Below, piece by piece: positions 1-64,000 of a stretch of 64,000 bases of DNA; the first letter of the stretch is position 1; each line of letters begins with the position of its first letter. The notes beneath the pieces were generated by a model. It was given only the letters and a program-made list of their open reading frames with translations, did not search any database and was not told the DNA's origin. The position numbers and the translations under genes were made by a program. This stretch comes from Chloroflexi bacterium HGW-Chloroflexi-6 (GTDB lineage Bacteria; Chloroflexota; Anaerolineae; Anaerolineales; Villigracilaceae): NCBI GenBank assembly GCA_002840685.1, contig PHBU01000002.1, positions 342,913-406,912 on the forward strand, read 5' to 3'.

Positions 1-732
1 TTTTTGTTCCTGACAGCACGTTCCGAGCATGATGATGTGCGTTTTGCTCGCACGCTGGGCGTGGATGATTATTTATTCAAGCCTTACGATGCAGACGAGT
101 TGCTTGAGGCTGTGCGAGTCAGACTCGAACGCCGCCGCGCCATTGAGTTGTTTGACTCGCACCAGGCTCACATCCAGACAATCATCATGCTAGCCAACGT
201 GATCGAGGCCCGCGATTCATACACTCGCGACCATGTCCAGCGCGTGCAAGCGCTTGCAGTGGAGCTTGGCAATGCCTTGTTCTGGACGCCGGAGGCGATG
301 GTCATTCTTGAGTATGGGTCACTCTTGCATGATGTTGGTAAAGTTGCCATCCCTGAGACGATTTTGAACAAGCCTGATAAGCTGACAGAAGAAGAGTTCG
401 AAATTATTCGCTCGCATACCTTGGTCGGGACGAAAATCTTGGAGGGCATATCCCATTTGCGCGGGGCGATCCCTTATATTCGTTCTCATCATGAGCGCTG
501 GGACGGGTCTGGATACCCGGACGGTCTGGCGGGAGAGGACATTCCGCTTGAAGGCCGCTTGATGGCAATTGTCGATTTTTTTGACGCGCTGACGAGCGAG
601 CGCTCTTACCATAAAAACCTGCCGGTTGGGCAGGTTTTGGAGATGATCCGGGTAAATTCTGGCAAACATTTTGACCCTGTGATGGCCGAAGTGTTCGTTT
701 CGTTGCAGGAAGCCAAGATCCAGAAGAGCTAG
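1..732 (+). CDS. Response regulator with HD-GYP phosphodiesterase domain (5' truncated)
   Basis: The gene enters from the left edge, so its true start is missing. The first ~45 visible residues are the end of a receiver (REC) domain, including the late FLTAR strand and the conserved FKPYD lysine-proline region. A coiled linker follows, then an HD-GYP domain with HD at about residues 109-110 of the visible protein and a WDGSGYPDGL signature near 167-175. HD-GYP domains hydrolyse cyclic di-GMP in the cytoplasm, and the REC domain would gate this by phosphorylation. No kinase partner is visible. The GGDEF protein at 18.8-22.1 kb makes the opposite reaction. The family call is firm; actual enzymatic activity is inferred. 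Confidence 0.9.
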   Translation, partial: FLFLTARSEHDDVRFARTLGVDDYLFKPYDADELLEAVRVRLERRRAIELFDSHQAHIQTIIMLANVIEARDSYTRDHVQRVQALAVELGNALFWTPEAMVILEYGSLLHDVGKVAIPETILNKPDKLTEEEFEIIRSHTLVGTKILEGISHLRGAIPYIRSHHERWDGSGYPDGLAGEDIPLEGRLMAIVDFFDALTSERSYHKNLPVGQVLEMIRVNSGKHFDPVMAEVFVSLQEAKIQKS

Positions 733-742
733 ATCGTGATTT

Positions 743-1522
743 TTACCATGCACATTGGGGGCAGGTGTTAACTCCGGCCGCTTTGCCGATTTTTTTGTAC
801 ATTGTTACGTTGTTGAACGGCTCTCCCAGAATGCCATCGTGGATGGCCCAGGAACGCAACCGAATGCTGTTTGCCGCTTGTGCCTGCCGAAAGGGCGAAC
901 CGTCGAGCAGCTTTTTCAAATCCCCCGATTCTCCAAAGCCGCTTTCGATATGCTCCATTAAGCGGCGGCCAACCTGGTAGGTGAATCCGTAGCGCTCGAA
1001 GATGACCGCGTTGTGATAATAAAGCGGTTCGACAAAATACATGTCATGCCCAAGGCTGGCGACAAATTTTTCGAAAGTCTCGATTGCCGGGGCCAGCAGG
1101 CGCAACCCTCGCCGCACCTGCCCGGGGGCAAGGCCGTAGGTCAGGGCTTCTCGCTCGGCGTCCAGGTTGCGTTTGAGTGTGCCGAAGCGGGTTGGGCTGC
1201 CATCGGGCAGTCTGTCGACATTGAAGCGGGGAGTATCCGGATCGTTCAGGATGTAGAGCAATACGTGGATCTGTCCGTTGACCGTGTCGGTCAGGTGGCC
1301 GTACAACACCGGGTCGGGAAAATGCTGCTCGTGGAACAAGGACAGTTCTACATCGCTGGCGCCGGGTCTGTATTTAAACTCGAACAGGGATTTGAAACGG
1401 ATTGTGTCTGTGCCGGGCAGGTTAAATCGTTCCAAAAGCTCATGCGGAATAACTCGATTGTAAATCGCCCGTTTTTGCTCTTCAGGGAGCAGGTTGATCC
1501 CGCCGATGGTCGAAGGGGGCAT
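743..1522 (-). CDS. Conserved hypothetical protein, 259 aa
   Basis: I do not recognise this protein. It is soluble by composition, with no signal peptide or membrane segment, and is rich in Arg, Phe, Tyr and His. It ends in CPQCAW, a CxxC pair at the extreme C-terminus that could bind metal or form a disulfide. It starts 17 nt after the smpB stop on the same strand, so the two are probably cotranscribed. A GGCAG-type ribosome-binding site precedes the ATG. It converges on the HD-GYP gene with only ~10 nt between the stops. Confidence 0.6.
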   Translation of the reverse strand: MPPSTIGGINLLPEEQKRAIYNRVIPHELLERFNLPGTDTIRFKSLFEFKYRPGASDVELSLFHEQHFPDPVLYGHLTDTVNGQIHVLLYILNDPDTPRFNVDRLPDGSPTRFGTLKRNLDAEREALTYGLAPGQVRRGLRLLAPAIETFEKFVASLGHDMYFVEPLYYHNAVIFERYGFTYQVGRRLMEHIESGFGESGDLKKLLDGSPFRQAQAANSIRLRSWAIHDGILGEPFNNVTMYKKIGKAAGVNTCPQCAW

Positions 1523-1539
1523 GGCACACTGCCTTTCTC

Positions 1540-2001
1540 TTAATCTTTGCCGCTGGCTTCGCGTTTCATTTCGCGGTCCTGGTCGCGTTGGGCGATCGAT
1601 TCGCGCTTGTCGTGCAGCTTTTTGCCCTTGGCCAGAGCAATTTCGATTTTGGCGCGGCCTTCTTTGAGATAAATTTTGAGCGGGACAATCGTCACACCTT
1701 TTTGGCGGACTTCATCCCACAACTCGCGGATTTCACGTTTACGCAGCAAGAGCCTGCGTTTGCGCTTCGGATCGTGATTGAGGCGGTTGGCTTGTTCATA
1801 GGGCGCAATATGGCATTCGACGAGCCAGGCTTCATGCCCGTCTACTTCGACAAAAGCCTCAGCCAGGCTGACTTGCCCCATACGGATGGATTTGATTTCA
1901 GACCCTAGAAGGGAAAGACCAGCTTCGAAATTTTCGAGAAGAAAATATTCGAAACCTGCTTTACGATTGGTGGCGACGATTTTTATATTGTCCATGCTCA
2001 T
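1540..2001 (-). CDS. smpB: SsrA-binding protein SmpB
   Basis: SmpB binds tmRNA and brings it to stalled ribosomes for trans-translation. The 153-residue length and the core motifs fit the family: NRKAGFEYFLLENFEAGLSLLGSEIKS at the N-terminus (quoted here only in part as the GSEIKS loop), VECHIAPYEQAN in the middle, and a basic tail with AKGKKLHDKRE. The first ATG has no Shine-Dalgarno sequence, but a TATCAT -10-like box ends 9 nt upstream of it, which suggests a leaderless or near-leaderless message. A second in-frame ATG lies two codons later. No tmRNA gene is seen in the window. Confidence 0.95.
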   Translation of the reverse strand: MSMDNIKIVATNRKAGFEYFLLENFEAGLSLLGSEIKSIRMGQVSLAEAFVEVDGHEAWLVECHIAPYEQANRLNHDPKRKRRLLLRKREIRELWDEVRQKGVTIVPLKIYLKEGRAKIEIALAKGKKLHDKRESIAQRDQDREMKREASGKD

Positions 2002-2022
2002 ATATTTTTGATGATACCAGAA

Positions 2023-3291
2023 TTATCCCCACTTGAGGATGGCAACCCCGGCCAACCCGCGCAGGAAACCGACCAGGATCAGCGCCAGCGAGATGCCCAT
2101 CAGGCTGGCAAATACCGGGCCGAGCAGGGAGCCGCTTAGGGCGCAGGCGTTCAAGATAATGGTGTACCAGGCCAGGTGCGACGGGCGATCTTCTGGGGGA
2201 CAGGCTTCAAGTAGATAGTTCAACTGTGCGCCGCCAACCAGGGCCCAGACCAGCCCTCCCAGAATGGAAATGGCATAATATTCCCAAACCTGGGTGGCGA
2301 AGGCTAGGAAGAACGGATACAGGCTCATGCCCACCACACCCCAGCCGGTCACGGATTTGTGCCCGATGCGCCGTACCAGCCAGCTGAGCTGGGTTGATCC
2401 GATCAGCACGGTCAGGTAGAACAGGGCCGTGCCGATGCCGATGTGTTCGTCGGTCAGCCCCAGCTCGTTGACAAAGTAGATCGGGAAAAGCGGGATGGCC
2501 AGATATTGGGACAGGTGGAAGAACAGTAAAACCAACAGTGTGGTGCGGAAAGGGGTTTTCCAGATATCCAGCCTAAGGCTGTTTTTCCAGCCGGGGTGGG
2601 ATGGTTGCGCGGGTAATGGCGAGGCAGCCTCCGGTTGGGAGCGTTCCGTGTTGGATTGGGCCTCGGGCATGGGCCGGATAAAATAAAGGTGGACGCTGCT
2701 CATGGCGGCGCCCAAAAATCCGAGAAAAAAGACAACCTGATAGTTGAGCGGGAAAGAGAATTGCTCGAGCAGCCAGCCTGTGCCGAGCGATGCGCCCATG
2801 AAAACGATCGAAAGCACGATGTTGCGTGTCGCCGCAACGTTTGCGCGCCATTCGGACGGGACAGCGCTGGCGAACAGGGTGTTAAAGCCCACGCTGAGAG
2901 CGGTCAATGGAATGGCCTGGAAGAGGATGATGCCGGTCAGTCCCCAGATTTGACCCTGGGCATCGAAGAGCCAGGGTAAAAAGGCCCATAGCAGGAAGCC
3001 GATGCGATAAACGACCGATGTCCAGAAAACAGCGCGGTGGACGGGTCGCTTTGCCAGCCAGAGCCCAGCAGGGATAGCCAGCAATAAACTGACCAGAGCC
3101 GGGATGGCGCCCATCAGACCGATCTGGAAGCTGCTGGCCCCCAGGCGCGCGGCGTAAACATTTTGAAAGTTCATTGATGAGCCTGCCAACAGGGCATACC
3201 AGCCGATATCCAGGTAAAAATGGATAAAGTTGGCGCGGTATTCTGCTGGTATGGCAGGGTTAATGAAGATGCGGCGGAGTAGTAGTTTCAC
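2023..3291 (-). CDS. Major facilitator superfamily transporter
   Basis: This 422-residue polytopic inner-membrane protein has about 12 hydrophobic segments, split into two halves by a polar Pro/Gln/Ser-rich loop near residues 210-235, the classic MFS layout. The motif between helices 2 and 3 (PALVSLLLAIPAGLWLAKRP) fits MFS motif A loosely. The substrate cannot be told from sequence. The start is GTG, with no Shine-Dalgarno site; a TATAAT box ends 8 nt before it, pointing to a leaderless transcript. It lies just upstream of smpB on the same strand, with a 21-nt gap. Confidence 0.85.
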   Translation of the reverse strand: MKLLLRRIFINPAIPAEYRANFIHFYLDIGWYALLAGSSMNFQNVYAARLGASSFQIGLMGAIPALVSLLLAIPAGLWLAKRPVHRAVFWTSVVYRIGFLLWAFLPWLFDAQGQIWGLTGIILFQAIPLTALSVGFNTLFASAVPSEWRANVAATRNIVLSIVFMGASLGTGWLLEQFSFPLNYQVVFFLGFLGAAMSSVHLYFIRPMPEAQSNTERSQPEAASPLPAQPSHPGWKNSLRLDIWKTPFRTTLLVLLFFHLSQYLAIPLFPIYFVNELGLTDEHIGIGTALFYLTVLIGSTQLSWLVRRIGHKSVTGWGVVGMSLYPFFLAFATQVWEYYAISILGGLVWALVGGAQLNYLLEACPPEDRPSHLAWYTIILNACALSGSLLGPVFASLMGISLALILVGFLRGLAGVAILKWG

Positions 3292-3299
3292 AACCGGTG

Positions 3300-3305
3300 A
3301 TTATA
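3300..3305 (-). promoter_or_regulatory. -10 box of a leaderless promoter for the MFS gene
   Basis: On the minus strand a perfect TATAAT ends 8 nt before the GTG start at 3291. The expected transcription start is at or next to the start codon, so the message would lack a 5' leader. This is inferred from spacing only. Confidence 0.5.
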
Positions 3306-3392
3306 ATGTAGGTCATCTGCGTTTGGCCGGTTTGTGGCGGCTATTTCGGCAGCTTTGGTGTTTATGGATTTGATAGGAATGTCTTGCGCATT

Positions 3393-3431
3393 AAAACGGG
3401 GAGCGGCTTTGTGCTAGCCGCTCCCCGTTTT
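3393..3431 (-). terminator. Hairpin terminator downstream of tatC
   Basis: A perfect 16-bp stem (AAAACGGGGAGCGGCT with its complement) encloses a 7-nt loop. On the minus strand it ends in TTTTAA, as expected for a rho-independent terminator of the tat operon, and it separates that operon from the MFS gene. Confidence 0.85.
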
Positions 3432-3461
3432 GCTTTTATCAGCCCTTTTATGTTTTCGGGG

Positions 3462-4385
3462 TCAGGCTTCCGGTTTTTTATTTAAATTCGCGATCCAACT
3501 AAAGAAGATGCTCAAAAAGTAGAGGGCTGTCATGGGCAGCATGACCAGCGCCATGTTGACCGGGTCGATTGTTGGGGTAATGGCTGCCGAGAGTACCGCG
3601 ATCAAAATCAGCGCGATGCGCCAGTATTGCAGCAACGTCCTGGGTTTGACCAGTCCCATGCCGGAGAGCACAAATATCACCAGCGGAAATTGGAAGGCAA
3701 CCCCGATCCAGAACATCAGCCCAGTTGCAAAAGTAAAGTAAGACTCGGGGCGCAGGCGGGCTTCGATCCCCAGAAACTCGAGCAGGAAAGGTAAGGCGGT
3801 CGGTAGCATAACGTAGTAGGCAAAGGCTGCGCCCCCCAGAAAGAAGATCAGGGCGAATGGGATTGCCAGCAGGCCTGTCAGGCGTGCTTTGGGCATCAGG
3901 CCGGGGGCGGCAAACAGCCAAAGTTCGAAAGCGATATATGGAGTTGCCAGCGCCACCCCCGAGAGCAGCGCCACCCTCATAAATACACCGAGAGATTCGG
4001 TCACTTCAATGGCTTGCAGCTTTTCCAACCCGCCAACCGGGAGGGCTAAATAAGCAACCAACTGCTCGGTAAAGTAAAATGAAACCAGGATGGCTGCAAC
4101 AAGAGCCAGCAAAGCGCGCAGCAGGTGACTGCGAATTTCGTTGATCTGTTCCAGTATTTCTTCGGGGTTCTCGATGGCATCGCTGAAAGCATCCAGGGCG
4201 GGCCGCTCTTCAGGTACTTCGTTGAAGAAAAGGTAGATTTTTCCTTTTTTTACTTTTTCCAATATCGGTCTCAGCAGCCAGTTTAAAAAACGAGCCGCCA
4301 GCATGAACGGAAGCTTGACCAGCCAGAACAGTAGCCGGAATGGTGTAATAAAGAGCCACTTGACCGCGGCGAGGATTTTTTCCAT
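3462..4385 (-). CDS. tatC: Sec-independent protein translocase TatC with N-terminal extension
   Basis: TatC is the polytopic receptor of the twin-arginine pathway, which exports folded proteins. The region from about residue 75 onward matches the family: INEIRSHLLRALLALVAAI corresponds to the usual E-L-R/H start of TatC, the mid-protein SLGVFMRVALLSG and FELWLFAAPGL are conserved, and about six membrane helices follow. The first ~75 residues are extra and contain a hydrophobic stretch plus a basic segment (EKVKKGKIYLFFNEV). I chose the ATG at 4385 because GGGGAA lies 8 nt upstream and the gene then begins 4 nt after the tatA/B stop. An ATG at 4421 would overlap the upstream gene with no ribosome site. 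Confidence 0.93.
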   Translation of the reverse strand: MEKILAAVKWLFITPFRLLFWLVKLPFMLAARFLNWLLRPILEKVKKGKIYLFFNEVPEERPALDAFSDAIENPEEILEQINEIRSHLLRALLALVAAILVSFYFTEQLVAYLALPVGGLEKLQAIEVTESLGVFMRVALLSGVALATPYIAFELWLFAAPGLMPKARLTGLLAIPFALIFFLGGAAFAYYVMLPTALPFLLEFLGIEARLRPESYFTFATGLMFWIGVAFQFPLVIFVLSGMGLVKPRTLLQYWRIALILIAVLSAAITPTIDPVNMALVMLPMTALYFLSIFFSWIANLNKKPEA

Positions 4386-4389
4386 CGTT

Positions 4390-4806
4390 TTATTCCCCGT
4401 CTGCTGTTTTTTCTGCACCACTGGTTATTTCTGGCGTTGTGGCGGCTGAAGGATCTGCTGGGGTGGCTTTCGCGTCTGAAGCTGGCTGTTCGAAAATTTT
4501 TCTTTCATCGAAAGAGCGCGCTAGTGAGCCGCCGATCGACTGTGTTGTGTTGTTTAGATCTTTACCGATCTGCTGCATCTCTTTTTTGTATTCTTCCAGG
4601 TTGGTTTCACGCATCAGGTTGCGCGGCAGGTTTTTTAGTTCATCGCCGGTTCTGGTCAGCAATTTGTACGTTGGGGAACGCACAAGCTGGTTGAGCCACT
4701 TGCCCAGTGTTCGACCGGTTGCGATCATGTCTTTTGGCCCAAAGAGGACCAGAATAAGCAAAACGATTAAAAGTAGCTCGGGAATACCAATACCTAGAAT
4801 TTCCAT
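4390..4806 (-). CDS. Twin-arginine translocase subunit TatA/TatB
   Basis: This is a short single-span protein: an N-terminal hydrophobic helix (PELLLIVLLILVLFGPKD, residues ~9-26) is followed by the family FGPK hinge, an amphipathic helix and a charged Ala/Pro/Thr-rich tail. The Pro-Glu-Leu before the membrane helix and the 138-residue length favour a TatB-like role, but TatA and TatB cannot be separated safely here. It lies directly upstream of tatC, so the two form a minimal tat operon. Confidence 0.9.
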   Translation of the reverse strand: MEILGIGIPELLLIVLLILVLFGPKDMIATGRTLGKWLNQLVRSPTYKLLTRTGDELKNLPRNLMRETNLEEYKKEMQQIGKDLNNTTQSIGGSLARSFDERKIFEQPASDAKATPADPSAATTPEITSGAEKTADGE

Positions 4807-4903
4807 GAAAAACTGCGCCTGTTCTTGAAATTGATTTTATGCCGGCGCCGGGCAAACAGCGCCTTCTGTGTTTGATTTTACTCGATGTTTTTGAAGCAAA
4901 ACT

Positions 4904-5320
4904 TTATTTCAATCCCTGGCCCAGGTAAATGCCCAAGGCCAGGCTGACGATGCAGATCACAAGGCAGATCACGGTCAGCGCGATCAGAATGCCGGGTAGG
5001 AAATATTTGGCAAGCACCCAGAAGTTGTATAGTTTGGCTGCACCCCTGGCGATGGGCTGGGCCTGGCGCAACGCGCCGGTCAGCATTTCGGTTTCGTTCT
5101 GGCTGCCGGTGGTTTTTTTATCCAGCCGCACGCTGGCCGCGGCGCTGAACGGATCTTTGGGTTTTTCGGGCCGAGTTGGCTCCATCACGGTGGCTTTTTT
5201 GCGGCGCAATCGTGGCGGAATGGTCAGGGCTACGCCGCAATACGGGCAGGGCATGATTTCCATGCCGGGTTCGGCTGTGACGGGGGCACCGCAGGTGCTA
5301 CAGGAAAAAGGAGTTGGCAT
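4904..5320 (-). CDS. Zinc-ribbon membrane protein, hypothetical
   Basis: This 138-residue protein begins with a double-CxxC zinc ribbon (CSTCGAPV at 7-14 and CPYCGVAL at 24-31). A polar basic linker follows, then one C-terminal membrane helix (about residues 110-132). Such ribbon-plus-anchor proteins are common in Chloroflexota and their roles are unknown. It follows the VOC gene on the same strand. Confidence 0.7.
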   Translation of the reverse strand: MPTPFSCSTCGAPVTAEPGMEIMPCPYCGVALTIPPRLRRKKATVMEPTRPEKPKDPFSAAASVRLDKKTTGSQNETEMLTGALRQAQPIARGAAKLYNFWVLAKYFLPGILIALTVICLVICIVSLALGIYLGQGLK

Positions 5321-5329
5321 CGATGTCTC

Positions 5330-5752
5330 TCAAATTTTATTTGGAGGGCTATTCCAGCGGAAAATAAGGATTCCAGGCCACTTCCCACGGGGATGCCCGT
5401 CGGGATCGGCGAAATAGCCGCTGTAACCGCCCCAGAAGGTATCGGCGGCTGGTTTGAGCAGCGTCGCTCCGGCGGCAAGGGCCTGCGCGATAACGGAATC
5501 CGCTTCGGCTTTGCTGGCGACGTTGTGGGCCAGGGTGATGCCCCCGAAGCGGGAGCGTTCCGCGGGTAGACAGGCATCCTCCGCGAGAGAATCCGCCGGG
5601 TAAAGCGCCAGCCATGTCCCCTGAAGTTGAAAGAAAGCGATGCCCTCGCCGGGTTGATAATTGGTTGGGAGGCCAAGCCCGTCCCGGTAAAAAGCGATGG
5701 ATTTTTGCAGGTCGGCTGCGCCCAGAGTGATGATGGAAATGGTTGGTTTCAT
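5330..5752 (-). CDS. VOC-family (glyoxalase-like) protein with apparent 3' frameshift
   Basis: The N-terminal part is a vicinal oxygen chelate fold protein (ISIITLGAADLQKSIAFYRDGLG; only the AADLQKSIAFYRDGLG part is diagnostic). At GYFADPDGHP the reading frame leaves the family pattern and runs on as RGKWPGILIFRW. The expected family ending WEVAWNPYFPLE is present in another frame and stops at 5349. The switch falls on a CCCC run near 5389-5392, so one added C or two lost Cs would restore the protein. This is either a sequencing or assembly error or a real mutation. The start at 5752 has a TATGCT box 7 nt upstream and no Shine-Dalgarno site. Confidence 0.75.
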   Translation of the reverse strand: MKPTISIITLGAADLQKSIAFYRDGLGLPTNYQPGEGIAFFQLQGTWLALYPADSLAEDACLPAERSRFGGITLAHNVASKAEADSVIAQALAAGATLLKPAADTFWGGYSGYFADPDGHPRGKWPGILIFRWNSPPNKI

Positions 5753-5851
5753 GCGGTTAAGCATACAGCAGACTTGCGAATAAATAAAGGTGAAATTGGC
5801 AACGGATCTTTTGAAACGGGCATGGTATCATAGCGCCAAAGGAGATAGAAA

Positions 5852-6178
5852 ATGTCTGATAACGCGCCAAATCGTCGCTGGCCAACGCTAGTTTGGCTGA
5901 TTTTGTCTCAATTGTTTTATTTAGGATTATTGATTCCCTGGTCTGTTGTCAGCATGATGTCGATCATGGCTTTTGATTCTGGGACATCTCCGCAGGCGGT
6001 TTTGTTTGTCGGCGCGGTGTGGAGTTACCCGATCTGGCCTTTGATTTTTTCCATTCTGGCCTGGGTTGCCTATGCCCGCCGCAACGACAGGCTGGCCGCT
6101 GTCTGGACGAGCATCCCGCTCGGATTGGTTATTCTGGCCGTGACAATTTTGCTTGTCCTGGCTGAACTGGGATTCTGA
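5852..6178 (+). CDS. Small membrane protein, hypothetical
   Basis: This 108-residue protein has three predicted membrane segments (about residues 13-40, 48-68 and 82-105) joined by short loops. It has no motif I recognise. The start is well supported by AAGGAGAT 7 nt upstream and a TATCAT -10-like box further up. It stands alone between two divergent/convergent neighbours. Confidence 0.65.
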   Translation: MSDNAPNRRWPTLVWLILSQLFYLGLLIPWSVVSMMSIMAFDSGTSPQAVLFVGAVWSYPIWPLIFSILAWVAYARRNDRLAAVWTSIPLGLVILAVTILLVLAELGF

Positions 6179-6192
6179 TTTCCCGGCTCAAT

Positions 6193-7032
6193 TTATGCGG
6201 CAGAGATGCGGCCATACGCGCTCGGGCGGCGTTGTTGGAGCAGCGGGAAGAGCCTGCGCCATTCTTGTAGTGCGGCCGGGTCGAGGTCGGTTACGAGCAG
6301 TTCGTCACGGTCGCGGCTGGCCTGGATGATGATGGTGCCGTTTGGTTCACAGATAAAACTTGACCCGTAGAAGGTGACGCCCTCCAGTCCGACCCGGTTG
6401 GCGGCGGCGATAAAAACCCCGCTGGCGATGGCCTGTCCACGCATGACGGTTTGCCATGAGTCTTTCGTGTCCACGCCGGGGTTGGTCGGCTCCGAGCCGA
6501 TGGCAGTCGGGTAGAAGATGAATTTGGCCCCGTTGAGTGCGCAAATGCGCGACATTTCGGGGAACCACTGATCGTAGCAGGTCGGGATGGCGATCTTGAC
6601 GCCGAGCACATCGTGAATGGGATACCGGTCACTGCCAGCGAAAAAATGGTTTTCGTGATAGCCTTCTCCTTGTGGAATGTGGACTTTTCGGGTGAAACCG
6701 TGTAAATTTCCTTGCGGATTATAGATGGTGGCCGTGTCCCAGTACTTTTCGCCTTCGCGTTCGAAAATGCTGCCTATAATGAAAAGCCCGTGTTTCTGGG
6801 CCAGTTTCCCGAGAAAATCGTGGGTTGGGCCGCCTTCGAGCGGCTCCGCCCAGTCAAACCCGGCCGGGTCGAGGGTGCTGGCAAAATAGGGTGAGAGTGT
6901 GAACTCTTGGAGACAGACCAGTTGTGCGCCTTTTGCAGCCGCCTCGGCGATTTTTTGATGGTAAACCGCTTGCATGATCTGGCGTGTGCCCGGCCAACGA
7001 GTTTGAATGAGGGCAACCCTGATATTCTGCAT
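6193..7032 (-). CDS. aguB: N-carbamoylputrescine amidase
   Basis: AguB hydrolyses N-carbamoylputrescine to putrescine, CO2 and ammonia, the last step of the agmatine route. The nitrilase-superfamily triad is visible: Glu43 (LQEFTLSPYF), Lys116 (TRKVHIPQGEGYHE) and Cys152 (IPTCYDQWFPE). The length of 279 residues fits. The start at 7032 is chosen over an upstream ATG because AAGGAG lies 7 nt before it. The divergent neighbour is agmatine deiminase, which supplies the substrate, so the pair completes the pathway. Confidence 0.93.
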   Translation of the reverse strand: MQNIRVALIQTRWPGTRQIMQAVYHQKIAEAAAKGAQLVCLQEFTLSPYFASTLDPAGFDWAEPLEGGPTHDFLGKLAQKHGLFIIGSIFEREGEKYWDTATIYNPQGNLHGFTRKVHIPQGEGYHENHFFAGSDRYPIHDVLGVKIAIPTCYDQWFPEMSRICALNGAKFIFYPTAIGSEPTNPGVDTKDSWQTVMRGQAIASGVFIAAANRVGLEGVTFYGSSFICEPNGTIIIQASRDRDELLVTDLDPAALQEWRRLFPLLQQRRPSAYGRISAA

Positions 7033-7103
7033 GGAAAGCTCCTTGTATCGAGAATGCAATTCGTTGTTTCTGGAAATAGAACACTAATTTTACCGGAGAT
7101 ACC

Positions 7104-8198
7104 ATGTCTCTACCACATTCATCCACTCCTCGCGCAGATGGTTTCTCGATGCCCGCCGAGTTTGCGCTGCATACCGCCACCTGGATGCTCTGGCCCCAGC
7201 GCCCCGATAACTGGCGGCTGGGCGCCAGGCCGGCTCAGAAGGCATTTGCATCGGTTGCCAGCGCCATAGCGCAGTTTGAGCCTGTAACTGTGGGCGTCAA
7301 CCACAATCAATTTATGAATGCCCGCCAGATGCTGCCAGTTGGAGTTCGGGTTATCGAGTTGTCGAGCAACGATGCCTGGATGCGCGATTGCGGTCCGAGC
7401 TTTGTCAGCGATGGCAAGCGCCTGCGCGGTGTTGACTGGATATTCAATGCCTGGGGCGGATTGTATAACGGGTTGTATTTTCCATGGGATTTGGACGAGG
7501 CGGTTGCCGCGAAGGTGCTCGAAATCGAAAGCCTTGACCGTTACGAAGCTCCGCTGGTGCTGGAGGGTGGTTCGATCCATGTCGATGGTGAGGGAACTTG
7601 CATCACGACCGCCGAATGCCTGCTCAGCCCTGGCCGCAACCCGGATTTATCGCAGGCAGAGATCGAATCCCACCTGAAAGAGTATCTCGACGTTGAAAAA
7701 GTGCTCTGGATCCCACGCGGGGTCTACAATGACGAGACAACCGGCCATGTCGATAACCTGGCTTGTTTCTTGCGTCCGGCTGAAATCGCCCTAACCTGGA
7801 CAGATGACAGATCTGACCCGCAGTATGAGCGTTCCGCCGAAGCTTATAAGTTTCTCATGGCGCAGGTTGACGCCAGGGGGCGCAAACTGACTGTTCATAA
7901 GATTCAACAGCCGGACCCGATTTTGATTAGCCCTGAAGAAGCCGAAGGCGTGCAGGTTGTCGACGGAACCTTGCCTCGCAAGGCGGGTGACCGAATGGCG
8001 GCTTCTTATATTAACTTCTATTTTTGCAACGGCGGCGCGATCATCCCAAGTTTTGGCGACCGGCACGATGCCGAGGCGTTGGCAACGCTCCAGAAGCTGC
8101 TGCCCGAGCGAAGGGTGGTGAGTGTCCCGGCTCGCGAAATTCTGCTGGGCGGCGGCAACATCCACTGCATCACCCAGCAGCAACCGCGGGTTGGTTAA
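7104..8198 (+). CDS. aguA: Agmatine deiminase
   Basis: AguA converts agmatine to N-carbamoylputrescine and ammonia. The 364-residue protein shows the family marks: MPAEF near the N-terminus, the [10 protein letters not shown] substrate-binding block, [11 protein letters not shown], and the catalytic cysteine Cys355 in [17 protein letters not shown] lies 8 nt before the ATG. It is divergent from aguB across about 70 bp, which must carry both promoters. Its last 4 nt overlap the convergent gene at 8195. Confidence 0.95.
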
Positions 8199-9028
8199 GG
8201 GATTAGTTTACAGTTTATTACCTGATTGGATACGGTTGAGCATTGGGCCCATGTGCCGCTAAAATCCACCCAAATCTCCACCTGTTCGGAAGTTTGGTCA
8301 AAAGATGTTACGAATAAACGGCGTGGGTTGCGAACTGCATCGCCTACCGGTTTGAGTGCTGCTGCGTGCATTTGGCGCGCAAGCGTTTTGTCTACCTGGG
8401 TCATGTCGTTTTCAGCGACGAATTGTATAGTGTGATCGAGATTGTAAATAGATTCTCGCAGCTTGATGTGCATTGTATTATCGACAAGTACCCCGGCCAA
8501 GCTGAAGATCAGCATCACCAGCAATATTGCCGGGGCTAGCGCGCCACTGGCCGAAGAAAATAGGGATTGCCCCACCAGGGGAACTTCTAACCCTCCAACG
8601 ATCATCGATGAAATCCCAAGAATGGCCATCAGTATTCCGCTCAGTGCGCTGTAAGAATATTCCGGGGTTATGAAATTAGCAGCCATTTCAGGTTGAAGAA
8701 AACTCAGGATGACCGGCCAACCATCAAAAACCATCAGCACACCCAGGTTGGCAGGAACAAGCGCAGCGGTCAGCCAGAACAGCGCACCCAAAAAGGCTTT
8801 TTCGAAACGCATGGTCAGCCATCCGGCCAGGCAGAAGGCAATTACTGATGCCAGGCCACCGACCAGAAAACGAACCCAGGCGAAAGCGGCGTGAGCTTTC
8901 CAGAGCAGGAAAGCGTCTACCCCCCACAGAGATATTGCCAGGGCCAAACCTGCAAATAAACCATAGAACAGGCCAAGTTTTTGTTTTTGGTGCGAAAGTG
9001 TATCCATGCGTTTTTCCATTTTTGTCAC
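8195..9028 (-). CDS. Polytopic membrane protein, hypothetical
   Basis: I do not recognise a family. The protein (277 aa) has about six membrane helices in its first 190 residues and then a soluble C-terminal domain of ~85 residues that ends in a cysteine-containing segment ([16 protein letters not shown]). The start is uncertain: a GTG at 9028 overlaps the carbonic anhydrase stop (GTGA), and ATG codons follow at 9019 and 9007. The overlap suggests translational coupling with the upstream gene. Confidence 0.6.
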
Positions 9029-9678
9029 TTCTTCTTGCCCAGGTTATCTATCGCTTGTTTAAATTGTGCGGTCAGGCTCTTTGCGCTATTCACTCGCATT
9101 TGTAAATCGCGCAGCAGACCGTCATCCAGGCCGTAGATCAAGCCATTGACGGTCAGTTGCTGTCCACGTTCCCAGGCCTGGCGAACGATGGTGGTCTGGG
9201 CAACGTTGACCACCTGCTCGATAACGTTCAGCTCGCACAGGCGCGCAAGCCGTGCCGGGAAGTCTCCCGCCGATTCGATAAAAGTCCGATGCTTGTTGTG
9301 CACATCTTGCACATGCCTCAGCCAGTTGTCGATCAGCCCAAACTGGCTGTCGCGCAGGGCAGCCTCAACACCGCCGCAGCCGTAATGCCCGCAGACGATA
9401 ATGTGCTCCACTTTGAGCACTTCGACAGCATACTGGATAACTGACAGGCAGTTCAAGTCGGCGTGGACCACCACATTGGCAACATTGCGGTGTACGAACA
9501 TTTCGCCGGGGACCAGGCCGGTCAACTGGGTGGATGGCACGCGGCTGTCGGCGCACCCGATCCACAGGTAACCGGGGGATTGCTGTGAACTGAGACGCTC
9601 AAAAAAGGTGGGGTCTTCAGCATTCACAGATCGCGCCCAGGCGCGATTATTTTCGAGCAGGGTTTGGATGCTTGGCAT
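9025..9678 (-). CDS. Beta-class carbonic anhydrase
   Basis: This enzyme interconverts CO2 and bicarbonate in the cytoplasm. Zinc ligands are clear: Cys42 and the Asp44-Arg46 dyad in GCADSRVP, then His98 and Cys101 in VCGHYGCGGV. The 217-residue length is typical. Its ATG lies 2 nt after the alpha-galactosidase stop, so it is translated from the same message, although no functional link between them is obvious. Confidence 0.95.
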   Translation of the reverse strand: MPSIQTLLENNRAWARSVNAEDPTFFERLSSQQSPGYLWIGCADSRVPSTQLTGLVPGEMFVHRNVANVVVHADLNCLSVIQYAVEVLKVEHIIVCGHYGCGGVEAALRDSQFGLIDNWLRHVQDVHNKHRTFIESAGDFPARLARLCELNVIEQVVNVAQTTIVRQAWERGQQLTVNGLIYGLDDGLLRDLQMRVNSAKSLTAQFKQAIDNLGKKK

Positions 9679-9680
9679 GG

Positions 9681-11306
9681 CTATTTTTTGATTCTTTCTT
9701 GTTTCATTTTTTCAAGATCGCGCTCCCGCATCTGGAAAATGCGACTCATGATCCAGCCCTGGTCGCCGCCCCAGGCGCTGATCGCGCGGTCAAGCAGGTC
9801 GAGTCCAGATGGGGGTTCGGGCAGCGGCAGGGCCGGGCTGAAATCCACCTCGCGGCCATCCAGGCGGAAGGTGGCGCGGCCGGTGCGTTCGATTTGTGGC
9901 TCACTTATCAGCCAGGAACGCACTTGATCGCGCTCTGCATCCGTCCACCAATGGGGCAGATCAGACGTGGCTTTAAACCGACAGACCTGGCTCATATCGC
10001 GCAGCAGGGATTTTTGCTCCGCGCTGATGCTGCACTCGACCGAACGGAAGTAGGCCACATCCGGGTCGGTGTGAACGAGCGACTTGAGCCACAAACGGTT
10101 AAGAGATGTGCGGATCCCGTTGCGGACGCCAGGTGTGGTCTGATTGTAAAGCAGACGACTGTGGCGGTCATTGTCCCAGTAATTGGCGACATCCGGCCCG
10201 ATGCGCATCGCGTCACACAGCCCGAGTGAGGGCACGATCGGCGAACCGCAGGCCAGGAAGTAGGCATCTGCGCCCATTGCTTCGCGCATGAGGCTCAGTC
10301 CGTGCCGGTAGGCGGCCTCGCGCGGCATATCGATGTGGCGCTTGCCGGGCAGCGCGCCCGCGTAAAGAAAATCGAGTTTAAGATAATCGTAACCCCAGAC
10401 GCGCACCTGTTTCATGGTTTCGGCCAGGAATGCCAACGCTGCGGGATGGGTGGTATCGAGGGCGTAGAGTTGTTCGCCGAAGTTGAACCCGGCGGATGCA
10501 AGTTTGCCGTCTTCATCTTTGAGTAGCCAATCTTGGTGCTCACGATAGATGCTCGAAGATGGGGTGGCCAGCAGGGGTGCCAGCCACAGACCGGCCCGGC
10601 GGCCGGTTGCTTTGATCTTGTCTGCCAGGACAGCCATGCCAGAAGGAAACTTGGCGTTAGCCTGCCAGTCGCCAATCGAAACCTGCCAGCCATCGTCTAG
10701 TTGGAAGATATCGAAAGGCAGGTCGCCCAGTTTTTCGAGCGTGTCGAGCAGGATGTCTTCGTCGATGGCGTTGTACAGGCTGTACCAAGAGCACCAGACC
10801 CGCGGGGCTTTCTCGACAGAGCCCCGGCCAAAACGCTGACCGAGCATCTCGGCGTAGCGGGCGAAAACTTCATTTTCGCTGCCATAGCCGACAAACCATT
10901 CGTGTTTGCTGTCGTTGTCTTTGCTGACTGATTCATACCAACCCTGCAAAGCTCCTCCGCGCAAGGCGACATGGGCTTCGAGACCGAGCGCGCCCAGGAG
11001 CAGGATATTGCCATCGTCCATTTCGATGGCGCCAACCCATGAGCTGTTGGGGTTCGGGTTATAGGCATAAAGTGGATCGATTTGCATCGGGTACAGGGAG
11101 ACCGGTTTTTGGAGCGGGAAGTTCTGGTTGGGGGCGTGCCAGGTTGCCAGAGACCAGGATTGCCATCCATGACGGTAGAAAGAGCGCGGCGTTGGGGGAG
11201 TCTGGACCGCGCAGGATGCGGCTTGCAGGATGTATCCGCCGGCGGTTGGCTGGGCGGCCTGGGCTGTGTATTCGATTTTGTTTTTTCCAAACAAAAGGGC
11301 AGGCAT
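9681..11306 (-). CDS. GH36-family alpha-galactosidase
   Basis: This cytoplasmic glycosidase (541 aa, no signal peptide) should release terminal alpha-galactose from oligosaccharides. The GH36 marks are FQLDDGWQ (201-208), the nucleophile Asp312 in YLKLDFLYAG, and the acid/base Asp372 in MRIGPDVANYWD. I start it at 11306 because GGAGA lies 8 nt upstream; in-frame codons continue to 11399 but run through the ileS promoter region. It is the first gene of a three-gene run with carbonic anhydrase and a membrane protein. Confidence 0.88.
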   Translation of the reverse strand: MPALLFGKNKIEYTAQAAQPTAGGYILQAASCAVQTPPTPRSFYRHGWQSWSLATWHAPNQNFPLQKPVSLYPMQIDPLYAYNPNPNSSWVGAIEMDDGNILLLGALGLEAHVALRGGALQGWYESVSKDNDSKHEWFVGYGSENEVFARYAEMLGQRFGRGSVEKAPRVWCSWYSLYNAIDEDILLDTLEKLGDLPFDIFQLDDGWQVSIGDWQANAKFPSGMAVLADKIKATGRRAGLWLAPLLATPSSSIYREHQDWLLKDEDGKLASAGFNFGEQLYALDTTHPAALAFLAETMKQVRVWGYDYLKLDFLYAGALPGKRHIDMPREAAYRHGLSLMREAMGADAYFLACGSPIVPSLGLCDAMRIGPDVANYWDNDRHSRLLYNQTTPGVRNGIRTSLNRLWLKSLVHTDPDVAYFRSVECSISAEQKSLLRDMSQVCRFKATSDLPHWWTDAERDQVRSWLISEPQIERTGRATFRLDGREVDFSPALPLPEPPSGLDLLDRAISAWGGDQGWIMSRIFQMRERDLEKMKQERIKK

Positions 11307-11364
11307 GCAGATTCTCCGGGGTGAAATTGCGGGTATCTTATCACTTTTTAGGGTTTTAATGGCT

Positions 11365-11392
11365 TTGAATCTGTCTGAAAGTTGTGTATAAT
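11365..11392 (+). promoter_or_regulatory. Promoter of the ileS T-box transcript
   Basis: TTGAAT (11365-11370) and a perfect TATAAT (11387-11392) are separated by 16 nt. Transcription would begin near 11399, at the start of the T-box leader. Confidence 0.75.
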
Positions 11393-11399
11393 TGCGCAA

Positions 11400-11690
11400 A
11401 AGGCTGAGATGGAAAAGAGTAGGTTTGACAAGACTTTCAGCGAACCCGGGGTTGGTGTGAGCCGGGGCAGGATGTCGAACTGAAAATCATTCCGGAGCTG
11501 CGAACTGAAATCAGAAATGAGAGTAAGTGAGCCGATTGCCCACCGTTAAGCGGGCAGAGGGATGTTTGTCCTTCGCTAAGTGCCTGTGAGCCTTAAACGG
11601 CGAGCCTTAAACGGCGAATGCAGGAATCTGGGTGGTACCGCGTGAGTCATTATTGCTCTCGTCCCTGAGTGGACGGGAGCTTTTATTTTT
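11400..11690 (+). promoter_or_regulatory. T-box riboswitch leader, isoleucine-specific
   Basis: The T-box sequence GGGTGGTACCGCG is at 11630-11642 and pairs with the CCA end of uncharged tRNA. It is followed by a terminator hairpin (10-bp stem 11655-11664/11671-11680) and a T run to 11690. An ATC (isoleucine) codon at 11486-11488 sits in a position and context consistent with the specifier loop, matching the downstream ileS. Uncharged tRNA-Ile should stabilise the antiterminator and allow ileS expression. An exact 14-bp tandem duplication (11588-11601, 11602-11615) lies just before the antiterminator. Confidence 0.92.
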
Positions 11691-11701
11691 CGGAGGTGTG
11701 A

Positions 11702-14700
11702 ATGGCGTTCAAACCTGTTTCCCCAAAACTGGATGTAACCTCGCTTGAAGAGGGCGTGCTGAAGTTCTGGAAAAGAGAGAAGATTTTCGAAAAGACGATT
11801 TCGACCCGCGCGGGCGGCCCGGAGTATGTTTTCTATGAGGGTCCGCCTACGGCCAATGGCAAGCCGGGCGTTCACCATGTGCTGGCGCGCGCGTTCAAGG
11901 ATGTTTTCCCGCGTTACAAGATCATGCAGGGATACCACATCTCACGGCGCGGCGGCTGGGATACACACGGCCTTCCGGTTGAAATCGAAGTCGAGAAAAA
12001 GCACGGCTTTACCAACAAGCAGCAGATCGAAGAGTACGGCATCGCCAAGTTCAACGCGGAATGCCGCAAGTCGGCCTTCGATTACATTCAGGATTGGGAA
12101 CGCCTGACGGACCGTATCGCTTTTTGGGTTGACCTGGAAAGCGCGTATGTGACGTTCACCAACGAGTACATCGAGTCGGTCTGGTGGATCTTGCGCCAAT
12201 ACTGGGAAAAAGATCTGCTCTATCAGGGTTTTAAAGTCGTCCCGTACTGCCCGCGCTGCGGCACGCCGCTTTCTGACCATGAAGTGGCTCAGGGCTACGA
12301 AGATGCGACCGACCCCTCAGTTTTTGTGCGTATGCCGCTGGTGGATGACTCAGGCACTTCGCTGCTGGTTTGGACAACCACCCCCTGGACGCTGCCTTCG
12401 AATGTGGCGGTGGCGGTCGGCGAAAATGTGGATTACGTCAAGGTTGAGCGCGCCCTGGAAGAGGGCGGCACGGAGAAGCTGATCCTGGCCCAGGCCTTGC
12501 TCGACAAGGTTTTCCGGGGCGAGGAAGTCAAGGTTTTGGATACCTTCAAGGGTAAAAAACTGAAGGGCATGCACTACAAGCCGCTCTTCACCTTCCTGCC
12601 TCCCGACAAACCGGCTCATTTTGTTATCTTTGGCGATTTTGTGACGACCGAAGACGGCACGGGATTGGTACACATTGCCCCGGCTTTTGGCGCGGATGAT
12701 ATGCGCGTGGCGATGGAACACGATCTGCCGGTTATCATGACCGTCGCGCCGGATGGAACATTTATCCCTGAAGTGACGCCGTGGCGCGGACAGTTTGTCA
12801 AAGATGCCGACCCTTTTATCACCCAGGATTTGCTCAATCGCGGCCTGTTGTATCGCGCTGAAACCTATACCCATACCTATCCGTTCTGTTGGCGCTGCAA
12901 GACGCCGCTGTTGTATTATGCGCGCGAGGCCTGGTACATCCGCACCAGCCAATTTAAAGAGCGGCTGGTGGAACTCAACCAGACCATCAACTGGGTGCCG
13001 GATCACATCAAGGATGGCCGTTTCGGCAATTGGCTGAATAACAATATCGACTGGGCGCTTTCCCGTGAGCGCTACTGGGGTACACCCCTGCCGGTTTGGG
13101 AATGTGAATCTTGCAAGCACCAGCATTGCATTGGATCGATCACTGAACTTTCGCAGCTTTCCGGGCGCGACCAGACCGATCTCGATATGCACCGCCCGCA
13201 TGTTGATCATGTTCATTTTGCCTGCCAGAAGTGCGGCGGCAAGATGAACCGTGTTCCCGAATTGATCGATGTCTGGTTTGATTCTGGCTCGATGCCTTAT
13301 GCACAATGGCACTATCCGTTCGAGAACCAGGAAAAGTTCAAAAACCAGTTCCCGGCCGATTACATCTGTGAGGCCGTCGATCAGACGCGCGGCTGGTTCT
13401 ACTCGCTGCACGCCATCAGCACCATGCTTTTTGACAGCGTGGCTTACAAGAATGTCATCTGTCTGGGCCATATCCAGGATGCCGAAGGGCGCAAGATGTC
13501 CAAGTCGCTGGGAAATATCGTCCAGCCCTGGGATGTGCTCAACGTGCACGGCGCGGACGCTTTGCGCTGGTATCTTTATACCGCCACGCCGCCCGGAAAC
13601 GAACGCCGTTTCTCGCTCGATTTGGTCGGCGAGGTCATGCGCAATTTCACGCTGACGCTGTGGAATGTATATTCCTTCTTTGTGACCTACGCAAACCTGG
13701 ATGACTGGAAACCGGGCGCGAATCAGGCCGGTCTGGCTTACTCCAGCCTCGATAAGTGGCTGCTTTCGGAACTGAACACCCTCGTCCGTGATGTGACCGA
13801 AGCCTTGGAACACTACGATGTAACCGGAGCCACCCGCCCACTTGAGAAGTTTGTCGAGAATCTCTCGACTTGGTACCTGCGCCGCTCGCGCCGCCGCTTC
13901 TGGAAATCGGACTCTGACTCCGATAAGCAGGCGGCTTACGCCACCCTGCACACGGCGCTGGTTACGCTGAGTAACCTGCTCGCGCCGACCATGCCGTTCC
14001 TGGCCGACGAGTTGTACCAGAACCTGGTCCGTGCCCACGATCCGAATGCACCTGAATCCGTGCACCTGGCCCAGTGGCCCGAAGCCAATTCTGCCCTGAT
14101 CGACGAATCACTCAACCGCGATATGCGCCTGGTGATGCGCCTGGCCTCGCTCGGTCACGCTGCGCGCTCCAAGGCCAACCGCAAGGTGCGCCAGCCGCTG
14201 GCTGAGGCTGCTTTCTCGGTCGGTAATCCGGATGAGCGCCGCGCCGTCAGTGACTTCGATGACCTGCTCATCGATGAGTTGAATGTCAAAAAAGTGCGTT
14301 TGTTGGATGCGTCCACCGAAGCTGTCTCACACTCAGTCAAGCCCCTACCCAAGCAACTGGGGCAGAAGTATGGCAACCGCTTCCCGGCGATCGCCAAAGC
14401 CATCCAGGCTTTGAACGCGGAAGATGTGGCGCATACCTTTGTAAGCGGTAAAACGCTCATAGTGGCAGTCGGTGGCGAAACCTACGAGATCCAGGCTGAT
14501 GAAGTGGAAGTTAAAACCCTGGCCAAAGAAGGCTTTGCAGTCGCCGAAGACGGCCCGTATGTGGCCGCGCTCGTGACCGATCTGACGCCAGAACTCGTCC
14601 GCGAGGGCATGGCGCGTGAGTTTGTGCGCCGGGTGCAGGATTTCCGTAAGACCGCCGCTTTCAACGTTGCCGACCGCATCCTGCTCTATCTGAGTGCGAC

Positions 14701-14869
14701 ACCTGAACTCAAGCAGGCCATCGAAACCCACCGTGAGACCATCATGACCGAAACGCTGTGCATCGAGCTGCGCTTTGCCCATTCGCTGGTGACTTCCAAG
14801 GTGCAAATCGAAGAGTTCGACGGTGAACGCGTGACGATCGCCATGGTCAAAGCAAGCGCGTTGTTGTAA
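11702..14869 (+). CDS. ileS: Isoleucyl-tRNA synthetase, IleS2 type with GVHH signature
   Basis: This 1055-residue class I synthetase charges tRNA-Ile. It has the N-terminal active-site block GPPTANGKPGVHHVLAR, the CP1 editing domain (WTTTPWTLPSNVAVAVG and GTGLVHIAPAFG), KMSKS at 598-602, and a long C-terminal region typical of the IleS2 clade. The HIGH motif reads G56-V57-H58-H59 instead of HxGH, meaning the first and third positions are swapped. IleS2 enzymes resist mupirocin, and the GxHH version has been reported to be more resistant still. GGAGGTG precedes the ATG. Expression is controlled by the T-box leader directly upstream. Confidence 0.97.
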   Translation: MAFKPVSPKLDVTSLEEGVLKFWKREKIFEKTISTRAGGPEYVFYEGPPTANGKPGVHHVLARAFKDVFPRYKIMQGYHISRRGGWDTHGLPVEIEVEKKHGFTNKQQIEEYGIAKFNAECRKSAFDYIQDWERLTDRIAFWVDLESAYVTFTNEYIESVWWILRQYWEKDLLYQGFKVVPYCPRCGTPLSDHEVAQGYEDATDPSVFVRMPLVDDSGTSLLVWTTTPWTLPSNVAVAVGENVDYVKVERALEEGGTEKLILAQALLDKVFRGEEVKVLDTFKGKKLKGMHYKPLFTFLPPDKPAHFVIFGDFVTTEDGTGLVHIAPAFGADDMRVAMEHDLPVIMTVAPDGTFIPEVTPWRGQFVKDADPFITQDLLNRGLLYRAETYTHTYPFCWRCKTPLLYYAREAWYIRTSQFKERLVELNQTINWVPDHIKDGRFGNWLNNNIDWALSRERYWGTPLPVWECESCKHQHCIGSITELSQLSGRDQTDLDMHRPHVDHVHFACQKCGGKMNRVPELIDVWFDSGSMPYAQWHYPFENQEKFKNQFPADYICEAVDQTRGWFYSLHAISTMLFDSVAYKNVICLGHIQDAEGRKMSKSLGNIVQPWDVLNVHGADALRWYLYTATPPGNERRFSLDLVGEVMRNFTLTLWNVYSFFVTYANLDDWKPGANQAGLAYSSLDKWLLSELNTLVRDVTEALEHYDVTGATRPLEKFVENLSTWYLRRSRRRFWKSDSDSDKQAAYATLHTALVTLSNLLAPTMPFLADELYQNLVRAHDPNAPESVHLAQWPEANSALIDESLNRDMRLVMRLASLGHAARSKANRKVRQPLAEAAFSVGNPDERRAVSDFDDLLIDELNVKKVRLLDASTEAVSHSVKPLPKQLGQKYGNRFPAIAKAIQALNAEDVAHTFVSGKTLIVAVGGETYEIQADEVEVKTLAKEGFAVAEDGPYVAALVTDLTPELVREGMAREFVRRVQDFRKTAAFNVADRILLYLSATPELKQAIETHRETIMTETLCIELRFAHSLVTSKVQIEEFDGERVTIAMVKASALL

Positions 14870-14935
14870 TTCTCTTAATTCCGTTGCGCGGGGTGGTTTT
14901 ATCTTTTTTGAAAACCATCCCGCGTTTTGATTCTA

Positions 14936-14964
14936 TTCAAACGTTCTCCACATTCGGCTATAAT
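14936..14964 (+). promoter_or_regulatory. Leaderless promoter of the phosphatidylcholine-synthase-like gene
   Basis: TTCAAA (14936-14941), a 17-nt spacer and TATAAT (14959-14964) are followed only 7 nt later by the ATG at 14972. There is no Shine-Dalgarno site, so the message probably begins at the start codon. Confidence 0.6.
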
Positions 14965-14971
14965 TGCGCGC

Positions 14972-15709
14972 ATGATAACCTTCAGACCTCCCTTCAACCT
15001 TCTTCTTCGTAAAACCCTGGCGATGGGCGTCCATCTTTTTACTGCGACCGGTGCGATCTGGGGTTTGCTGGCGCTGGTGGCGATTTTCCGCCATGAGTGG
15101 CGCGCGGCGATCTTTTGGATGGTTCTGGCCATGTTTGTGGACGGTTTCGACGGTATGTTGGCCCGCTGGGCAGACGTTAAAACCTACGCAGGAAATATCG
15201 ACGGCGCCCTACTCGACAATATTCTGGATTACTTCAATTATGTTGTTGTCCCTGCGCTGTTTCTGGTTGAAGCAGACTTTCTACCTGAAGGGTTTCGTTG
15301 GGTCGGGGCAGTTGCTATTCTATTAACCTCCGCTTACCAGTTTACCCAGGTGGATGCCAAGACGGATGAAACGGAAGAATATTTCTTCAAAGGTTTCCCG
15401 TCTTATTGGAATGTCATGGTGCTTTACATGCTGGTGATGGGCCTGAATCCCTGGCTTAATCTGGCGTTTCTGGCCTTGTTCAATATTCTTGTTTTTGTGC
15501 CCATCAAGTACATCTACCCAAGCCGCAATACGCGTCTGCGCCGCCTGACTCTAATTCTTTCGTATTTATATGCGATTGTAGGTGTATGGAGTGTCTTGCA
15601 ATATCCAGACATTCCCCAGTGGGCGGTCTGGGCTTCGTTCATCTATGTGGCTTATTACATTGCCCTCAGCTTGTGGCCACGGCGTGTGGCCCAACAAGCG
15701 GCGGCTTGA
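14972..15709 (+). CDS. CDP-alcohol phosphatidyltransferase, phosphatidylcholine synthase-like
   Basis: This inner-membrane enzyme (245 aa, about 7 helices) carries the CDP-alcohol signature DGFDGMLAR, followed by GALLDNILDYFNYVVVPA. The LDN-x2-DY-x2-Y pattern is that of bacterial phosphatidylcholine synthases, which join choline to CDP-diacylglycerol. Other CDP-alcohol transferases are possible, so the substrate is inferred. The ATG at 14972 is preferred to one at 14927 because a -10 box lies between them. The aldolase gene follows 11 nt downstream, so the two are probably cotranscribed. Confidence 0.75.
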   Translation: MITFRPPFNLLLRKTLAMGVHLFTATGAIWGLLALVAIFRHEWRAAIFWMVLAMFVDGFDGMLARWADVKTYAGNIDGALLDNILDYFNYVVVPALFLVEADFLPEGFRWVGAVAILLTSAYQFTQVDAKTDETEEYFFKGFPSYWNVMVLYMLVMGLNPWLNLAFLALFNILVFVPIKYIYPSRNTRLRRLTLILSYLYAIVGVWSVLQYPDIPQWAVWASFIYVAYYIALSLWPRRVAQQAAA

Positions 15710-15720
15710 GAGGTGTGAAT

Positions 15721-16401
15721 ATGGTTAATTTACTGCGTTTTGGTGAAATTGCTACGGAGCGCGATTTGCGCCTGGCCATAGTTGAAGCCGGTAGGATTTG
15801 TTATGCTCAAGGTTTAATGCCCGCCAATAACGGTAATATTTCAGTGCGCATGGGTGAAGACCGGGTCATGATTACGCCCTCGACTCTGTGCAAAGGCCGC
15901 ATGGACCTCGACGATTTGTTGATCATCGATCTGGAAGGCAGGGTGCTGAGATTTAATCCGCGCAAAAGGCGCCGGATTTCTTCTGAGACCCCGATGCATC
16001 TTGAGGCCTATCGGCAGCGTCCCGATATTCGGGCGGTGATCCACGCCCACCCGGCGCATGCGACCGCGCTTACCGTGGCCGGGATACCGTTCCCGGAGGA
16101 TGTTCTCCCTGAGTTATTGGAAGGCCTTGGCCCTGTTCCTACTACTGATTTCGCCACGCCCAGCAGCAACGAGAACGCTTTGGCTATCCGTCCGCACATC
16201 CTTGGGCACGATGCAGTGCTCATCCGCAATCATGGCGCGATCACGGTCGGGCACGATCTGGATGAAGCCCTGGTACACCTTGAACGGGTCGAACATGTTG
16301 CCCGCGTAATTGTCATGGCGCACGGGCTGGGCGAGATCCAACACCTGCCGCCTGAGATGATCGAAAAGTTGCATGAATTAAGAAAAGCGATGAAGCCGTA
16401 A
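15721..16401 (+). CDS. Class II aldolase/adducin family protein (fuculose-phosphate aldolase-like)
   Basis: The 226-residue protein matches the AraD/FucA fold: GLMPANNGNISVR near the N-terminus, the zinc-binding HAHPAHATAL (two His two residues apart), and a third metal histidine in IRNHGAITVG. Members cleave sugar phosphates such as L-fuculose-1-phosphate or epimerise ribulose phosphates. No sugar pathway genes surround it, so the substrate is open. GAGAGGTG lies 7 nt upstream of the ATG. It follows the phosphatidyltransferase on one transcript. Confidence 0.85.
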   Translation: MVNLLRFGEIATERDLRLAIVEAGRICYAQGLMPANNGNISVRMGEDRVMITPSTLCKGRMDLDDLLIIDLEGRVLRFNPRKRRRISSETPMHLEAYRQRPDIRAVIHAHPAHATALTVAGIPFPEDVLPELLEGLGPVPTTDFATPSSNENALAIRPHILGHDAVLIRNHGAITVGHDLDEALVHLERVEHVARVIVMAHGLGEIQHLPPEMIEKLHELRKAMKP

Positions 16402-16431
16402 TCTTTTAGAAGCCCGGAATCTTAAAATCCC

Positions 16432-16863
16432 ATGCACCTTTTTCGTGTTACTGCCATCACCGATGAAGTTTTTCAGGCTTTCCAGCGCCTTATTCCTCAA
16501 TTGACCTCCAATGTTCCGCCGCCGACCCGCGCGGATCTGGAGGCTCTGGTTGCCTTTGAGGGCAGCATTCTACTGGCTGCCAGCCTTGTTGACGGAAGTC
16601 CGATTATTGGCGTGGCTACCCTCAGCCTGGTGCGTGCTCCGACAGGCGTTCATGGCCGCCTGGAAGATGTCATTGTCGATGAGTCTGTGCGCGGGCAGGG
16701 GGTTGGTGCGGCGCTGACGGAGGATGTCATCCGCCTGGCGCGCGAGATGGGCGCTAATTACCTGGCATTGACTTCCAACCCGCGGCGCGAGGCCGCCAAC
16801 CGGCTCTACCAGCGGCTGGGTTTCAAGCGTTGGGAAACAAACGTTTATCGTTTTGATCTGTAA
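16432..16863 (+). CDS. GNAT-family N-acetyltransferase
   Basis: This 143-residue protein has the GNAT acetyl-CoA-binding block VDESVRGQGVGAALTEDVIRLA (motif A, R-G-Q-G-V-G) and a C-terminal YQRLGFKRWETNVYR typical of motif B. It would acetylate an amine or amino-acid substrate that cannot be predicted. It lies 30 nt after the aldolase and may share its transcript. A bidirectional terminator follows. Confidence 0.88.
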   Translation: MHLFRVTAITDEVFQAFQRLIPQLTSNVPPPTRADLEALVAFEGSILLAASLVDGSPIIGVATLSLVRAPTGVHGRLEDVIVDESVRGQGVGAALTEDVIRLAREMGANYLALTSNPRREAANRLYQRLGFKRWETNVYRFDL

Positions 16864-16868
16864 ATAAA

Positions 16869-16901
16869 AAAAATCCCTGCTTTCGCGAAGCAGGGATTTT
16901 T
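16869..16901. terminator. Bidirectional terminator between GNAT and rnj
   Basis: A 14-bp stem with A-rich and T-rich ends (AAAAATCCCTGCTT and its complement) encloses a TCGCG loop. It serves both convergent transcripts. Confidence 0.88.
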
Positions 16902-16919
16902 GCATGTTTGCCTGGATGA

Positions 16920-18560
16920 CTAGACTTTTGTCATCGTCACGAAGACCAGTGGGCGGCGTTTGGTTTCGTTGAAGATAAATGAACGTACCACATCGACGAT
17001 ATCTTTTTCGACATTGAATCCGCCGCCGTGGATAACATCGGCTACGCGTTTGCTGACAGCAGGGATGAGAGTCTCGGCTTCTTCAGCAGAGACAAACCCG
17101 CGTGTCACGATTTCAGGGTCTTCCAGCAAACGGTTTGAATACTTGTCAATTCCCAGGTTGATCAGCAAAATGCCTGCGCGAGCCAGTTGCTCGCGTTCTT
17201 TGAGCAGGCTGCGATCCATTTCGCCAACTGCGCCACCTTCAACGAAGACATAGCCGCCGGGGATGCGCTCCCCTAAACTGACTACACCAGCTTCCATCTC
17301 GATCACCTGGCCGTTTTCGGCCACGAAAATCCGCTCTTCAGGAATGCCAATTTGCCTTGCAAGAGAGGCATGCCGCTTGAGTTGACGCAGTTCGCCGTGA
17401 ATGGGCATGAAGTATTTGGGTCTAACCAGGCTGAGCATCAGTTTTTGCTCTTCCTGGCTGGCATGACCTGAAACATGGACAGGCGCAATTGAATCGTAGA
17501 TCACGTTTGCGCCAACACGCAGCATGCGGTTGATGGTTTTACTGACTGCTTCTTCGTTGCCAGGGATGGGATGCGAAGACAGGACGACCGTATCGTTGGC
17601 TTTCAGGTCAAACTGGCGGTTGGTGCCCGCCGAGAGACGCCCGATGATGGAAGACGGCTCACCCTGTGAGCCGGTACACATCAAGACAACCTGGGCGTCA
17701 GGCAAATTAAGCGCAGCTTCAACGGTCACGAGAGTTTCGTCGGGCACTTTCAGGTAACCCAATTTGCGTGCCATTTTGGCGTTGTCCACCATGCTGGTGC
17801 CAACAAAGGCCAGCTTTCGCTTGTTGCGCACGGAGGCATCGGCAACCTGCTGCATACGTGAGATGAGTGAAGCAAAGGTGGCGATGATCACCCGCCCCTT
17901 TGCGTTTCGAATGGCATCATCCAGGGCAGGTTCAATCACTCGCTCAGACGGAGTCCAGCCCGGGCGTTCGGCGTTGGTTGAGTCGGACAGAAGCAGGTCA
18001 ACACCGCGTGTGGACAGTTCTGCCAGTTTGGCAAAGTCAGTCGGCCAATTGTCCACCGGGGTGTGATCGAATTTATAATCGCCGGTATGGACGACCAGCC
18101 CGGCTTTGGTGCCGATCGCCAGCCCAACCGCATCGGGAATGGAGTGGCTGACGTGGAAAAAATCAACCTTGAACGGTCCGATCTGGACAGTTTCTCCGGC
18201 CTGCACCTGGCGCAGTTCGGCTTTTCCGGCCAAACCGTTGCGCGCCAGCTTGACTTCGACTAAACCCAGGGTAAGCGGGGTGCCGAAAATCGGTGCGGGG
18301 ATTTCACGCAAGACGTGGTGAATGGCCCCGATATGGTCTTCATGACCGTGGGTGATGATAATGCCAACGATTTTGTGGCTTTTGTCGTGCAGATACTCAA
18401 AATCAGGGATGATGTAATCAACCCCCAGCATGTCGTTATCCGGAAACATTAAACCGGCATCCACCAGCAAAATCTGGTCGTTGATTTCGTAGGCCATCAT
18501 ATTCTTGCCTACTTCCCCCAGGCCCCCCAGGGGAATAATTCTTAATTTGTTGTTTTGCAT
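16920..18560 (-). CDS. rnj: Ribonuclease J
   Basis: RNase J is a metallo-beta-lactamase/beta-CASP nuclease that processes and degrades RNA by 5'-exo and endo cleavage. The zinc motif THGHEDHIGA is at 70-79 (His71, His73, Asp75, His76). The beta-CASP part contains STNAERPGWTPSE and the SGHASQEEQK loop, and the C-terminal domain ends in KRRPLVFVTMTKV. The 546-residue length is typical. It is monocistronic, with terminators on both sides. Confidence 0.96.
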   Translation of the reverse strand: MQNNKLRIIPLGGLGEVGKNMMAYEINDQILLVDAGLMFPDNDMLGVDYIIPDFEYLHDKSHKIVGIIITHGHEDHIGAIHHVLREIPAPIFGTPLTLGLVEVKLARNGLAGKAELRQVQAGETVQIGPFKVDFFHVSHSIPDAVGLAIGTKAGLVVHTGDYKFDHTPVDNWPTDFAKLAELSTRGVDLLLSDSTNAERPGWTPSERVIEPALDDAIRNAKGRVIIATFASLISRMQQVADASVRNKRKLAFVGTSMVDNAKMARKLGYLKVPDETLVTVEAALNLPDAQVVLMCTGSQGEPSSIIGRLSAGTNRQFDLKANDTVVLSSHPIPGNEEAVSKTINRMLRVGANVIYDSIAPVHVSGHASQEEQKLMLSLVRPKYFMPIHGELRQLKRHASLARQIGIPEERIFVAENGQVIEMEAGVVSLGERIPGGYVFVEGGAVGEMDRSLLKEREQLARAGILLINLGIDKYSNRLLEDPEIVTRGFVSAEEAETLIPAVSKRVADVIHGGGFNVEKDIVDVVRSFIFNETKRRPLVFVTMTKV

Positions 18561-18649
18561 AAAAATGCGATTACCTTTCGTATTGTGTTGAGATGAGATA
18601 TTAATTATCCGCTTATGCGGTTAGTTTTGAGGTTGAATAAATAAAAAAA

Positions 18650-18673
18650 TCCCTCGCCTGTGTTGCCGAGGGA
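18650..18673 (-). terminator. Terminator of the diguanylate cyclase gene
   Basis: TCCCTCG and CGAGGGA form a 7-bp stem around a 10-nt loop. On the minus strand it is followed by a run of seven Ts, ending the transcript of the gene at 18768-22070 before the rnj promoter region. Confidence 0.7.
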
Positions 18674-18767
18674 CGCTTTATTACAAGATTCGCTTCGCAA
18701 CATTGCCTAAAAACGGCAGATTTACATGTGCTATGTCAGTATAGCAAGGGATGAGGTATTTGTCAAA

Positions 18768-21700
18768 TCATTGCCTGGCCACTTTGACACAATTTCGCCC
18801 GTATTGCTTGGCCAGATACAGGGCATTGTCGGCCGCGGTCAGGATGGCATGTTCATTTTGACCGTGAGTATATAAGGCTGCGACCCCAATCGATGTAGTT
18901 GCCTGGATCACGCTTTCCCCAATTATCAGTTTGTATTGTGAAAATTCCTGCCTCAGGTTTTCTGCATAACCCTGGGCTTGATCCACTGAGGCATTGGGCA
19001 GCACAACGGCAAATTCCTCTCCGCCGTAGCGACAGGGGATCGTATCAATGGCCTGTTCTTCGAGCAACAGCTTGCCCAGATATTGCAATATTAAGTCGCC
19101 AGCTTGATGCCCGTAAGCGTCGTTGACGGCCTTGAAATGATCGATGTCAATCATGATCAGGCTTAGCGGTAAATTTCCTTTGCGACATTTTTCAATGGTG
19201 CTTGGCAGGATCTCTCCGAGATGACGGCGATTGAACAAGCCCGTCAGAGCGTCGCGAATGGCTTGATCGCGTAATTTGATTTGCAGCGCTTCGATTTCGG
19301 TCAGTTGTAATTTTAATTTCTTGTTCGCGCGCCACAGTTTTGCCTGTGCACGTTTGCGTTCTTCCAACTCGTGCAGGCTTTTTGTATAAAGACTGGTGTT
19401 TTCAATGGAAATTGCTACTTGCAAACTAAAAGCTCTTAACCTTTCTGCTTGTTGATTGTTGAAAAAGCCCGGGGTTGCGCTGTCGATATTGATAAACCCG
19501 ACCACTTTATCTTTTACGACAATGGGTGCGCCAATGTATGAACGGATCCAGCGCGATATGGGGATTTCTTTCCAGCCTGGATATGCCCTGGTGTCTGGAA
19601 TGCAAACAGGCTGTTTGCTTTGGTACATTTCCTTTAAATTCTTAACGCTATTGATAGAAAATTTTAGATTGAGAATATCTTCATTTGATGTGCCGAATTT
19701 GTTATAGCCTTTGGCGCGTACGAAACGAACTTTTCCTCGTTCTATTAAACTGATACTAGCCGAATCGGTTTCAACCGCCGCATCCAGGTTTTCCAGAATT
19801 CGATCGAGAACTTCTTCAAAATTCAAGGTGGATGTTATTGCCGCTGCTGTGTCATACAGGGCTTCGGCAAAGATGCGCTGTTCTCTTTCCGATTGTTGCG
19901 CCCTGTGGCGCTCTGTAATGTCTTCGCCAACGCTGGCTGAGCCGATCACGTTGCCATTGGCATCGCGAAGTAAGATATTGCTCCAGGCCACCAGCAGCGC
20001 TTTATTTTCGCGAGTGATGATTTCATTTTCGTGGCGCGAGACCAGCACTCCTTGTTGTATTGCGCGGGCGTATTCCTGACTTCGTGAAGTTGTTTCTTTA
20101 GACAGGAAGAATCTAAACCAATTTTGGCCGATGACTTCTTTTTGAGACCAGTTGGTGGCATCCAGCAACGATTCGTTGCAAAACGTGATTTTTCCTTCTG
20201 TATCCAGCATGACTGCAAACAGGTAGACCTTTTCGAGTATCTCTCGAAAACGCCTTTCGGTTTCCCGGAGTGCGCTTTCCGTTTGTTTTTTTTGTGTGAT
20301 ATCTGAGATGAAATTGACAATTGATTGGATTTCGCCGTTATCATCATAAATCGGGACAGATGAAAGGGCTCCCCAAAAAAAACCACCATCCGTTTTGTTG
20401 TAACGTAATTCGAGCTTGTAGTGGTCAACTTCCTGCGCAATAAGGGATTCAAATAAGTGGCGGCTGTAGGGAACATCATTCTTAAAGATAAAATCAGAAA
20501 GATTTTTGCCGATCAATTTTTCAGGCTCGTAGCCCAGCATATCTGCCCAGCGTTTATTTGAAAAAGTGATACTTCCGCTTGGGTCGAGCAGGTGAATGCC
20601 CGCATCGGCATTCTCGAAGATGTTTTTTAATTGAGCGCGGCTTTGTTTCAGTTCATCCAGCGTTTGCCTGCGTTCACTAATATCGATCAGGGTGATGAGC
20701 AGGGCATTTTCGCCATTGTAGACAATTTTCCGTGCCGAAGCAGCTATCCACAGAGGTTCCTTATTGGCAGTTTGCATCGACATTTCGATGTTATCGGCGT
20801 AGCCCGTTTTTTCGAGCGTTTCAGCCAGGAGTTTGCGTCCGTTTATGTCTCGATAAAAATTCTGTGCGTAAAGATCCTTGCGTTGCGATGGGTCAACGTT
20901 GAAAAGTTTCAACCCTGCCGGGTTAATATACAAGATACGACCCTCTTTAATTGTTGTGACCGCGATCGTAAATGGCGCATTTTCAAAAACGATTCGTAAA
21001 TTTTCTTCGCTCTGGCGCATGGCTGCCTCAGAGCGAATGCGACCGCTGATGTCATGGAAAGTGAGCATTTTCCCGCGCACCTGACCTTGCCGGTCAAATA
21101 TGGGCTTTGACATGATTTCCAGTGTTAGGTCAGCCGGTTGAGGAATATAAATGTCCTGAAAAGGCATGTCGGCGCTGGATAGGTTTTGTCTAACTTCGGG
21201 TAGGTGCGACAGAACATCATCCAGGGGGTCGCCAACGATTTTTTTCTGCGGGTCGATTTTGAGAAGGTAACGCGCTGGTAGGTTGATGTCTACAATGCGA
21301 TTGTTGCTGTCAAGCACAATGATGCCGTCCAGCAGGTTCTCCAGGATCATGTCACGCGCAATTGGCACCAGGTCGAAGAGTTTGTGGCGTAAGATGCCCC
21401 AGCCAATGATCAGCCCGCTGATCGTGTAAGAGATTGGATCCAAAGACATCTGCCATGCAGAATCGATTCTGGGTATATATGGCAAGAAAAAAATATCGCT
21501 TAGCCAGACTGCAATGGTGCCCGCCAGTAGATAGGTTGCCTGCATGCGGTAGGTGGCCGGGTAACGCAAGATTGCCAAAACCAGCAATAATGTGCCAGCG
21601 AAGCGCGTCAGGTAGTAGTAGGCTGTATAAATTGGGTAAAGATTGCCCTGGGGCAAAACTATGCGGCCTGTTTCGGGCTCGAGTACGGCGGCCAGCCAAA

Positions 21701-22070
21701 AGGCGTGGTGTAATTCATTGCTAAAGGCCAGGAAAATGCTGAAGAGCGGCAGAATCCATAGGATGAGTATTCTGCGCTCGGTGAGCAAGTAATCCTGACG
21801 GGTATATTCGAAAATGAAGATCAGGAACAGAGTCGCTGCGCAAACCTGACCGATGATTTCAAGTTTGGCTAAAAAAGAAAACTGCGCCAGGTTTGGCGCC
21901 AGGCTTTTTAGCCCGGATGCAGCATTCCAGGCTGTTACGGACAGTAACAGTAAAGCGAGTGGAATGGCCCCCGGTGTTTGCCTGCGACGCCAGACAATCG
22001 CTGCCGAAGCCGACGACAAGGCTGCAGCGATGATTTGAATGGCGAACAGGGATGCGCTCAACAAATTCAT
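18768..22070 (-). CDS. Membrane sensor diguanylate cyclase (7TM-PAS-GAF-GGDEF)
   Basis: This 1100-residue signalling protein begins with a seven-helix membrane sensor of the histidine-kinase 7TM type (~1-225). It continues with four PAS domains (roughly 235-345, 350-465, 470-595, 600-720), a GAF domain (~735-885), a short coiled coil and a GGDEF domain (~930-1100). The active site reads GGEEF at 1016-1020, so it should make cyclic di-GMP. The usual RxxD inhibitory site just before it is not recognisable. The protein could integrate redox or small-molecule signals at several PAS/GAF sites. It counterbalances the HD-GYP protein at the left edge. Confidence 0.93.
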   Translation of the reverse strand: MNLLSASLFAIQIIAAALSSASAAIVWRRRQTPGAIPLALLLLSVTAWNAASGLKSLAPNLAQFSFLAKLEIIGQVCAATLFLIFIFEYTRQDYLLTERRILILWILPLFSIFLAFSNELHHAFWLAAVLEPETGRIVLPQGNLYPIYTAYYYLTRFAGTLLLVLAILRYPATYRMQATYLLAGTIAVWLSDIFFLPYIPRIDSAWQMSLDPISYTISGLIIGWGILRHKLFDLVPIARDMILENLLDGIIVLDSNNRIVDINLPARYLLKIDPQKKIVGDPLDDVLSHLPEVRQNLSSADMPFQDIYIPQPADLTLEIMSKPIFDRQGQVRGKMLTFHDISGRIRSEAAMRQSEENLRIVFENAPFTIAVTTIKEGRILYINPAGLKLFNVDPSQRKDLYAQNFYRDINGRKLLAETLEKTGYADNIEMSMQTANKEPLWIAASARKIVYNGENALLITLIDISERRQTLDELKQSRAQLKNIFENADAGIHLLDPSGSITFSNKRWADMLGYEPEKLIGKNLSDFIFKNDVPYSRHLFESLIAQEVDHYKLELRYNKTDGGFFWGALSSVPIYDDNGEIQSIVNFISDITQKKQTESALRETERRFREILEKVYLFAVMLDTEGKITFCNESLLDATNWSQKEVIGQNWFRFFLSKETTSRSQEYARAIQQGVLVSRHENEIITRENKALLVAWSNILLRDANGNVIGSASVGEDITERHRAQQSEREQRIFAEALYDTAAAITSTLNFEEVLDRILENLDAAVETDSASISLIERGKVRFVRAKGYNKFGTSNEDILNLKFSINSVKNLKEMYQSKQPVCIPDTRAYPGWKEIPISRWIRSYIGAPIVVKDKVVGFINIDSATPGFFNNQQAERLRAFSLQVAISIENTSLYTKSLHELEERKRAQAKLWRANKKLKLQLTEIEALQIKLRDQAIRDALTGLFNRRHLGEILPSTIEKCRKGNLPLSLIMIDIDHFKAVNDAYGHQAGDLILQYLGKLLLEEQAIDTIPCRYGGEEFAVVLPNASVDQAQGYAENLRQEFSQYKLIIGESVIQATTSIGVAALYTHGQNEHAILTAADNALYLAKQYGRNCVKVARQ

Positions 22071-22408
22071 GCAGGTGGAATATTGGTGATGTACTTTGAT
22101 TTTGCCAATATAGTAAGGGCGGCTGAGTTTTTTTGCAAATTAAAGTGTTTGTTTACCCCGATATGATACCTTGATTTTGGAAAAATTTATTATCAAGTAT
22201 GTTATCCTAACAAAATATTCATATATCGCGAAATTTAAAATACCTTTTGGGTATTTTTGCTGTGCAAGTATATTTTTCTTTTACAAAGAGATGTTGCTGG
22301 AAATTAAAGTTATAATCAACGTGGAAATCAATACATTGGCATAATATTTTATGCCTGCCGCAGTTTTTAGCGTAATTATGGATCATCATTGTTTTCGTGG
22401 AGGCATCA
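22071..22408. other. AT-rich intergenic region, no gene seen
   Basis: This gap separates the divergent cyclase and EEP genes. It holds A/T-rich DNA, a weak inverted repeat near 22237-22257 (ATACC...GGGTAT), and GTTATAATC near 22309-22317, which could be a -10 for the EEP gene. No coding potential of note was seen. Confidence 0.5.
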
Positions 22409-23422
22409 TTGAATCAGCCTGCTCATATACGTGCATTAGCACAAGATGTTGTACGTTTGCGACGTCGTATAGCTGCCTCGGGTATTCCAAAAAAAGTAGT
22501 GGACTCAAACTTGATTATTGGTACCTGGAATATTCGAATGTTTGGCAATATATTCTCTCAGTGGACCGAAAATGCGGATAATCCGAAGCGTAATCTTCGC
22601 TCCATGGTATATATTTCTGAAATTGTCCGCTGTTTTGATGTGATAGCCGTCCAGGAGGTTAAGAGGGATATTTCTGGTTTAAAAATGCTTGTCGATCGGT
22701 TTTTGGGTTCAACGAATTGGGGACTTGTTGTTAGCGATGTTTCTTCTGGTTCAAAGGGAAATTCGGAACGACTGGCATTTATTTTTGACAGGAGAAGAGT
22801 TCGTCCTTCAGGTTTGGCAGGGGAGATTGTCTTGCCGCCCACATCTGACGGGAACCCGGCTCAACAATTTGATCGCACTCCATATATTGTGGGTTTCCAA
22901 GCGGGTAAAGAAGAGTTTGCATTACTAACCGCTCACATTCGTTACGGAAAAAACCCTTTAGATAGGATTTCGGAAATCCAGGCGTTGGCTGCGCATATTT
23001 CAACAGAAATTCGTAAGAGGGCCGCGGTTGGCACGAATGAAAGTAATTTAATTGTTTTGGGTGATTTTAATATTGACGATCGAGGGGATAACCCGCTTTT
23101 CCAAGCTTTTGTTTCCACCGGGTTGGTAGTGCCTCATCAATTGCTTAATTTGAAAACAACTTATAATACGAAACCGAAGTACTATGATCAGGTTGCCTGG
23201 TTTATGGATGGCCTCAGCGTATCTTTTACGGAAAGAGCCGGTGTTATCGATTTTGCCGGGGCAGTTTTTAAAGAAATGCCCCTTGAACAAATGTCATATC
23301 GTGTCTCAGATCATTTTCCTGTCTGGGTGGAGTTTTTGCTTGACGATAGCAACGAGAAAATGGCTAAAGTTCTAGGGCTTGATCCTGGAATGCCCAATAT
23401 ATTTGAATCTATTCCAGATTAA
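22409..23422 (+). CDS. Endonuclease/exonuclease/phosphatase (EEP) family protein
   Basis: The protein (337 aa) has the EEP fold motifs: GTWNIRMFG (Asn metal ligand), IAVQEVKRD (catalytic Glu), TAHIRYG, LGDFNIDDRG and the C-terminal SDHFPVW catalytic histidine. EEP enzymes cleave DNA, RNA or phosphoesters in lipids; which applies is unknown. I start it at TTG 22409 because GGAGG lies 7 nt upstream; the in-frame GTG at 22397 sits on that ribosome site. There is no signal peptide. The base composition is more AT-rich than the flanking housekeeping genes, as for the next few genes. Confidence 0.85.
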   Translation: MNQPAHIRALAQDVVRLRRRIAASGIPKKVVDSNLIIGTWNIRMFGNIFSQWTENADNPKRNLRSMVYISEIVRCFDVIAVQEVKRDISGLKMLVDRFLGSTNWGLVVSDVSSGSKGNSERLAFIFDRRRVRPSGLAGEIVLPPTSDGNPAQQFDRTPYIVGFQAGKEEFALLTAHIRYGKNPLDRISEIQALAAHISTEIRKRAAVGTNESNLIVLGDFNIDDRGDNPLFQAFVSTGLVVPHQLLNLKTTYNTKPKYYDQVAWFMDGLSVSFTERAGVIDFAGAVFKEMPLEQMSYRVSDHFPVWVEFLLDDSNEKMAKVLGLDPGMPNIFESIPD

Positions 23423-23493
23423 AATTACTTGGGGCGGCTTTGGAGTGATTCGTTTATTTTTTCTTAAAACTAATTAAGCGTCTTGGTATTACG

Positions 23494-23529
23494 AAAAGAA
23501 TGGCATGGTTTTCGCCATGCCATTCTTTT
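23494..23529. terminator. Bidirectional terminator between EEP and DUF3597 genes
   Basis: A perfect 15-bp stem (AAAAGAATGGCATGG and its complement) with a 6-nt loop lies between convergent genes and has A/T tails on both sides. Confidence 0.88.
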
Positions 23530-23547
23530 TTTAGTATTGGATAATTG

Positions 23548-24054
23548 TTAGTCCAGAAGCTCGCGGGGGATATTTCCGCCGTTTTCGGCAATCTTCTGAA
23601 GAACATTTTTGTGCAACCAAGTGTTCATTTTTGCTGAGTCGCCCATGAATTCAATCGGGCAACCCAATTCGTTGGCAAGTTCTTTGCGGGCATCAAGGCT
23701 GCTGTCGATATCCAGAAGTTTTAGTAAATCAACGATGGAAACTTTCCAGTTGAGTTTTTCAGAATTGGATGCGGCGAGCTTTTCAAGCTTGCTGACAACA
23801 TCAACGACAGGGACTGCAACGGGTGCTGCGCCCCAGGGCGTGCTTTTATCTTTCATGTATTCAGCGGCCCTATCCGGAACGCCTGCGGATGCAGCTGGTT
23901 TGACTGTCGCGGGTTTGGCTGCTGAAGCAGGTTGGGGTGTTTTTGATACTGTGACAGGTCTGTGAGCAGCTGGTTTGGATGCGACAGGTTTCGCAACTGT
24001 TTCAGCTTTTTTCTTGATGCCAATCTTTTCGAGAATTGTTGAGAAGAAACTCAT
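23548..24054 (-). CDS. DUF3597 domain protein
   Basis: An N-terminal MSFFSTILEKIGIKKK amphipathic segment leads into an Ala/Pro/Lys-rich low-complexity linker (~20-65). A C-terminal DUF3597 domain follows (~80-168), with KLNWKVSIVDLLKLLDIDSS, ARKELANELGC and MNTWLHKNVLQKIAENGG. The family resembles a LysM-adjacent or signalling module in some genomes, but its function is unknown. It probably shares control with the gene upstream at 24134-24604, 79 nt away. Confidence 0.85.
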   Translation of the reverse strand: MSFFSTILEKIGIKKKAETVAKPVASKPAAHRPVTVSKTPQPASAAKPATVKPAASAGVPDRAAEYMKDKSTPWGAAPVAVPVVDVVSKLEKLAASNSEKLNWKVSIVDLLKLLDIDSSLDARKELANELGCPIEFMGDSAKMNTWLHKNVLQKIAENGGNIPRELLD

Positions 24055-24133
24055 ATTAACTCCTTGTGTCTAGGTTGAACAGGTTGAAATTGTCCTTGAC
24101 TTCTAAAATGATTATAGCACTTATTGTCTACGG

Positions 24134-24604
24134 CTATTTATTTATTTCTGGCAGGATGGCTGAGAAAGCCTGGGTCATTTTTTGCAGTTCTCCAGAATAA
24201 CCGCGCAACCGACTGACATCGCCAGTTTTTAAACCCGTGTCGATATCGGTAATAGTTTTACTTGTTTTGGCGCTATTATCAATAATTTGCTGGGTAATGC
24301 GTTCAATTTTTGTTGCCAGTTCTACCAATTTGGGCGGTACAAGGGGAATATTTTTCATAAAGGGCAGAAGCATATCAAGGATATTATTCACTACCCCCGC
24401 ATATTTAACCGTCAGAGTGTGAAGTGTGCTGAAAGTGCCTGTTAGCTGGATGCCCATTTCTTGAATTGAGTCAATGGTTTCTTTCTGTTCATTGATCATC
24501 TTCGTTATATCTTGCAGGGTTCCGGTCAGGTTGTCTGAGAATTTTACATAGGATTTGGAACTTGCTTGGCGCGATGCAACGGGGCGTGGAGTCATTGCTG
24601 TCAT
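24134..24604 (-). CDS. Helical protein of unknown function
   Basis: This 156-residue protein is predicted almost entirely alpha-helical, with heptad-like stretches (DITKMINEQKETIDSIQEMG, IERITQQIIDNSAKTSK). It recalls methyl-accepting or phasin-like helical bundles but has no diagnostic motif. There is no signal peptide; one hydrophobic patch lies near residues 78-92. It is followed on the same strand by DUF3597. I do not recognise the family. Confidence 0.55.
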   Translation of the reverse strand: MTAMTPRPVASRQASSKSYVKFSDNLTGTLQDITKMINEQKETIDSIQEMGIQLTGTFSTLHTLTVKYAGVVNNILDMLLPFMKNIPLVPPKLVELATKIERITQQIIDNSAKTSKTITDIDTGLKTGDVSRLRGYSGELQKMTQAFSAILPEINK

Positions 24605-24917
24605 TTTGTTTTCCTTTCTGCATTTGTATGGTCAAGTAAGATTATATCACTCACTTAATAGTGCATTAACTTCTGCCAGACGCAAAACCTGCGAAATTTC
24701 TACAAACTGAGCCGTGATACTTGTGAAGGCTCTGAATCGCCATTGCTTTAAAAATAATTTTCTGTGCACCCATTATTTTTGATTTGGCATGAGATTCCTT
24801 TGATATTTTGAGCTTGTAATAAGTGTCAAAATTAACCTTTTTGGACTATACTTAAGATGGTTACCAAGGAAATGGCATATCTTGTCCAATCTAAATCAGC
24901 AGATTTAAGGAGAAAAA
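24605..24917. other. Intergenic region with promoter for the DUF4332 gene
   Basis: No gene is seen. GTCAAA (24825-24830) and TATACT (24847-24852), 16 nt apart, form a plausible promoter for the DUF4332 gene. On the other strand a TATAAT-like box near 24640 could serve the helical-protein gene. Confidence 0.5.
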
Positions 24918-25322
24918 ATGACCGCACTCACTATAATCGAAGGTATTGGCCCCGCTAATGCAGAAAAGCTAAAGGGCGCAGGGGTTGGAAGTCTCGATGC
25001 TTTGCTCAAGGCAGGTTCTTCTGCCAAAGGCCGCAAGGAGTTGGCTGCTGCCACGGGTATCGGCGAGAAAACAATTTTGGAGTGGGTCAATCGCGCCGAC
25101 TTGTTCCGAGTAAGTGGTATCGGCGAGGAGTATTCAGACCTTCTTGAACAGGTCGGAGTAGATACTGTCCCTGAACTGGCCCAGCGGAATGCTGAAAATT
25201 TGCACAAAAAGATGGTGGAAGTTAATGAAGCCAAAAAAGTTGTCCGCAAAATTCCCACTCAGGATCAGATTCAGGGTTGGATTGACTCGGCCAAACACCT
25301 TCCCAGGGTTGTTGAATACTAA
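24918..25322 (+). CDS. DUF4332 domain protein (helix-hairpin-helix type)
   Basis: The 134-residue protein contains tandem helix-hairpin-helix motifs: IEGIGPANAEKLKGAGVGSLDAL (~7-29; core EGIGPANAEKL) and VSGIGEEYSDLLEQVGVDTV (~60-79). This GIG pattern is the DUF4332 signature. HhH repeats usually bind nucleic acid without sequence specificity, so DNA binding is a reasonable guess. AAGGAG lies 8 nt before the ATG. A terminator separates it from the HerA-like gene downstream. Confidence 0.88.
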   Translation: MTALTIIEGIGPANAEKLKGAGVGSLDALLKAGSSAKGRKELAAATGIGEKTILEWVNRADLFRVSGIGEEYSDLLEQVGVDTVPELAQRNAENLHKKMVEVNEAKKVVRKIPTQDQIQGWIDSAKHLPRVVEY

Positions 25323-25329
25323 ATTACAG

Positions 25330-25354
25330 AGCCGGGTTTATCCCGGCTTTTTTT
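25330..25354 (+). terminator. Terminator after the DUF4332 gene
   Basis: AGCCGGG and CCCGGCT form a 7-bp stem around a 5-nt loop, followed by seven Ts. Confidence 0.85.
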
Positions 25355-25427
25355 ATGTTTTCAAATATTCGACAATTCCTATTATATAATCGTGATGTGA
25401 GTTTAGTCACTTACAGGAGGAGCTAAG

Positions 25428-27893
25428 ATGCAGGATTTTGAAAAATTGGGTGCCTTTTACTTAGGGCGCGAATATGATCTTGGCGCAGGCAAATTGGATG
25501 AAAATCTTTTGCTTTATGATGCGCGCGATTTGGTAACCCACGCCGTAGCTGTTGGCATGACCGGTAGCGGCAAGACCGGATTGTGCATCGATTTGATCGA
25601 AGAAGCCGCAATAGATGGAGTTCCTTCCATCCTGATTGACCCCAAAGGCGATCTTACCAACTTGATGTTGACTTTTCCCGAATTACGCGGCGAGAATTTT
25701 CGTCCCTGGGTGAATGTCGAAGATGCAGCCCGTAAAGGTTTATCCGCAGATGAATTTGCTGGTCAGCAGGCCGAATTGTGGAAAAAGGGCCTGGCAGAAT
25801 GGGGCCAGGACGGTTCCAGAATCCAACGTTTGAGAGATTCTGCTGAAGTGGTCATTTATACCCCCGGTAGCAGCGCTGGCGTGCCAGTTTCGATCCTTAA
25901 ATCGTTTGCGGCTCCACCCTCCGAAATCATCGAAGACTCCGAACTCTTCCAAGAGCGCATTTCTTCGACAGTTACCAGCTTGCTTGGTCTTCTCAGTATT
26001 CAGGTTGACCCGCTCCAAAGTCGTGAGCATATCTTAATCTCGAGTATTCTGGGTCAGATGTGGCAAAACGGGCAGGATCTTGATCTTCCCGTCTTGATTG
26101 CCAGCATTCAAAATCCGCCGGTTACCAAGATTGGCGTACTTGATATCGAGACTTTCTTTCCATCAAAAGACCGTTTTGGGTTGGTGATGGCGCTAAACAA
26201 TCTGCTGGCTTCGCCAGGCTTTAGTACTTGGATGGAGGGTGTTCCGCTTGACATTAACCAGATTTTGTATACCGGACAGGGCAAACCCCGTGTAGCGATA
26301 TTTTCGATTGCGCATCTCTCAGATAGCGAACGAATGTTTTTTGTGTCCATGCTTTTGAATCAGATATTGGGTTGGATGCGTACCCTGCCGGGTACGACCA
26401 GCTTGCGCACATTGGTTTACATGGATGAGATTTTTGGATATTTCCCGCCAACCGCCAACCCGCCCTCCAAAAAACCGCTTTTGACATTGCTAAAACAAGC
26501 ACGCGCATACGGTGTCGGAATTGTTTTGGCAACCCAAAACCCGGTTGATCTGGACTATAAAGGTTTGTCCAATACAGGAACCTGGTTCATTGGGCGGCTG
26601 CAAACAGAGCGTGATAAAGCTCGTGTTATGGAAGGACTGGAAGGCGCATCGGCCAGCGCCGGGAGCACCTTTAATCGTCAGAAAATGGAGCAATTGCTTG
26701 CGGGGTTGGGCAGCCGTGTCTTTCTTATGAATAATACTCATGAAGATGAGCCGGTTGTCTTCCAAACCCGCTGGTGTTTGTCTTACTTGCGCGGCCCGCT
26801 GACTCGAACCCAGATCAAAGATTTAATGGCACCTTACAAGCTGTCGGGCGCGCCTGCAAAACCTGCACCCGCATCAGTTTCAACATCTACACCTGTTGCG
26901 GTGGCCGCCGTATCTTCGAGTGTACAAAACTCGCAAGAAGTCGCCGTAGTCGGTGTGCAGCCTACGCTTGCAGTAGATGTTCCTCAGTTTTTTATCCCAC
27001 TGCGTGGGAATCCGGCTGGGGTGGTTTACAAACCCATGTTGATGGGTGGCGCAAAAGTCCGTTTTGGCGATACCCGCAACCGGGTGGATGTGTCCCGCGA
27101 TGTTATTGCGCTGACCCCGCTACAAGACAGGGTTATCCCGGTTAATTGGGAAGAGTCTCAGGAACCTGACATTTCTATGAACGATCTTGAGAAAACGCCA
27201 ATACCTGGTTTGCCTTTTGAAGCCCTGCCCGCGGCTGCTTTCAAAGCCAAAAGCTATGCAGAATGGCAGCGCGATTTCTCAGCCTGGATTTTTGGGCACA
27301 AGACACTCGGGCTGTTTCGCAGCCCAAGCCTGAGCCAGGTTTCTGTTCCAGACGAAGATGAACGGGATTTTCGTGTTCGCCTGGCGCAAATTTCTCGCGA
27401 ACAACGCGACCTGCAAGTGGATGCTTTGCGCAAAAAATATGCCAGCCGCATAAACACGTTGGAAGAAAAGGTGCGACGCGCAGAACAAGCAGTGCAGCGA
27501 GAAGCAGACCAGGCCAGCCAGGCAAAGGTTCAGACAGCCCTTTCTTTTGGCGCAACTTTGCTCGGTGCCTTTACAGGTCGCAAAATTGCGAGCGCCACCA
27601 ATATCAACAAGGCAGCTAGCGCCCTAAAGGGTGTTGGGCGCTCTGCTCAACAACAGAGTGATGTAACAAGAGCCAAAGATACCGTTGAAACCTACAAAAA
27701 ACAGCTTGAAGATCTGACGGCAGAGTTTGAGCAGGAAGCTGAGAATCTTGCAGCAAGAATAGACTCGTCGACTGAATCTCTCGAAACTTTGCTGGTCAAG
27801 CCCAAAAAGACGGATATCGATGTTCGCCTAGTCGCGCTTGCCTGGGCGCCCTTCCGCACCAACCAGCAGGGACAGTCTGACCCGGCCTGGTAG
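25428..27893 (+). CDS. HerA/FtsK-superfamily ATPase with C-terminal coiled coil
   Basis: This 821-residue protein has Walker A GMTGSGKT at 43-50, a DPKGD motif at 71-75, Walker B LVYMDE at 329-334, and a sensor Gln370 in LATQNP, an arrangement typical of HerA/VirB4-like hexameric DNA-pumping ATPases. An Ala/Pro/Ser/Val-rich linker (~470-530) leads to a separate C-terminal region with two coiled coils (~665-695, ~735-780) flanking a small hydrophobic patch (FGATLLGAFTGRKIAS). AGGAGGAGC precedes the ATG. A TATAAT box lies at 25385-25390. Nothing identifies the substrate. HerA relatives in defence islands pair with nucleases; the EEP gene 3 kb away is the only nuclease nearby. Confidence 0.85.
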   Translation: MQDFEKLGAFYLGREYDLGAGKLDENLLLYDARDLVTHAVAVGMTGSGKTGLCIDLIEEAAIDGVPSILIDPKGDLTNLMLTFPELRGENFRPWVNVEDAARKGLSADEFAGQQAELWKKGLAEWGQDGSRIQRLRDSAEVVIYTPGSSAGVPVSILKSFAAPPSEIIEDSELFQERISSTVTSLLGLLSIQVDPLQSREHILISSILGQMWQNGQDLDLPVLIASIQNPPVTKIGVLDIETFFPSKDRFGLVMALNNLLASPGFSTWMEGVPLDINQILYTGQGKPRVAIFSIAHLSDSERMFFVSMLLNQILGWMRTLPGTTSLRTLVYMDEIFGYFPPTANPPSKKPLLTLLKQARAYGVGIVLATQNPVDLDYKGLSNTGTWFIGRLQTERDKARVMEGLEGASASAGSTFNRQKMEQLLAGLGSRVFLMNNTHEDEPVVFQTRWCLSYLRGPLTRTQIKDLMAPYKLSGAPAKPAPASVSTSTPVAVAAVSSSVQNSQEVAVVGVQPTLAVDVPQFFIPLRGNPAGVVYKPMLMGGAKVRFGDTRNRVDVSRDVIALTPLQDRVIPVNWEESQEPDISMNDLEKTPIPGLPFEALPAAAFKAKSYAEWQRDFSAWIFGHKTLGLFRSPSLSQVSVPDEDERDFRVRLAQISREQRDLQVDALRKKYASRINTLEEKVRRAEQAVQREADQASQAKVQTALSFGATLLGAFTGRKIASATNINKAASALKGVGRSAQQQSDVTRAKDTVETYKKQLEDLTAEFEQEAENLAARIDSSTESLETLLVKPKKTDIDVRLVALAWAPFRTNQQGQSDPAW

Positions 27894-27924
27894 TCCAAGG
27901 ATTTTTATGTTTAAACCGAGGCGA

Positions 27925-28200
27925 GGGGCTGTCCAAAAAGTAATCTGGGCAGCCCCGAAAAACACCCAGGTAGGGTGAAAAGAGCGCAAGACAAAAAACT
28001 GGCGGGATCAACTCGCCAGTTTTTGCATATCATGGGTAAAAGACCAGTTCCCACTAGGTATTGACTTTCTCCAAACCCCGCAAATGGAATTTGTGGGAGC
28101 GCAGATTGTGTCTAGTAATGCCAAATACAGTCTCCACTTCCACCGAACGCTTTTTGTGTAGGGTCTTACCTATTTCGGAAATTGAGATCATCGAGATGTG
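27925..28200 (-). mobile_element. IS1182-family transposase remnant with right end
   Basis: On the minus strand from 28200 to about 28062 the DNA encodes SEIGKTLHKKRSVEVETVFG and then LRGLEKVNT before a TAG. This is the conserved C-terminus of IS1182-type DDE transposases, where EVE-x-VFG carries the catalytic glutamate. The TAG stands where the family usually has a glutamate codon (VNTEW), so this is a nonsense mutation. Downstream, GGGGCTGTCCAAAAAGT at 27925-27941 looks like the element's terminal inverted repeat. The 5' part of the transposase is gone, cut off exactly where the gene at 28202 ends. Confidence 0.8.
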
Positions 28201-28201
28201 T

Positions 28202-28426
28202 TTACTTCTTTATCGTGTTGATCTCTGTGAGTACTTTTTTAACCATTTCTTCTGTGAGTCCGGCATCTTTGGCCTGCGGCATGGCAAGCAGGGATTTCAA
28301 CGTCATGCCTCTTGCAAAGCCGATCATTGGGTTTTTGGAGATACCCGGAACGTATTTTTCCAGAATTTTCACAGCGCCAGTATCATCCAAAATTTCGCCA
28401 ACTTTGGTATCCAGTGTGTATGCCAT
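28202..28426 (-). CDS. Small conserved helical domain protein, 74 aa
   Basis: The sequence (VGEILDDTGAVKILEKYVPG, then MIGFARGMTLKSLL) matches a small helical module that also occurs as a C-terminal domain on some enzymes in Firmicutes and Chloroflexota. Its function is unknown to me. AAGGAG lies 7 nt before the ATG, which supports expression. The stop codon abuts the transposase remnant, so the neighbouring DNA was rearranged right at its 3' end. Confidence 0.7.
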   Translation of the reverse strand: MAYTLDTKVGEILDDTGAVKILEKYVPGISKNPMIGFARGMTLKSLLAMPQAKDAGLTEEMVKKVLTEINTIKK

Positions 28427-28819
28427 ATTATTCTCCTTCTGTAGAGTAGATGATCGATGTATTCATTATACAGCATACAGCAATCTTGCGGCCCCTGCTT
28501 CCGGTAGGTTTGTCGTTCCTAACCTTCCCTTCACAATACGGATCAAGTCACGGCTTCCCTCTTGCAAACTTGCACCTGCACTCGATGCAAAATTGCGCTC
28601 GATCAATCTCTACAACGCGAAGAAGAAAGATATGCATCATAAAGACTCGCCCTAAAAAGAAAATAGCTCCCCGCCCCTAATTTGTGATATAAGTTGGCTT
28701 TATTCAGACCAGAGCAAGGTTAAAAAGTGTACAATGAAAACTGGGTTCCTTCAGCTTTGATACCATAGAATCAACAAAGTTTAGTCTGGCAAAAAATATC
28801 ACAAAAAGGAGAAAGATAT
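28427..28819. other. Intergenic region before the DUF937 gene
   Basis: I see no convincing gene. A 76-codon open frame at 28450-28680 lacks a ribosome site and family features. The right part probably holds the DUF937 promoter. Confidence 0.45.
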
Positions 28820-29410
28820 ATGGACACGTTCACCCAGCAACTATTGCAACAACTCGCCCAAGGGGCCGCATCCCAAATCGGTCAGAAAATTGGCGCAGAT
28901 GAACAAACCACGAATTCAGCTTTGTCTGCCGCGATTCCTTTATTGGTCTCAGCACTAGCGAAGAACGCATCCGAACCAGTTGGAGCTCAGGCACTCCATC
29001 AGGCTGTAGCCAATGATCACGACGGCTCAATTCTCGATAACATGGAAAGCTTTCTCGGCAGTCCAGAAGCAGCCAATGGCGCTGGAATTTTGAAGCATGT
29101 TTTAGGCGGTCAGCAGCCTGTGGTGACGAAAGGGTTGACGAAGAACACAGGATTGAACAGCAACCAGGTTGGTCAATTACTGCAAATTGTCGCGCCGCTG
29201 GTGATGGGGATGTTGGGAAAACAGCAGAAACAAGCAGGTTTGGATGCTAACGATTTGTCAGGACTTCTCAGCAGCGAAAAACTGAAGGTTGAAGAATCAA
29301 ACCCAGACATGATGAGCACACTCAACACACTGCTGGACATGAACAATGACGGTTCAGCCTTGGATGATATCCTCAATCTGGCTGGCAAATTGTTCGGAGC
29401 CAAAAAATAA
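28820..29410 (+). CDS. DUF937 domain protein
   Basis: The 196-residue protein has the DUF937 pattern: LAQGAASQIGQKIGADEQTTNSALSAAIPLLVSALAKN at the N-terminus (core IGADEQTTNSALSAAIPLL), two acidic DHDGSILDN/NNDGSALDDI repeats, and a second helical unit with LLQIVAPLVMGMLG. The repeated ND-G-S-x-LD segments look like the DUF937 hinge and not EF-hands. The role is unknown; relatives are abundant cytoplasmic proteins. AAGGAG precedes the ATG. Confidence 0.88.
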   Translation: MDTFTQQLLQQLAQGAASQIGQKIGADEQTTNSALSAAIPLLVSALAKNASEPVGAQALHQAVANDHDGSILDNMESFLGSPEAANGAGILKHVLGGQQPVVTKGLTKNTGLNSNQVGQLLQIVAPLVMGMLGKQQKQAGLDANDLSGLLSSEKLKVEESNPDMMSTLNTLLDMNNDGSALDDILNLAGKLFGAKK

Positions 29411-29530
29411 GCACAAAAGTCTAACCGACTGCTCTTTGCATAAGTTTCTATACCGAATCTAGCGGAAGCAAGATAAAAAACGTTCTGGTTGAGATATTTA
29501 CCCTGCGTTCAGTAACATTTTTGAGTCGAA

Positions 29531-29570
29531 AAACAGCGGCGAGTCTCAAATCGAGACTCGCCGCTGTTTT
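29531..29570. terminator. Strong bidirectional terminator
   Basis: A perfect 17-bp GC-rich stem (29531-29547 with 29553-29569) and a 5-nt loop, flanked by A and T runs, lies between convergent genes. Confidence 0.92.
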
Positions 29571-29587
29571 GTAACTGTCCGCTAGGG

Positions 29588-29758
29588 CTACATACCTTTT
29601 AAAACTGTAGCAACAGCCAGTACAGCAAAGCCGATGAATGTGAACCAGAATGCATAAGCAGAGACAACGGGGATTGCCACAAGGCTGCCCAAAAGGCCAA
29701 GCAAGCCAAGCACAACAGCAATAACCCAAACCAGCATGGTGGGCGCACTAAGTTTCAT
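29588..29758 (-). CDS. Small membrane protein, 56 aa
   Basis: This short gene encodes a hydrophobic protein with two membrane helices (MLVWVIAVVLGLLGLLGSLV and FWFTFIGFAVLAVATVL) joined by a short turn. AAGGAG lies 7 nt before the ATG, and a strong terminator follows the stop, so it is likely real despite its size. The function is unknown; its length and topology resemble small envelope-stress or assembly peptides. Confidence 0.65.
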   Translation of the reverse strand: MKLSAPTMLVWVIAVVLGLLGLLGSLVAIPVVSAYAFWFTFIGFAVLAVATVLKGM

Positions 29759-29892
29759 TTGTTTACTCCTTTGATAGAAAAAAATTAGGAAATTCCTGAG
29801 ATAAAAACACTCAGGGACTCACGATTGACCTGGATATGGCAGATTTCTCATTTAAGAAAATGGGCTTCCTAAAATCAGAAGAAGCAGGTTGT

Positions 29893-30099
29893 TCAATCGT
29901 CGAGAACAAAAGTTACCTTCAAATGAACGTGGTATTCGGCAATCTTCCCATCATCGCCGATGGCAACATCCTGATTTACGACCCAAGCTGACTTAACATT
30001 CCTCAAGGTTTTGGAAGCGCGCTCAACGCCTTGTTTAAGAGCATCTTCAAAACTTTTGGTAGAGGATGCCTTGATTTCAGAAATACTGGCAACAGACAT
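29893..30099 (-). CDS. Dodecin
   Basis: Dodecins are 65-75-residue proteins that form hollow dodecamers binding riboflavin or FMN. The sequence shows the family pattern: EIKASSTKSFEDALKQGVERA (core SSTKSFEDALKQG), NVKSAWVVNQD containing the flavin-stacking tryptophan, and the C-terminal EYHVHLKVTFVLDD. The length of 68 residues is typical. AAGGAG lies upstream of the ATG. Confidence 0.93.
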   Translation of the reverse strand: MSVASISEIKASSTKSFEDALKQGVERASKTLRNVKSAWVVNQDVAIGDDGKIAEYHVHLKVTFVLDD

Positions 30100-30252
30100 G
30101 GTTAATCTCCTTTTCGACTCGGAAAAACGATCAAATCAACAATTGGAAGTTAGCCGCCCCATTTTCATTATACACCTCATTGTAAAGGAACTGCCCACAC
30201 TTTTTTGGATGTCACTCGCCTTTATAACAGCGTAGTTCCATATTTGGCATAC

Positions 30253-30699
30253 TTATTTCTCCAGGGCGTTCATAAAAGTTTCGAGCAAGCTGCTCCATGT
30301 TTGGCGCATCCCAAGCATACTTCCGGCCAGCATTGCCATGCCCGTCAGCAACAACCCTGACGAATACGGAGCAAGATTTACAGCAAAGAACAAAATATTG
30401 GTGCCGGTAAATGGGATTGCGTTTGGCCCGCTGAAAAAATTCAAAAACGGAATGATCGCGGCGGTCAGCATTCCAATGCCCCCGATTGCTGTTGCCAGCG
30501 CCAGCGCAAAATGCCAGGGTATCTTTCTGCGCTCCAGGTGTGAAGAATTTTCGGCCTGCACCTGCTTCACCATTTCCAGCGCATCGGACCAATACATGCC
30601 GCTGTGCTGGCAAACGTGCAAGACGATATCATTCAGCGGCATCGATTTTTCCAGACGCTCCAGAATAAATGTTTCCAACTCGCCATTTTTTTCATCCAT
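30253..30699 (-). CDS. Small membrane protein, hypothetical
   Basis: The 148-residue protein has a soluble N-terminal ~50 residues, including a helical segment (LNDIVLHVCQHSGMYWSDALEMVKQV) that recalls small helix-turn-helix or sensor tails. Three hydrophobic segments follow (~63-85, 95-115, 120-135). I do not recognise the family. It converges on nothing and lies alone between dodecin and the dehydrogenase promoter region. Confidence 0.6.
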   Translation of the reverse strand: MDEKNGELETFILERLEKSMPLNDIVLHVCQHSGMYWSDALEMVKQVQAENSSHLERRKIPWHFALALATAIGGIGMLTAAIIPFLNFFSGPNAIPFTGTNILFFAVNLAPYSSGLLLTGMAMLAGSMLGMRQTWSSLLETFMNALEK

Positions 30700-30793
30700 T
30701 GCTTAAAGTATATCGGATTTTTACAAAAAAAAGCGTGCGTTGTCGTGAATGCAATTTCATTGTAAACTAGTACCCGAACTTCGTTGGGTTATA

Positions 30794-30827
30794 GGGCAAA
30801 AGCGGTTGAAATGCGCCGCTTTTACCC
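30794..30827 (+). terminator. Hairpin in the leader of the dehydrogenase gene
   Basis: GGGCAAAAGCGG pairs with CCGCTTTTACCC (one mismatched pair) around a 10-nt loop, 41 nt before the ATG at 30869. A T-rich segment (ATTTTTAG) follows shortly after. It may be an attenuator or a leader stem; no known riboswitch was recognised. Confidence 0.4.
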
Positions 30828-30868
30828 TACATTTTTAGAAAGTTCCGGCACTAGATGCGGAGGAATTC

Positions 30869-32038
30869 ATGGGCTATCACTACATCATACTTGGTTCCGG
30901 TCGCCAGGGCACAGCTGCCGCCTACGACCTTGCAAAATTCGGCGATGCTGAACAAATTGTGCTGGCTGATTTCAAGGAAGAAGCGGCGGTTCAAGCCGCC
31001 GCAAGGATTAACCGCTTAATCGGCCGCGAAGTGGCCCAGGGCGTTTTCCTGGACGTGACCGACTACCCGTCGCTCTTGCTCCGTTTAAAGGGTATGGATG
31101 TTGCTCTGAGCGCTGTCACCTACTACCACAACCTGTCCATCAGCCGGGCCTGCCTCGAAAGCGGAGTCAGCCTGTGTGATATGGGCGGCAACACCGATGT
31201 GGTCTGGAGCCAGTTGGCGCTCGATGAAGCTGCCAAAAAAGCCGTCGTCAGCCTGCTCCCCGACTGCGGTATGGGACCGGGGCTGATCAACAACATGGGT
31301 GTTTATGTGATGGACGCCCTCGACACTCCCAGCGAGGTTTACCTGTACGATGCCGGTCTGCCCCGTGACCCGACCCCGCCCTGGAACTACTACTGTACCT
31401 TCCACCTTAACGGGCTGACGAATGAGTACGACCACGAGGCCACTTTCATCCGCGACGGCCAGATCTGCCTTGTGCCGACCTTCACCGAACGGGAAGAGAT
31501 AGATTTCCCGCCGCTCGGCAAACTGGAAGCCTTTGTCATCTCCGGTTCCATGTCCACTACTGCGGATAGTCATCTGGGTAAACTTCAGCGCTACGAGAAC
31601 AAAGTTTTGCGCTATCCCGGTCATTTCGAAACCTTTGAAGGCTATAAGCGCCTCGGCCTATTCTCTGAAGAACCGGTCGAAGTCGATGGGGTGCCGGTCA
31701 ACCCGCGCCATTTCTATCATAAATTGCTCGAAGGCAAGATTACCGCTGCCCACGTAGAAGATGTCTGCGTTATGCGCGCGGTTGGGGTTGGCCTGAAAGA
31801 CGGCCGTGAAACCCGCGTCACCCTCGACCTGATCGACCGCTATGACCCTGTGACCGGTTTTACCGGCATGGAGCGCCTGACCGGCTGGCACTGCGCCTTG
31901 ATGATGGGATTCCAGGCACGTGGTGAAGTTGCTCCCGGCGCACATCGCATGGAAACCGTTCCCGCCGCCAAGATCATGGATGAAATCCGCAAGCGTGGCA
32001 TCCAGTGGACGGTTGTAGAAGAGCGTGTAGACAAGTAA
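30869..32038 (+). CDS. Saccharopine dehydrogenase-family protein, lysine 6-dehydrogenase-like
   Basis: The protein (389 aa) starts with a Rossmann NAD(P)-binding motif (ILGSGRQGTAAAYDLAKFG, G-x-G-x2-G). It continues with the saccharopine-dehydrogenase-type domain (SLCDMGGNTDVVW, LLPDCGMGPGLINNMG). The length and CGxGPG block best resemble lysine 6-dehydrogenase, which oxidatively deaminates lysine to a semialdehyde; other amino-acid substrates are possible. GCGGAGG lies upstream of the ATG. The next gene, AlaX, is separated by a palindromic repeat. Confidence 0.8.
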   Translation: MGYHYIILGSGRQGTAAAYDLAKFGDAEQIVLADFKEEAAVQAAARINRLIGREVAQGVFLDVTDYPSLLLRLKGMDVALSAVTYYHNLSISRACLESGVSLCDMGGNTDVVWSQLALDEAAKKAVVSLLPDCGMGPGLINNMGVYVMDALDTPSEVYLYDAGLPRDPTPPWNYYCTFHLNGLTNEYDHEATFIRDGQICLVPTFTEREEIDFPPLGKLEAFVISGSMSTTADSHLGKLQRYENKVLRYPGHFETFEGYKRLGLFSEEPVEVDGVPVNPRHFYHKLLEGKITAAHVEDVCVMRAVGVGLKDGRETRVTLDLIDRYDPVTGFTGMERLTGWHCALMMGFQARGEVAPGAHRMETVPAAKIMDEIRKRGIQWTVVEERVDK

Positions 32039-32046
32039 AAAATCAA

Positions 32047-32118
32047 GCCCTGAGCGGAGGGTCGAGTAGCCTTGAGCGGTTTTTGCTCAAGGTGTATCGA
32101 GACCCGTAGTCGAAGGGC
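32047..32118. repeat. Interspersed palindromic repeat, copy 1
   Basis: The unit begins GCCCTGAGCGGA and ends GTAGTCGAAGGGC. An inner perfect hairpin (CCTTGAGC/GCTCAAGG) has a T-rich loop. Two more copies lie at 32879-33008 and a shorter one sits inside a gene at 45638-45678. Confidence 0.75.
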
Positions 32119-32143
32119 GATTCCTTCACCAATAGGAGCAACC

Positions 32144-32863
32144 ATGACCGACCTTCTCTACCAAACCGATGCCTATCTCAAAGAATTTAACGCCACCGTT
32201 AGCGCTGTGGACGAAGCCGCCCGCGGCGTAGTTCTCGATCGTTCTGCCTTTTACCCTGGCGGTGGCGGACAGCCTTGCGATTTTGGCGAGATCAGCGCGG
32301 ATGGTGTAACCTACCCGGTCACTTCCGTCAAAAAGGCGGGCGCGGATGTGCTGCACTTTCTCGGCGGCGACGCGCCTCTCCCGGGGGTTGGCGCGGCTGT
32401 CAGCGGCGTGATCGACTGGCAGCGTCGTCACAACCTGATGCGCACCCATACTGCCCTGCACATCCTGTGCGGCAGCGTGTTCCGCGATTACGGTGCGCTC
32501 GTCACCGGCGGCAATATGGACCCGCTCGAAGGCCGCATGGATTTTGAGTTTGCAACTTTGCGTGGTGAACTGGTCGGTGAGATCGAAGCTGCTGTCAACC
32601 GTGAAGTGGCTGCCGCTCGTGAAGTGCGTGTCAAAATCCTGCCGCGCGAAGAAGCTTTCCAAATTCCCGATTTGATTCGGACCAAGATCAACCTGCTGCC
32701 AGAGGGTATTAGCGAAATCCGCACTGTTGAAATCGTCGGTCTCGACCTTCAGGCGGATGGCGGCACTCATGTTCAGAACACCTCCGAAGTCGGCACGGTC
32801 AAGGTGGTCGATTACAAGTCGAAGGGCGCCATTAACAAGCGGATTTATATCAAAGTTGAGTGA
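32144..32863 (+). CDS. Alanyl-tRNA editing protein, AlaX-M type
   Basis: Stand-alone AlaX removes serine or glycine wrongly attached to tRNA-Ala. The 239-residue protein has the SAFYPGGGGQPCDFG glycine-rich loop and the zinc motif RTHTALHIL (His-x3-His). The second zinc motif reads ADGGTHVQNTSEVG, with Asp at the position that is Cys in the CxxxH motif of many relatives. TAGGAG lies 7 nt before the ATG. With IleS2 and YbaK elsewhere in the window it adds to translation fidelity. Confidence 0.92.
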   Translation: MTDLLYQTDAYLKEFNATVSAVDEAARGVVLDRSAFYPGGGGQPCDFGEISADGVTYPVTSVKKAGADVLHFLGGDAPLPGVGAAVSGVIDWQRRHNLMRTHTALHILCGSVFRDYGALVTGGNMDPLEGRMDFEFATLRGELVGEIEAAVNREVAAAREVRVKILPREEAFQIPDLIRTKINLLPEGISEIRTVEIVGLDLQADGGTHVQNTSEVGTVKVVDYKSKGAINKRIYIKVE

Positions 32864-32878
32864 TGTTTATTAACTCAA

Positions 32879-32926
32879 GCCCTGAGCGGAAGCCCTGAGT
32901 GCAACGAAGGGCTGAAGTCGAAGGGC
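32879..32926. repeat. Interspersed palindromic repeat, copy 2
   Basis: This copy starts GCCCTGAGCGGAAGCCC and ends GAAGTCGAAGGGC. It is roughly the inverse complement of copy 3 at 32961-33008, so the pair can fold into a long hairpin between alaX and the EamA gene. Confidence 0.75.
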
Positions 32927-32960
32927 GTTTACTTGGCCATATTATCTCATCCATCAATCC

Positions 32961-33008
32961 GCCCTTCGACTACGGGCTTCACTATCGTTCAGCCCTCCGC
33001 TCAGGACT
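32961..33008. repeat. Interspersed palindromic repeat, copy 3 (inverted)
   Basis: It starts GCCCTTCGACTACGGGC and ends CCGCTCAGGACT, the inverted orientation relative to copy 2, 34 nt away. Confidence 0.75.
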
Positions 33009-33030
33009 TGTTTGAACACCGACCACACCC

Positions 33031-33894
33031 ATGCGCCTCAAAGCTGACCTTACTCTCTTGTTCGTTGCCCTGATCTGGGGCAGCGCCTTCGCTGCCCAGC
33101 GCATCATCGGCCAGATGGGCAACGTTTTTTTATTTAATGGGCTGCGTTTCCTACTGGGCGCGCTATTGCTCTGGCCGTTTTTGCGCGGTAAACCGTCTCT
33201 GCCGCGCGCCGGCTGGAAGTGGGTTTTTGCTGCAGGGACGGTGCTCTTTATCGCCAGTGCCCTCCAGCAGGCAGGGCTGGTTTATACTACGGCCGGCAAT
33301 GCCGGGTTCATCACCAGCCTGTATGTTGTCCTGGTGCCGATCGTGCTCTTTCTCGGCTGGAAGGAACGCCCATTCTGGACGCAGTTGATCGCCGTTTTTC
33401 TGGCGATTTTGGGCGGTTACCTGCTCAGCACTGGCGGCGAGTTCCACATCCAGCCCGGCGATTTGCTGGAATTGGTTGGGGCCCTGTTTTGGGCGTTGCA
33501 TGTCGTCATGCTCGGCAAATTCGCCTCGCGTTATGATGCCTTGCTTTTTTCGGCCGGACAGTTTTTGGTCAGCGGATTGTTCAACCTGGGCGTGGGAGCC
33601 TTTACCGAAGCGCTTCCCTTCGCGCAGATCTGGCCTTTCCTCGGCGCAGTGCTTTACACGGCGGTTTTCTCGGTTGGGGTCGGTTACACTTTGCAGGTCT
33701 GGGCCCAGCGCCACACCCCGCCGACCGATGCCGCCATCTTGCTCAGTCTCGAGGCGGTTTTTGCGGTACTTTTTGGCTGGCTGCTGCTCGGAGAAATCCT
33801 TTCCCCAATCCAGGCCCTCGGCTGTGGGTTGATCTTTGTCGCCGTGCTGCTGGCCCAGATTCAGATCGGGCGTAATGCGCCCGCCCTTGCCTGA
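33031..33894 (+). CDS. EamA/DMT-family transporter
   Basis: This 287-residue inner-membrane protein has ten predicted helices in two EamA repeats. The N-terminal ALIWGSAFAAQRIIG and the second-half SLEAVFAVLFGWLLLGE are the usual repeat signatures. Family members export amino acids, purines or other metabolites; the substrate is unknown. The ATG lacks an evident ribosome site. The stop is 7 nt before recQ, so the two genes are probably cotranscribed. Confidence 0.9.
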   Translation: MRLKADLTLLFVALIWGSAFAAQRIIGQMGNVFLFNGLRFLLGALLLWPFLRGKPSLPRAGWKWVFAAGTVLFIASALQQAGLVYTTAGNAGFITSLYVVLVPIVLFLGWKERPFWTQLIAVFLAILGGYLLSTGGEFHIQPGDLLELVGALFWALHVVMLGKFASRYDALLFSAGQFLVSGLFNLGVGAFTEALPFAQIWPFLGAVLYTAVFSVGVGYTLQVWAQRHTPPTDAAILLSLEAVFAVLFGWLLLGEILSPIQALGCGLIFVAVLLAQIQIGRNAPALA

Positions 33895-33901
33895 AATATC
33901 T

Positions 33902-36079
33902 ATGCCTACTCACCAGTCCATTCTTAAAGATACCTTCGGATACGACACCTTTCGTCCGCTCCAGCGCGAGATCATTGAAAACGTGCTTGCGCGGCGCGAC
34001 AGTTTGGCGATCATGCCCACCGGCGGCGGAAAGTCGCTGTGTTACCAGATCCCGGCCCTTCTTTTTGACGGTCTGACGGTGGTTGTCTCACCGCTGATCG
34101 CCCTGATGAAAGACCAGGTCGAGCAGATGCGCGCGGCGGGCGTCCCGGCTTTGTTCCTGAACAGTTCGCTCTCGCCCGAAGCCTATCAGGAGAATATGGA
34201 ATATGTCCGGCGCGGACAGGTCAAACTGCTCTACGTTGCCCCTGAAACCCTGTTGACCCCGCGCATTCTGTCGCTGCTCTCGGCGCTCAAAGTGGATTGC
34301 CTGACGATCGACGAAGCGCACTGCATCTCAGAGTGGGGACACGACTTTCGGCCTGAGTACCGTCAATTGGCGGATGTGCGCCGCCGCTACCCCGGGGCGG
34401 TCTGCCTGGCCCTGACAGCGACAGCTACACCGCGGGTGCGCGCCGATATCACCCGCAGCCTGGGACTGAACCAATCGAACGAGTTTGTCGCCAGCTTCAA
34501 CCGCGATAACCTCTACATCGAGGTTGCGCCCAAACGCGATGCGGACATTCAACTGGGGCGGTTTCTCGAGCGTTTCAAAGATCAATCCGGGATCGTGTAC
34601 TGCTTCTCGCGCCGCCAGGTGGATGACGTCAGCGAGTACCTCGAGCGGCGCGGATACGCTGTCCGCCCATATCATGCCGGTCTGGACGACGATACCCGCC
34701 ACCGCAACCAGGAAGCCTACATTCGCGACGATGTCCAGATCATGGTGGCAACGATCGCCTTCGGGATGGGCATCAACAAGCCGAATGTGCGTTTTATCGT
34801 CCATTATGATTTACCCAAAAGCATTGAAGGCTATTATCAGGAGATTGGCCGCGCCGGGCGCGATGGATTGCCCGCGCACTGCCTGCTGCTCTACAGCTAC
34901 GGCGATGTCGCCAAATTGAAATATTTCATTGACCAGAAAGAAGGCGACGAACGTAAGGCGGCCGTTCAGCAGCTGGATGCGATTGTCCGTTATGCTGAAG
35001 ATGAGCGAGTCTGCCGCCGCAAACCGCTTTTGGCTTATTTTGGCGAGAAATTCAATGCCGAGAAATGTGATAACTGTGACAATTGCAACGCTGAAGCGCC
35101 GGTCCTTGAAGATATCACCATCCCGGCCCAGAAGTTTCTCTCGTGCGTGGTGCGCACCGGCGAGCGTTTTGGCGCGGGACATGTCACCGATGTTTTGCTC
35201 GGCTCGAAAAACGAAAAGATCCTGCGCCTGGAGCACGACAAACTCTCGACGCATGGCATTGGCAGGGAACTGACCCAAAAACAGTGGATGCACCTGGCCC
35301 GCCAACTGGCGCAGATGGGCTATCTCAACCAGGATGGCGAGTTCCGTACTTTGAGCCTGACCGAAACGGCCCGCAACGTGCTCAAAATCCGCGCCAAAAT
35401 CTTTGGACAGTTGCAGGAAGTTGAAGAACGGGCGAAGAAGAAGGATAACAAGAAGGAATTGGAATACAACCACGCCCTGTTTGCCCTGCTGCGCGCCAAA
35501 CGCAAGGAACTGGCCGATGCCGATGGCGTGCCGCCCTATGTCATCTTCTCCGACCGGACTCTGGTCGAGATGGCGGCTTATTTTCCGCAGTCGCGCGAGG
35601 CTTTGTTGAGTATCTCGGGCGTGGGGCAAGTCAAACTGGCCCAGTTTGGCAATGAATTCTTGGATGTGATCAAGCCCTACTGTAAAAAACATAAAATCGT
35701 CGAGAAGGCGCGTGAAACGGCATCCGCTAAAAGGGAGAAACCCGTCAAAAAGGCCGACTCGGAAGTCGGGATGCGCACCACGCTGGTCGCCGAAGCTTAC
35801 AATGCCGGGGAGTCGCTTAAAAGCCTGATGGAGCGCCAGCGCGTGACGGTGGGAACGATCATCGATCATTTAACGAAATATGCCCTGGCGGGCAATCGCC
35901 TGCGAAACGGCGGCGAGTTGCAGTCGTTGACCTCCACATCCCCCGAAGACCAGCAAGCTGTCTTTGCTGTTTTTGAAGAACTGGGCGCGGACTATCTCAA
36001 GCCTGCTTTCGATAGGCTGGGCGGGCGGGTCAGCTACGATGAATTGAAGATTCTGCGGCTGTGCTATTTGAGCCGCTAA
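33902..36079 (+). CDS. recQ: ATP-dependent DNA helicase RecQ
   Basis: RecQ unwinds DNA 3'-5' during recombination and repair. The 725-residue protein has Walker A PTGGGKS (39-45), DEAH (137-140), the RecQ aromatic loop CISEWGHDFRPEY, the arginine-finger block YYQEIGRAGRDG, a zinc-binding cysteine group (CRRKPLLAYFGE through CDNCDNC), a winged helix, an HRDC domain (~515-600) and a C-terminal helix-turn-helix tail. I start it at the ATG at 33902, which puts the family motif FGYDTFRPLQ at the N-terminus. Confidence 0.96.
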   Translation: MPTHQSILKDTFGYDTFRPLQREIIENVLARRDSLAIMPTGGGKSLCYQIPALLFDGLTVVVSPLIALMKDQVEQMRAAGVPALFLNSSLSPEAYQENMEYVRRGQVKLLYVAPETLLTPRILSLLSALKVDCLTIDEAHCISEWGHDFRPEYRQLADVRRRYPGAVCLALTATATPRVRADITRSLGLNQSNEFVASFNRDNLYIEVAPKRDADIQLGRFLERFKDQSGIVYCFSRRQVDDVSEYLERRGYAVRPYHAGLDDDTRHRNQEAYIRDDVQIMVATIAFGMGINKPNVRFIVHYDLPKSIEGYYQEIGRAGRDGLPAHCLLLYSYGDVAKLKYFIDQKEGDERKAAVQQLDAIVRYAEDERVCRRKPLLAYFGEKFNAEKCDNCDNCNAEAPVLEDITIPAQKFLSCVVRTGERFGAGHVTDVLLGSKNEKILRLEHDKLSTHGIGRELTQKQWMHLARQLAQMGYLNQDGEFRTLSLTETARNVLKIRAKIFGQLQEVEERAKKKDNKKELEYNHALFALLRAKRKELADADGVPPYVIFSDRTLVEMAAYFPQSREALLSISGVGQVKLAQFGNEFLDVIKPYCKKHKIVEKARETASAKREKPVKKADSEVGMRTTLVAEAYNAGESLKSLMERQRVTVGTIIDHLTKYALAGNRLRNGGELQSLTSTSPEDQQAVFAVFEELGADYLKPAFDRLGGRVSYDELKILRLCYLSR

Positions 36080-36186
36080 TTCTTTGAACAACCTTGTGCC
36101 CTTCTTTACAAACCCTTTACATTGAAGTTGTATCCTTGAGAAAGTCAGGGCAATGACCCTGGCATAACTAAAAGGAGAAAATAACA

Positions 36187-36711
36187 ATGAAAAAGTCAAT
36201 TTTTGTAATGCTTGCGCTCGTATTGGCGCTGGGTGCCCTCGGAGTTGGTGTCGCTTTTGCCCAGACGGAAGAACCGCCTGTTACCGAAACCCCGGTCGCT
36301 CCCTTTGGACATGGCATGATGCGTGAAAACGCCGGTCTTCTGCGCACCTACAAAGTGGAAGCCTTTGCCGCCAAGTTCGGCCTGAGCGTGGACGAAGTCA
36401 CCGCTCTGTTGGATAGTGGCGCACGCCTGCACGAGATCGCGCTCGACAATGGCGTTGCCGAAGCCGATCTGCCCGCCTTGATGCAGGAGCTTCACCAGAC
36501 TGCCCTGAACGCGGCCGTGGCCGATGGTGTTTTGACCCAGGAACAGGCCGACCTGATGACCGAGCGTATGCAGTCGCGCGGCCTCGCCGATGGAACCTGC
36601 GACCATGACGGCGTCCGCCCGATGGACGGCTCCGGCTTCGGCTTCGGTGGCGGCGGCCATGGCATGGGTGGCGGGCGTGGCAATCGCGGCGCTCAGAACC
36701 AACAGCCGTAA
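36187..36711 (+). CDS. Secreted DUF2680-like protein with Gly/His-rich tail
   Basis: A clear signal peptide (MKKSIFVMLALVLALGALGV, cut after AFA-Q near residue 25) precedes a helical domain with FAAKFGLSVDEVTALLDSGA and VLTQEQADLMTERMQSR, which resembles DUF2680/YckD-type exported proteins. The last ~45 residues are rich in Gly, His, Asp and Arg and could bind metal. AAAGGAG precedes the ATG, and a terminator follows, so it is monocistronic. The function is unknown. Confidence 0.8.
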   Translation: MKKSIFVMLALVLALGALGVGVAFAQTEEPPVTETPVAPFGHGMMRENAGLLRTYKVEAFAAKFGLSVDEVTALLDSGARLHEIALDNGVAEADLPALMQELHQTALNAAVADGVLTQEQADLMTERMQSRGLADGTCDHDGVRPMDGSGFGFGGGGHGMGGGRGNRGAQNQQP

Positions 36712-36728
36712 ACAAAATCAATAGAACC

Positions 36729-36760
36729 AAAAGGCCGGGCAGCGATGCCCGGCCTTTTTT
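36729..36760 (+). terminator. Terminator after the secreted protein gene
   Basis: AAAAGGCCGGGC and its complement form a 12-bp stem with a 6-nt loop, followed by a T run to 36760. Confidence 0.9.
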
Positions 36761-36773
36761 GCATTTACCTGCT

Positions 36774-36937
36774 CCGGTCTCGGTGCGGGCTGTCGCCCTA
36801 CTCGACCTTCGGCATCACACTCCTTCAACTTTCCAACCTTAAACCTGCAACCTCTACATCCGGTCTCGGTATGGGCTGTCGCCTTACTCGACCTCCGGCA
36901 TCACACTCCTTCAACTTTCCAACCTTAAACCTGCAAC
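36774..36937. repeat. Two direct 78-bp repeats, period 86
   Basis: Copies at 36774-36851 and 36860-36937 differ at about four positions. Both run from CCGGTCTCGGT to TTAAACCTGCAAC. The second copy supplies the likely -35 element of the E1-alpha promoter. No open frame is suggested. Confidence 0.9.
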
Positions 36938-36953
36938 ATTCCGAGAGTATAAT
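36925..36953 (+). promoter_or_regulatory. Leaderless promoter of the E1-alpha gene
   Basis: TTAAAC (36925-36930, inside the second direct repeat), a 17-nt spacer and TATAAT (36948-36953) are followed 9 nt later by the ATG at 36963. There is no Shine-Dalgarno site. Confidence 0.6.
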
Positions 36954-36962
36954 CAGCCCGTT

Positions 36963-37856
36963 ATGTCCAGCGACCTTGAACTTTACCGCACGATGTACCT
37001 GATCAGACGCTTTGAAGAACGCGCCCTAGCCGAATTTTCTACCGGGAAGCTCTTCGGCACCACCCATGCCTACATTGGCCAGGAAGCCGATGCTGCTGCG
37101 GTTTTCGCCACCCTTGGCCCCGAGGATGTCATTTTCAGCAACCATCGCTGTCACGGCCATTTCCTGGCCTATGGCGGCGATCCTTACCGTCTGGCCGCCG
37201 AACTGATGGGGCGCGCCACCGGCCTGGTTGGCGGGCGCGGCGGCAGCCAGCACATCCACTGGCGCAATTTTTACTCGAACGGCATTCAGGGCGGGATTGT
37301 CCCGGTTGCGACCGGGATTGCCCTGGCTGAAAAAGCCAAAAAGAGCGGCACGATCTCAGTCGTTTTCGTCGGCGACGGCACATTGGGTGAAGGGGCGCTC
37401 TACGAAAGCCTGAATGTCGCCGCCCTCTGGAAATTGCCGGTTCTGTACGTAGTTGAAAACAACCGCTATGCCCAGACCACCCCGACCGAGTTGGGCGTGG
37501 CCGGTTCGATCCCAGCCCGCTTCAAGGCTTTTGGGATCGAGACCTGGGAGGCGGCTTCGAGCGATGTCCTGACCCTTGGGCTGGTCGCGCGCGAAGCGGT
37601 TGACCACGCGCGCAGCGGACTGCCCGCAGCCTTGATTTTGCACACTTACCGATTCTCCGCCCACAGCAAGGGCGACGACCCGCGCGACCCGGCTGAGATT
37701 GCAAAAACCCGGGCGGAGTTTGACCCGCTCACTATCCACGCCCCGCGGCTTGACCCCGCCGCCCGCGCTTCCGTCGAAGCCGAAACCGAGGCCATCATCG
37801 ACGATGCCTTCGTGCGCGCGATGAAAGACCCCTTTCCAATCCTGAATGCAGAATGA
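36963..37856 (+). CDS. 2-oxoacid dehydrogenase E1 component, alpha subunit
   Basis: The subunit (297 aa) binds thiamine diphosphate and, with E1-beta, decarboxylates a 2-oxoacid and transfers the acyl group to a lipoyl domain. The ThDP motif is FVGDGTLGEG...VVENNRYA (Gly-Asp-Gly at 137-139, Asn-Asn at 166-167). The phosphorylation-loop region RFSAHSKGDDPRD is of the acetoin/pyruvate type. It is shorter than PDH E1-alpha. The substrate is not evident. E1-beta follows 54 nt downstream, and a lipoyl-NeuD fusion gene lies within 2 kb; no E3 gene is in the window. Confidence 0.93.
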   Translation: MSSDLELYRTMYLIRRFEERALAEFSTGKLFGTTHAYIGQEADAAAVFATLGPEDVIFSNHRCHGHFLAYGGDPYRLAAELMGRATGLVGGRGGSQHIHWRNFYSNGIQGGIVPVATGIALAEKAKKSGTISVVFVGDGTLGEGALYESLNVAALWKLPVLYVVENNRYAQTTPTELGVAGSIPARFKAFGIETWEAASSDVLTLGLVAREAVDHARSGLPAALILHTYRFSAHSKGDDPRDPAEIAKTRAEFDPLTIHAPRLDPAARASVEAETEAIIDDAFVRAMKDPFPILNAE

Positions 37857-37900
37857 AGAATGCAGATTTTCCATTCTACACTCATCATTCTGCACTCTGA
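37843..37900. repeat. Inverted repeat at the E1-alpha/E1-beta junction
   Basis: TGAATGCAGAATGA (ending at the E1-alpha stop) is followed by TCATTCTGCACTCTGA at 37885-37900, an imperfect inverted copy. The resulting stem could stabilise or separate the two messages. Confidence 0.6.
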
Positions 37901-37910
37901 ATTATAAAAA

Positions 37911-38909
37911 ATGCCTACCATCCTCGAATCCATCAACTCTGCCCTGCATACTGCTCTCGAAAACGATCCGTGCGTTTACGTACTAGGCGAGGATATTCTC
38001 GACCCGTATGGCGGCGCGTTCAAGGTCACCCGCGGACTTTCAACCCGCTTCCCTGAGCGTGTTTTGACCACACCCATTTCCGAAGCGGCCATTTTGGGCA
38101 TTTGCAACGGCATGGCCCTGCGCGGACTGCGCCCGGTGGCCGAGGTCATGTTTGGCGACTTCGTAACCCTGATGGCCGACCAGTTGATTAATCATGCGGC
38201 CAAATTCCGCTGGATGTACAACGACCAGGTGCGTGTGCCGCTCGTTCTGCGCCTGCCGATGGGCGGGCGGCGCGGTTATGGCCCGACCCATTCCCAGTCG
38301 CTTGAAAAACATTTGCTTGGCGCGCCCGGCCTGAAAGCGGTTGCCCCCAACACGCTCGGCAATCCGTCCGACCTGTTGCTGGCCGCGATTGCCGATGATG
38401 ACCCGGTATTGTTCGTCGAGCACAAACTGCTTTATACGCGCCATCTGCTTACCCCGGAAGACCTGCTAGATTGGAAAGTGGAAAGCGGCGGCCGCCCGTT
38501 CCCATTTCATATTTTGCGCAATGCCGAGAACCTGCCTGCCAGGTTGACGATTGCCACCTACGGTTACAATTTCGAGTTGGCCCGCGAAGCCGCGCGCGAG
38601 TTGATGTATGAATATGAAATCTTTAGTGAAATTGTGCTCTTCAGCCAGCTCAGCCCGTTTGAACTCGATCCGCTCTTCGATTCGCTGCGCCGCACCGGGC
38701 GCTTGCTAACCCTTGAAGAAGGCACGCAAACCCTTGGCTGGGGCGCGGAGGTGGCTGCTCGCAGCGCCGAACAGCTGCCGGGCGCAGTCCGCATCCGTCG
38801 CCTGGGTGCGCTCGACCTGCCCATCGCCAATGCCAAATCCCTTGAAGACGATATCCTGCCTTCGACAGGGAAGATCATCCAGACTGCGCTGGCGCTGCTG
38901 GAAAATTAA
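37911..38909 (+). CDS. 2-oxoacid dehydrogenase E1 component, beta subunit
   Basis: This 332-residue partner of E1-alpha has the transketolase-like fold with LGEDILDPYGGAFKVTRGL (core GEDILDPYGGAFKV), TPISEAAILGICNGMAL (core PISEAAILGICNG), and a C-terminal domain with LTLEEGTQTLGWGAEV. The start has no Shine-Dalgarno site. The central insertion (KVESGGRPFPFHIL) is unlike the usual PDH beta chain and may alter substrate choice. The product should be handed to a lipoyl domain; the closest candidate in the window is the fusion protein at 39721. Confidence 0.93.
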   Translation: MPTILESINSALHTALENDPCVYVLGEDILDPYGGAFKVTRGLSTRFPERVLTTPISEAAILGICNGMALRGLRPVAEVMFGDFVTLMADQLINHAAKFRWMYNDQVRVPLVLRLPMGGRRGYGPTHSQSLEKHLLGAPGLKAVAPNTLGNPSDLLLAAIADDDPVLFVEHKLLYTRHLLTPEDLLDWKVESGGRPFPFHILRNAENLPARLTIATYGYNFELAREAARELMYEYEIFSEIVLFSQLSPFELDPLFDSLRRTGRLLTLEEGTQTLGWGAEVAARSAEQLPGAVRIRRLGALDLPIANAKSLEDDILPSTGKIIQTALALLEN

Positions 38910-38910
38910 C

Positions 38911-38943
38911 AAAAAAGCCCGAAAGGCGCGAAACCTTTCGGGC
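38911..38943 (-). terminator. Terminator of the DUF4013 gene
   Basis: GCCCGAAAGG and CCTTTCGGGC form a 10-bp stem. On the minus strand six Ts follow. It may also slow the convergent E1-beta transcript. Confidence 0.85.
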
Positions 38944-38961
38944 AATTGCTTGAAAATTGAA

Positions 38962-39630
38962 TTACAGGGCAGGTTGGGCGGCTTTGGCAGTGTTATAGGC
39001 CTGGCCGTAGAAGTGAGCCATGATCGCAGTAGCAAGCGCACTGGTGAAGATGACACCAATAACGCAAGCGATCAGGCCAAGCGATGCGAGAAAACCGGCG
39101 GCAATGCTGCCAACCAGCACCAATACATATGCGCCGGGAGCGGCTTTAATCATCCCGAAGATTTCGCCGAAGCGGAAACCCGCACCGATTTCGCCAGTGA
39201 CTGCTACTTTGGCGTAAGCAACAGGTGTTACCAGGCCAAGGAAAATGCTGTAGATGATCATCAAGCAGCTAAAGCAGATCGACACAACGCCAGTGATCAT
39301 CATAACGGTTTCGTAAGTGTCGCCGCTCATGTTTTCGGCCAGGATGGGCAGGATGTTGGTGCAGCTTGACATGACGGTCACGGGCAGGCTGTAAGCGAAG
39401 CCAACCACAAAGGCCTTGAAGCCAAGCGTCATATGGTCGCTGAAGTTGTCCCAGCCGGGAAGCAGGTCGGTGGTCTGGCCGTCGATCAAGCGTTTTGTGA
39501 CGGTCAGGCTCCAGCCGAGCACTGTGATTGGGCCGAGTACGGGAATCAGAAAAACCAACGCTGCTATACCGACTTTTTTGAGCCAATCTTGGTCTTCAAA
39601 AATGTATGAAAAAGCACGTGCGAAATCCAT
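38962..39630 (-). CDS. DUF4013 membrane protein
   Basis: The 222-residue protein has about six membrane helices in the DUF4013 pattern: DFARAFSYIFEDQDWLKKVG at the N-terminus, GWDNFSDHMTLGFKAFVVGF in the middle. The function is unknown. The ATG at 39630 is preferred over one six codons upstream because AAGGAG lies 7 nt before it. It is inverted between E1-beta and the lipoyl-NeuD gene, so those are not in one simple operon. Confidence 0.85.
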   Translation of the reverse strand: MDFARAFSYIFEDQDWLKKVGIAALVFLIPVLGPITVLGWSLTVTKRLIDGQTTDLLPGWDNFSDHMTLGFKAFVVGFAYSLPVTVMSSCTNILPILAENMSGDTYETVMMITGVVSICFSCLMIIYSIFLGLVTPVAYAKVAVTGEIGAGFRFGEIFGMIKAAPGAYVLVLVGSIAAGFLASLGLIACVIGVIFTSALATAIMAHFYGQAYNTAKAAQPAL

Positions 39631-39720
39631 AGTATTCTCCTTGTTCAAGTAATGTGATAATCTGATTATAGACTAAAAAGCTCGAATATTTGTTATTTTC
39701 CCCAAAAATAGGAATTTTAG

Positions 39721-40812
39721 ATGCCCCAAACCCCGATCACTGTCCCCCTTTTAAATGCCAATGAGCCTGAGGCCCGCCTCGTGGATGTCCATGTTGCTGA
39801 CGGCCAGCGCGTTGAAGCCGGCGCGATCTTGTTTACAATCGAAACCACCAAAGCCGCCAGCGATGTCGAAGCGCCGACCGTCGGTTATGTGCGGATGCTG
39901 GCCGCTGAGGGCGATATCCTGGCAGTGGGCGACGTGCTGGCCTATTTGACCGAGACCGCCAACGAAGCGCTGGAACACTCTCCGCGCAGCCTGCCGGTCG
40001 TTTCGACGCAGGATGCCACCCCGGACGGGTTGCGTATTACCCGGCCTGCCCAGGCCCTGGCGGAGAGCCTCGGCCTTGAACTTTCATCCCTGCCGACCGG
40101 CCGCTTGCTGACCGAAGCCGCCATCCGCGAGATCGCCGCTGCGCGCCAGCCGATCGATTTGCCTGATTATGATAACGATCACATTCTCATTTATGGGGCG
40201 GGCGGGCATGCCAAAGCCGTGATGGAAATGGTCCAGGCCATCGGCGCACATCGCATCGCGGGCATTCTGGACGATAACCCGGCCCTGGCGGGCAAATCCG
40301 TGCTGGGAATCCCGGTTTTGGGCGGGCGCGGCCTTTTGGCGCTGCTGCGCGAGAAGGGCCTGATGCTGGCGGCCAACGGCGTCGGCGGAATATTGGATAT
40401 TGCGGTGCGGGTGCGTTTGTTCGAGTTACAGGAAAGCGCCGGGTTCAGTTTCCCGGCCCTGGCGCACCCACGCGCAACGGTCGAGGCCAGCGCCAGCCTT
40501 TCAGATGGGGTTCAGGTTTTTGCCAATGCCTATGTCGGGTCTTCGACGGTGCTCCATCCACGCTGCATGGTCAATACCGGCGCGATCGTTTCGCACGATT
40601 GCGAAATTGGGCGCTATACCCATATAGCGCCGGGCGCGATGCTGGCCGGGCATGTGCATGTCGGCGAGCGCAGCCTGGTCGGGATGGGTGTCACGACTGC
40701 AATTGGAATTAAAATTGGGAATGGGGTGCGAATCGGCAACGGGGCGGTGGTGTATGCCGATGTGCCAGATAAAACTATCCTGCCGGCAGGTAAGGTCTGG
40801 GCAGGGGGGTAG
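39721..40812 (+). CDS. Lipoyl domain/E3-binding domain fused to a NeuD/PglD-like acyltransferase
   Basis: This 363-residue protein has three parts. Residues ~5-80 form a biotinyl/lipoyl domain with the modifiable Lys44 in FTIETTKAASDVEAP. Residues ~105-141 look like the peripheral subunit-binding domain of E2 enzymes (RITRPAQALAESLGLELSSL, then GRLLTEAAI). Residues ~153-363 are a sugar O/N-acyltransferase of the NeuD/PglD type: a Rossmann-like N-domain (ILIYGAGGHAKAVMEM), then left-handed beta-helix hexapeptide repeats with the catalytic-type His292 in VNTGAIVSHDCEIG. The usual E2 catalytic domain is absent. With E1-alpha/beta nearby, acyl groups could pass from lipoyl-Lys44 to an amino or hydroxyl acceptor. 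The domain calls are firm and the pathway is inference. Confidence 0.88.
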   Translation: MPQTPITVPLLNANEPEARLVDVHVADGQRVEAGAILFTIETTKAASDVEAPTVGYVRMLAAEGDILAVGDVLAYLTETANEALEHSPRSLPVVSTQDATPDGLRITRPAQALAESLGLELSSLPTGRLLTEAAIREIAAARQPIDLPDYDNDHILIYGAGGHAKAVMEMVQAIGAHRIAGILDDNPALAGKSVLGIPVLGGRGLLALLREKGLMLAANGVGGILDIAVRVRLFELQESAGFSFPALAHPRATVEASASLSDGVQVFANAYVGSSTVLHPRCMVNTGAIVSHDCEIGRYTHIAPGAMLAGHVHVGERSLVGMGVTTAIGIKIGNGVRIGNGAVVYADVPDKTILPAGKVWAGG

Positions 40813-40815
40813 GGG

Positions 40816-41445
40816 TTATAAGAGTCCGTTTTGCGCGGCGACTGCGATCGCCGCGGCGCGCGAATCGACGCCCAGTTTTTGGTAGATGCTGGCCAGGTGG
40901 GCTTTCACTGTCCGTTCGGTAATGTTCAATTTAATCGCAATTTCCTTGCTGCGTTCGCCCCGGGCGACGGCGGCCAGGACTTCTTTTTCGCGTTCAGTCA
41001 GGTTGAAGGGCGATGGTGATGCTGCTGGAGCGGATGCGATATTTAGCAGGCGCGCCATGATATCAGGCTTAAGCAGGGTCTCGCCGCGCGCAGCGGCGCG
41101 GATGGCGTCGAAGAGCGCCGCACGATCTGTATCTTTGAGCAGGAAGCCTTTGGCTCCGGCGCGCAGGCCGCGCAGCATCAGCTCGTCTTCGTTGAAGGTG
41201 GTCAGGATGACCACGGCAATCTCGGGTTGGGTCTGGTGCAGGCGTTCGATGGCGGTAATACCGTCCATGCCGGGCATGCGCAAGTCCATCAAGACAACGT
41301 CCGGGTGCAAGTCGGCGCATCGTTGCAAGGCTTCGGCTCCGTCGGAGGCTTCGCCAACCAGTTGCAGGTCATCCTCGGTTTCGAGGATCAGGCGCAGGCC
41401 CTGGCGGATGATGAGGTGATCGTCGGCGATCAGGATTCGGGTCAT
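40816..41445 (-). CDS. NarL/LuxR-family response regulator
   Basis: The receiver domain has the phosphoacceptor Asp54 in VVLMDLRMPGMDG, acidic Asp8/Asp9 (ADDH) and the switch Lys in GFLLKDTD. The C-terminal LuxR helix-turn-helix (LTEREKEVLAAVARGERSKEIA...ERTVKAHLASIYQKLGV; core TERTVKAHLASIYQKLG) binds DNA. Its start overlaps the kinase stop by 4 nt, so it is translated with its cognate kinase. The divergent ABC exporter is the likely target. Confidence 0.95.
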   Translation of the reverse strand: MTRILIADDHLIIRQGLRLILETEDDLQLVGEASDGAEALQRCADLHPDVVLMDLRMPGMDGITAIERLHQTQPEIAVVILTTFNEDELMLRGLRAGAKGFLLKDTDRAALFDAIRAAARGETLLKPDIMARLLNIASAPAASPSPFNLTEREKEVLAAVARGERSKEIAIKLNITERTVKAHLASIYQKLGVDSRAAAIAVAAQNGLL

Positions 41446-42650
41446 CGGGTGTCAGCTGTCGGGTGCAGGGGGATTTGGATGGTCAGGGTTGTGCCTGCTT
41501 GCGGGGCGCTCTCAAGGGTGAAGGTTCCGCCGATTAAGCGGATTCTTTCGCGGATGCCGAGCAGGCCGTAGTGGCCGGAGGGGATTTGGGCCGGGTCGAA
41601 TCCGAGCCCGTTGTCTTTGATGGCAGCGGTAAAGATTTGCTCATTACAGACGAGGCTGATAGTCACCTCGCTGGCCTGGGCGTGGCGGGCAATGTTGGTC
41701 AGGGCTTCGCTGACAGTGCGCAGCACGCTTTCTTTGACGGGGTCAGGCAGGGGCGGGGTAGGTTCCGCGTGCAACAGGCATGGGATGCCGGTGGCGCTCT
41801 CGAAACGGGAAATTTCGAGGCGCAACGAATCTCCCAATTCTTCCAGATGATTTTCTCTTAGATTGCTGATGGCCTGACGGGCGTCTGTCAGGGTGGCGCG
41901 GGCGTTCTCCATGGCCTGGGTGATGATGCTGCGGGCCTTTTCAGGGTGCTGTTGGCTGAGGCGGGCGTCGGCGGCCTCGAGCTGCAGGATCAGACCGGCG
42001 AGACCCTGCGAGAGGGTGTCGTGCAGTTCGCGCGCCATGCGCTGGCGTTCAGCAGTAATGGTCAGATCTTCGACGCGGGCGGCGTACTCGCTGAGCTGGC
42101 GATTGGCTGATTCAAGTTCGGCGGCCAGCGCCTGGGCTTTTTCGCGGGCTTCGGTCTGGCGGGTGTAGAGCAGCACGTACATGCTGACGAAAAAGACAAC
42201 CGGGATGGTGGTCAGGATCCAGCCGAAGGGGTTGCCGCCGGCGGTCAGAATGTTGAAGTTGACCATCGAGAGGCCGAGGTAATATGCTCCGGCCAGCAAA
42301 CTCCAGCGCGAGAGGCCGAGGATGCCGATCGTTTCGCCGATCAGCGCCATATAGAGAGCGAAGATCATGCCAACATTGCCCGAAAGGTGGACAATGACAA
42401 AGGCCAGGGCGCCCTGCCCGATGATGAAGATCGTTTTTTTTGTTGGTGTTTGGATGAGACTGTTGACGTTCCAGTGCAGGATGATGTGCGTGGCCATCAG
42501 AGTTGTGAAAACAATCAGTGGCAGCGGTTCGCGCAGGCCCGGGTTGATCGCGAGCGACCAGATCGCTGCGCCAACCATGACCACGGTCATGAAGATGAAA
42601 AAGATGCGGTAATCCTGGTCGGGAGTGGTTGTGGGGAGTTTGAGTTTCAT
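41442..42650 (-). CDS. Sensor histidine kinase (HisKA_3/DesK type)
   Basis: The protein has about six membrane helices (~15-165) and no large external domain, which is typical of kinases that sense membrane state or antibiotics. A coiled coil leads to the HisKA_3 dimerisation helix, with the phospho-His210 in ARELHDTLSQGLAGLILQLE. An HATPase domain follows (N-box TNIARHAQASEV, G-boxes DNGLGFDP and GHYGLLGIRERI). The start is either GTG 42653 or ATG 42650; a TACAAT box 8 nt before the ATG favours a leaderless message. Confidence 0.94.
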   Translation of the reverse strand: MKLKLPTTTPDQDYRIFFIFMTVVMVGAAIWSLAINPGLREPLPLIVFTTLMATHIILHWNVNSLIQTPTKKTIFIIGQGALAFVIVHLSGNVGMIFALYMALIGETIGILGLSRWSLLAGAYYLGLSMVNFNILTAGGNPFGWILTTIPVVFFVSMYVLLYTRQTEAREKAQALAAELESANRQLSEYAARVEDLTITAERQRMARELHDTLSQGLAGLILQLEAADARLSQQHPEKARSIITQAMENARATLTDARQAISNLRENHLEELGDSLRLEISRFESATGIPCLLHAEPTPPLPDPVKESVLRTVSEALTNIARHAQASEVTISLVCNEQIFTAAIKDNGLGFDPAQIPSGHYGLLGIRERIRLIGGTFTLESAPQAGTTLTIQIPLHPTADTR

Positions 42651-42797
42651 CACTATAAATTGTATCCCAGAAGCTGATTTTTGCTATTGTCTACGGGTAC
42701 AGTGTCCGAAAGTACAATGCGAGACTATCCGCGTGGACGATGCGCGGGAAAGAAAAAATTTATACAATGGGGTCAAGATCATTCAAGGAGCAAAATC

Positions 42798-42989
42798 ATG
42801 AAAACTATTTCAACCAAGTCTGTTGGCGAAATCGTAACCCTGGTCTTCAAGGGGGTTGGCATGGCGATGGCTGTGGCTGCCGTGGTGCTGAATATTTTGG
42901 GCACTGCCAGCCTGCAAACCCAGGTACTCTTGCTTGGGATTGGCCTTGCCTGTCTGGCAATTGTGGTGCTGGATAATGAGAAGGAATAA
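42798..42989 (+). CDS. Small membrane protein, 63 aa, first gene of ABC exporter operon
   Basis: Two hydrophobic helices (VFKGVGMAMAVAAVVLNILG and TQVLLLGIGLACLAIVVL) make up nearly all of this protein. CAAGGAG lies 7 nt upstream of the ATG, and the stop is 5 nt before the ABC ATPase start, so it is a genuine operon member. Similar short proteins precede ABC-2 transporters in Chloroflexota; the role is unknown. Confidence 0.75.
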   Translation: MKTISTKSVGEIVTLVFKGVGMAMAVAAVVLNILGTASLQTQVLLLGIGLACLAIVVLDNEKE

Positions 42990-42994
42990 ATAAG

Positions 42995-43942
42995 ATGACA
43001 CTCGCTACGCTCGCAATCGATGTTCAATCTCTTCATAAATCGTTCGGTGCTTTACGAGCCGTGGACGGCGCCAGGTTTTCCGCCCAACAAGGCGAGATCC
43101 TGAGCCTGCTTGGCCCCAACGGGGCAGGAAAATCAACCACGATCTCGATGCTTTCCGGGCTGCTGGCCCCGACCAGCGGCGACGCGACCATCATGGGACA
43201 TTCCATCTTAACGGCGCCGGAATCGGCCAAGGCCTGTCTGGGCGTTGTCCCGCAGGATATTGCGCTGTATCCCGACCTGTCGGCGCGCGAGAACCTGGAG
43301 TTTTGGGGCAAGATGTACGGCCTGCGCGGCGCGGCGCTTAAACGGCGCGTGGACGAGGTGTTGGAGATCATTGGCCTGGCAGACCGCCAGAAGGATGCCG
43401 TTGGTAAGTTTTCGGGCGGGATGAAGCGCCGGGTCAACATCGGCGCGGCGCTTTTGCACAAACCGCAGGTGATCATTATGGACGAACCGACCGTTGGTAT
43501 CGACCCGCAGAGCCGCCGCCACATACTGGATAACGTCAAGGAGCTCAACCGCCAGGGCATGACCGTTCTTTATACAACTCACTACATGGAAGAAGCCGCC
43601 GAGCTTTCACATCATATCGCCATCATGGATCAGGGCAAGGTCATCGCCTATGGCACGCACGATGAGTTAATCAGGCTGGTTGGCGGGCAGACGCGCATTG
43701 ACCTGGCGTTAAATGTTGAAGGCGAAAGAGTTCTGGAAGCCTGGAAAGATGTCGATGGTGTGGAGAAACTCGACTCACTTGATGGGAAAGTTACTGTTTT
43801 GGTGGACGACTCCAATCGTGTCCTGCCGCATCTGTTCGAAGCGGCAGCCAAACTTGGGGCGCGGATCACCTCGGTCGATATTCAGGAACCCAACCTCGAG
43901 ACCGTCTTTTTGCACCTGACAGGGCGGGCTTTGCGGGATTAA
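42995..43942 (+). CDS. ABC-2 transporter ATP-binding protein
   Basis: The 315-residue ATPase has Walker A LLGPNGAGKSTT, the signature SGGMKRRVNIG, Walker B IIMDEPTVGIDP and the switch His in TTHYMEEA. A C-terminal ~80-residue extension after the nucleotide-binding domain is typical of drug-resistance ABC exporters (DrrA/CcmA-like). It pairs with two different permeases directly downstream. The divergent kinase/regulator pair probably controls it. Confidence 0.95.
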   Translation: MTLATLAIDVQSLHKSFGALRAVDGARFSAQQGEILSLLGPNGAGKSTTISMLSGLLAPTSGDATIMGHSILTAPESAKACLGVVPQDIALYPDLSARENLEFWGKMYGLRGAALKRRVDEVLEIIGLADRQKDAVGKFSGGMKRRVNIGAALLHKPQVIIMDEPTVGIDPQSRRHILDNVKELNRQGMTVLYTTHYMEEAAELSHHIAIMDQGKVIAYGTHDELIRLVGGQTRIDLALNVEGERVLEAWKDVDGVEKLDSLDGKVTVLVDDSNRVLPHLFEAAAKLGARITSVDIQEPNLETVFLHLTGRALRD

Positions 43943-43984
43943 TGGTAGGGGCGATCCACTGGGTCATCCCTATGGGAGAACAAA

Positions 43985-45265
43985 ATGAAAATTATAGATA
44001 TTGCGCTCAACGATTTGACCCGCTCCTTCCGCAGCGCTTTTGCAATCGGGATGATGGTGATCGCGCCGCTGATGTTGACCGGGTTGATCTACTTCGCCTT
44101 TGGCGGTATGTCTGGCGGAGATGTGAGTATGAATGCCATTAAGGTGGGCGTGGTCAACGCGGACAGCCTCCCGGCGGACAGCCTGCTCGATGCCCCGATC
44201 GGCGACAACATCCGCATGATGTTTTTCGATGAAAGCGTCGAATCCTGGATCGCCGCCAGCGATTACCCTGACGAAGCCTCCGCCCGCGCCGCTTTGGATA
44301 GACAGCAGATCGGTGTGGCGGTGATCATCCCGGTGGATTTTAGCGCGCGTTACCTGAGCGGTGAAAAGGATTCGCAGGTGCTGATCGTCAGCGACCCGAC
44401 CCTGTCGATTGGCCCGGCGGTGGTCGAAGATATGGTGACGATGATGGTTGACGGTGTAGCCGGCGGCGGTATCGCCATCCAAACCCTGATCGAGCGCCAG
44501 GAAGCGAACGGGACAAGAGCTGACCCGCTGCAAATCCCCGCCTGGGCCGAGCGTTATGGCAATTGGTACCGGGATTTCCAGCGCGACCTGTTTCATAACC
44601 CGGATCAAGCCGCCCTGGTGCTCTCTGCTCCTTCTGCCGGTGAAGAAGAATCCGCTGACCCGATCCAGCAGATGATGGGCCTGACGATGGCGGGGCAAAT
44701 GATTTTCTTTGCCTTTTTCACCGGGGCTTATTCTATGATGTCGATCCTGCGCGAAGACGAGGAAGGCACCCTGGCACGGCTCTTTACCACGCCGACCGAT
44801 CGCACCAATATTCTGGCAGGAAAATTCCTGGCAGTGGTGTTGACGGTTGTTCTGCAGGGGCTGGTTCTGATGCTGGCCGGTCGATTGGCTTTCGGGATCG
44901 TTTGGGGCGAGGCAGCTTCGGTTGCCCTGGCATTGATTGGGCAGGTGGCGGCGGCCTCCGGGTTGGGTGTATTGCTGATCTCGTTCGTCAAAACCACCAA
45001 ACAGGGCGGCCCGGTGTTAGGCGGTGGCCTGACGGCCCTGGGCATGCTCGGCGGCCTGTTCACGGCCAACATGCCGAACGCCATGCCAGCGGCTTTTGAT
45101 CTGCTTGCCAACTTCATTCCGCAGGGATGGGTGCTCAAAACCTGGAAGCTTGCCCTGGCCGGCTCGGCCCCCGTCGATTTGCTGCTGCCGTTTGTGGTGT
45201 TGTTGGCAATGGGTATCGTGATGTTTGCCGCCGGGGCCGTGATGTTCAAGAAGCGCTACGCATAA
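43985..45265 (+). CDS. ABC-2 family permease (first)
   Basis: The 426-residue permease has one N-terminal helix, a large extracytoplasmic domain (~50-235), then five or six helices, the layout of ABC-2 type exporters such as YhaP/NatB. The segment SILREDEEGTLARLFTTPTDR is the conserved cytoplasmic coupling helix region. It should pair with the second permease and the upstream ATPase. The substrate is unknown. Confidence 0.93.
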   Translation: MKIIDIALNDLTRSFRSAFAIGMMVIAPLMLTGLIYFAFGGMSGGDVSMNAIKVGVVNADSLPADSLLDAPIGDNIRMMFFDESVESWIAASDYPDEASARAALDRQQIGVAVIIPVDFSARYLSGEKDSQVLIVSDPTLSIGPAVVEDMVTMMVDGVAGGGIAIQTLIERQEANGTRADPLQIPAWAERYGNWYRDFQRDLFHNPDQAALVLSAPSAGEEESADPIQQMMGLTMAGQMIFFAFFTGAYSMMSILREDEEGTLARLFTTPTDRTNILAGKFLAVVLTVVLQGLVLMLAGRLAFGIVWGEAASVALALIGQVAAASGLGVLLISFVKTTKQGGPVLGGGLTALGMLGGLFTANMPNAMPAAFDLLANFIPQGWVLKTWKLALAGSAPVDLLLPFVVLLAMGIVMFAAGAVMFKKRYA

Positions 45266-45315
45266 TTATGTTGTTGGGGTGCGATTATCGCGCTCTCAAC
45301 AAGCGGAGAAACAAG

Positions 45316-46539
45316 ATGAGAATTTACGATTTAGCCCTCAAAGATTTATCCCAGATCTTGCGCGACAAGAAATCGCTCTTGTTCCTGGTGGCCATGCCGA
45401 TCGTCTTCACGTTGTTTATGGGGTTTGCCTATACATCTGGCGGCGATGAAAATGTCGATATGCGTATTCCGCTGGCGGTGGTTGGGGGATCAGATTCCCG
45501 GTTGGGTGAAATGCTGGTCGAACGGCTCGAAACGTCAGATGCTGTGAGAGTCGTCCGCATCGACCAGGCTGCTGCGCTCGAGTCCCTGCAAAAAGGGGAT
45601 GTGGCCGGGGTGTTGATCATTCCTGTCGGTTTTGGCGATCAGTCGGAGGGCGCCGCCCTGAGCGACCAGTCGAAGGGGAGTCCGCTTTCGCAGTTGGAAC
45701 TTATCGCCGATGCCAGTTCATCACAGGGGCAGTCGCTCTATCAACTGCTGCGAGGTCCGGTTTCCCAATTGATGAGCGCGGAGCAGGTTGCCCGGATCAG
45801 CGCGGACTTGCAGAACGACCCCGACGAGTTCTCCCCGGCTTTGGAACTGGCCTGGGCCAAGTGGGATGAGAATTCGCGCCTGGAACTGGTGCGGGTGGAA
45901 CAGGCTGTTGCAGCCGAGCCGGAGAGTGACTGGACGGGCGGCAACCCGTACAACCAGGCTTCGCCTGGCATCATCGTTCAGTTTGCGATCTTTGGGTTGA
46001 CCACCTCGGCCCAGATTCTGGTGCAGGAGCGCAAAAGTCGTACCTTGCAGCGCCTGATGACAACCGCGATGAAACCCTGGGAGATCGTGGCCGGTCATTT
46101 ACTGGCGATGTTTACCCTGACCTTTTTGCAGACGGCTTTGCTGGTGGTTTTTGGGCAACTGGCCCTGGGTGTGGATTACTTGCGAGAGCCGCTTGGCACG
46201 CTGCTGATTTCTGTGGCGCTCGGGCTGTGGGTGGCCTCGATGGGTTTGCTGATCGGCGTGATTGCAAAAGCCGACGATCAGGTTATCCTGTTCTCGATGA
46301 TCGCCATGTTCCTGTTCTCGGCCCTGGGCGGGACGTGGTTTCCGCTGGAAGCCTCGGGCGGCGCATTTGCGGCCATCGGGCGGCTGATGCCCTCGGCCTG
46401 GGCGATGAACGGCCTGCAGAACTTGCTTATCCGCGGGCTGGGGCTGGAAGCGACCTTGCTGCCGACCGCGATCTTACTGGCTTATGCCACCGGTTTCTTC
46501 CTGCTGGCGGTCTGGCGGTTTAGAAAAATGGAATTGTAG
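45316..46539 (+). CDS. ABC-2 family permease (second), with repeat-derived insert
   Basis: The 407-residue permease has the same layout: a membrane helix, an external domain, then the coupling segment LVQERKSRTLQRLMTTAMKPW and five helices. GCGGAG lies upstream of the ATG at 45316. Within the external domain (about residues 108-121, DQSEGAALSDQSKG) the DNA matches the interspersed palindromic repeat of this genome, so an insertion seems to have been read in frame. Confidence 0.93.
   Translation: MRIYDLALKDLSQILRDKKSLLFLVAMPIVFTLFMGFAYTSGGDENVDMRIPLAVVGGSDSRLGEMLVERLETSDAVRVVRIDQAAALESLQKGDVAGVLIIPVGFGDQSEGAALSDQSKGSPLSQLELIADASSSQGQSLYQLLRGPVSQLMSAEQVARISADLQNDPDEFSPALELAWAKWDENSRLELVRVEQAVAAEPESDWTGGNPYNQASPGIIVQFAIFGLTTSAQILVQERKSRTLQRLMTTAMKPWEIVAGHLLAMFTLTFLQTALLVVFGQLALGVDYLREPLGTLLISVALGLWVASMGLLIGVIAKADDQVILFSMIAMFLFSALGGTWFPLEASGGAFAAIGRLMPSAWAMNGLQNLLIRGLGLEATLLPTAILLAYATGFFLLAVWRFRKMEL
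45638..45678 (+). repeat. Interspersed repeat inside the second permease gene
   Basis: GATCAGTCGGAGGGC is followed by GCCCTGAGCGACCAG and TCGAAGGG. The unit resembles the intergenic copies at 32.0-33.0 kb but lies in the coding sequence and keeps the frame. Confidence 0.65.
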
Positions 46540-46546
46540 CAAAGCA

Positions 46547-46580
46547 GAACGGGCTCGCGGCACACGCCGCGAGCCCGTTG
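46547..46580. terminator. Bidirectional terminator between the exporter operon and the TSUP gene
   Basis: A 13-bp GC-rich perfect stem (AACGGGCTCGCGG and its complement) encloses CACACG. A TTTT segment follows shortly on the plus strand. Confidence 0.85.
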
Positions 46581-46617
46581 AAATTTTATCCACGGGGTAA
46601 CTTACCCGCAGGCTTAC

Positions 46618-47385
46618 TTACCCGCGGATCAGGTAAATGATGCCAACGATGAAGCCGATGCTGACCACGAGCCAGCGCAGGGTGGACGGTTTGATCGCTC
46701 CGGCCAGTTTTCCGCCCAGCCAGCCGCCGATCAGTGCGCAAATTGCCATAACCAGCACTACATTCCAAACCACATAGCCGGAAAACAGAAAAAAGACCGC
46801 CGCCGCAATATTGACGCTGAACGAAACGGCCTGTTTGAGCGCATTTAATTTCGTCAGGGATTCATCTGTGGTCAGCCCAAGCGCGGCCAGCACGATAACG
46901 CTCAGGCCTGCGCCAAAATATCCGCCGTAGACTGAGGCCAGCCCGATCGGCAGGATGCTCCAGAAGGGCGAAACCTGTTGGTGGCCTTTTTCGGTGGCGC
47001 GCTTGACCAGCCAGGCGCGAACGGGATCCTGAACCGCCAGCAGCAGTGAAGCCAAAAGGATCAGGTAGGGCACGATTTGGCGAAAAACCTTTTCACCGGT
47101 AAAGACCAATAAAATGCCGCCGAGCAGGCCGCCCACAAGGCTGGCCGGCAAGATCAGCCACAGGCGCTTCATTTGGCTTTTGATGTCGCTCCACTGTGCG
47201 AACGTGCCGCCCAGGTAACCCGGCAAAAGCGCGACTGTGTTAGTGATATTGGAAGCCACGCTTGGAACGCCAATCGCAATCAGTACGGGGAAAGATATCA
47301 GCGTTCCTCCGCCGGCCAGAGCGTTGATGACTCCGGCAGCCAGCGCGGCCAGGCCAATGAACAGGTAATCCCATCCTTCGATCAT
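46618..47385 (-). CDS. TSUP (TauE/SafE) family membrane permease
   Basis: The 255-residue protein has about eight helices in two TSUP repeats, with [17 protein letters not shown] in the first and [17 protein letters not shown] in the second, the family hallmark. Such proteins transport sulfite, sulfonates or other organosulfur anions. The substrate cannot be fixed. It starts 16 nt after the ParA gene on the same strand. Confidence 0.93.
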
Positions 47386-47401
47386 ATTTTTCCTTTGGTT
47401 T

Positions 47402-48481
47402 CTAAAATCCGAGCTTGTTCCACAGGCTCGGCGGGCGTTCTTGCAACTCGGTTGGCAGTGATATTTTCTTGCTTGTTTGCAGCATGGGGCAGCCCAGGTA
47501 AGCTTGAGTCAGACAGTGGGTTGCCTGGTGCCCCAATTTTGGGGCGGCGGGTTTGCTTGCGCGGTGACAGTGATTCAGGTCACTTGGATAATTCATCACG
47601 GTTTTGAGATCATCTTTGAAGCCCAGAAATGGGCAAAATGTTTGCGCGGTTTCTTCGGTTTTTGCCGTTTTTTGTTCTGTTAACGGGATGGGCGCAACCG
47701 ATTGAACGGGCTGTTTGAAAAATGCCAGGACTTCACTGGCCAGGTTTTGGTATTGGATCGCACCGCGCGAAATCGGCCTGTAGTCAATGATTGGGGTATG
47801 GGCAGACTGTGATTCGCGAATCTTTGTGTCGATCTCGATCGTGGTCGCAAACAAATTCTCGCCGAAGCCGTTGCGAAATTCTTCCATAACAGTGCGCTGA
47901 ATTCGCGTGCGCTGGCTATACATCGTTACCAAAACGCGGTAGGCCAGATCGGGCCTACCGTTTTGGCGCACATGCCGGATAACGCGCATCATTTTTATAA
48001 GCGAATTGGCTGAAAAGAACTCCGCCTGGGTGGGGACGATGACCAGGTCGGCAGCGGTCAGAGCGTTCAGGGCATAGATATTGATTGCCGGAGCGCAATC
48101 CATGATGATGAAATCATAGCGCGCTCTGAACTGTGAGTCGAAAAGCGCGCTAAGCAAGTGGTCGTTGGCTTCCATCAGACCTTTGTCGTACCAGTCGATC
48201 TCCCCTTTGGACGGTATGATATCCAATTTTTCGTAACTTGTGGCGTGTACAAAATTTTTGACACCCAGTTTTTCGATTAATCCGGGCGTAAACAGATCTT
48301 TTGTGCCATAGGCAACACTGCTCAGGGTTATTCCTACACTGGTGGTCAGGTCAGCCTGCGCATCCAGGTCTACCAGTAAGATGTTGTGTCCCATCTTGGA
48401 GAGTGCCCGCCCCAGCGCAGAAGTGGTGCTGGTTTTTGCAACTCCGCCTTTGACGTTTGAGATGGCTATTACGTGACCCAT
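47402..48481 (-). CDS. ParA/MinD-family ATPase with C-terminal four-cysteine module
   Basis: The ATPase core (1-~255) has the deviant Walker [10 protein letters not shown] (11-19), the DLDAQAD switch and FIIMDCAPA Walker B. ParA proteins position DNA or protein cargoes. The tail (~280-335) is unusual: Cys283 (CPFLGFKDD), Cys305 (NHCHRAS), Cys323 (HCLTQAY) and Cys331 (LGCPML), in a C-x21-C-x17-C-x7-C arrangement that could bind an Fe-S cluster or zinc. I recall a similar CP-x-LG module at the ends of other Chloroflexota proteins. No ParB is adjacent, so this is an orphan ParA. Confidence 0.9.
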
Positions 48482-48548
48482 TCACGCTCCTGATATCGTT
48501 GAATGCCTGATTTTAATCGTTTTTGTGGCGCGCCATCTTTGCAGTTCA

Positions 48549-49376
48549 TTATCGTTTCCAGATCAGTCCGCGCCCGGGTGCAAACAGGAAGGCCAGCAGG
48601 AAAAAGCCAGTCGCCACCAGCACGACCGCCGCCCCCGAGGCGATGTTGGCGTAATAGCTGACGTACAGCCCAATAACGCTTGAGATGGCCCCGAGCACAG
48701 CCGAAAACACCATCATCCGGGCCAGGCGGCGGGTCAGCAGGAAGGCGGTCGCGGCGGGTGTGACCAGCATCGCGGCCACCAGCCCGATCCCGACCGTCTG
48801 GAGCGAGATGACGACTGTCAGCGCCAGCAGTACCAGCAGCAGGATGCGGAAGAACTCTCCCGGCCAGCGCAGGGTGGCGGCCAGGGTCGGGTCAAACGAG
48901 ACCACCAAAAAGGGCCGGTAAAGCCCGACAATAACAGCCAAAACCAACAGCCCGAGAATCCCCACCATCCACAGATCGGTGGCAGAAACCCCCAGCATGT
49001 TGCCGAACAGGATATGGCTCAGATCGAGAGCGTAGGTGCGGATGGAACTGATCAGCGCCACGCCGAGTGAGAGCGCCGCCGCGAACAGGATGCCGATGGC
49101 GGTATCTTCGCGGATGGTGCCCTGGCGGGTGAACAGGCCGATCAGCAGGGCAACGATGATCGCCGCGACCAGCGCGCCGACCGTCAGGTTGCCTCCCATT
49201 AAATAAGCGATCGCCACGCCGGGAAGGATGGCGTGCGCCAGGGCATCGCCCAGGAAGGCCATGCCGCGCAGGACAACATAGCTGCCAATCACAGCGCAGA
49301 CAATGCCGACGATGACCGAAGCGGCCAGGCCACGCTGCATGAAGGTGTAAGCCAGGGGGTCAAGCAGGAAGCTCAT
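48549..49376 (-). CDS. Metal ABC transporter permease (ZnuB/MntB family)
   Basis: The 275-residue protein has about eight helices and the ABC-3 signature: VGSYVVLRGMAFLGDALAHA (core LRGMAFLGDALAHAILPG), typical of zinc/manganese/iron importers. Its start overlaps the ATPase stop by 4 nt. The substrate-binding lipoprotein of the system is not encoded nearby. Confidence 0.94.
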   Translation of the reverse strand: MSFLLDPLAYTFMQRGLAASVIVGIVCAVIGSYVVLRGMAFLGDALAHAILPGVAIAYLMGGNLTVGALVAAIIVALLIGLFTRQGTIREDTAIGILFAAALSLGVALISSIRTYALDLSHILFGNMLGVSATDLWMVGILGLLVLAVIVGLYRPFLVVSFDPTLAATLRWPGEFFRILLLVLLALTVVISLQTVGIGLVAAMLVTPAATAFLLTRRLARMMVFSAVLGAISSVIGLYVSYYANIASGAAVVLVATGFFLLAFLFAPGRGLIWKR

Positions 49377-50188
49377 GCGGCCTCCGGGTGATGATGTTCT
49401 TCGTCGCCTGGGCAGCAGTCGTCAACGATGGCGGCAACACCGTTCAGGAAGAGTACCTGCCCGCCAAAGGCGTGCTGGATCGCTTCGGTCGAGAGCGCCG
49501 TTTCGGGCGGGCCGTAGGCCACCAGCCCCTTGTTGAGCAGCAGGACGGTTTCGAAGCGTTGGGCGGCCATGTTCAGATCGTGGGTCGAGACCATGACGGT
49601 CACGCCCTGGGTTTTGAGCCGGTCGAGCAGGGACAGGGTCGCTTCCTGGGTGGATGCATCCACGCCGGTGAAGGGTTCATCCATCAGCAGGATGTGCGGC
49701 TCCTGGGCCAGGGCGCGCGCAAGGAAAACGCGCTGCTGCTGTCCGCCTGAAAGGTCGCCGATCGGGTTTTTGGCGAGGTTGGCGATGTTCATCTGTTCGA
49801 GCGCTTGGGCTACGGCGGCGTGGTCGCTCTTGTCGGGGCGGCGCGTCCAGCCCAGGCGGGCGAAGCGACCCATCATGACCACGTCCGCCACGCTGACGGG
49901 AAAACGCCAATCGACGTCTTCGCGCTGTGGGACGTAGGCCACGCAATCCTTGTGATGGCCGAGCGGTTCGCCGTGAATAAAAATCCGCCCGCTGCGCAAG
50001 GGCAGCAGACCGACCAGGGCTTTGAACAGGGTCGATTTGCCCGCGCCATTCGGGCCGACGACCGCCACCTGGCCGCCGTGCGCAACCTGTACGGATAGAT
50101 CGCGCAGAACAAGGCTGCCGTTGTAACCGACATTGATCTTGTCCAGATCAAGCCGGGCGGGTTCTTTTGTTGATGGGGGATGCGTCAC
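49373..50188 (-). CDS. Metal ABC transporter ATP-binding protein
   Basis: The 271-residue ATPase has Walker A VGPNGAGKST, the signature LSGGQQQRVFLAR, Walker B LLMDEPFTGVD and the switch in VSTHDLN. The C-terminus is rich in His, Glu and Cys (DDCCPGDEEHHHPEAA), a possible metal-sensing tail. It is the first gene of the two-gene operon. A Fur-family-like palindrome lies about 80 nt upstream. Confidence 0.94.
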   Translation of the reverse strand: MTHPPSTKEPARLDLDKINVGYNGSLVLRDLSVQVAHGGQVAVVGPNGAGKSTLFKALVGLLPLRSGRIFIHGEPLGHHKDCVAYVPQREDVDWRFPVSVADVVMMGRFARLGWTRRPDKSDHAAVAQALEQMNIANLAKNPIGDLSGGQQQRVFLARALAQEPHILLMDEPFTGVDASTQEATLSLLDRLKTQGVTVMVSTHDLNMAAQRFETVLLLNKGLVAYGPPETALSTEAIQHAFGGQVLFLNGVAAIVDDCCPGDEEHHHPEAA

Positions 50189-50257
50189 AGTGCCTCTTGG
50201 GGGAAAAATTGTTCTTCAACCATGCTCAGAGCGAATATAGTTTACCACGAAACCGAC

Positions 50258-50280
50258 TTATTGAAAAACATTATCAATAA
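50258..50280 (-). promoter_or_regulatory. Fur/Zur-family-like operator upstream of the metal ABC operon
   Basis: TTATTGA and TCAATAA form a perfect inverted repeat around 9 nt. The inner 17 nt TTGAAAAACATTATCAA match the Fur-type palindrome TTGATAATCATTATCAA at 15 positions. A minus-strand TATATT box lies at 50238-50233, so a bound repressor would overlap the -35 region. The site also covers the last codons of the PTP-like gene. Confidence 0.6.
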
Positions 50281-50720
50281 TTTCGCCCGAGCGCTGAGGT
50301 AACAAAGTTTTTCCAGATCGGATAATCGTCCAGTTGCCAGATGGTTTCCTGAACGGCGAAAGCTTTCTCTTTTTCCCAGCCCTGACGCAAAACGCGCCAC
50401 AGTGCGGTAAAGGCCGATGCCCGGTAATTTAGTGCGCAGTGGACGAGAACTTTGCGATTAAAGCGTGTATCCATTGCATCCATGAAGCGCAGCAGATCTC
50501 CGGGCTGGGGCGCTTCCCAGACAACCGGGATGTGAATATATTCCATGCCGAGCGACTGAACCAGTTCGGCCTCGTCGGGCAGGGCATTGTCGGATGTTGA
50601 CATAGCCAGGTTGATGACAACCTCGAAGCCTGCCGCCGCAACCTCGGCCAGTTCGGCGCGGGTGGGTTGGCCGCTGGTCCACAGCGAATCGTTCAAAATG
50701 GTCAGGTTGGTGATGTTCAT
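50274..50720 (-). CDS. Protein tyrosine phosphatase-like protein with CX4R loop
   Basis: The 148-residue protein resembles the DSP/DUF442 phosphatase group: SLWTSGQPTRAELAEVAAAGFEVVINL (core TSGQPTRAELAEVAAAG) at the N-terminus and the P-loop region LVHCALNYRASAF. The loop reads Cys-Ala-Leu-Asn-Tyr-Arg, one residue shorter than the usual CX5R, and this HCxxNxR form recurs in a subgroup whose activity is unproven. The ATG at 50720 lies 7 nt after the ybaK stop. Its 3' end overlaps the metal operon operator. Confidence 0.82.
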   Translation of the reverse strand: MNITNLTILNDSLWTSGQPTRAELAEVAAAGFEVVINLAMSTSDNALPDEAELVQSLGMEYIHIPVVWEAPQPGDLLRFMDAMDTRFNRKVLVHCALNYRASAFTALWRVLRQGWEKEKAFAVQETIWQLDDYPIWKNFVTSALGRNY

Positions 50721-50727
50721 TATCAAA

Positions 50728-51228
50728 CTACTCTCTGACTTCTTTCACATCCGCGATCGGGCCGCCGGTCAGCGTTTCCAGCTGGGCAGGAGTCAGCTCA
50801 AAAACGGCGTTGGGTGTGCCGGCTGCGCCCCAGATGATCTCATGTTGGAACAGGTCAGCGTCCAGCAGGGTCGTGATCGGCTGGATATGCCCGAGCGGCG
50901 GGATTCCGCCGATGACAAAGCCGGTCGCCTCGCGCGCAAATTCCGGGTCGGCGCGCCCGATCTTCTCGCCCAAAAGGGCCGAGACTTTCTTCTCGTCCAC
51001 GCGGTTTGCGCCGCTGGCGATGATCAGCACCGGCTTTCCGCTGGTTTTCCCTTTAAAGATCAGCGATTTGGCGATCTGCCCGAGGCTGACCCCGACGCGT
51101 TCGGCGGCTTCGGCGGAGGTGCGCGTGCTTTCGATGAATTCGACCACTTTCAGAGTTGTGCCGCGCTCGATCAAGGCGTTCTGCACTTTTTGAGCCGAAG
51201 CGGATAGGGTTTCACGAATTCCTTGCAT
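50728..51228 (-). CDS. YbaK/EbsC-family aminoacyl-tRNA deacylase
   Basis: The 166-residue protein has the YbaK core: IAKSLIFKGKTSGKPVLIIASGANRVDEKKV (core KSLIFKGKTSGKPVLIIASG) with the catalytic-type lysine, and GFVIGGIPPLGH. Members clear Cys- or Ala-tRNA-Pro mischarged species. GGAG lies 6 nt before the ATG. It sits between the nitroreductase and the PTP-like gene on one strand. Confidence 0.9.
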   Translation of the reverse strand: MQGIRETLSASAQKVQNALIERGTTLKVVEFIESTRTSAEAAERVGVSLGQIAKSLIFKGKTSGKPVLIIASGANRVDEKKVSALLGEKIGRADPEFAREATGFVIGGIPPLGHIQPITTLLDADLFQHEIIWGAAGTPNAVFELTPAQLETLTGGPIADVKEVRE

Positions 51229-51243
51229 AAATTCTCCTAAAAA

Positions 51244-52008
51244 CTATTTCAACAAAAATCCTTGTTCTTCCAGCACCTCGCGCAGGAAAATGCGCATTGG
51301 CTGCGAAACCCGCCGGGCGGTGTGTTCGAGCCAGCCGTAGGCTTCCATTTCGCCCGGCCGGCCGGGGATTGGCACCTGACGATTCTCGTAGATGCCGGTG
51401 GCGGCCATTTCGCGGTCATAGGCCAACAGGGCTTCGTCCTGATCTTGATTGTATCGTTCCCGGTGCAAAACCGCCTCCAGGCCCAGGCGTGGACGGGTGC
51501 GCGGCGGCTTTTCGGGCCAGCCGATGGTCATGCCGGTGACCGGGAAAACCAGGCGCGGCAGCTCAAGCAGTTGGATGATCTGACGTGGGTTGTTACGGAT
51601 CGAGCCGATGTAACAAATGCCCAGCCCGAGCGACTGGGCAGCTAGGGCCGCGTTTTGGGCGGCGATGGCGGCGTCCACGGCTGCGATCAGGAAGTTTTCA
51701 ACATGCTCGTGAGATTGTTCCAACTCGCGCAGTTGGCATGCGCGATCCAGGCGGGCCAGGTCGGCGCACCAGGCCAGAAAAACCGGCGCCTGGGCGATGT
51801 GCTTTTGCTCCCCGCACAGGCGCGCCAGTTCTGCTCGTTTCGCAGCCTCGGTCACGGCGACCACCGAGAAAGCCTGCATGTTGGATGAGGTCGAAGCGTG
51901 CTGTGCGGCCTCAACAATGGTCTCGATCATCCCGTCTGGCAGCGGATCTGGCCGGTAGCTGCGGCACGATCCGTGGGTGCGAATCAGTTCAAGGGTTGGG
52001 TTGCTCAT
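51244..52008 (-). CDS. NADPH-dependent nitroreductase (NfsA/FRP type)
   Basis: The FMN-binding family is shown by THGSCRSYRPDPLPDGMIETIVEAAQHASTSSNMQAFSVV (cores SCRSYRPDPLP and ASTSSNMQAFSVV) and SLGLGICYIGSIRNNP. The enzyme (254 aa) reduces nitroaromatics, quinones or flavins with NADPH. I start it at 52008, since AAGGAAAA lies upstream and the alternative at 52029 has no ribosome site. It overlaps the thioesterase stop by 20 nt. Confidence 0.9.
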   Translation of the reverse strand: MSNPTLELIRTHGSCRSYRPDPLPDGMIETIVEAAQHASTSSNMQAFSVVAVTEAAKRAELARLCGEQKHIAQAPVFLAWCADLARLDRACQLRELEQSHEHVENFLIAAVDAAIAAQNAALAAQSLGLGICYIGSIRNNPRQIIQLLELPRLVFPVTGMTIGWPEKPPRTRPRLGLEAVLHRERYNQDQDEALLAYDREMAATGIYENRQVPIPGRPGEMEAYGWLEHTARRVSQPMRIFLREVLEEQGFLLK

Positions 52009-52468
52009 TTTTGCTTTTTTCCTTGCCATGCTGCGGTTCGATATTTTCGAAGTTTGTGTTGACGAAAAAATGCGGCGCGCTAACGTAAATGCCCTTGCCG
52101 GTCACGGCAATCTCGCCGTTTTCGAGCAGGATTTCAGATGTGGCAAAAATCTTGCGTGTATGCCGCTCGCTGATCCGTGAGTGAATGCTGATTTTTTGGC
52201 CAAGCGGCAGGGGGCGTTTGTAATCCACTTCCAGCCGGGCGGCGACCACCTGTAACCCGGCCACCCAGACCGCCGCGCCCATGGCCTCATCGAGCACTGC
52301 TGCCGAAGCCCCGCCGTGAACGTGCCCGGGCGGCCCCTGTTGCGAGGCGTCGAAAGTGAATTCAGCCCAAATGCTGCCGTCCGGATTTGCGTACCAGGTC
52401 AACCCGAGTGCGCGCGGGTTGCTCGCCCCGCAGACGAAACAACTGCCGTGTTCAGGAAGTTTTCTCAT
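51989..52468 (-). CDS. PaaI-family hotdog thioesterase
   Basis: This 159-residue protein has the N-terminal CFVCGASNPRALGL (a Cys pair) and the hotdog core GHVHGGASAAVLDEAMG, where the HGG and the Asp/Glu lie at the acyl-CoA thioesterase active site. It probably hydrolyses medium-chain or aryl acyl-CoAs. A TATAAT box ends 7 nt before its ATG on the minus strand. It is divergent from the sirtuin gene, and both promoters overlap within 21 bp. Confidence 0.88.
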   Translation of the reverse strand: MRKLPEHGSCFVCGASNPRALGLTWYANPDGSIWAEFTFDASQQGPPGHVHGGASAAVLDEAMGAAVWVAGLQVVAARLEVDYKRPLPLGQKISIHSRISERHTRKIFATSEILLENGEIAVTGKGIYVSAPHFFVNTNFENIEPQHGKEKSKNEQPNP

Positions 52469-52474
52469 GAATGC

Positions 52475-52483
52475 TATTATACT
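52475..52483. promoter_or_regulatory. Overlapping divergent -10 boxes for thioesterase and sirtuin genes
   Basis: The segment TATTATACT contains TATAAT on the minus strand (52481-52476), 7 nt before the thioesterase ATG. On the plus strand TATACT (52478-52483) lies 6 nt before the sirtuin ATG at 52490. Both transcripts would be leaderless and compete for the site. Confidence 0.6.
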
Positions 52484-52489
52484 TGTCCC

Positions 52490-53236
52490 ATGACGACTAT
52501 ATTTCCCCCCGAGCTGATCTCTTTTTTGCGCGCCTCGACGCGTGTCGCCGTCCTGACCGGGGCGGGCGTTTCACAGGAATCCGGACTGCGCACGTTTCGC
52601 GATGCCCAGGTCGGGATCTGGGCGCAGTACAAGCCTGAAGATCTGGCCACGCCCGAGGCTTTCGAGCGTAACCCGCGTCTGGTCTGGGATTTCTATTCCA
52701 CCCGCCGCGAAGGGGCCGGGGGCGCAGAGCCGAACGCCGGTCACTTCGCGCTGGTCGGGATGGAGAAGCATTTCGAACAGTTCACGCTCATCACCCAGAA
52801 CATCGACGGGCTGCACCAGCGCGCGGGCAGCCGAAATCTGGTCGAGCTGCACGGCAATCTGCGCCGCATCCGCTGTTCGCGAGGCTGCGGGGTAATCGAT
52901 GAGTGGGAAGAGCTGCCCGAAGTTGTGCCAACCTGTCCGCATTGCGGGGCGCTACTGCGGCCGGATGTGGTCTGGTTTGGCGAAAACCTGCCCGAGGATG
53001 GGTTGAACAGCGCTGTCCACGCCGCCAATACCTGCCAGGCTTTTTTCTCGATCGGTACCAGCGGATTGGTACAACCGGCGGCCTCTCTGGCCTTGATGGC
53101 CAAAAAGCGCGGCGCGGTTGTGGTGGAGATCAATTACGAACCGACCCCGCTGACGGAGTATGTGGATTACGCCTTCCATGGCAAATCCGGCGAGATTTTG
53201 CCCGATCTGGTGCGGGAGTTGGGGGATGAGAAGTAG
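52490..53236 (+). CDS. SIR2-family NAD-dependent deacylase (class III type)
   Basis: Sirtuins remove acyl groups from lysines using NAD. The protein (248 aa) has GAGVSQESGLRTFRD (24-38), TQNIDGLHQRAG (102-113), catalytic His121 in ELHGNLRR, and zinc cysteines Cys129, Cys133, Cys149 and Cys152. Tyr69 and Arg72 (FYSTRRE) match the Tyr-x-x-Arg pair of SIRT5-like sirtuins that prefer succinyl and malonyl lysine. The start at 52490 removes the extra residues of a longer open frame and places a -10 box 6 nt upstream. Confidence 0.93.
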   Translation: MTTIFPPELISFLRASTRVAVLTGAGVSQESGLRTFRDAQVGIWAQYKPEDLATPEAFERNPRLVWDFYSTRREGAGGAEPNAGHFALVGMEKHFEQFTLITQNIDGLHQRAGSRNLVELHGNLRRIRCSRGCGVIDEWEELPEVVPTCPHCGALLRPDVVWFGENLPEDGLNSAVHAANTCQAFFSIGTSGLVQPAASLALMAKKRGAVVVEINYEPTPLTEYVDYAFHGKSGEILPDLVRELGDEK

Positions 53237-53249
53237 GAAGACACTTTTT

Positions 53250-53295
53250 ATAACAACAACAGGGCAAGAGATTTTTCTTGCCCTGTTGTTGTTAT
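53250..53295. terminator. Long perfect hairpin between sirtuin and LuxR-DUF805 genes
   Basis: A perfect 20-bp stem (53250-53269 with 53276-53295) with a 6-nt GATTTT loop lies between convergent genes. Neither side has a clear T run, so the structure may act as a terminator or an RNA stability element. Confidence 0.65.
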
Positions 53296-53312
53296 GATTC
53301 ATTTCGCACTCA

Positions 53313-53984
53313 TCAAGCGGGAAGCGCCTCGTCTGGTAGAGAACTTGCTGGCGGCAGCGCCCACAAAACCCCAACGATCACGATGCCCCCCGGCGCCAGC
53401 AGGAACAATTGCCACCACGCGCTCTTGCCGCTGTCGCGAAGTCGCCGGGTCCCGGCGGCCAACAGGGGCAAGAGTATCGCGATCAGGAATACGCTGCCCA
53501 GGGTCTCACTCAGGTACGTTAACGCCGAGGCGACCAGCGTGACGAACAGCGTGAACCACCAGAACTCTGACCGCGAAGCCCGTCCGTTAAATTCTGCGTA
53601 TTTTGCAAGACATACGCGGATCGATTCGTAAAATGTCAGGGGGCTTGCTTCGCTGTGGGTATTTGAATTTATTTCGTTTGCCATTTTTAACTCCTCGCTG
53701 AATTTAGAGACAATTTCTCTCAAAGATGCGGCCCAATTCCTTAAGTTGAGCCAGTCCCTATTTTCAGCAATTTCCCCCTTGCCTGCAACTGTGGATTGCC
53801 CCAGTTTTATTACCAATTCCATTCTGGAGCTTACCTGAAACTTGGCATAGATATTTTTCAAGTGGAATTCAACCGTGCTCTCAGAAATCCCAAGGGAGGA
53901 TGCGATTAATTTGTTGCTTTTCCCCTCCAGCAGAAGATTTGCCACTTGCCATTCACGGCTGCTCAGGTTGTCAGATTGCGCCAT
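53313..53984 (-). CDS. LuxR-type HTH fused to a DUF805 membrane domain
   Basis: Residues 1-65 are a LuxR/GerE DNA-binding domain (LSSREWQVANLLLEGKSNKL, then ISESTVEFHLKNIYAKFQV). A linker (~66-115) leads to a C-terminal DUF805 domain with about four membrane helices (YAEFNGRASRSEFWWFTLF and TRRLRDSGKSAWWQLFLL are family marks). The protein should tether a transcription regulator to the inner membrane. No receiver domain is present. The gene follows the GIY-YIG-like gene at 54017 on the same strand, 32 nt away. Confidence 0.88.
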   Translation of the reverse strand: MAQSDNLSSREWQVANLLLEGKSNKLIASSLGISESTVEFHLKNIYAKFQVSSRMELVIKLGQSTVAGKGEIAENRDWLNLRNWAASLREIVSKFSEELKMANEINSNTHSEASPLTFYESIRVCLAKYAEFNGRASRSEFWWFTLFVTLVASALTYLSETLGSVFLIAILLPLLAAGTRRLRDSGKSAWWQLFLLAPGGIVIVGVLWALPPASSLPDEALPA

Positions 53985-54016
53985 TAAGATTTTCCTTTTT
54001 AGTTGATACGTCCGTG

Positions 54017-54523
54017 TTACTTGGTCTGCTCCAGCTCTCGCACCAGGGCCCAGTTATCATCCATTTGTACAGCGCGTTCAGCTTCGTGGATTAACTTGTT
54101 CAGGCTTCGGCCGCATCGCAGGTTGGCATTAGGCGGCAGGTACGCTTGGGGAAGCGGCGTGGGGCGGCTGTTCAGCGAGACATTAAAGCAGGGCGTCCAC
54201 TGTTGGATCAAGGCTCGCTCGGCTACGCTGAGATCGTTCCCGACAATATCAAATTGCTGCGACTGAGAAGACAACAATTCAATGCTGAACTTCATTGATA
54301 CGGGCCAGTTTGCCCAAATAAAGCGTCCGGCGATCGAGTATTGTCCTTTAAAACCATTTAATAGATGCTCCCAGACCCGTGCAAAAGCAAACTGCGATTG
54401 GCCGACATAAAAGACCACCGTTTCGTCTCGAAACAGGTACAAATTCAAATTCATCCACTCTGTCGGGCATTGTTCAATGAGCAGGAAGCGTTTAAGGGGA
54501 ATGGCGATGGTCAGATTGTTCAT
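54017..54523 (-). CDS. GIY-YIG-like domain protein
   Basis: A GIY-YIG-type fold is suggested by LNLYLF (~27-31), FYVGQSQFAFARVWEHL (38-54, with Tyr39, Gly41 and Arg49), and the late AERALIQQWTPCFN (101-114, with Glu102 as the candidate metal ligand). The domain usually cuts DNA; nuclease activity is inferred. The protein (168 aa) ends with a helical tail. It lies between the SLATT and LuxR-DUF805 genes on the same strand. Confidence 0.6.
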   Translation of the reverse strand: MNNLTIAIPLKRFLLIEQCPTEWMNLNLYLFRDETVVFYVGQSQFAFARVWEHLLNGFKGQYSIAGRFIWANWPVSMKFSIELLSSQSQQFDIVGNDLSVAERALIQQWTPCFNVSLNSRPTPLPQAYLPPNANLRCGRSLNKLIHEAERAVQMDDNWALVRELEQTK

Positions 54524-54583
54524 GGGATGGTTTTATTGTAACTGGCACCCCGGCTCTTTTTTCTATTAATGCCGCGGGCCTAT

Positions 54584-55135
54584 TTATTTGATGAGCGATG
54601 CGACCTTGTCTGCGAAAACCACGTTTGCATACCGTTCCTCGATCCGGCGATATACGCCTTCCGGCACGACAGGGGCTTCCAATTCGAGATCATCCAGTCG
54701 CAGTCGAAGATCGTCGATAAAATCTGTCTTTTCTGGCGACTGCTTGGCGGGTTGTGACAATATTTGTTCCAACTCGCGGATGATCGCTTTGTATTTAACG
54801 CCCGCCGAACGATGTCTTTCGGCGTGGCTGGAGAAGTTGTAAAACGTCTGCAGGCTCGCCAACACCGCAGACAAAATGCTTACCAACCCCAGTCCAATTT
54901 TTAGCGTAGTATCGACTTGTCCTTCGAGAGACATAAAGACGGAAGTACCAACTGCCGCTGCAAAGATGATTGTGGGAATGCCCAACCAATAGTGATAGGT
55001 GTCATTTTGCCGCGCCGCCAGATCATGTCGGTCACGGCCCTTGTGGGCATGGAGCAGCCAGCCCCGGAGTAATTCTTCCCGGTTGGCCGGCTCAAACAGT
55101 TTTTTGGTCGACGCTTTCGCGCGAATTTGATCCAT
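54584..55135 (-). CDS. SLATT-domain membrane protein
   Basis: The protein (183 aa) has two membrane helices (~50-70 and 77-97) followed by a conserved helical stretch, TFYNFSSHAERHRSAGVKYK, the layout of SLATT domains. SLATT proteins are predicted pore-forming effectors, often next to SMODS nucleotidyltransferases or SLOG sensors; none is in this window. The start at 55135 is set by AAGGAG 8 nt upstream. GIY-YIG-like and LuxR-DUF805 genes follow on the same strand. Confidence 0.8.
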   Translation of the reverse strand: MDQIRAKASTKKLFEPANREELLRGWLLHAHKGRDRHDLAARQNDTYHYWLGIPTIIFAAAVGTSVFMSLEGQVDTTLKIGLGLVSILSAVLASLQTFYNFSSHAERHRSAGVKYKAIIRELEQILSQPAKQSPEKTDFIDDLRLRLDDLELEAPVVPEGVYRRIEERYANVVFADKVASLIK

Positions 55136-55246
55136 GAAAATCGCTCCTTTCCGCGGGTAACGATAAATCCGGCAGAATTGCATCTACATAATTTCACCAA
55201 TACAATCCTATTATATACGGGGCATGATCGTTCTAATCGGCCAGTT

Positions 55247-58200
55247 TTATGCCCGCCAGCCGCTTAAGCGTTCCCCAACCTGGGCCAGCCTTTCGCGCAA
55301 GACAACCGCCAGGGTCGCCACCAGGATCATGACGATGCCGGTGCAGCCGATCAGGATGACAGTCGAAAGCCCGCGCAGGATGAACAGCATCACCGTGCTG
55401 ACTCCCAGCACCAGCATCGCGACCGGCACACCCACCAGGCTGCGCGAGCGCACCACCAGTCCGTAAACCAGAACCGCCAGCGCCTGAAAGAACAGCGCAG
55501 CAAAATAACCCAACTGCTCATTAGCCACCATCTGAATGTAGGTTGTGCCGAGCAGCACCAATTGCGAGACCAGCCCGGTCACAAATGCGCCCTTGTCGCT
55601 GCCGGCGCGGGTCAACAGGTAGTGCATCAATAGGCCGAGCAGGGCCGCGCCGATCGAATAGAACTGGGCCTGGGTCACTTCGAGCGAGGTCAGCAGCATA
55701 AAGTAAGACATCAAATACAGGCCATTGGTTGGAAATCCCAGCCAGACATTGCGGCGGCGGAAGGCTTCAACGGCCCACAGGCTGGCCGCAATGGCGACCG
55801 GGATGGCCGCCGCCACGCCCGAGCCTTCGAACGGCGCCGAAAGGCCGGTCAGCGTTCCCAGGGCCACTCCGCTAATGCGCAGCACCCGCGACCAGCTTGG
55901 AGCCGCTAAAAGGCCGAGCGCCAGGCTGGCGAGCGAATATGCGACTGCCAGCAAGATCAGCGGCCAGAGCCAGGTCGATTGTTCCAGCCAGTTGAGCGCG
56001 AACAGGGTGCTCACGGCCAGCAGCCCGGCCGGGATGTACCCCAAAACAGGCTGACGGCGCAGAGCAGCGTACAGCGCAAAGAAAACCGTTAGCGCCAGGC
56101 TTACCAGCACTTCACCGGCCTGGATGCCATCAGGCGGACAAGCCAGCATCGAAATCGTAGCCGCCGCTCCGCCCAGCACCCGCGCCGAGGTGGAAAGAAG
56201 CGGGTTACGTTTGAAATTCAGTCCAAAGATCAGGTCGAAACCGAGCAGGAAGAGCGCCATCCCGAAGAAGAAATAGGATAGGCTGAGCAGGTCATATTGC
56301 TTAAGCAACATACCGAGCGCAAACAGCCCCGTCAGATAGAATCCGCCTTCAGCCCAGGATTGTTTGTTGAGCCAGGTTTCGGCCAGCCAGAGCAGCCCCA
56401 AAACCGCGACAAACCAGCCAGCCCCACTTTGCAAGGCGAACGGTGCGCAGAGCGCTGTCAACGCCGCCAGGCCGAGCCCTGAAAACCTGAAAGTGTTGCT
56501 CCATCCGTTTTTCAGCGCCAGCCCGATCGCGAAATAGATGATCGCCAGCGGGGTAAGCACCCACAGCCAGGCCGGCTCGAACCAGATCCTGGACATCGTC
56601 AGCGCGGAAAGGGCCAGGAAGATCGTGAAGGCATATCCCAGCCAGGCCTGGCGGTAAAGCAGGGCATGCAGCAGCAGGAAGATCGAGAGCGCCAGACCCA
56701 TCCAGAAAAGGGAGCCTGTTGGATCCGTGCTCCCAAGCAGAAAAGCCGCGCTCAGTACCAGGAGCAGCACGGCTGTAATTTGTGTAAGCCGGGCCAGCGG
56801 CCTGTTCGGCAGGGATTTGGAATAGGCGTAATTCGCGGACAACCACAAAATGCTCATACCGAAAAGATACGTAAATATTTGCGAAACATTGTTTTCAAAC
56901 AGTACCAGGCTATACCCCAGCGCGAACAGTGCCGGGGCGACCGTCTCGATCTTGGGATGGCGGCGGGCTTCGGCCATGAACAGAATGCCGAAGATACCGA
57001 TCAGCCAACCTTCGAAGCTGTTTTCCAGCACCAGGGCGGCGATCACAAGGGCAAACGCCAACGCAAGCCCGCTCCAGCGGCTGGTTATTGACCAGCCTTC
57101 GCTGTGTAGAATGCGGTGTAAGGCCCAACCGAGGCCGTAGTACAGCAAGGCCAGCAACGAAAGGGCAGTAAATGTGAAGGGAAAAGCAAAACTGTTTAAC
57201 ATATAAGTCAGTTCCAGGGCAAACAATGCGCCGGGAATATAGCCGAGAATCGGTTGTTGGTAGCGCAGGGCATAAAGCAAGGAGAAGCCTGCCAGGATCA
57301 TGGCGCAAACAGCAGACTGGGTCGGGTCACTTAAGAACCCGATCACCAGCATGACGAACAGCCCGGCCAGGGCCATTAAGACCCCAAGCCCGCGCAGCGG
57401 GTAAAACCAGGCGGGATTTTTGTTCCATTCTGGCCTGAGGATCAGGTCGGGCAGCAGGAGCAGGATGATGAGCGGGGTGATCTGGTAGAGCGGGTAGTTT
57501 TCCAGATCGGGGAAAAAAGGCAAATCGAAAAAGTTGAAATAGGCGAATAGTCCGCTGACCAGGGCCGGCAGCCAGACCCAGCCGCGCGGGCGGATGATGT
57601 GCGCCAGGCTCAGAACAACGGCAGCCGTCGCAAGGAGTGCAAAGCCCCAGGATGCCGAATTGCTGACGCCCCACACACCGCCAACCAGGAAAAGCGCGAT
57701 CCCGGCCAGGGCTAGCGGCAGGTTGATGGATTGAATCCTTCCTTGCAACTCTTGCAAGCGGCCGATGCGATAGGCCGTCTCGCTCAACAGGGTCAGGATG
57801 GTAGCCCAGATCGTCCAGCCGATGGCCAAAGCCCAGCTTTGCCGGGAAAATTCGAATCCTTGTTGCGCAATGAACATGACCGGCATCAGCGCGGCGGTTG
57901 CAAACCAGGGGAAGAGCGGGAAGGCGATCAGTTGGTTGCTGGCGATATAAAAGATGGCTGTGACGAACCAGGCCGCTGACATTGTCAGCCAGACTGCGCC
58001 GGTTGAGTTGCCGTCCACATACAGATCGAAGAAATTGGCTGGACCCGTCACGAAAAGCCCGGCCACGATCACGGCGCTGAAAATCTGTCCGAGCAGGAAG
58101 GCCGGCATGCCAAACGGACGGCCTTTCTTGCGCGTTAGCAATAAAACCCCAGCCAGACCGAGCAGATTGGCGAGCTGTATCGTCAGCAGGCTGGCTTCTG

Positions 58201-59080
58201 CGATCGGATCGCTGCTGAGAATGGCCGGTATGAACCCGGCCGAGCAGAGAAAGCCCCCCAGCATAGTCAGGCTGAAGAAACGCGAGTTGTAGAACCAGGT
58301 GGCAAAGCCCCAGATGCCGGCGCTGACCAGTAAGACGAAAGTCCAGTAGGCTGCCAGAACCTGGCCTTCAAGGCCGACCAGATCGGAAAAAACCCCGGCA
58401 TTGATCGGCAGGATGAAAGAAAAAACAATAAAAAGCACAAAACTGGGCTGAGGCAGGCGTTTTTTGACTGCCAGGGCTGTGCCGCCGAAACTGAGTGCAG
58501 CCAGTGAAAGGATCGGCAGGCGCAGGGTTTCAACCAACGCCGCCAGGATGACGGCCGCGGCGATCACAAAAAAAGCCCCCAGATAAAGGAAGGTCTTGAT
58601 GGATGTTTCGCTGAGCAGGGTTTGGGCCAGGCTTGGGCGCGGCTCGCGCGAAGCTGCGGGCGCAATCGGCGTGGAGGTGGAGTCGGTTTGTAGCGCGGAA
58701 GCTGGTGTGGGTGGGACAGGTTGCTCCGCCTGTGAAACGAGTGGAACTGCCGGCTTGAGCGCAACCCGATAGCGCGAGCGCAGAGAGTTGGCCAGGTCCT
58801 CCCCGATCAAGCCCTGCTTTTGCCAGGTATCCAGCTCCTGCAGGATAAACTTTTGCTCCGAGCCGCTCAGTTTCATCAGGCGCTGGGTGCGCAGGGCGCG
58901 CAGCCTGGAACTGTCGAGGGCATCCAGCGCGGCTGCCCGAAGTTCAGGGTCAGGGTCGTGGGCGGCCATGTGTTCGATTGCGGCCAGCAGGTCGGGGGTG
59001 GCAGGTTCCAGGGTAAGCTTTTGCAGGGCTTGTTTGCGGTTTTGCGGGTCGGGGCTTCGCAATTCTTCGGGGATGCTCAT
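55247..59080 (-). CDS. Giant polytopic membrane protein, DUF2157-like
   Basis: The protein (~1277 aa) begins with a HEAT-like helical segment (SPDPQNRKQALQKLTLEPAT, then DPDPELRAAALDALDSSRLR). A DUF2157-type motif follows (ILQELDTWQKQGLIGEDLAN). From about residue 155 onward there are more than 30 membrane helices to the C-terminus. Internal repeats of roughly equal size (PILGYIPGALFALE, PVLGYIPAGLLAVS, VWLGFPTNGLYLMS) suggest growth by duplication. Its function is unknown. The ATG at 59080 has GGAGG 8 nt upstream; an in-frame ATG at 59113 lies in the preceding terminator. Confidence 0.82.
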   Translation of the reverse strand: MSIPEELRSPDPQNRKQALQKLTLEPATPDLLAAIEHMAAHDPDPELRAAALDALDSSRLRALRTQRLMKLSGSEQKFILQELDTWQKQGLIGEDLANSLRSRYRVALKPAVPLVSQAEQPVPPTPASALQTDSTSTPIAPAASREPRPSLAQTLLSETSIKTFLYLGAFFVIAAAVILAALVETLRLPILSLAALSFGGTALAVKKRLPQPSFVLFIVFSFILPINAGVFSDLVGLEGQVLAAYWTFVLLVSAGIWGFATWFYNSRFFSLTMLGGFLCSAGFIPAILSSDPIAEASLLTIQLANLLGLAGVLLLTRKKGRPFGMPAFLLGQIFSAVIVAGLFVTGPANFFDLYVDGNSTGAVWLTMSAAWFVTAIFYIASNQLIAFPLFPWFATAALMPVMFIAQQGFEFSRQSWALAIGWTIWATILTLLSETAYRIGRLQELQGRIQSINLPLALAGIALFLVGGVWGVSNSASWGFALLATAAVVLSLAHIIRPRGWVWLPALVSGLFAYFNFFDLPFFPDLENYPLYQITPLIILLLLPDLILRPEWNKNPAWFYPLRGLGVLMALAGLFVMLVIGFLSDPTQSAVCAMILAGFSLLYALRYQQPILGYIPGALFALELTYMLNSFAFPFTFTALSLLALLYYGLGWALHRILHSEGWSITSRWSGLALAFALVIAALVLENSFEGWLIGIFGILFMAEARRHPKIETVAPALFALGYSLVLFENNVSQIFTYLFGMSILWLSANYAYSKSLPNRPLARLTQITAVLLLVLSAAFLLGSTDPTGSLFWMGLALSIFLLLHALLYRQAWLGYAFTIFLALSALTMSRIWFEPAWLWVLTPLAIIYFAIGLALKNGWSNTFRFSGLGLAALTALCAPFALQSGAGWFVAVLGLLWLAETWLNKQSWAEGGFYLTGLFALGMLLKQYDLLSLSYFFFGMALFLLGFDLIFGLNFKRNPLLSTSARVLGGAAATISMLACPPDGIQAGEVLVSLALTVFFALYAALRRQPVLGYIPAGLLAVSTLFALNWLEQSTWLWPLILLAVAYSLASLALGLLAAPSWSRVLRISGVALGTLTGLSAPFEGSGVAAAIPVAIAASLWAVEAFRRRNVWLGFPTNGLYLMSYFMLLTSLEVTQAQFYSIGAALLGLLMHYLLTRAGSDKGAFVTGLVSQLVLLGTTYIQMVANEQLGYFAALFFQALAVLVYGLVVRSRSLVGVPVAMLVLGVSTVMLFILRGLSTVILIGCTGIVMILVATLAVVLRERLAQVGERLSGWRA

Positions 59081-59114
59081 TTGAATTGCCTCCTGTTTTA
59101 AGCTAAAACACAAA

Positions 59115-59147
59115 AAAGAGACGCGGGATGCTCGCCCGCGTCTCTTT
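59115..59147 (-). terminator. Terminator of the GH13 gene
   Basis: AAAGAGACGCGGG and its complement form a 13-bp stem with a 7-nt loop, followed on the minus strand by six Ts. Confidence 0.9.
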
Positions 59148-59150
59148 CAA

Positions 59151-60542
59151 TTAACCGAGATAAGCTCCACCCCAGGGAGGCAGGGTGATGTTTATGTGCC
59201 CGTTTTCAATCGTGAAGGGGCGGTTGTCGATCAAACTGCGCACACTGCGGCCGTCGGGCCAGACAGTTTTTACCGGAACCTGGATGTTGATAATGTTTTC
59301 AGACATATTTACAACGACAACTGTTTTTTCTTCACCCAGGCTGCGCACAAATGCGTACCATTTCTCTCCGGCGTTGACTGCCAGCCTGGCATAATCGCCG
59401 CGGCGCAGGCTGGAGCGGTATTTGCGGATGGCGATCAGCTCCCGTATGAAGTCGCGCAGATCGCCTTTCCAGTGAGTTGAGTCCCAGTTGAAGGCACGCC
59501 GGCTGTCGGGGTCGTTGCCGCCTTCCAGCCCGATCTCATCCCCATAGTAGACGGCGGGGGCGCCGGGGTAAGCGAAGATGTACAGAAAGGCCAATTTGAG
59601 CTTTTCGAGCCTGCCGCCGAGTGCGGTCAGGGCGCGGGCGGTGTCGTGTGAATCGAGCGGCACATACATCGCGTAAAGATTTTCGCGGTTGTAGATCTTG
59701 AACAGGTTCTCAACGCGTTCTGCGAATTGTTCCACGCTATCGTGGTGGTTCATACAGGCGATCAGCGCATCCTTTACCGGATAATTCATCAGCCCGTCGA
59801 AGTGTTTGTCATTGACCCAGCGCGGGTCGGCCGTCCAGATTTCGCCGACAATGTAGGCATCGCGGTTGACCGACTTAACGGTGTGCCGAAATTCAGCCCA
59901 GAAAGCATCATCATCGATTTCGTTGGGTACATCCAGCCGCCAGCCGTCTGCGCCACGCTCGATCCAATAGCGGGCAACGCGCAGGATGTAGTTGCGCACC
60001 TGCGGGTTTTGGATATTGAGTTTGGGCAGGGATTTGTAGTTCCACCAGCCCGCGTAGTTGTAGGCTTCACCGGGTCCGTAGGCATCTATCGGCAGGTGGC
60101 GAACGTGGAACCAATCCCTGTAGGCTGAGTATTCTCCGTTTTCAAGCAGATCATTAAAGGCGAAAAATCCGCGCCCGACATGGTTGAAGACGCCGTCCAG
60201 GATGATCCGCACGTTGCTGCGATGCGCCAGGTCGAGCAGGGCGTGGAAATCGAGCATTGTGCCCAGTTTGTCATCAATTTTGAAGTAATCGCTGGTGTTG
60301 TAGCGATGGGAGGATGTCGCCTGAAAGATAGGGTTCAGATAAAGGGCCGTAACCCCCAGATCGAGCAGGTAATCAAATTTTTGAATGATGCCGCGCAGAT
60401 CGCCGCCTTGAAAGTGATGAATGGTGGGAGGCGCCCCCCAGGGTTGGATGTTGATCGGGTCGTTGCTTGGATCACCGTTGGCAAAGCGGTCCGGGAAAAT
60501 CTGATAAAAAACAGCGTCTTGCACCCAGTACGGGACTGTCAT
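59151..60542 (-). CDS. GH13 alpha-amylase-family glycosidase (cyclomaltodextrinase/neopullulanase-like)
   Basis: This 463-residue enzyme has the GH13 motifs DGVFNH (116-121), GWRLDVPNE with nucleophile Asp204, VGEIW with Glu234 and LDSHDTAR with Asp300. The MPKLN-like segment (SLPKLNIQNP) fits the GH13_20 subfamily, which cuts cyclodextrins, pullulan and maltodextrins. There is no signal peptide and no N-terminal extra domain, so it is cytoplasmic and compact. It belongs to the maltodextrin locus at the right end of the window. Confidence 0.9.
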   Translation of the reverse strand: MTVPYWVQDAVFYQIFPDRFANGDPSNDPINIQPWGAPPTIHHFQGGDLRGIIQKFDYLLDLGVTALYLNPIFQATSSHRYNTSDYFKIDDKLGTMLDFHALLDLAHRSNVRIILDGVFNHVGRGFFAFNDLLENGEYSAYRDWFHVRHLPIDAYGPGEAYNYAGWWNYKSLPKLNIQNPQVRNYILRVARYWIERGADGWRLDVPNEIDDDAFWAEFRHTVKSVNRDAYIVGEIWTADPRWVNDKHFDGLMNYPVKDALIACMNHHDSVEQFAERVENLFKIYNRENLYAMYVPLDSHDTARALTALGGRLEKLKLAFLYIFAYPGAPAVYYGDEIGLEGGNDPDSRRAFNWDSTHWKGDLRDFIRELIAIRKYRSSLRRGDYARLAVNAGEKWYAFVRSLGEEKTVVVVNMSENIINIQVPVKTVWPDGRSVRSLIDNRPFTIENGHINITLPPWGGAYLG

Positions 60543-60625
60543 AATGGCTCCGAGGAAATGGTATCGATAACGGAGACAATTTTACAACAAGAACCCCGCC
60601 CTTGCGGGCTAATCACATTGCAATC

Positions 60626-60653
60626 TTGTCAAATACCCCATTTGGGGTATGAT
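60626..60653 (+). promoter_or_regulatory. Promoter with CsoR/CstR-like operator before the DUF4190 gene
   Basis: TTGTCA (60626-60631), a 16-nt spacer and TATGAT (60648-60653) form a good promoter. The palindrome ATACCCCATTTGGGGTAT (60633-60650) fills the spacer and overlaps the -10 box. Its form resembles the TACCCC/GGGGTA operators of the CsoR/CstR copper or persulfide repressor family. No such repressor gene is in the window. Confidence 0.55.
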
Positions 60654-60676
60654 AACGCTCGAAAGGTTTAGAAAAT

Positions 60677-60943
60677 ATGGAAGTTGACCCTGCATCCCTT
60701 GACCCCGAAGAACGAACAAATAAGATTTTGGCCATTGCCTCTGCGGCTCTGGGCGTGCTAAGCCTGTGCATGTCGGTTGTGCCAATCTGTGGCGGAACAA
60801 CCGCCCTGACCGGGATCGGCCTGGGCTTGTTTGGAATGCGCTCCGAGAGCAGGCGGACCGCGATTTTTGGGATCGGAGCCAGTATTTTGGGAATATTGAT
60901 CTCAGTTGTTTACATGGTTGTGCTTTTTCTTCAGCCACAATAA
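60677..60943 (+). CDS. DUF4190-like small membrane protein
   Basis: The 88-residue protein has two membrane stretches (~18-50 and 61-86) with a Gly-rich turn (GIGLGLFGMRSESRR) between them, as in DUF4190. Its function is unknown. AAAGG lies upstream of the ATG, and a hairpin follows the stop. It is transcribed away from the GH13 gene and is controlled by the palindromic promoter upstream. Confidence 0.75.
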   Translation: MEVDPASLDPEERTNKILAIASAALGVLSLCMSVVPICGGTTALTGIGLGLFGMRSESRRTAIFGIGASILGILISVVYMVVLFLQPQ

Positions 60944-60944
60944 A

Positions 60945-60987
60945 TTCAGGGCCAGCTGGCAGTCAAAAGACTGAGGCTGGCCCTGAA
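60945..60987. terminator. Hairpin between DUF4190 and solute-binding-like genes
   Basis: TTCAGGGCCAGC pairs with GCTGGCCCTGAA (12 bp), with a further inner CAGTC/GACTG stem. It lies between convergent genes. T runs are weak. Confidence 0.65.
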
Positions 60988-61016
60988 GAATCTCGAAGAA
61001 TTCTAAATACCCTGAC

Positions 61017-62213
61017 TTACTGCGAAAGAATCAGCTCCACACGCTGGCAGATGTTTTCGATTTCGTGCTCGACAATTTCCGAAACGGCTCTGGCCGGGTT
61101 GGAAAGCACCTGCGTACCGATATTCAACAATCCTGCTACGATTTTGTCTTCCACCAATCCCCACAACCTGAGCGGCGGATAGGTTCGTCCGTGTTTGATG
61201 GCTTCACTCATGACTTTGAGCATTGGGTCCTGGGTGTATTGCGGGCTTTGCAGCGCAGCCAGACGCGGCGGCAGGGTTGCCATGGATTGGCTGGAGCGTT
61301 GCAACGTTCCGGATTCGGTTAGGAAACTGAGCAATTTCAGGGCAGCACGCTTATTGCGGCCATGCTTCCACAAAACCAGGTTTGAGCCGCCTACAAAACA
61401 CGGCTGAGGTAACGCCGCCCAGCCCCAGTTTTCTTTTACCTGTTCAGGGATTTCGATTTCCGGCATCGCCATGCGAATTGTGCCAAAAGTTATTGCTGAC
61501 AGGCCCTGGTGAAAGAGTGGTGTCTGGGTTTTGGCAAGCATCGCCTGCTGGCCTTCAGTACTGGAATATTTAAGCAGGGCAAAATAATCGTGAATTGCAG
61601 CCAGCGCCCGGGGTTGATTAAGCAGGATGTGTTTGCTGTCCTTGCTCAGGAATTCTTCATGGTTGGCCCATACCCAGGATGCCAGCACATGCAGCGTGCC
61701 GTAACGGTCCGTTTGCAAATTCAATTCCACAGGCACGGGGATGCCGGTCTTGGCCAGCCTGGCGGCAGTGGTTTGTAGTTCGGCGTGGTTTTTGAAGGCT
61801 GTCTCGGGGTCCAGGCCAGCTTTGGCAAGAAGATCTTTACGGTAATGGATCACATATGTTTCGGCATGCCAGGGCAGCGCTTTGGGTAGGGGTTCTTCCT
61901 GCGCCTGAACGGTGCTCCAGCAGGCCGGGACAAATTCCGCAGCATTGCCGGCATCGCCGAGTTCGTATGGCGATAGCGGACTGAGCACATCCATGCTGAT
62001 CAGATCCGGCACCCAGGTCGAGCCGACTTCCGATAGATCTGGCCCCTGGTGATAGAGCGCAGCTTTGTTCAATTCGGCGCGCGCATTCAACCAATCCAGG
62101 CAGGTCAGTTTGACCTGGATATTATGCTTGGCCTTGAATTCGTCCAGCAGGGTTTGCATTATTTCTGCCGTGCCGGGGCTATGGAGCATGACCGAAAGTT
62201 CAATTTCTTCCAT
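61017..62213 (-). CDS. Sugar-type ABC solute-binding-like protein without signal peptide
   Basis: The 398-residue protein matches the MalE/SBP-1 fold (QTLLDEFKAKHNIQVKLTCLDW near the N-terminus, WGWAALPQPCFVGGSNLVLWKHG, ALKLLSFLTESGTLQ). It starts MEEIELSVMLHSPG with no hydrophobic signal sequence or lipobox cysteine, and no in-frame extension adds one, because the upstream gene stops 9 nt before. It therefore seems to stay in the cytoplasm, unlike a normal importer component. It sits between GH13 genes in the maltodextrin locus. Confidence 0.85.
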   Translation of the reverse strand: MEEIELSVMLHSPGTAEIMQTLLDEFKAKHNIQVKLTCLDWLNARAELNKAALYHQGPDLSEVGSTWVPDLISMDVLSPLSPYELGDAGNAAEFVPACWSTVQAQEEPLPKALPWHAETYVIHYRKDLLAKAGLDPETAFKNHAELQTTAARLAKTGIPVPVELNLQTDRYGTLHVLASWVWANHEEFLSKDSKHILLNQPRALAAIHDYFALLKYSSTEGQQAMLAKTQTPLFHQGLSAITFGTIRMAMPEIEIPEQVKENWGWAALPQPCFVGGSNLVLWKHGRNKRAALKLLSFLTESGTLQRSSQSMATLPPRLAALQSPQYTQDPMLKVMSEAIKHGRTYPPLRLWGLVEDKIVAGLLNIGTQVLSNPARAVSEIVEHEIENICQRVELILSQ

Positions 62214-62221
62214 GAGTGCCT

Positions 62222-63820
62222 CTATTTTGAAGGAATCAGGATGATTCCTTCATATGGGCGCAAGCTGAACCCTTCGAAATTAACCGTTTCCTGTCGGCCG
62301 GGTGTGGTGGACAGGATTATTTTACCGCACTGGTAACCAGGGATGCAAACCTGACGCGACTCTGCTGAGAAATTGAGCGCGACGATGCACTCTGCCCCTT
62401 GCGCTTGCCGCCGGTATACAAAGCAGTTTTCGGCGCTGACAGCAATCGCCGCATACGAGCCGCCATGCAAGGCCGGGGTTTCGCTTCGCAGGTGGAGCAA
62501 TTGCTGATAGAGATTGAGCAGGGATGCCGGGTCAGCGGCCTGAGCCCTTACGTTGCGCTCCTGAAAGTCCACCGAAATTGGCAGCCAGGGTTCGACCGTC
62601 GAAAAACCGGCAAAGGGGTCATCGTCCCATTGCATCGGGGTGCGGGCCACATCGCGAGTGCGCTCCGCCCCCAGGTTTTTACCCTGCGGATCCTGGATCT
62701 TTTCAGGGGGGATGAGTCCGTTCTCCATCCCGATTTCGTCGCCGTAGTACAGGGTTGGTGTGCCGCGCAAGGTCAGCAGCATCATTGCAGCCAACCGGGC
62801 CTGGGCTTGCCCGCCGAAGCGGGTGGCAAGGCGCGGCTGATCGTGATTACCGAGCACATAGTTTGGCCAGGCGAAGCTGGGTAGCGCCGCTTCGAGCGCA
62901 TCCACCGAGCGCCGCATGGCATCAGCCTGCCAGGGTTCCCACATCAAGCGAAAATTGAAAGGCAGGTGAAGCTCGTCGCCATCCTTGCCATAATAACGCA
63001 CCCAGCGCGGAAGTTCACCCCACAGCTCGCCGATCCCGCAGCGGTCATCGAATTCATCGAGCACGCCGCGAATTTCGCGAATGAATTTGTGAACATCATC
63101 TTGATCCATGTTATAGGTGGCCAGCAAACGCCCAAAAAGATCATTGGCGGGCGCGTTGGGGTCTGCGTCGGGGTTAGGCGGGTTATCGCGCAGCTCCTCA
63201 TCTTTAAGAATCATGCCGATCACGTCCATACGGAAACCGTCCACACCGCGCCGCAGCCAGAAGCGCAGAGTTTCATACATGGCCGCGCGCAGTTCAGGGT
63301 TGCGCCAATTCAACTCCGGTTGTTCAGACACAAATTGGTGCAGGTAATATTGCCCGCTTTGCCTGTCAAAAGTCCAGGCCGGGCCGCCGAAGACGCTACC
63401 CCAATTGTTCGGTTGGTCGCGCCAGATATACCAGTCGCGCTTGGGGTTGACGCGGGATGAGCGAGATTCAATGAACCACGGGTGTTGGTCAGATGTATGG
63501 TTCGGAACCCAATCGATGATGATTTTTAATCCGCGCTGGTGGGTTTCGCTTACCAGGTGGTCAAAATCATCCAGATTGCCAAATATTGGGTCGACATTAC
63601 AGTAATCGGCAACATCATAACCGAAATCGACCATCGGCGATGGGTAGAACGGGCTGAGCCAGATGGCCTGCACACCGAGCGCTTGCAGGTAATCCAGCTT
63701 TTCGATAACCCCGTTCAGGTCGCCGATCCCATCGTGATTGGTATCTTTAAAACTACGCGGGTAAACCTGGTATACCACGCCGTTCTGCCACCAATGATTA
63801 GTGTTTTTAGGCTTTTGCAT
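62222..63820 (-). CDS. GH13 alpha-glucosidase (oligo-1,6-glucosidase-like)
   Basis: This 532-residue enzyme has IDWVPNHTSDQHPWF (102-116), DGFRMDV with nucleophile Asp199, GELWGE with Glu265 and LGNHDQPR with Asp327, the GH13 subfamily 17/23/31 pattern, and a C-terminal beta domain. It should release glucose from maltodextrins or isomaltose in the cytoplasm. The start at 63820 puts the family WWQNGVVYQVYPRSFKD at the N-terminus. The solute-binding-like gene follows 8 nt after its stop. Confidence 0.92.
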   Translation of the reverse strand: MQKPKNTNHWWQNGVVYQVYPRSFKDTNHDGIGDLNGVIEKLDYLQALGVQAIWLSPFYPSPMVDFGYDVADYCNVDPIFGNLDDFDHLVSETHQRGLKIIIDWVPNHTSDQHPWFIESRSSRVNPKRDWYIWRDQPNNWGSVFGGPAWTFDRQSGQYYLHQFVSEQPELNWRNPELRAAMYETLRFWLRRGVDGFRMDVIGMILKDEELRDNPPNPDADPNAPANDLFGRLLATYNMDQDDVHKFIREIRGVLDEFDDRCGIGELWGELPRWVRYYGKDGDELHLPFNFRLMWEPWQADAMRRSVDALEAALPSFAWPNYVLGNHDQPRLATRFGGQAQARLAAMMLLTLRGTPTLYYGDEIGMENGLIPPEKIQDPQGKNLGAERTRDVARTPMQWDDDPFAGFSTVEPWLPISVDFQERNVRAQAADPASLLNLYQQLLHLRSETPALHGGSYAAIAVSAENCFVYRRQAQGAECIVALNFSAESRQVCIPGYQCGKIILSTTPGRQETVNFEGFSLRPYEGIILIPSK

Positions 63821-63857
63821 GAATGTAAGTTTTCTGCTTTCGTTCGTAGAGTGTGTA

Positions 63858-63900
63858 AATACAAAATGGGCGCGGTTGAAAACCGCGCCCATTTTGTATT
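63858..63900 (-). terminator. Terminator after the sugar ABC permease gene
   Basis: A perfect 20-bp stem (63858-63877 with 63881-63900) with a GAA loop lies just after the permease stop. A TTTT run lies within the 3' arm and the following TTAC on the minus strand. Confidence 0.8.
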
Positions 63901-63901
63901 G

Positions 63902-64000
63902 TTAGCCTTTAACGCCGCCGGCGGTGAGGCCGGAAGTGATGTACTTCTGGAGTGCAACGTAAGTGATGGCCACGGGCAGGGCCACGATCACGGCGAAAGC
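63902..64000 (-). CDS. Carbohydrate ABC transporter permease, MalG type (3' end only)
   Basis: Only the last 32 codons are inside the window. They encode ALPVAITYVALQKYITSGL followed by TAGGVKG and a stop. This is the conserved C-terminus of MalG-type permeases (LQ/RYF-x-GLTAGAVKG). The rest of the importer lies beyond the right edge. It fits the GH13 enzymes next to it in a maltodextrin uptake locus. Confidence 0.88.
   Translation of the reverse strand, partial: AFAVIVALPVAITYVALQKYITSGLTAGGVKG

Follow-up and report, generated by a model that had tools for sequence, protein, structure and literature searches.

A dedicated E1 pair and a lipoyl-NeuD fusion as a candidate 2-oxoacid-dependent acyltransferase in Chloroflexi

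A dedicated E1 pair and a lipoyl-NeuD fusion protein of Chloroflexi bacterium HGW-Chloroflexi-6 probably constitute a 2-oxoacid-dependent acyltransferase, in which the acyl group would likely pass directly from the lipoyl arm to a nucleotide sugar, without acyl-CoA; we place the probability of this reading at roughly 60%. Functional coupling of the E1 and the fusion was well supported. Lipoylation, charging by the dedicated E1 and transfer without CoA are inferred, as are the 2-oxo acid and the acceptor. The genes lie in a window of 64,000 nucleotides, which is the whole stretch of DNA analysed, with the following features:

36963..37856, + strand: E1-alpha, dedicated 2-oxoacid decarboxylase/dehydrogenase, 297 aa (PF00676, E=4.9e-51)
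37911..38909, + strand: E1-beta, 332 aa (PF02779, 7.3e-31; PF02780, 3.3e-13)
38962..39648, - strand: DUF4013 protein, inverted between E1-beta and the fusion, an optional neighbour (PF13197, E=9.9e-26)
39721..40812, + strand: lipoyl-NeuD fusion, 363 aa (profile matches; AlphaFold2 mean pLDDT 90.6)
39721..39960, + strand: lipoyl domain, residues 1-80 (PF00364 at residues 8-76, 1.6e-9)
39850..39852, + strand: Lys44 codon (ETTKA), where lipoylation is predicted, in the turn that joins model strands 36-41 and 46-50
40033..40149, + strand: putative PSBD-like helical domain (binding of E1/E3), residues 105-143 (AlphaFold2 helices 108-116 and 132-142)
40183..40410, + strand: PglD_N-type Rossmann domain, approximately residues 155-230, with a GAGGHA motif (PF17836 at residues 155-210, 4.1e-11)
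40453..40779, + strand: left-handed beta-helix acyltransferase core, approximately residues 245-353 (PF00132 Hexapep, 1.4e-15)
40594..40596, + strand: His292 codon, predicted catalytic base (aligned with the PerB His in VDHDC)

The sequence-only reading had placed E1-alpha and E1-beta genes upstream of the fusion with an inverted DUF4013 gene in between, and profile matches located all three there (E1 genes at 36963-38909). It had also reported neither E3 nor sugar-nucleotide genes in the window, and none were seen near the locus when ORF starts were read by eye. The E1 was of the heterotetrameric type, with an E1_dh alpha subunit and a transketolase-type beta subunit, and its active-site His was conserved in profile and PDB alignments. 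The best PDB match of E1-alpha was human PDH E1-alpha (6cer, 5.2e-42), and that of E1-beta was 1ik6 (1.3e-52), in which a Glu and a His aligned with the Glu of TPISEA and the His of PTHSQS, which we take to be the catalytic residues.

The three-domain architecture was searched across genomes and its neighbours listed, as the earlier reading had proposed. Of the 150 genomes surveyed from the family to which the window belongs, 35 carried the dedicated E1-alpha, defined by a score of at least 233 bits (next best match, 198). The fusion, taken as the best match per genome, occurred in 34 of the 150, all among those 35 carriers: 28 were full-length copies of the window's type (type A), one belonged to a second type (type B) and five were partial or cut by contig ends. 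No fusion without a dedicated E1 appeared among the matches listed for these 150 genomes, and the single E1-alpha carrier without a fusion match (G046) had an E1-beta that runs off the contig start. E1-beta adjoined the fusion on the same strand at 27/28 full-length type A loci, with a gap of 3 bases at L085/L053; at the exception (L024), the sequence starts 226 bases ahead of the match at a contig end. In one genome (G016), E1-alpha lay about 19 kb from the fusion. Near lipoyl-less NeuDs of the class (L056 being lysine-less), an E1 was found at 0/25 control loci, with flanks of about 1.5 kb where the contig permitted. The pairing was seen throughout the window's family and also in further families within the class, so that the architecture was not confined to this assembly, and the survey of 150 genomes ruled out both a peculiarity of this locus and an artefact of assembly. 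The host assembly carries a contamination rating of 5%. The DUF4013 gene was present at 14 of the 28 full-length fused loci and missing from 13 of the 27 with an adjacent E1-beta, and a role for it in the system was rejected because it occurs at only half of the loci.

The dedicated E1-alphas formed a lineage of their own. In a tree of 32 dedicated rows, three of them from type B genomes, they split from 13 canonical E1-alphas with an SH-aLRT of 100; the tree left out L019 (the window copy) and L121 and L129, neither of which had an E1-alpha row passing the length filter. The dedicated E1-alpha has GTTHAYI and lacks the GGFMHLY of the host's own PDH (L018); the pocket motif GT[TV]H also differs from human PDH, which has Phe there. 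GTTH also occurred in one canonical row (L130), and for L120, L123 and L131 the motif scan landed elsewhere than intended. The window E1-alpha was scored best by the PDH-type model TIGR03182, at 238.8 bits against a cut-off of 393.85, and by the transketolase model at 43.6; because the scores were under the PDH E1 equivalog cut-offs, they do not establish the E1 as a pyruvate dehydrogenase. Distances of E1-alpha and fusion were correlated (r=0.89, 26 type A loci), a value not used as support, since shared species descent alone could produce it.

Use of this E1 by a normal E2 encoded elsewhere, a possibility weighed against the earlier reading, was made unlikely by two observations: the host genome has a separate, ordinary PDH E1/E2 cluster, and the dedicated E1 clade tracks the fusion. 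PF00198 matches in the host genome fell only on contigs C1 and C2. Genes for E3 (568 bits, over the family cut-off, on another contig than the window) and for LipA (369 bits) were also present.

The fusion protein joined parts of two enzyme types. Its lipoyl domain matched PF00364, and one of the Foldseek matches, with TMt 0.81 and rmsd 1.3, was 3crk_C of the PDHK2-L2 complex. Lys44 was found at the position given by the earlier reading and was conserved as K in 121/121 rows of the type A alignment and in 119/119 ungapped rows of the 121 in the type B alignment, each alignment comprising the window protein and 120 homologues among the matches listed. E2-type lipoyl domains carry an ETDKA motif and biotin domains AMKM; ETTKA resembles the former, unlike the latter, and biotin in place of lipoyl was rejected. 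The proposed E3-binding-like domain fared less evenly: the AlphaFold2 model has the helix pair, but the E3_binding profile did not match the window protein, giving weak matches in 14/60 members at E<=1 (best 8.8e-4). When the linker was compared by HHalign with a profile built from five E2s, the result was 93.5% for both types pooled, 95.4% for type B alone and 2.9% for type A alone, the class to which the window protein belongs. The linker around residues 90-101 was modelled with low confidence.

The catalytic core had been identified as a NeuD/PglD acyltransferase, and the fusion scored 176.8 bits against TIGR03570 (NeuD_NnaD), over the cut-off of 160.8. Foldseek matched the beta-helix core to the acetyltransferase domain of PglB (4m99, TMt 0.90) and to PerB (4ea7, TMt 0.89). 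His292, named previously as the core histidine, stood at its expected position aligned with the PerB His and was invariant in 121/121 rows of both alignments; PerB structure entries for comparison of its counterpart comprise the wild type, H141N and H141A. No PF00198 E2 core was found in the window fusion or among the best 25 of 53 families in 60 members by profile search. PF02629, a CoA_binding family of Rossmann type, matched weakly in 24/60 members at E<=1, and changes at the CoA site specific to lipoyl-bearing proteins were not evident by eye in a seven-row alignment.

A second, diverged lipoyl-NeuD clade, type B, was 22-29% identical and paired with the same E1 clade. Two of its members scored 138.7 and 149 against TIGR03570, under the 160.8 cut-off, and the GGH histidine of PglD_N was lost. 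In the NeuD-core tree, which left out L015 and L063 (no core passing the filter), type B did not group with type A but took a very long branch within the other NeuDs, and therefore the two fusions may lack one common origin. The type B locus L051 is a polysaccharide cluster with Bac_transf, Gfo/Idh, DegT aminotransferase, Wzz-like and Wzx-type genes; the best NCBIfam match of the Gfo/Idh protein was UDP-GlcNAc 3-dehydrogenase, below cut-off, as was the Wzz-like match. The Gfo/Idh and DegT pair is predicted to yield a UDP-3-amino sugar. One genome (G359) has the pair unlinked, with its dedicated E1 on one contig and its fusion on another. A type B query found matches in 0/400 genomes of the phylum at E<=1e-45, an uninformative result, since the sample was without any known positive.

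One nested clade lacked the E1 genes, the PSBD and the lipoyl lysine altogether. The dedicated E1 was missing from four genomes without the lipoyl lysine, and their NeuDs formed one clade beside the fused G400 and G380 proteins. In G408, the gene order was as in G400, with a glycosylase gene and the NeuD gene flanking the place of the absent E1 pair, and the NeuD retained a lipoyl remnant without the lysine and without the PSBD. Because the tree gave one clade, repeated independent loss was rejected and the E1-less state was counted as a single event in spite of the four genomes; taken by itself, the tree would allow either one loss or two gains. By eye, an epimerase-like ORF lay near the G400, G380 and G408 loci, and lipoyl-less L052 overlapped a sugar-transferase-like ORF.

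In the proposed reaction, the ThDP-dependent E1 would decarboxylate a 2-oxo acid and reductively acylate the lipoyl arm on Lys44. While the PSBD-like domain keeps E1 and/or E3 bound, the arm would then swing on the residue 90-101 linker to reach the active site of the NeuD core. There His292 would activate a nucleotide sugar, at its amine (or hydroxyl), for attack on the S-acyl-dihydrolipoyl thioester, after which a shared E3 would reoxidise the dihydrolipoyl group with NAD+. The net conversion would be 2-oxo acid + amino sugar nucleotide + NAD+ to N-acyl sugar nucleotide + CO2 + NADH.

One alternative concerns the bypass of CoA. The E1 and lipoyl arm might instead make acyl-CoA locally for use by the NeuD core, so that CoA would be channelled, as the CoA or acetyl-CoA bound in the core's nearest solved relatives (PglB/PerB) would suggest, and the lysine-less clade retains the same core and His, which must work there without lipoyl. 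However, a PF00198 core was not reported in the fusion, no CoA acyltransferase was recognised by eye beside it, and the host's separate PDH E1/E2 could already supply acetyl-CoA, so that a dedicated E1 would be of no benefit for acetyl groups; we consider channelling unlikely, though deserving of real weight. That the E1 and the fusion are chance neighbours and the lipoyl domain inert could draw on the unlinked pair in G359, but is very unlikely given the pairing in 34 of 35 carriers, the adjacency at 27 of 28 loci and the invariance of Lys44.

Direct transfer from the lipoyl arm may also be retained with other substrates. The E1 could be transketolase-like in its donor, taking a two-carbon (glycolyl/hydroxyethyl) unit from a ketose, or from a donor of the acetoin type, and leading to a glycolyl-type group on the sugar; the lipoyl-arm chemistry would be unchanged, and only donor and acyl group would differ. 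The GT[TV]H motif, unlike the pocket of the host and human PDH, fits such a donor, and QncN/QncL-type systems charge a lipoyl arm in this way, but the alpha subunit scored best as PDH-type, albeit below cut-off, and far lower as transketolase, and GTTH is shared with a canonical row, which leaves this donor improbable. The acceptor, in turn, could be another amine or alcohol, the remaining mechanism being unchanged. Sugar genes were not recognised by eye in the window or at four type A loci (L007, L009, L011 and L012), so that the assignment of a nucleotide sugar rests on the fold and one type B locus, and type B lacks the PglD_N GGH histidine. Against this, the nearest solved relatives use nucleotide amino sugars, L051 is a polysaccharide cluster, and the epimerase-like and sugar-transferase-like ORFs lie at the loci named above; we hold a non-sugar acceptor to be decidedly improbable.

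If direct transfer to a nucleotide sugar is correct, an unrelated acyltransferase has replaced the E2 core, decarboxylation energy drives direct sugar acylation, and a CoA-independent route to unusual acyl-sugars is available. The catalytic core of E2 would then be a replaceable module, and a function would be assigned to the conserved E1 pair, for which the closest named models are pyruvate dehydrogenase. On balance we lean towards a new enzyme-complex class, a 2-oxoacid:nucleotide-sugar acyltransferase with no CoA intermediate, and towards an exchangeable E2 core serving a general decarboxylative acylation machine, because the same E1 lineage is joined to two far-apart NeuD cores. The earlier reading knew of no biochemical description, and our literature search, with most subscription papers outside its reach, likewise found none of the lipoyl-NeuD/E1 architecture and no paper on QncN/QncL-type systems. 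In PMC4875605, the passages on "lipoylation" of glycans concern fatty-acid synthesis genes.

The fusion resembles NeuD/PglD/PerB proteins (TIGR03570; PerB 4ea7, N. gonorrhoeae PglB 4m99) in its PglD_N domain, left-handed beta-helix, aligned His and score above cut-off, and differs in adding an N-terminal lipoyl domain, a flexible linker, a putative PSBD-like domain and its own E1 pair. Known members of that group use acetyl-CoA as donor. LpxA/LpxD share the beta-helix fold, with weaker sequence and fold matches to the fusion, and acylate nucleotide sugars from a carrier protein; however, their donor is a free-standing acyl-ACP, whereas the fusion would draw on a lipoyl domain within its own chain that E1 charges. 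In QncN/QncL-type systems, a lipoyl arm is charged by an E1-like protein and the two-carbon unit goes to an acyl carrier protein, so that the unit likewise goes elsewhere than CoA, but the acceptor there is a carrier protein that belongs to a peptide assembly line, where the fusion has a sugar-acyltransferase core. With PDH, BCKDH and acetoin DH, the system shares E1-alpha/E1-beta, the invariant lipoyl Lys and an E3 in the genome, and putatively a PSBD-like domain. In textbook accounts the product of those 2-oxoacid dehydrogenase complexes is acyl-CoA, whereas here an unrelated acyltransferase fold stands where the PF00198 core would be.

The sequence-only reading had described an E1-alpha/E1-beta pair followed by a protein with a lipoyl domain (Lys44) and a NeuD-type acyltransferase core (His292) in place of the E2 core, with an inverted DUF4013 gene in between. 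All of these genes and domains were located.

Features of the locus (window positions) and of the fusion protein (residues)
36963-37856: E1-alpha gene
37911-38909: E1-beta gene
38962-39648, inverted: DUF4013 gene, between E1-beta and the fusion
39721-40812: lipoyl-NeuD fusion gene, 363 residues
Residues 1-80: lipoyl domain, containing Lys44
Between the lipoyl domain and the helices: linker
Residues 108-116 and 132-142: PSBD-like helices
C-terminal to the helices: PglD_N-type Rossmann domain
Left-handed beta-helix, containing His292

The AlphaFold2 model of the fusion had a mean pLDDT of 90.6, with residues 90-101 forming a low stretch. In Foldseek, the core matched 4m99, the acetyltransferase domain of PglB (TMt 0.90), and PerB (4ea7, 0.89), and the fusion also aligned over 79 columns with 3crk_C of the PDHK2-L2 complex (TMt 0.81, rmsd 1.3). 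The fusion scored above the TIGR03570 cut-off for the NeuD family, and a profile search reported no E2 core (PF00198) in the protein. Judged by sequence membership, it is a NeuD-family protein whose partners are 2-oxoacid E1s, and it is not an E2, because the E2 core was tested for and not found; it is predicted to work like an E2 with an exchanged core. For the E3-binding-like domain proposed earlier, the model placed a helix pair, and the PSBD profile match was weak (93.5% with a pooled profile, 2.9% with type A, the clade of the window protein, alone). Elsewhere in the window (6193-8198), divergent ORFs resembled, by eye, N-carbamoylputrescine amidase and agmatine deiminase.

A protein search with the fusion returned 1575 proteins at E<=1e-3, and both Lys44 and His292 were kept in all 120 of the homologues listed and aligned. 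When 150 genomes of the family were searched with the fusion and with E1-alpha, the dedicated E1-alpha was found in 35 (at least 233 bits; next match 198) and the fusion in 34, comprising 28 full-length type A proteins, one of the diverged type B (G110) and five partial or contig-cut matches (G029, G055, G064, G069 and G071; G055 over residues 183-360 only). All 34 fell among the 35; the sole E1-alpha genome without a fusion was G046, whose E1-beta runs off the contig start. E1-beta lay on the same strand in the flank examined at 27 of the 28 full-length loci, the other (L024) starting near a contig end. The DUF4013 gene was present at 14 of the 28, and at 13 loci the fusion followed E1-beta with no DUF4013 gene. 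As a control, E1 occurred in the examined flanks of 0/25 class loci whose NeuD lacks the lipoyl domain or, in L056, the lysine. Confinement to one assembly, which the sequence-only reading had named as telling against it, was not observed, as full-length fusions were also found in 5/298 genomes of the wider class at E<=1e-25 (G000, G018, G400, G380 and G359). In several fusion loci (L007, L008 and genomes G045, G033, G011, G025 and G056), E1-alpha and E1-beta seemingly formed one open frame of ~650-740 aa, and at L012 (G016:C77) E1-alpha was kept but had moved ~19 kb away from the other two genes of the set.

The type B clade was retrieved with the G110 protein (29% identical), and the organism names given among 120 listed rows were all Chloroflexota. 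With the window protein counted, the lipoyl lysine was present in 119/119 ungapped rows of 121 and the histidine in 121/121. Type B differed from type A in the loss of the PglD_N motif GGH and the replacement of HD by HH, and was found in 5/396 class genomes at E<=1e-40. E1-alpha, E1-beta and fusion stood in a row in three of six type B genomes (G110, G816 and G387, the last with its fusion cut by the contig end). In G843, E1-beta lay upstream of the fusion on a contig that ends soon after; in G268 the contig starts inside the fusion; and in G359 the dedicated E1 pair was on a different contig, with none on that of the fusion. The G110 locus (L051) carried NusG-like, Bac_transf, Gfo/Idh, DegT aminotransferase, Wzz-like (below cut-off) and Wzx-type genes, and so sits in a polysaccharide cluster that apparently includes an amino-sugar pathway.

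The dedicated E1 was distinct from the separate PDH of the host, whose E1-alpha, E1-beta and E2 clustered on contig C2, with another E2 on C1. In a quick tree, 32 dedicated E1-alphas from type A and B fusion loci or genomes, including L091 of G046, where no fusion was seen, split from 13 canonical counterparts in the same class (branch SH-aLRT 100). The dedicated E1-alpha carried GT[TV]H, compared with GGFMH in the host PDH and GFCH in human PDH. This difference weakly suggests another 2-oxo acid, and only weakly because one canonical row also had GTTH.

Four genomes (G342, G408, G390 and G021) encoded a related NeuD core without the lipoyl lysine, and the dedicated E1-alpha was absent from them (best matches 154, 160, 37 and 40 bits; the four fused genomes covered by that search scored 233-318 bits). 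Their NeuDs formed one clade (98/92) beside the fused G400 and G380 proteins, and these together (97/94) stood beside type A. Taken by itself, the NeuD tree is compatible with either a single loss of the fusion or two gains. The G408 locus matched that of G400 in both flanks (upstream a DNA glycosylase at 62% and an epimerase-like gene at 66%, downstream a 589-aa protein at only 37%); G408 lacked both E1 genes and the PSBD and retained a lipoyl remnant without the lysine, and this remnant favors loss over gains. From the remnant and the single clade, the loss of the lipoyl arm and of E1 therefore appears to have been a single joint event. By eye, the lipoyl-less NeuD of G021 (L052, 6802-8099) overlapped a sugar-transferase-like ORF, as in a PglC-PglD pair, and an ORF at L085 11187-12119 (matches in L086 and L083) resembled a sugar-nucleotide epimerase. 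In G400 and G380 this epimerase-like ORF was one gene away from the E1 and fusion genes; in G408 it lay upstream of the reduced locus.

That a NeuD core can live without lipoyl keeps in play the alternative that the core works with acyl-CoA, made locally via the lipoyl arm and E1. For direct transfer, we infer that an acyl group would pass from the arm to an acceptor: E1 would charge the lipoyl group on Lys44, the charged arm would move over to the beta-helix, and there His292 would assist transfer of the acyl group to an acceptor amine. LipA would supply the cofactor and E3 would reoxidize the arm, so that E3 would still be needed, though not in the locus; the host genome encodes both (E3 568 bits, LipA 369 bits). 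No description of the lipoyl-NeuD and E1 architecture was found in the literature listings searched or in passages of PMC4875605, and there is a fair chance that E1 and lipoyl-NeuD form a new class of complex.

Known systems lend support to direct transfer. LpxA and LpxD, which share the fold of the fusion core, draw their acyl groups from acyl-carrier proteins; QncN/QncL-type systems hand a lipoyl-borne unit to a carrier protein.
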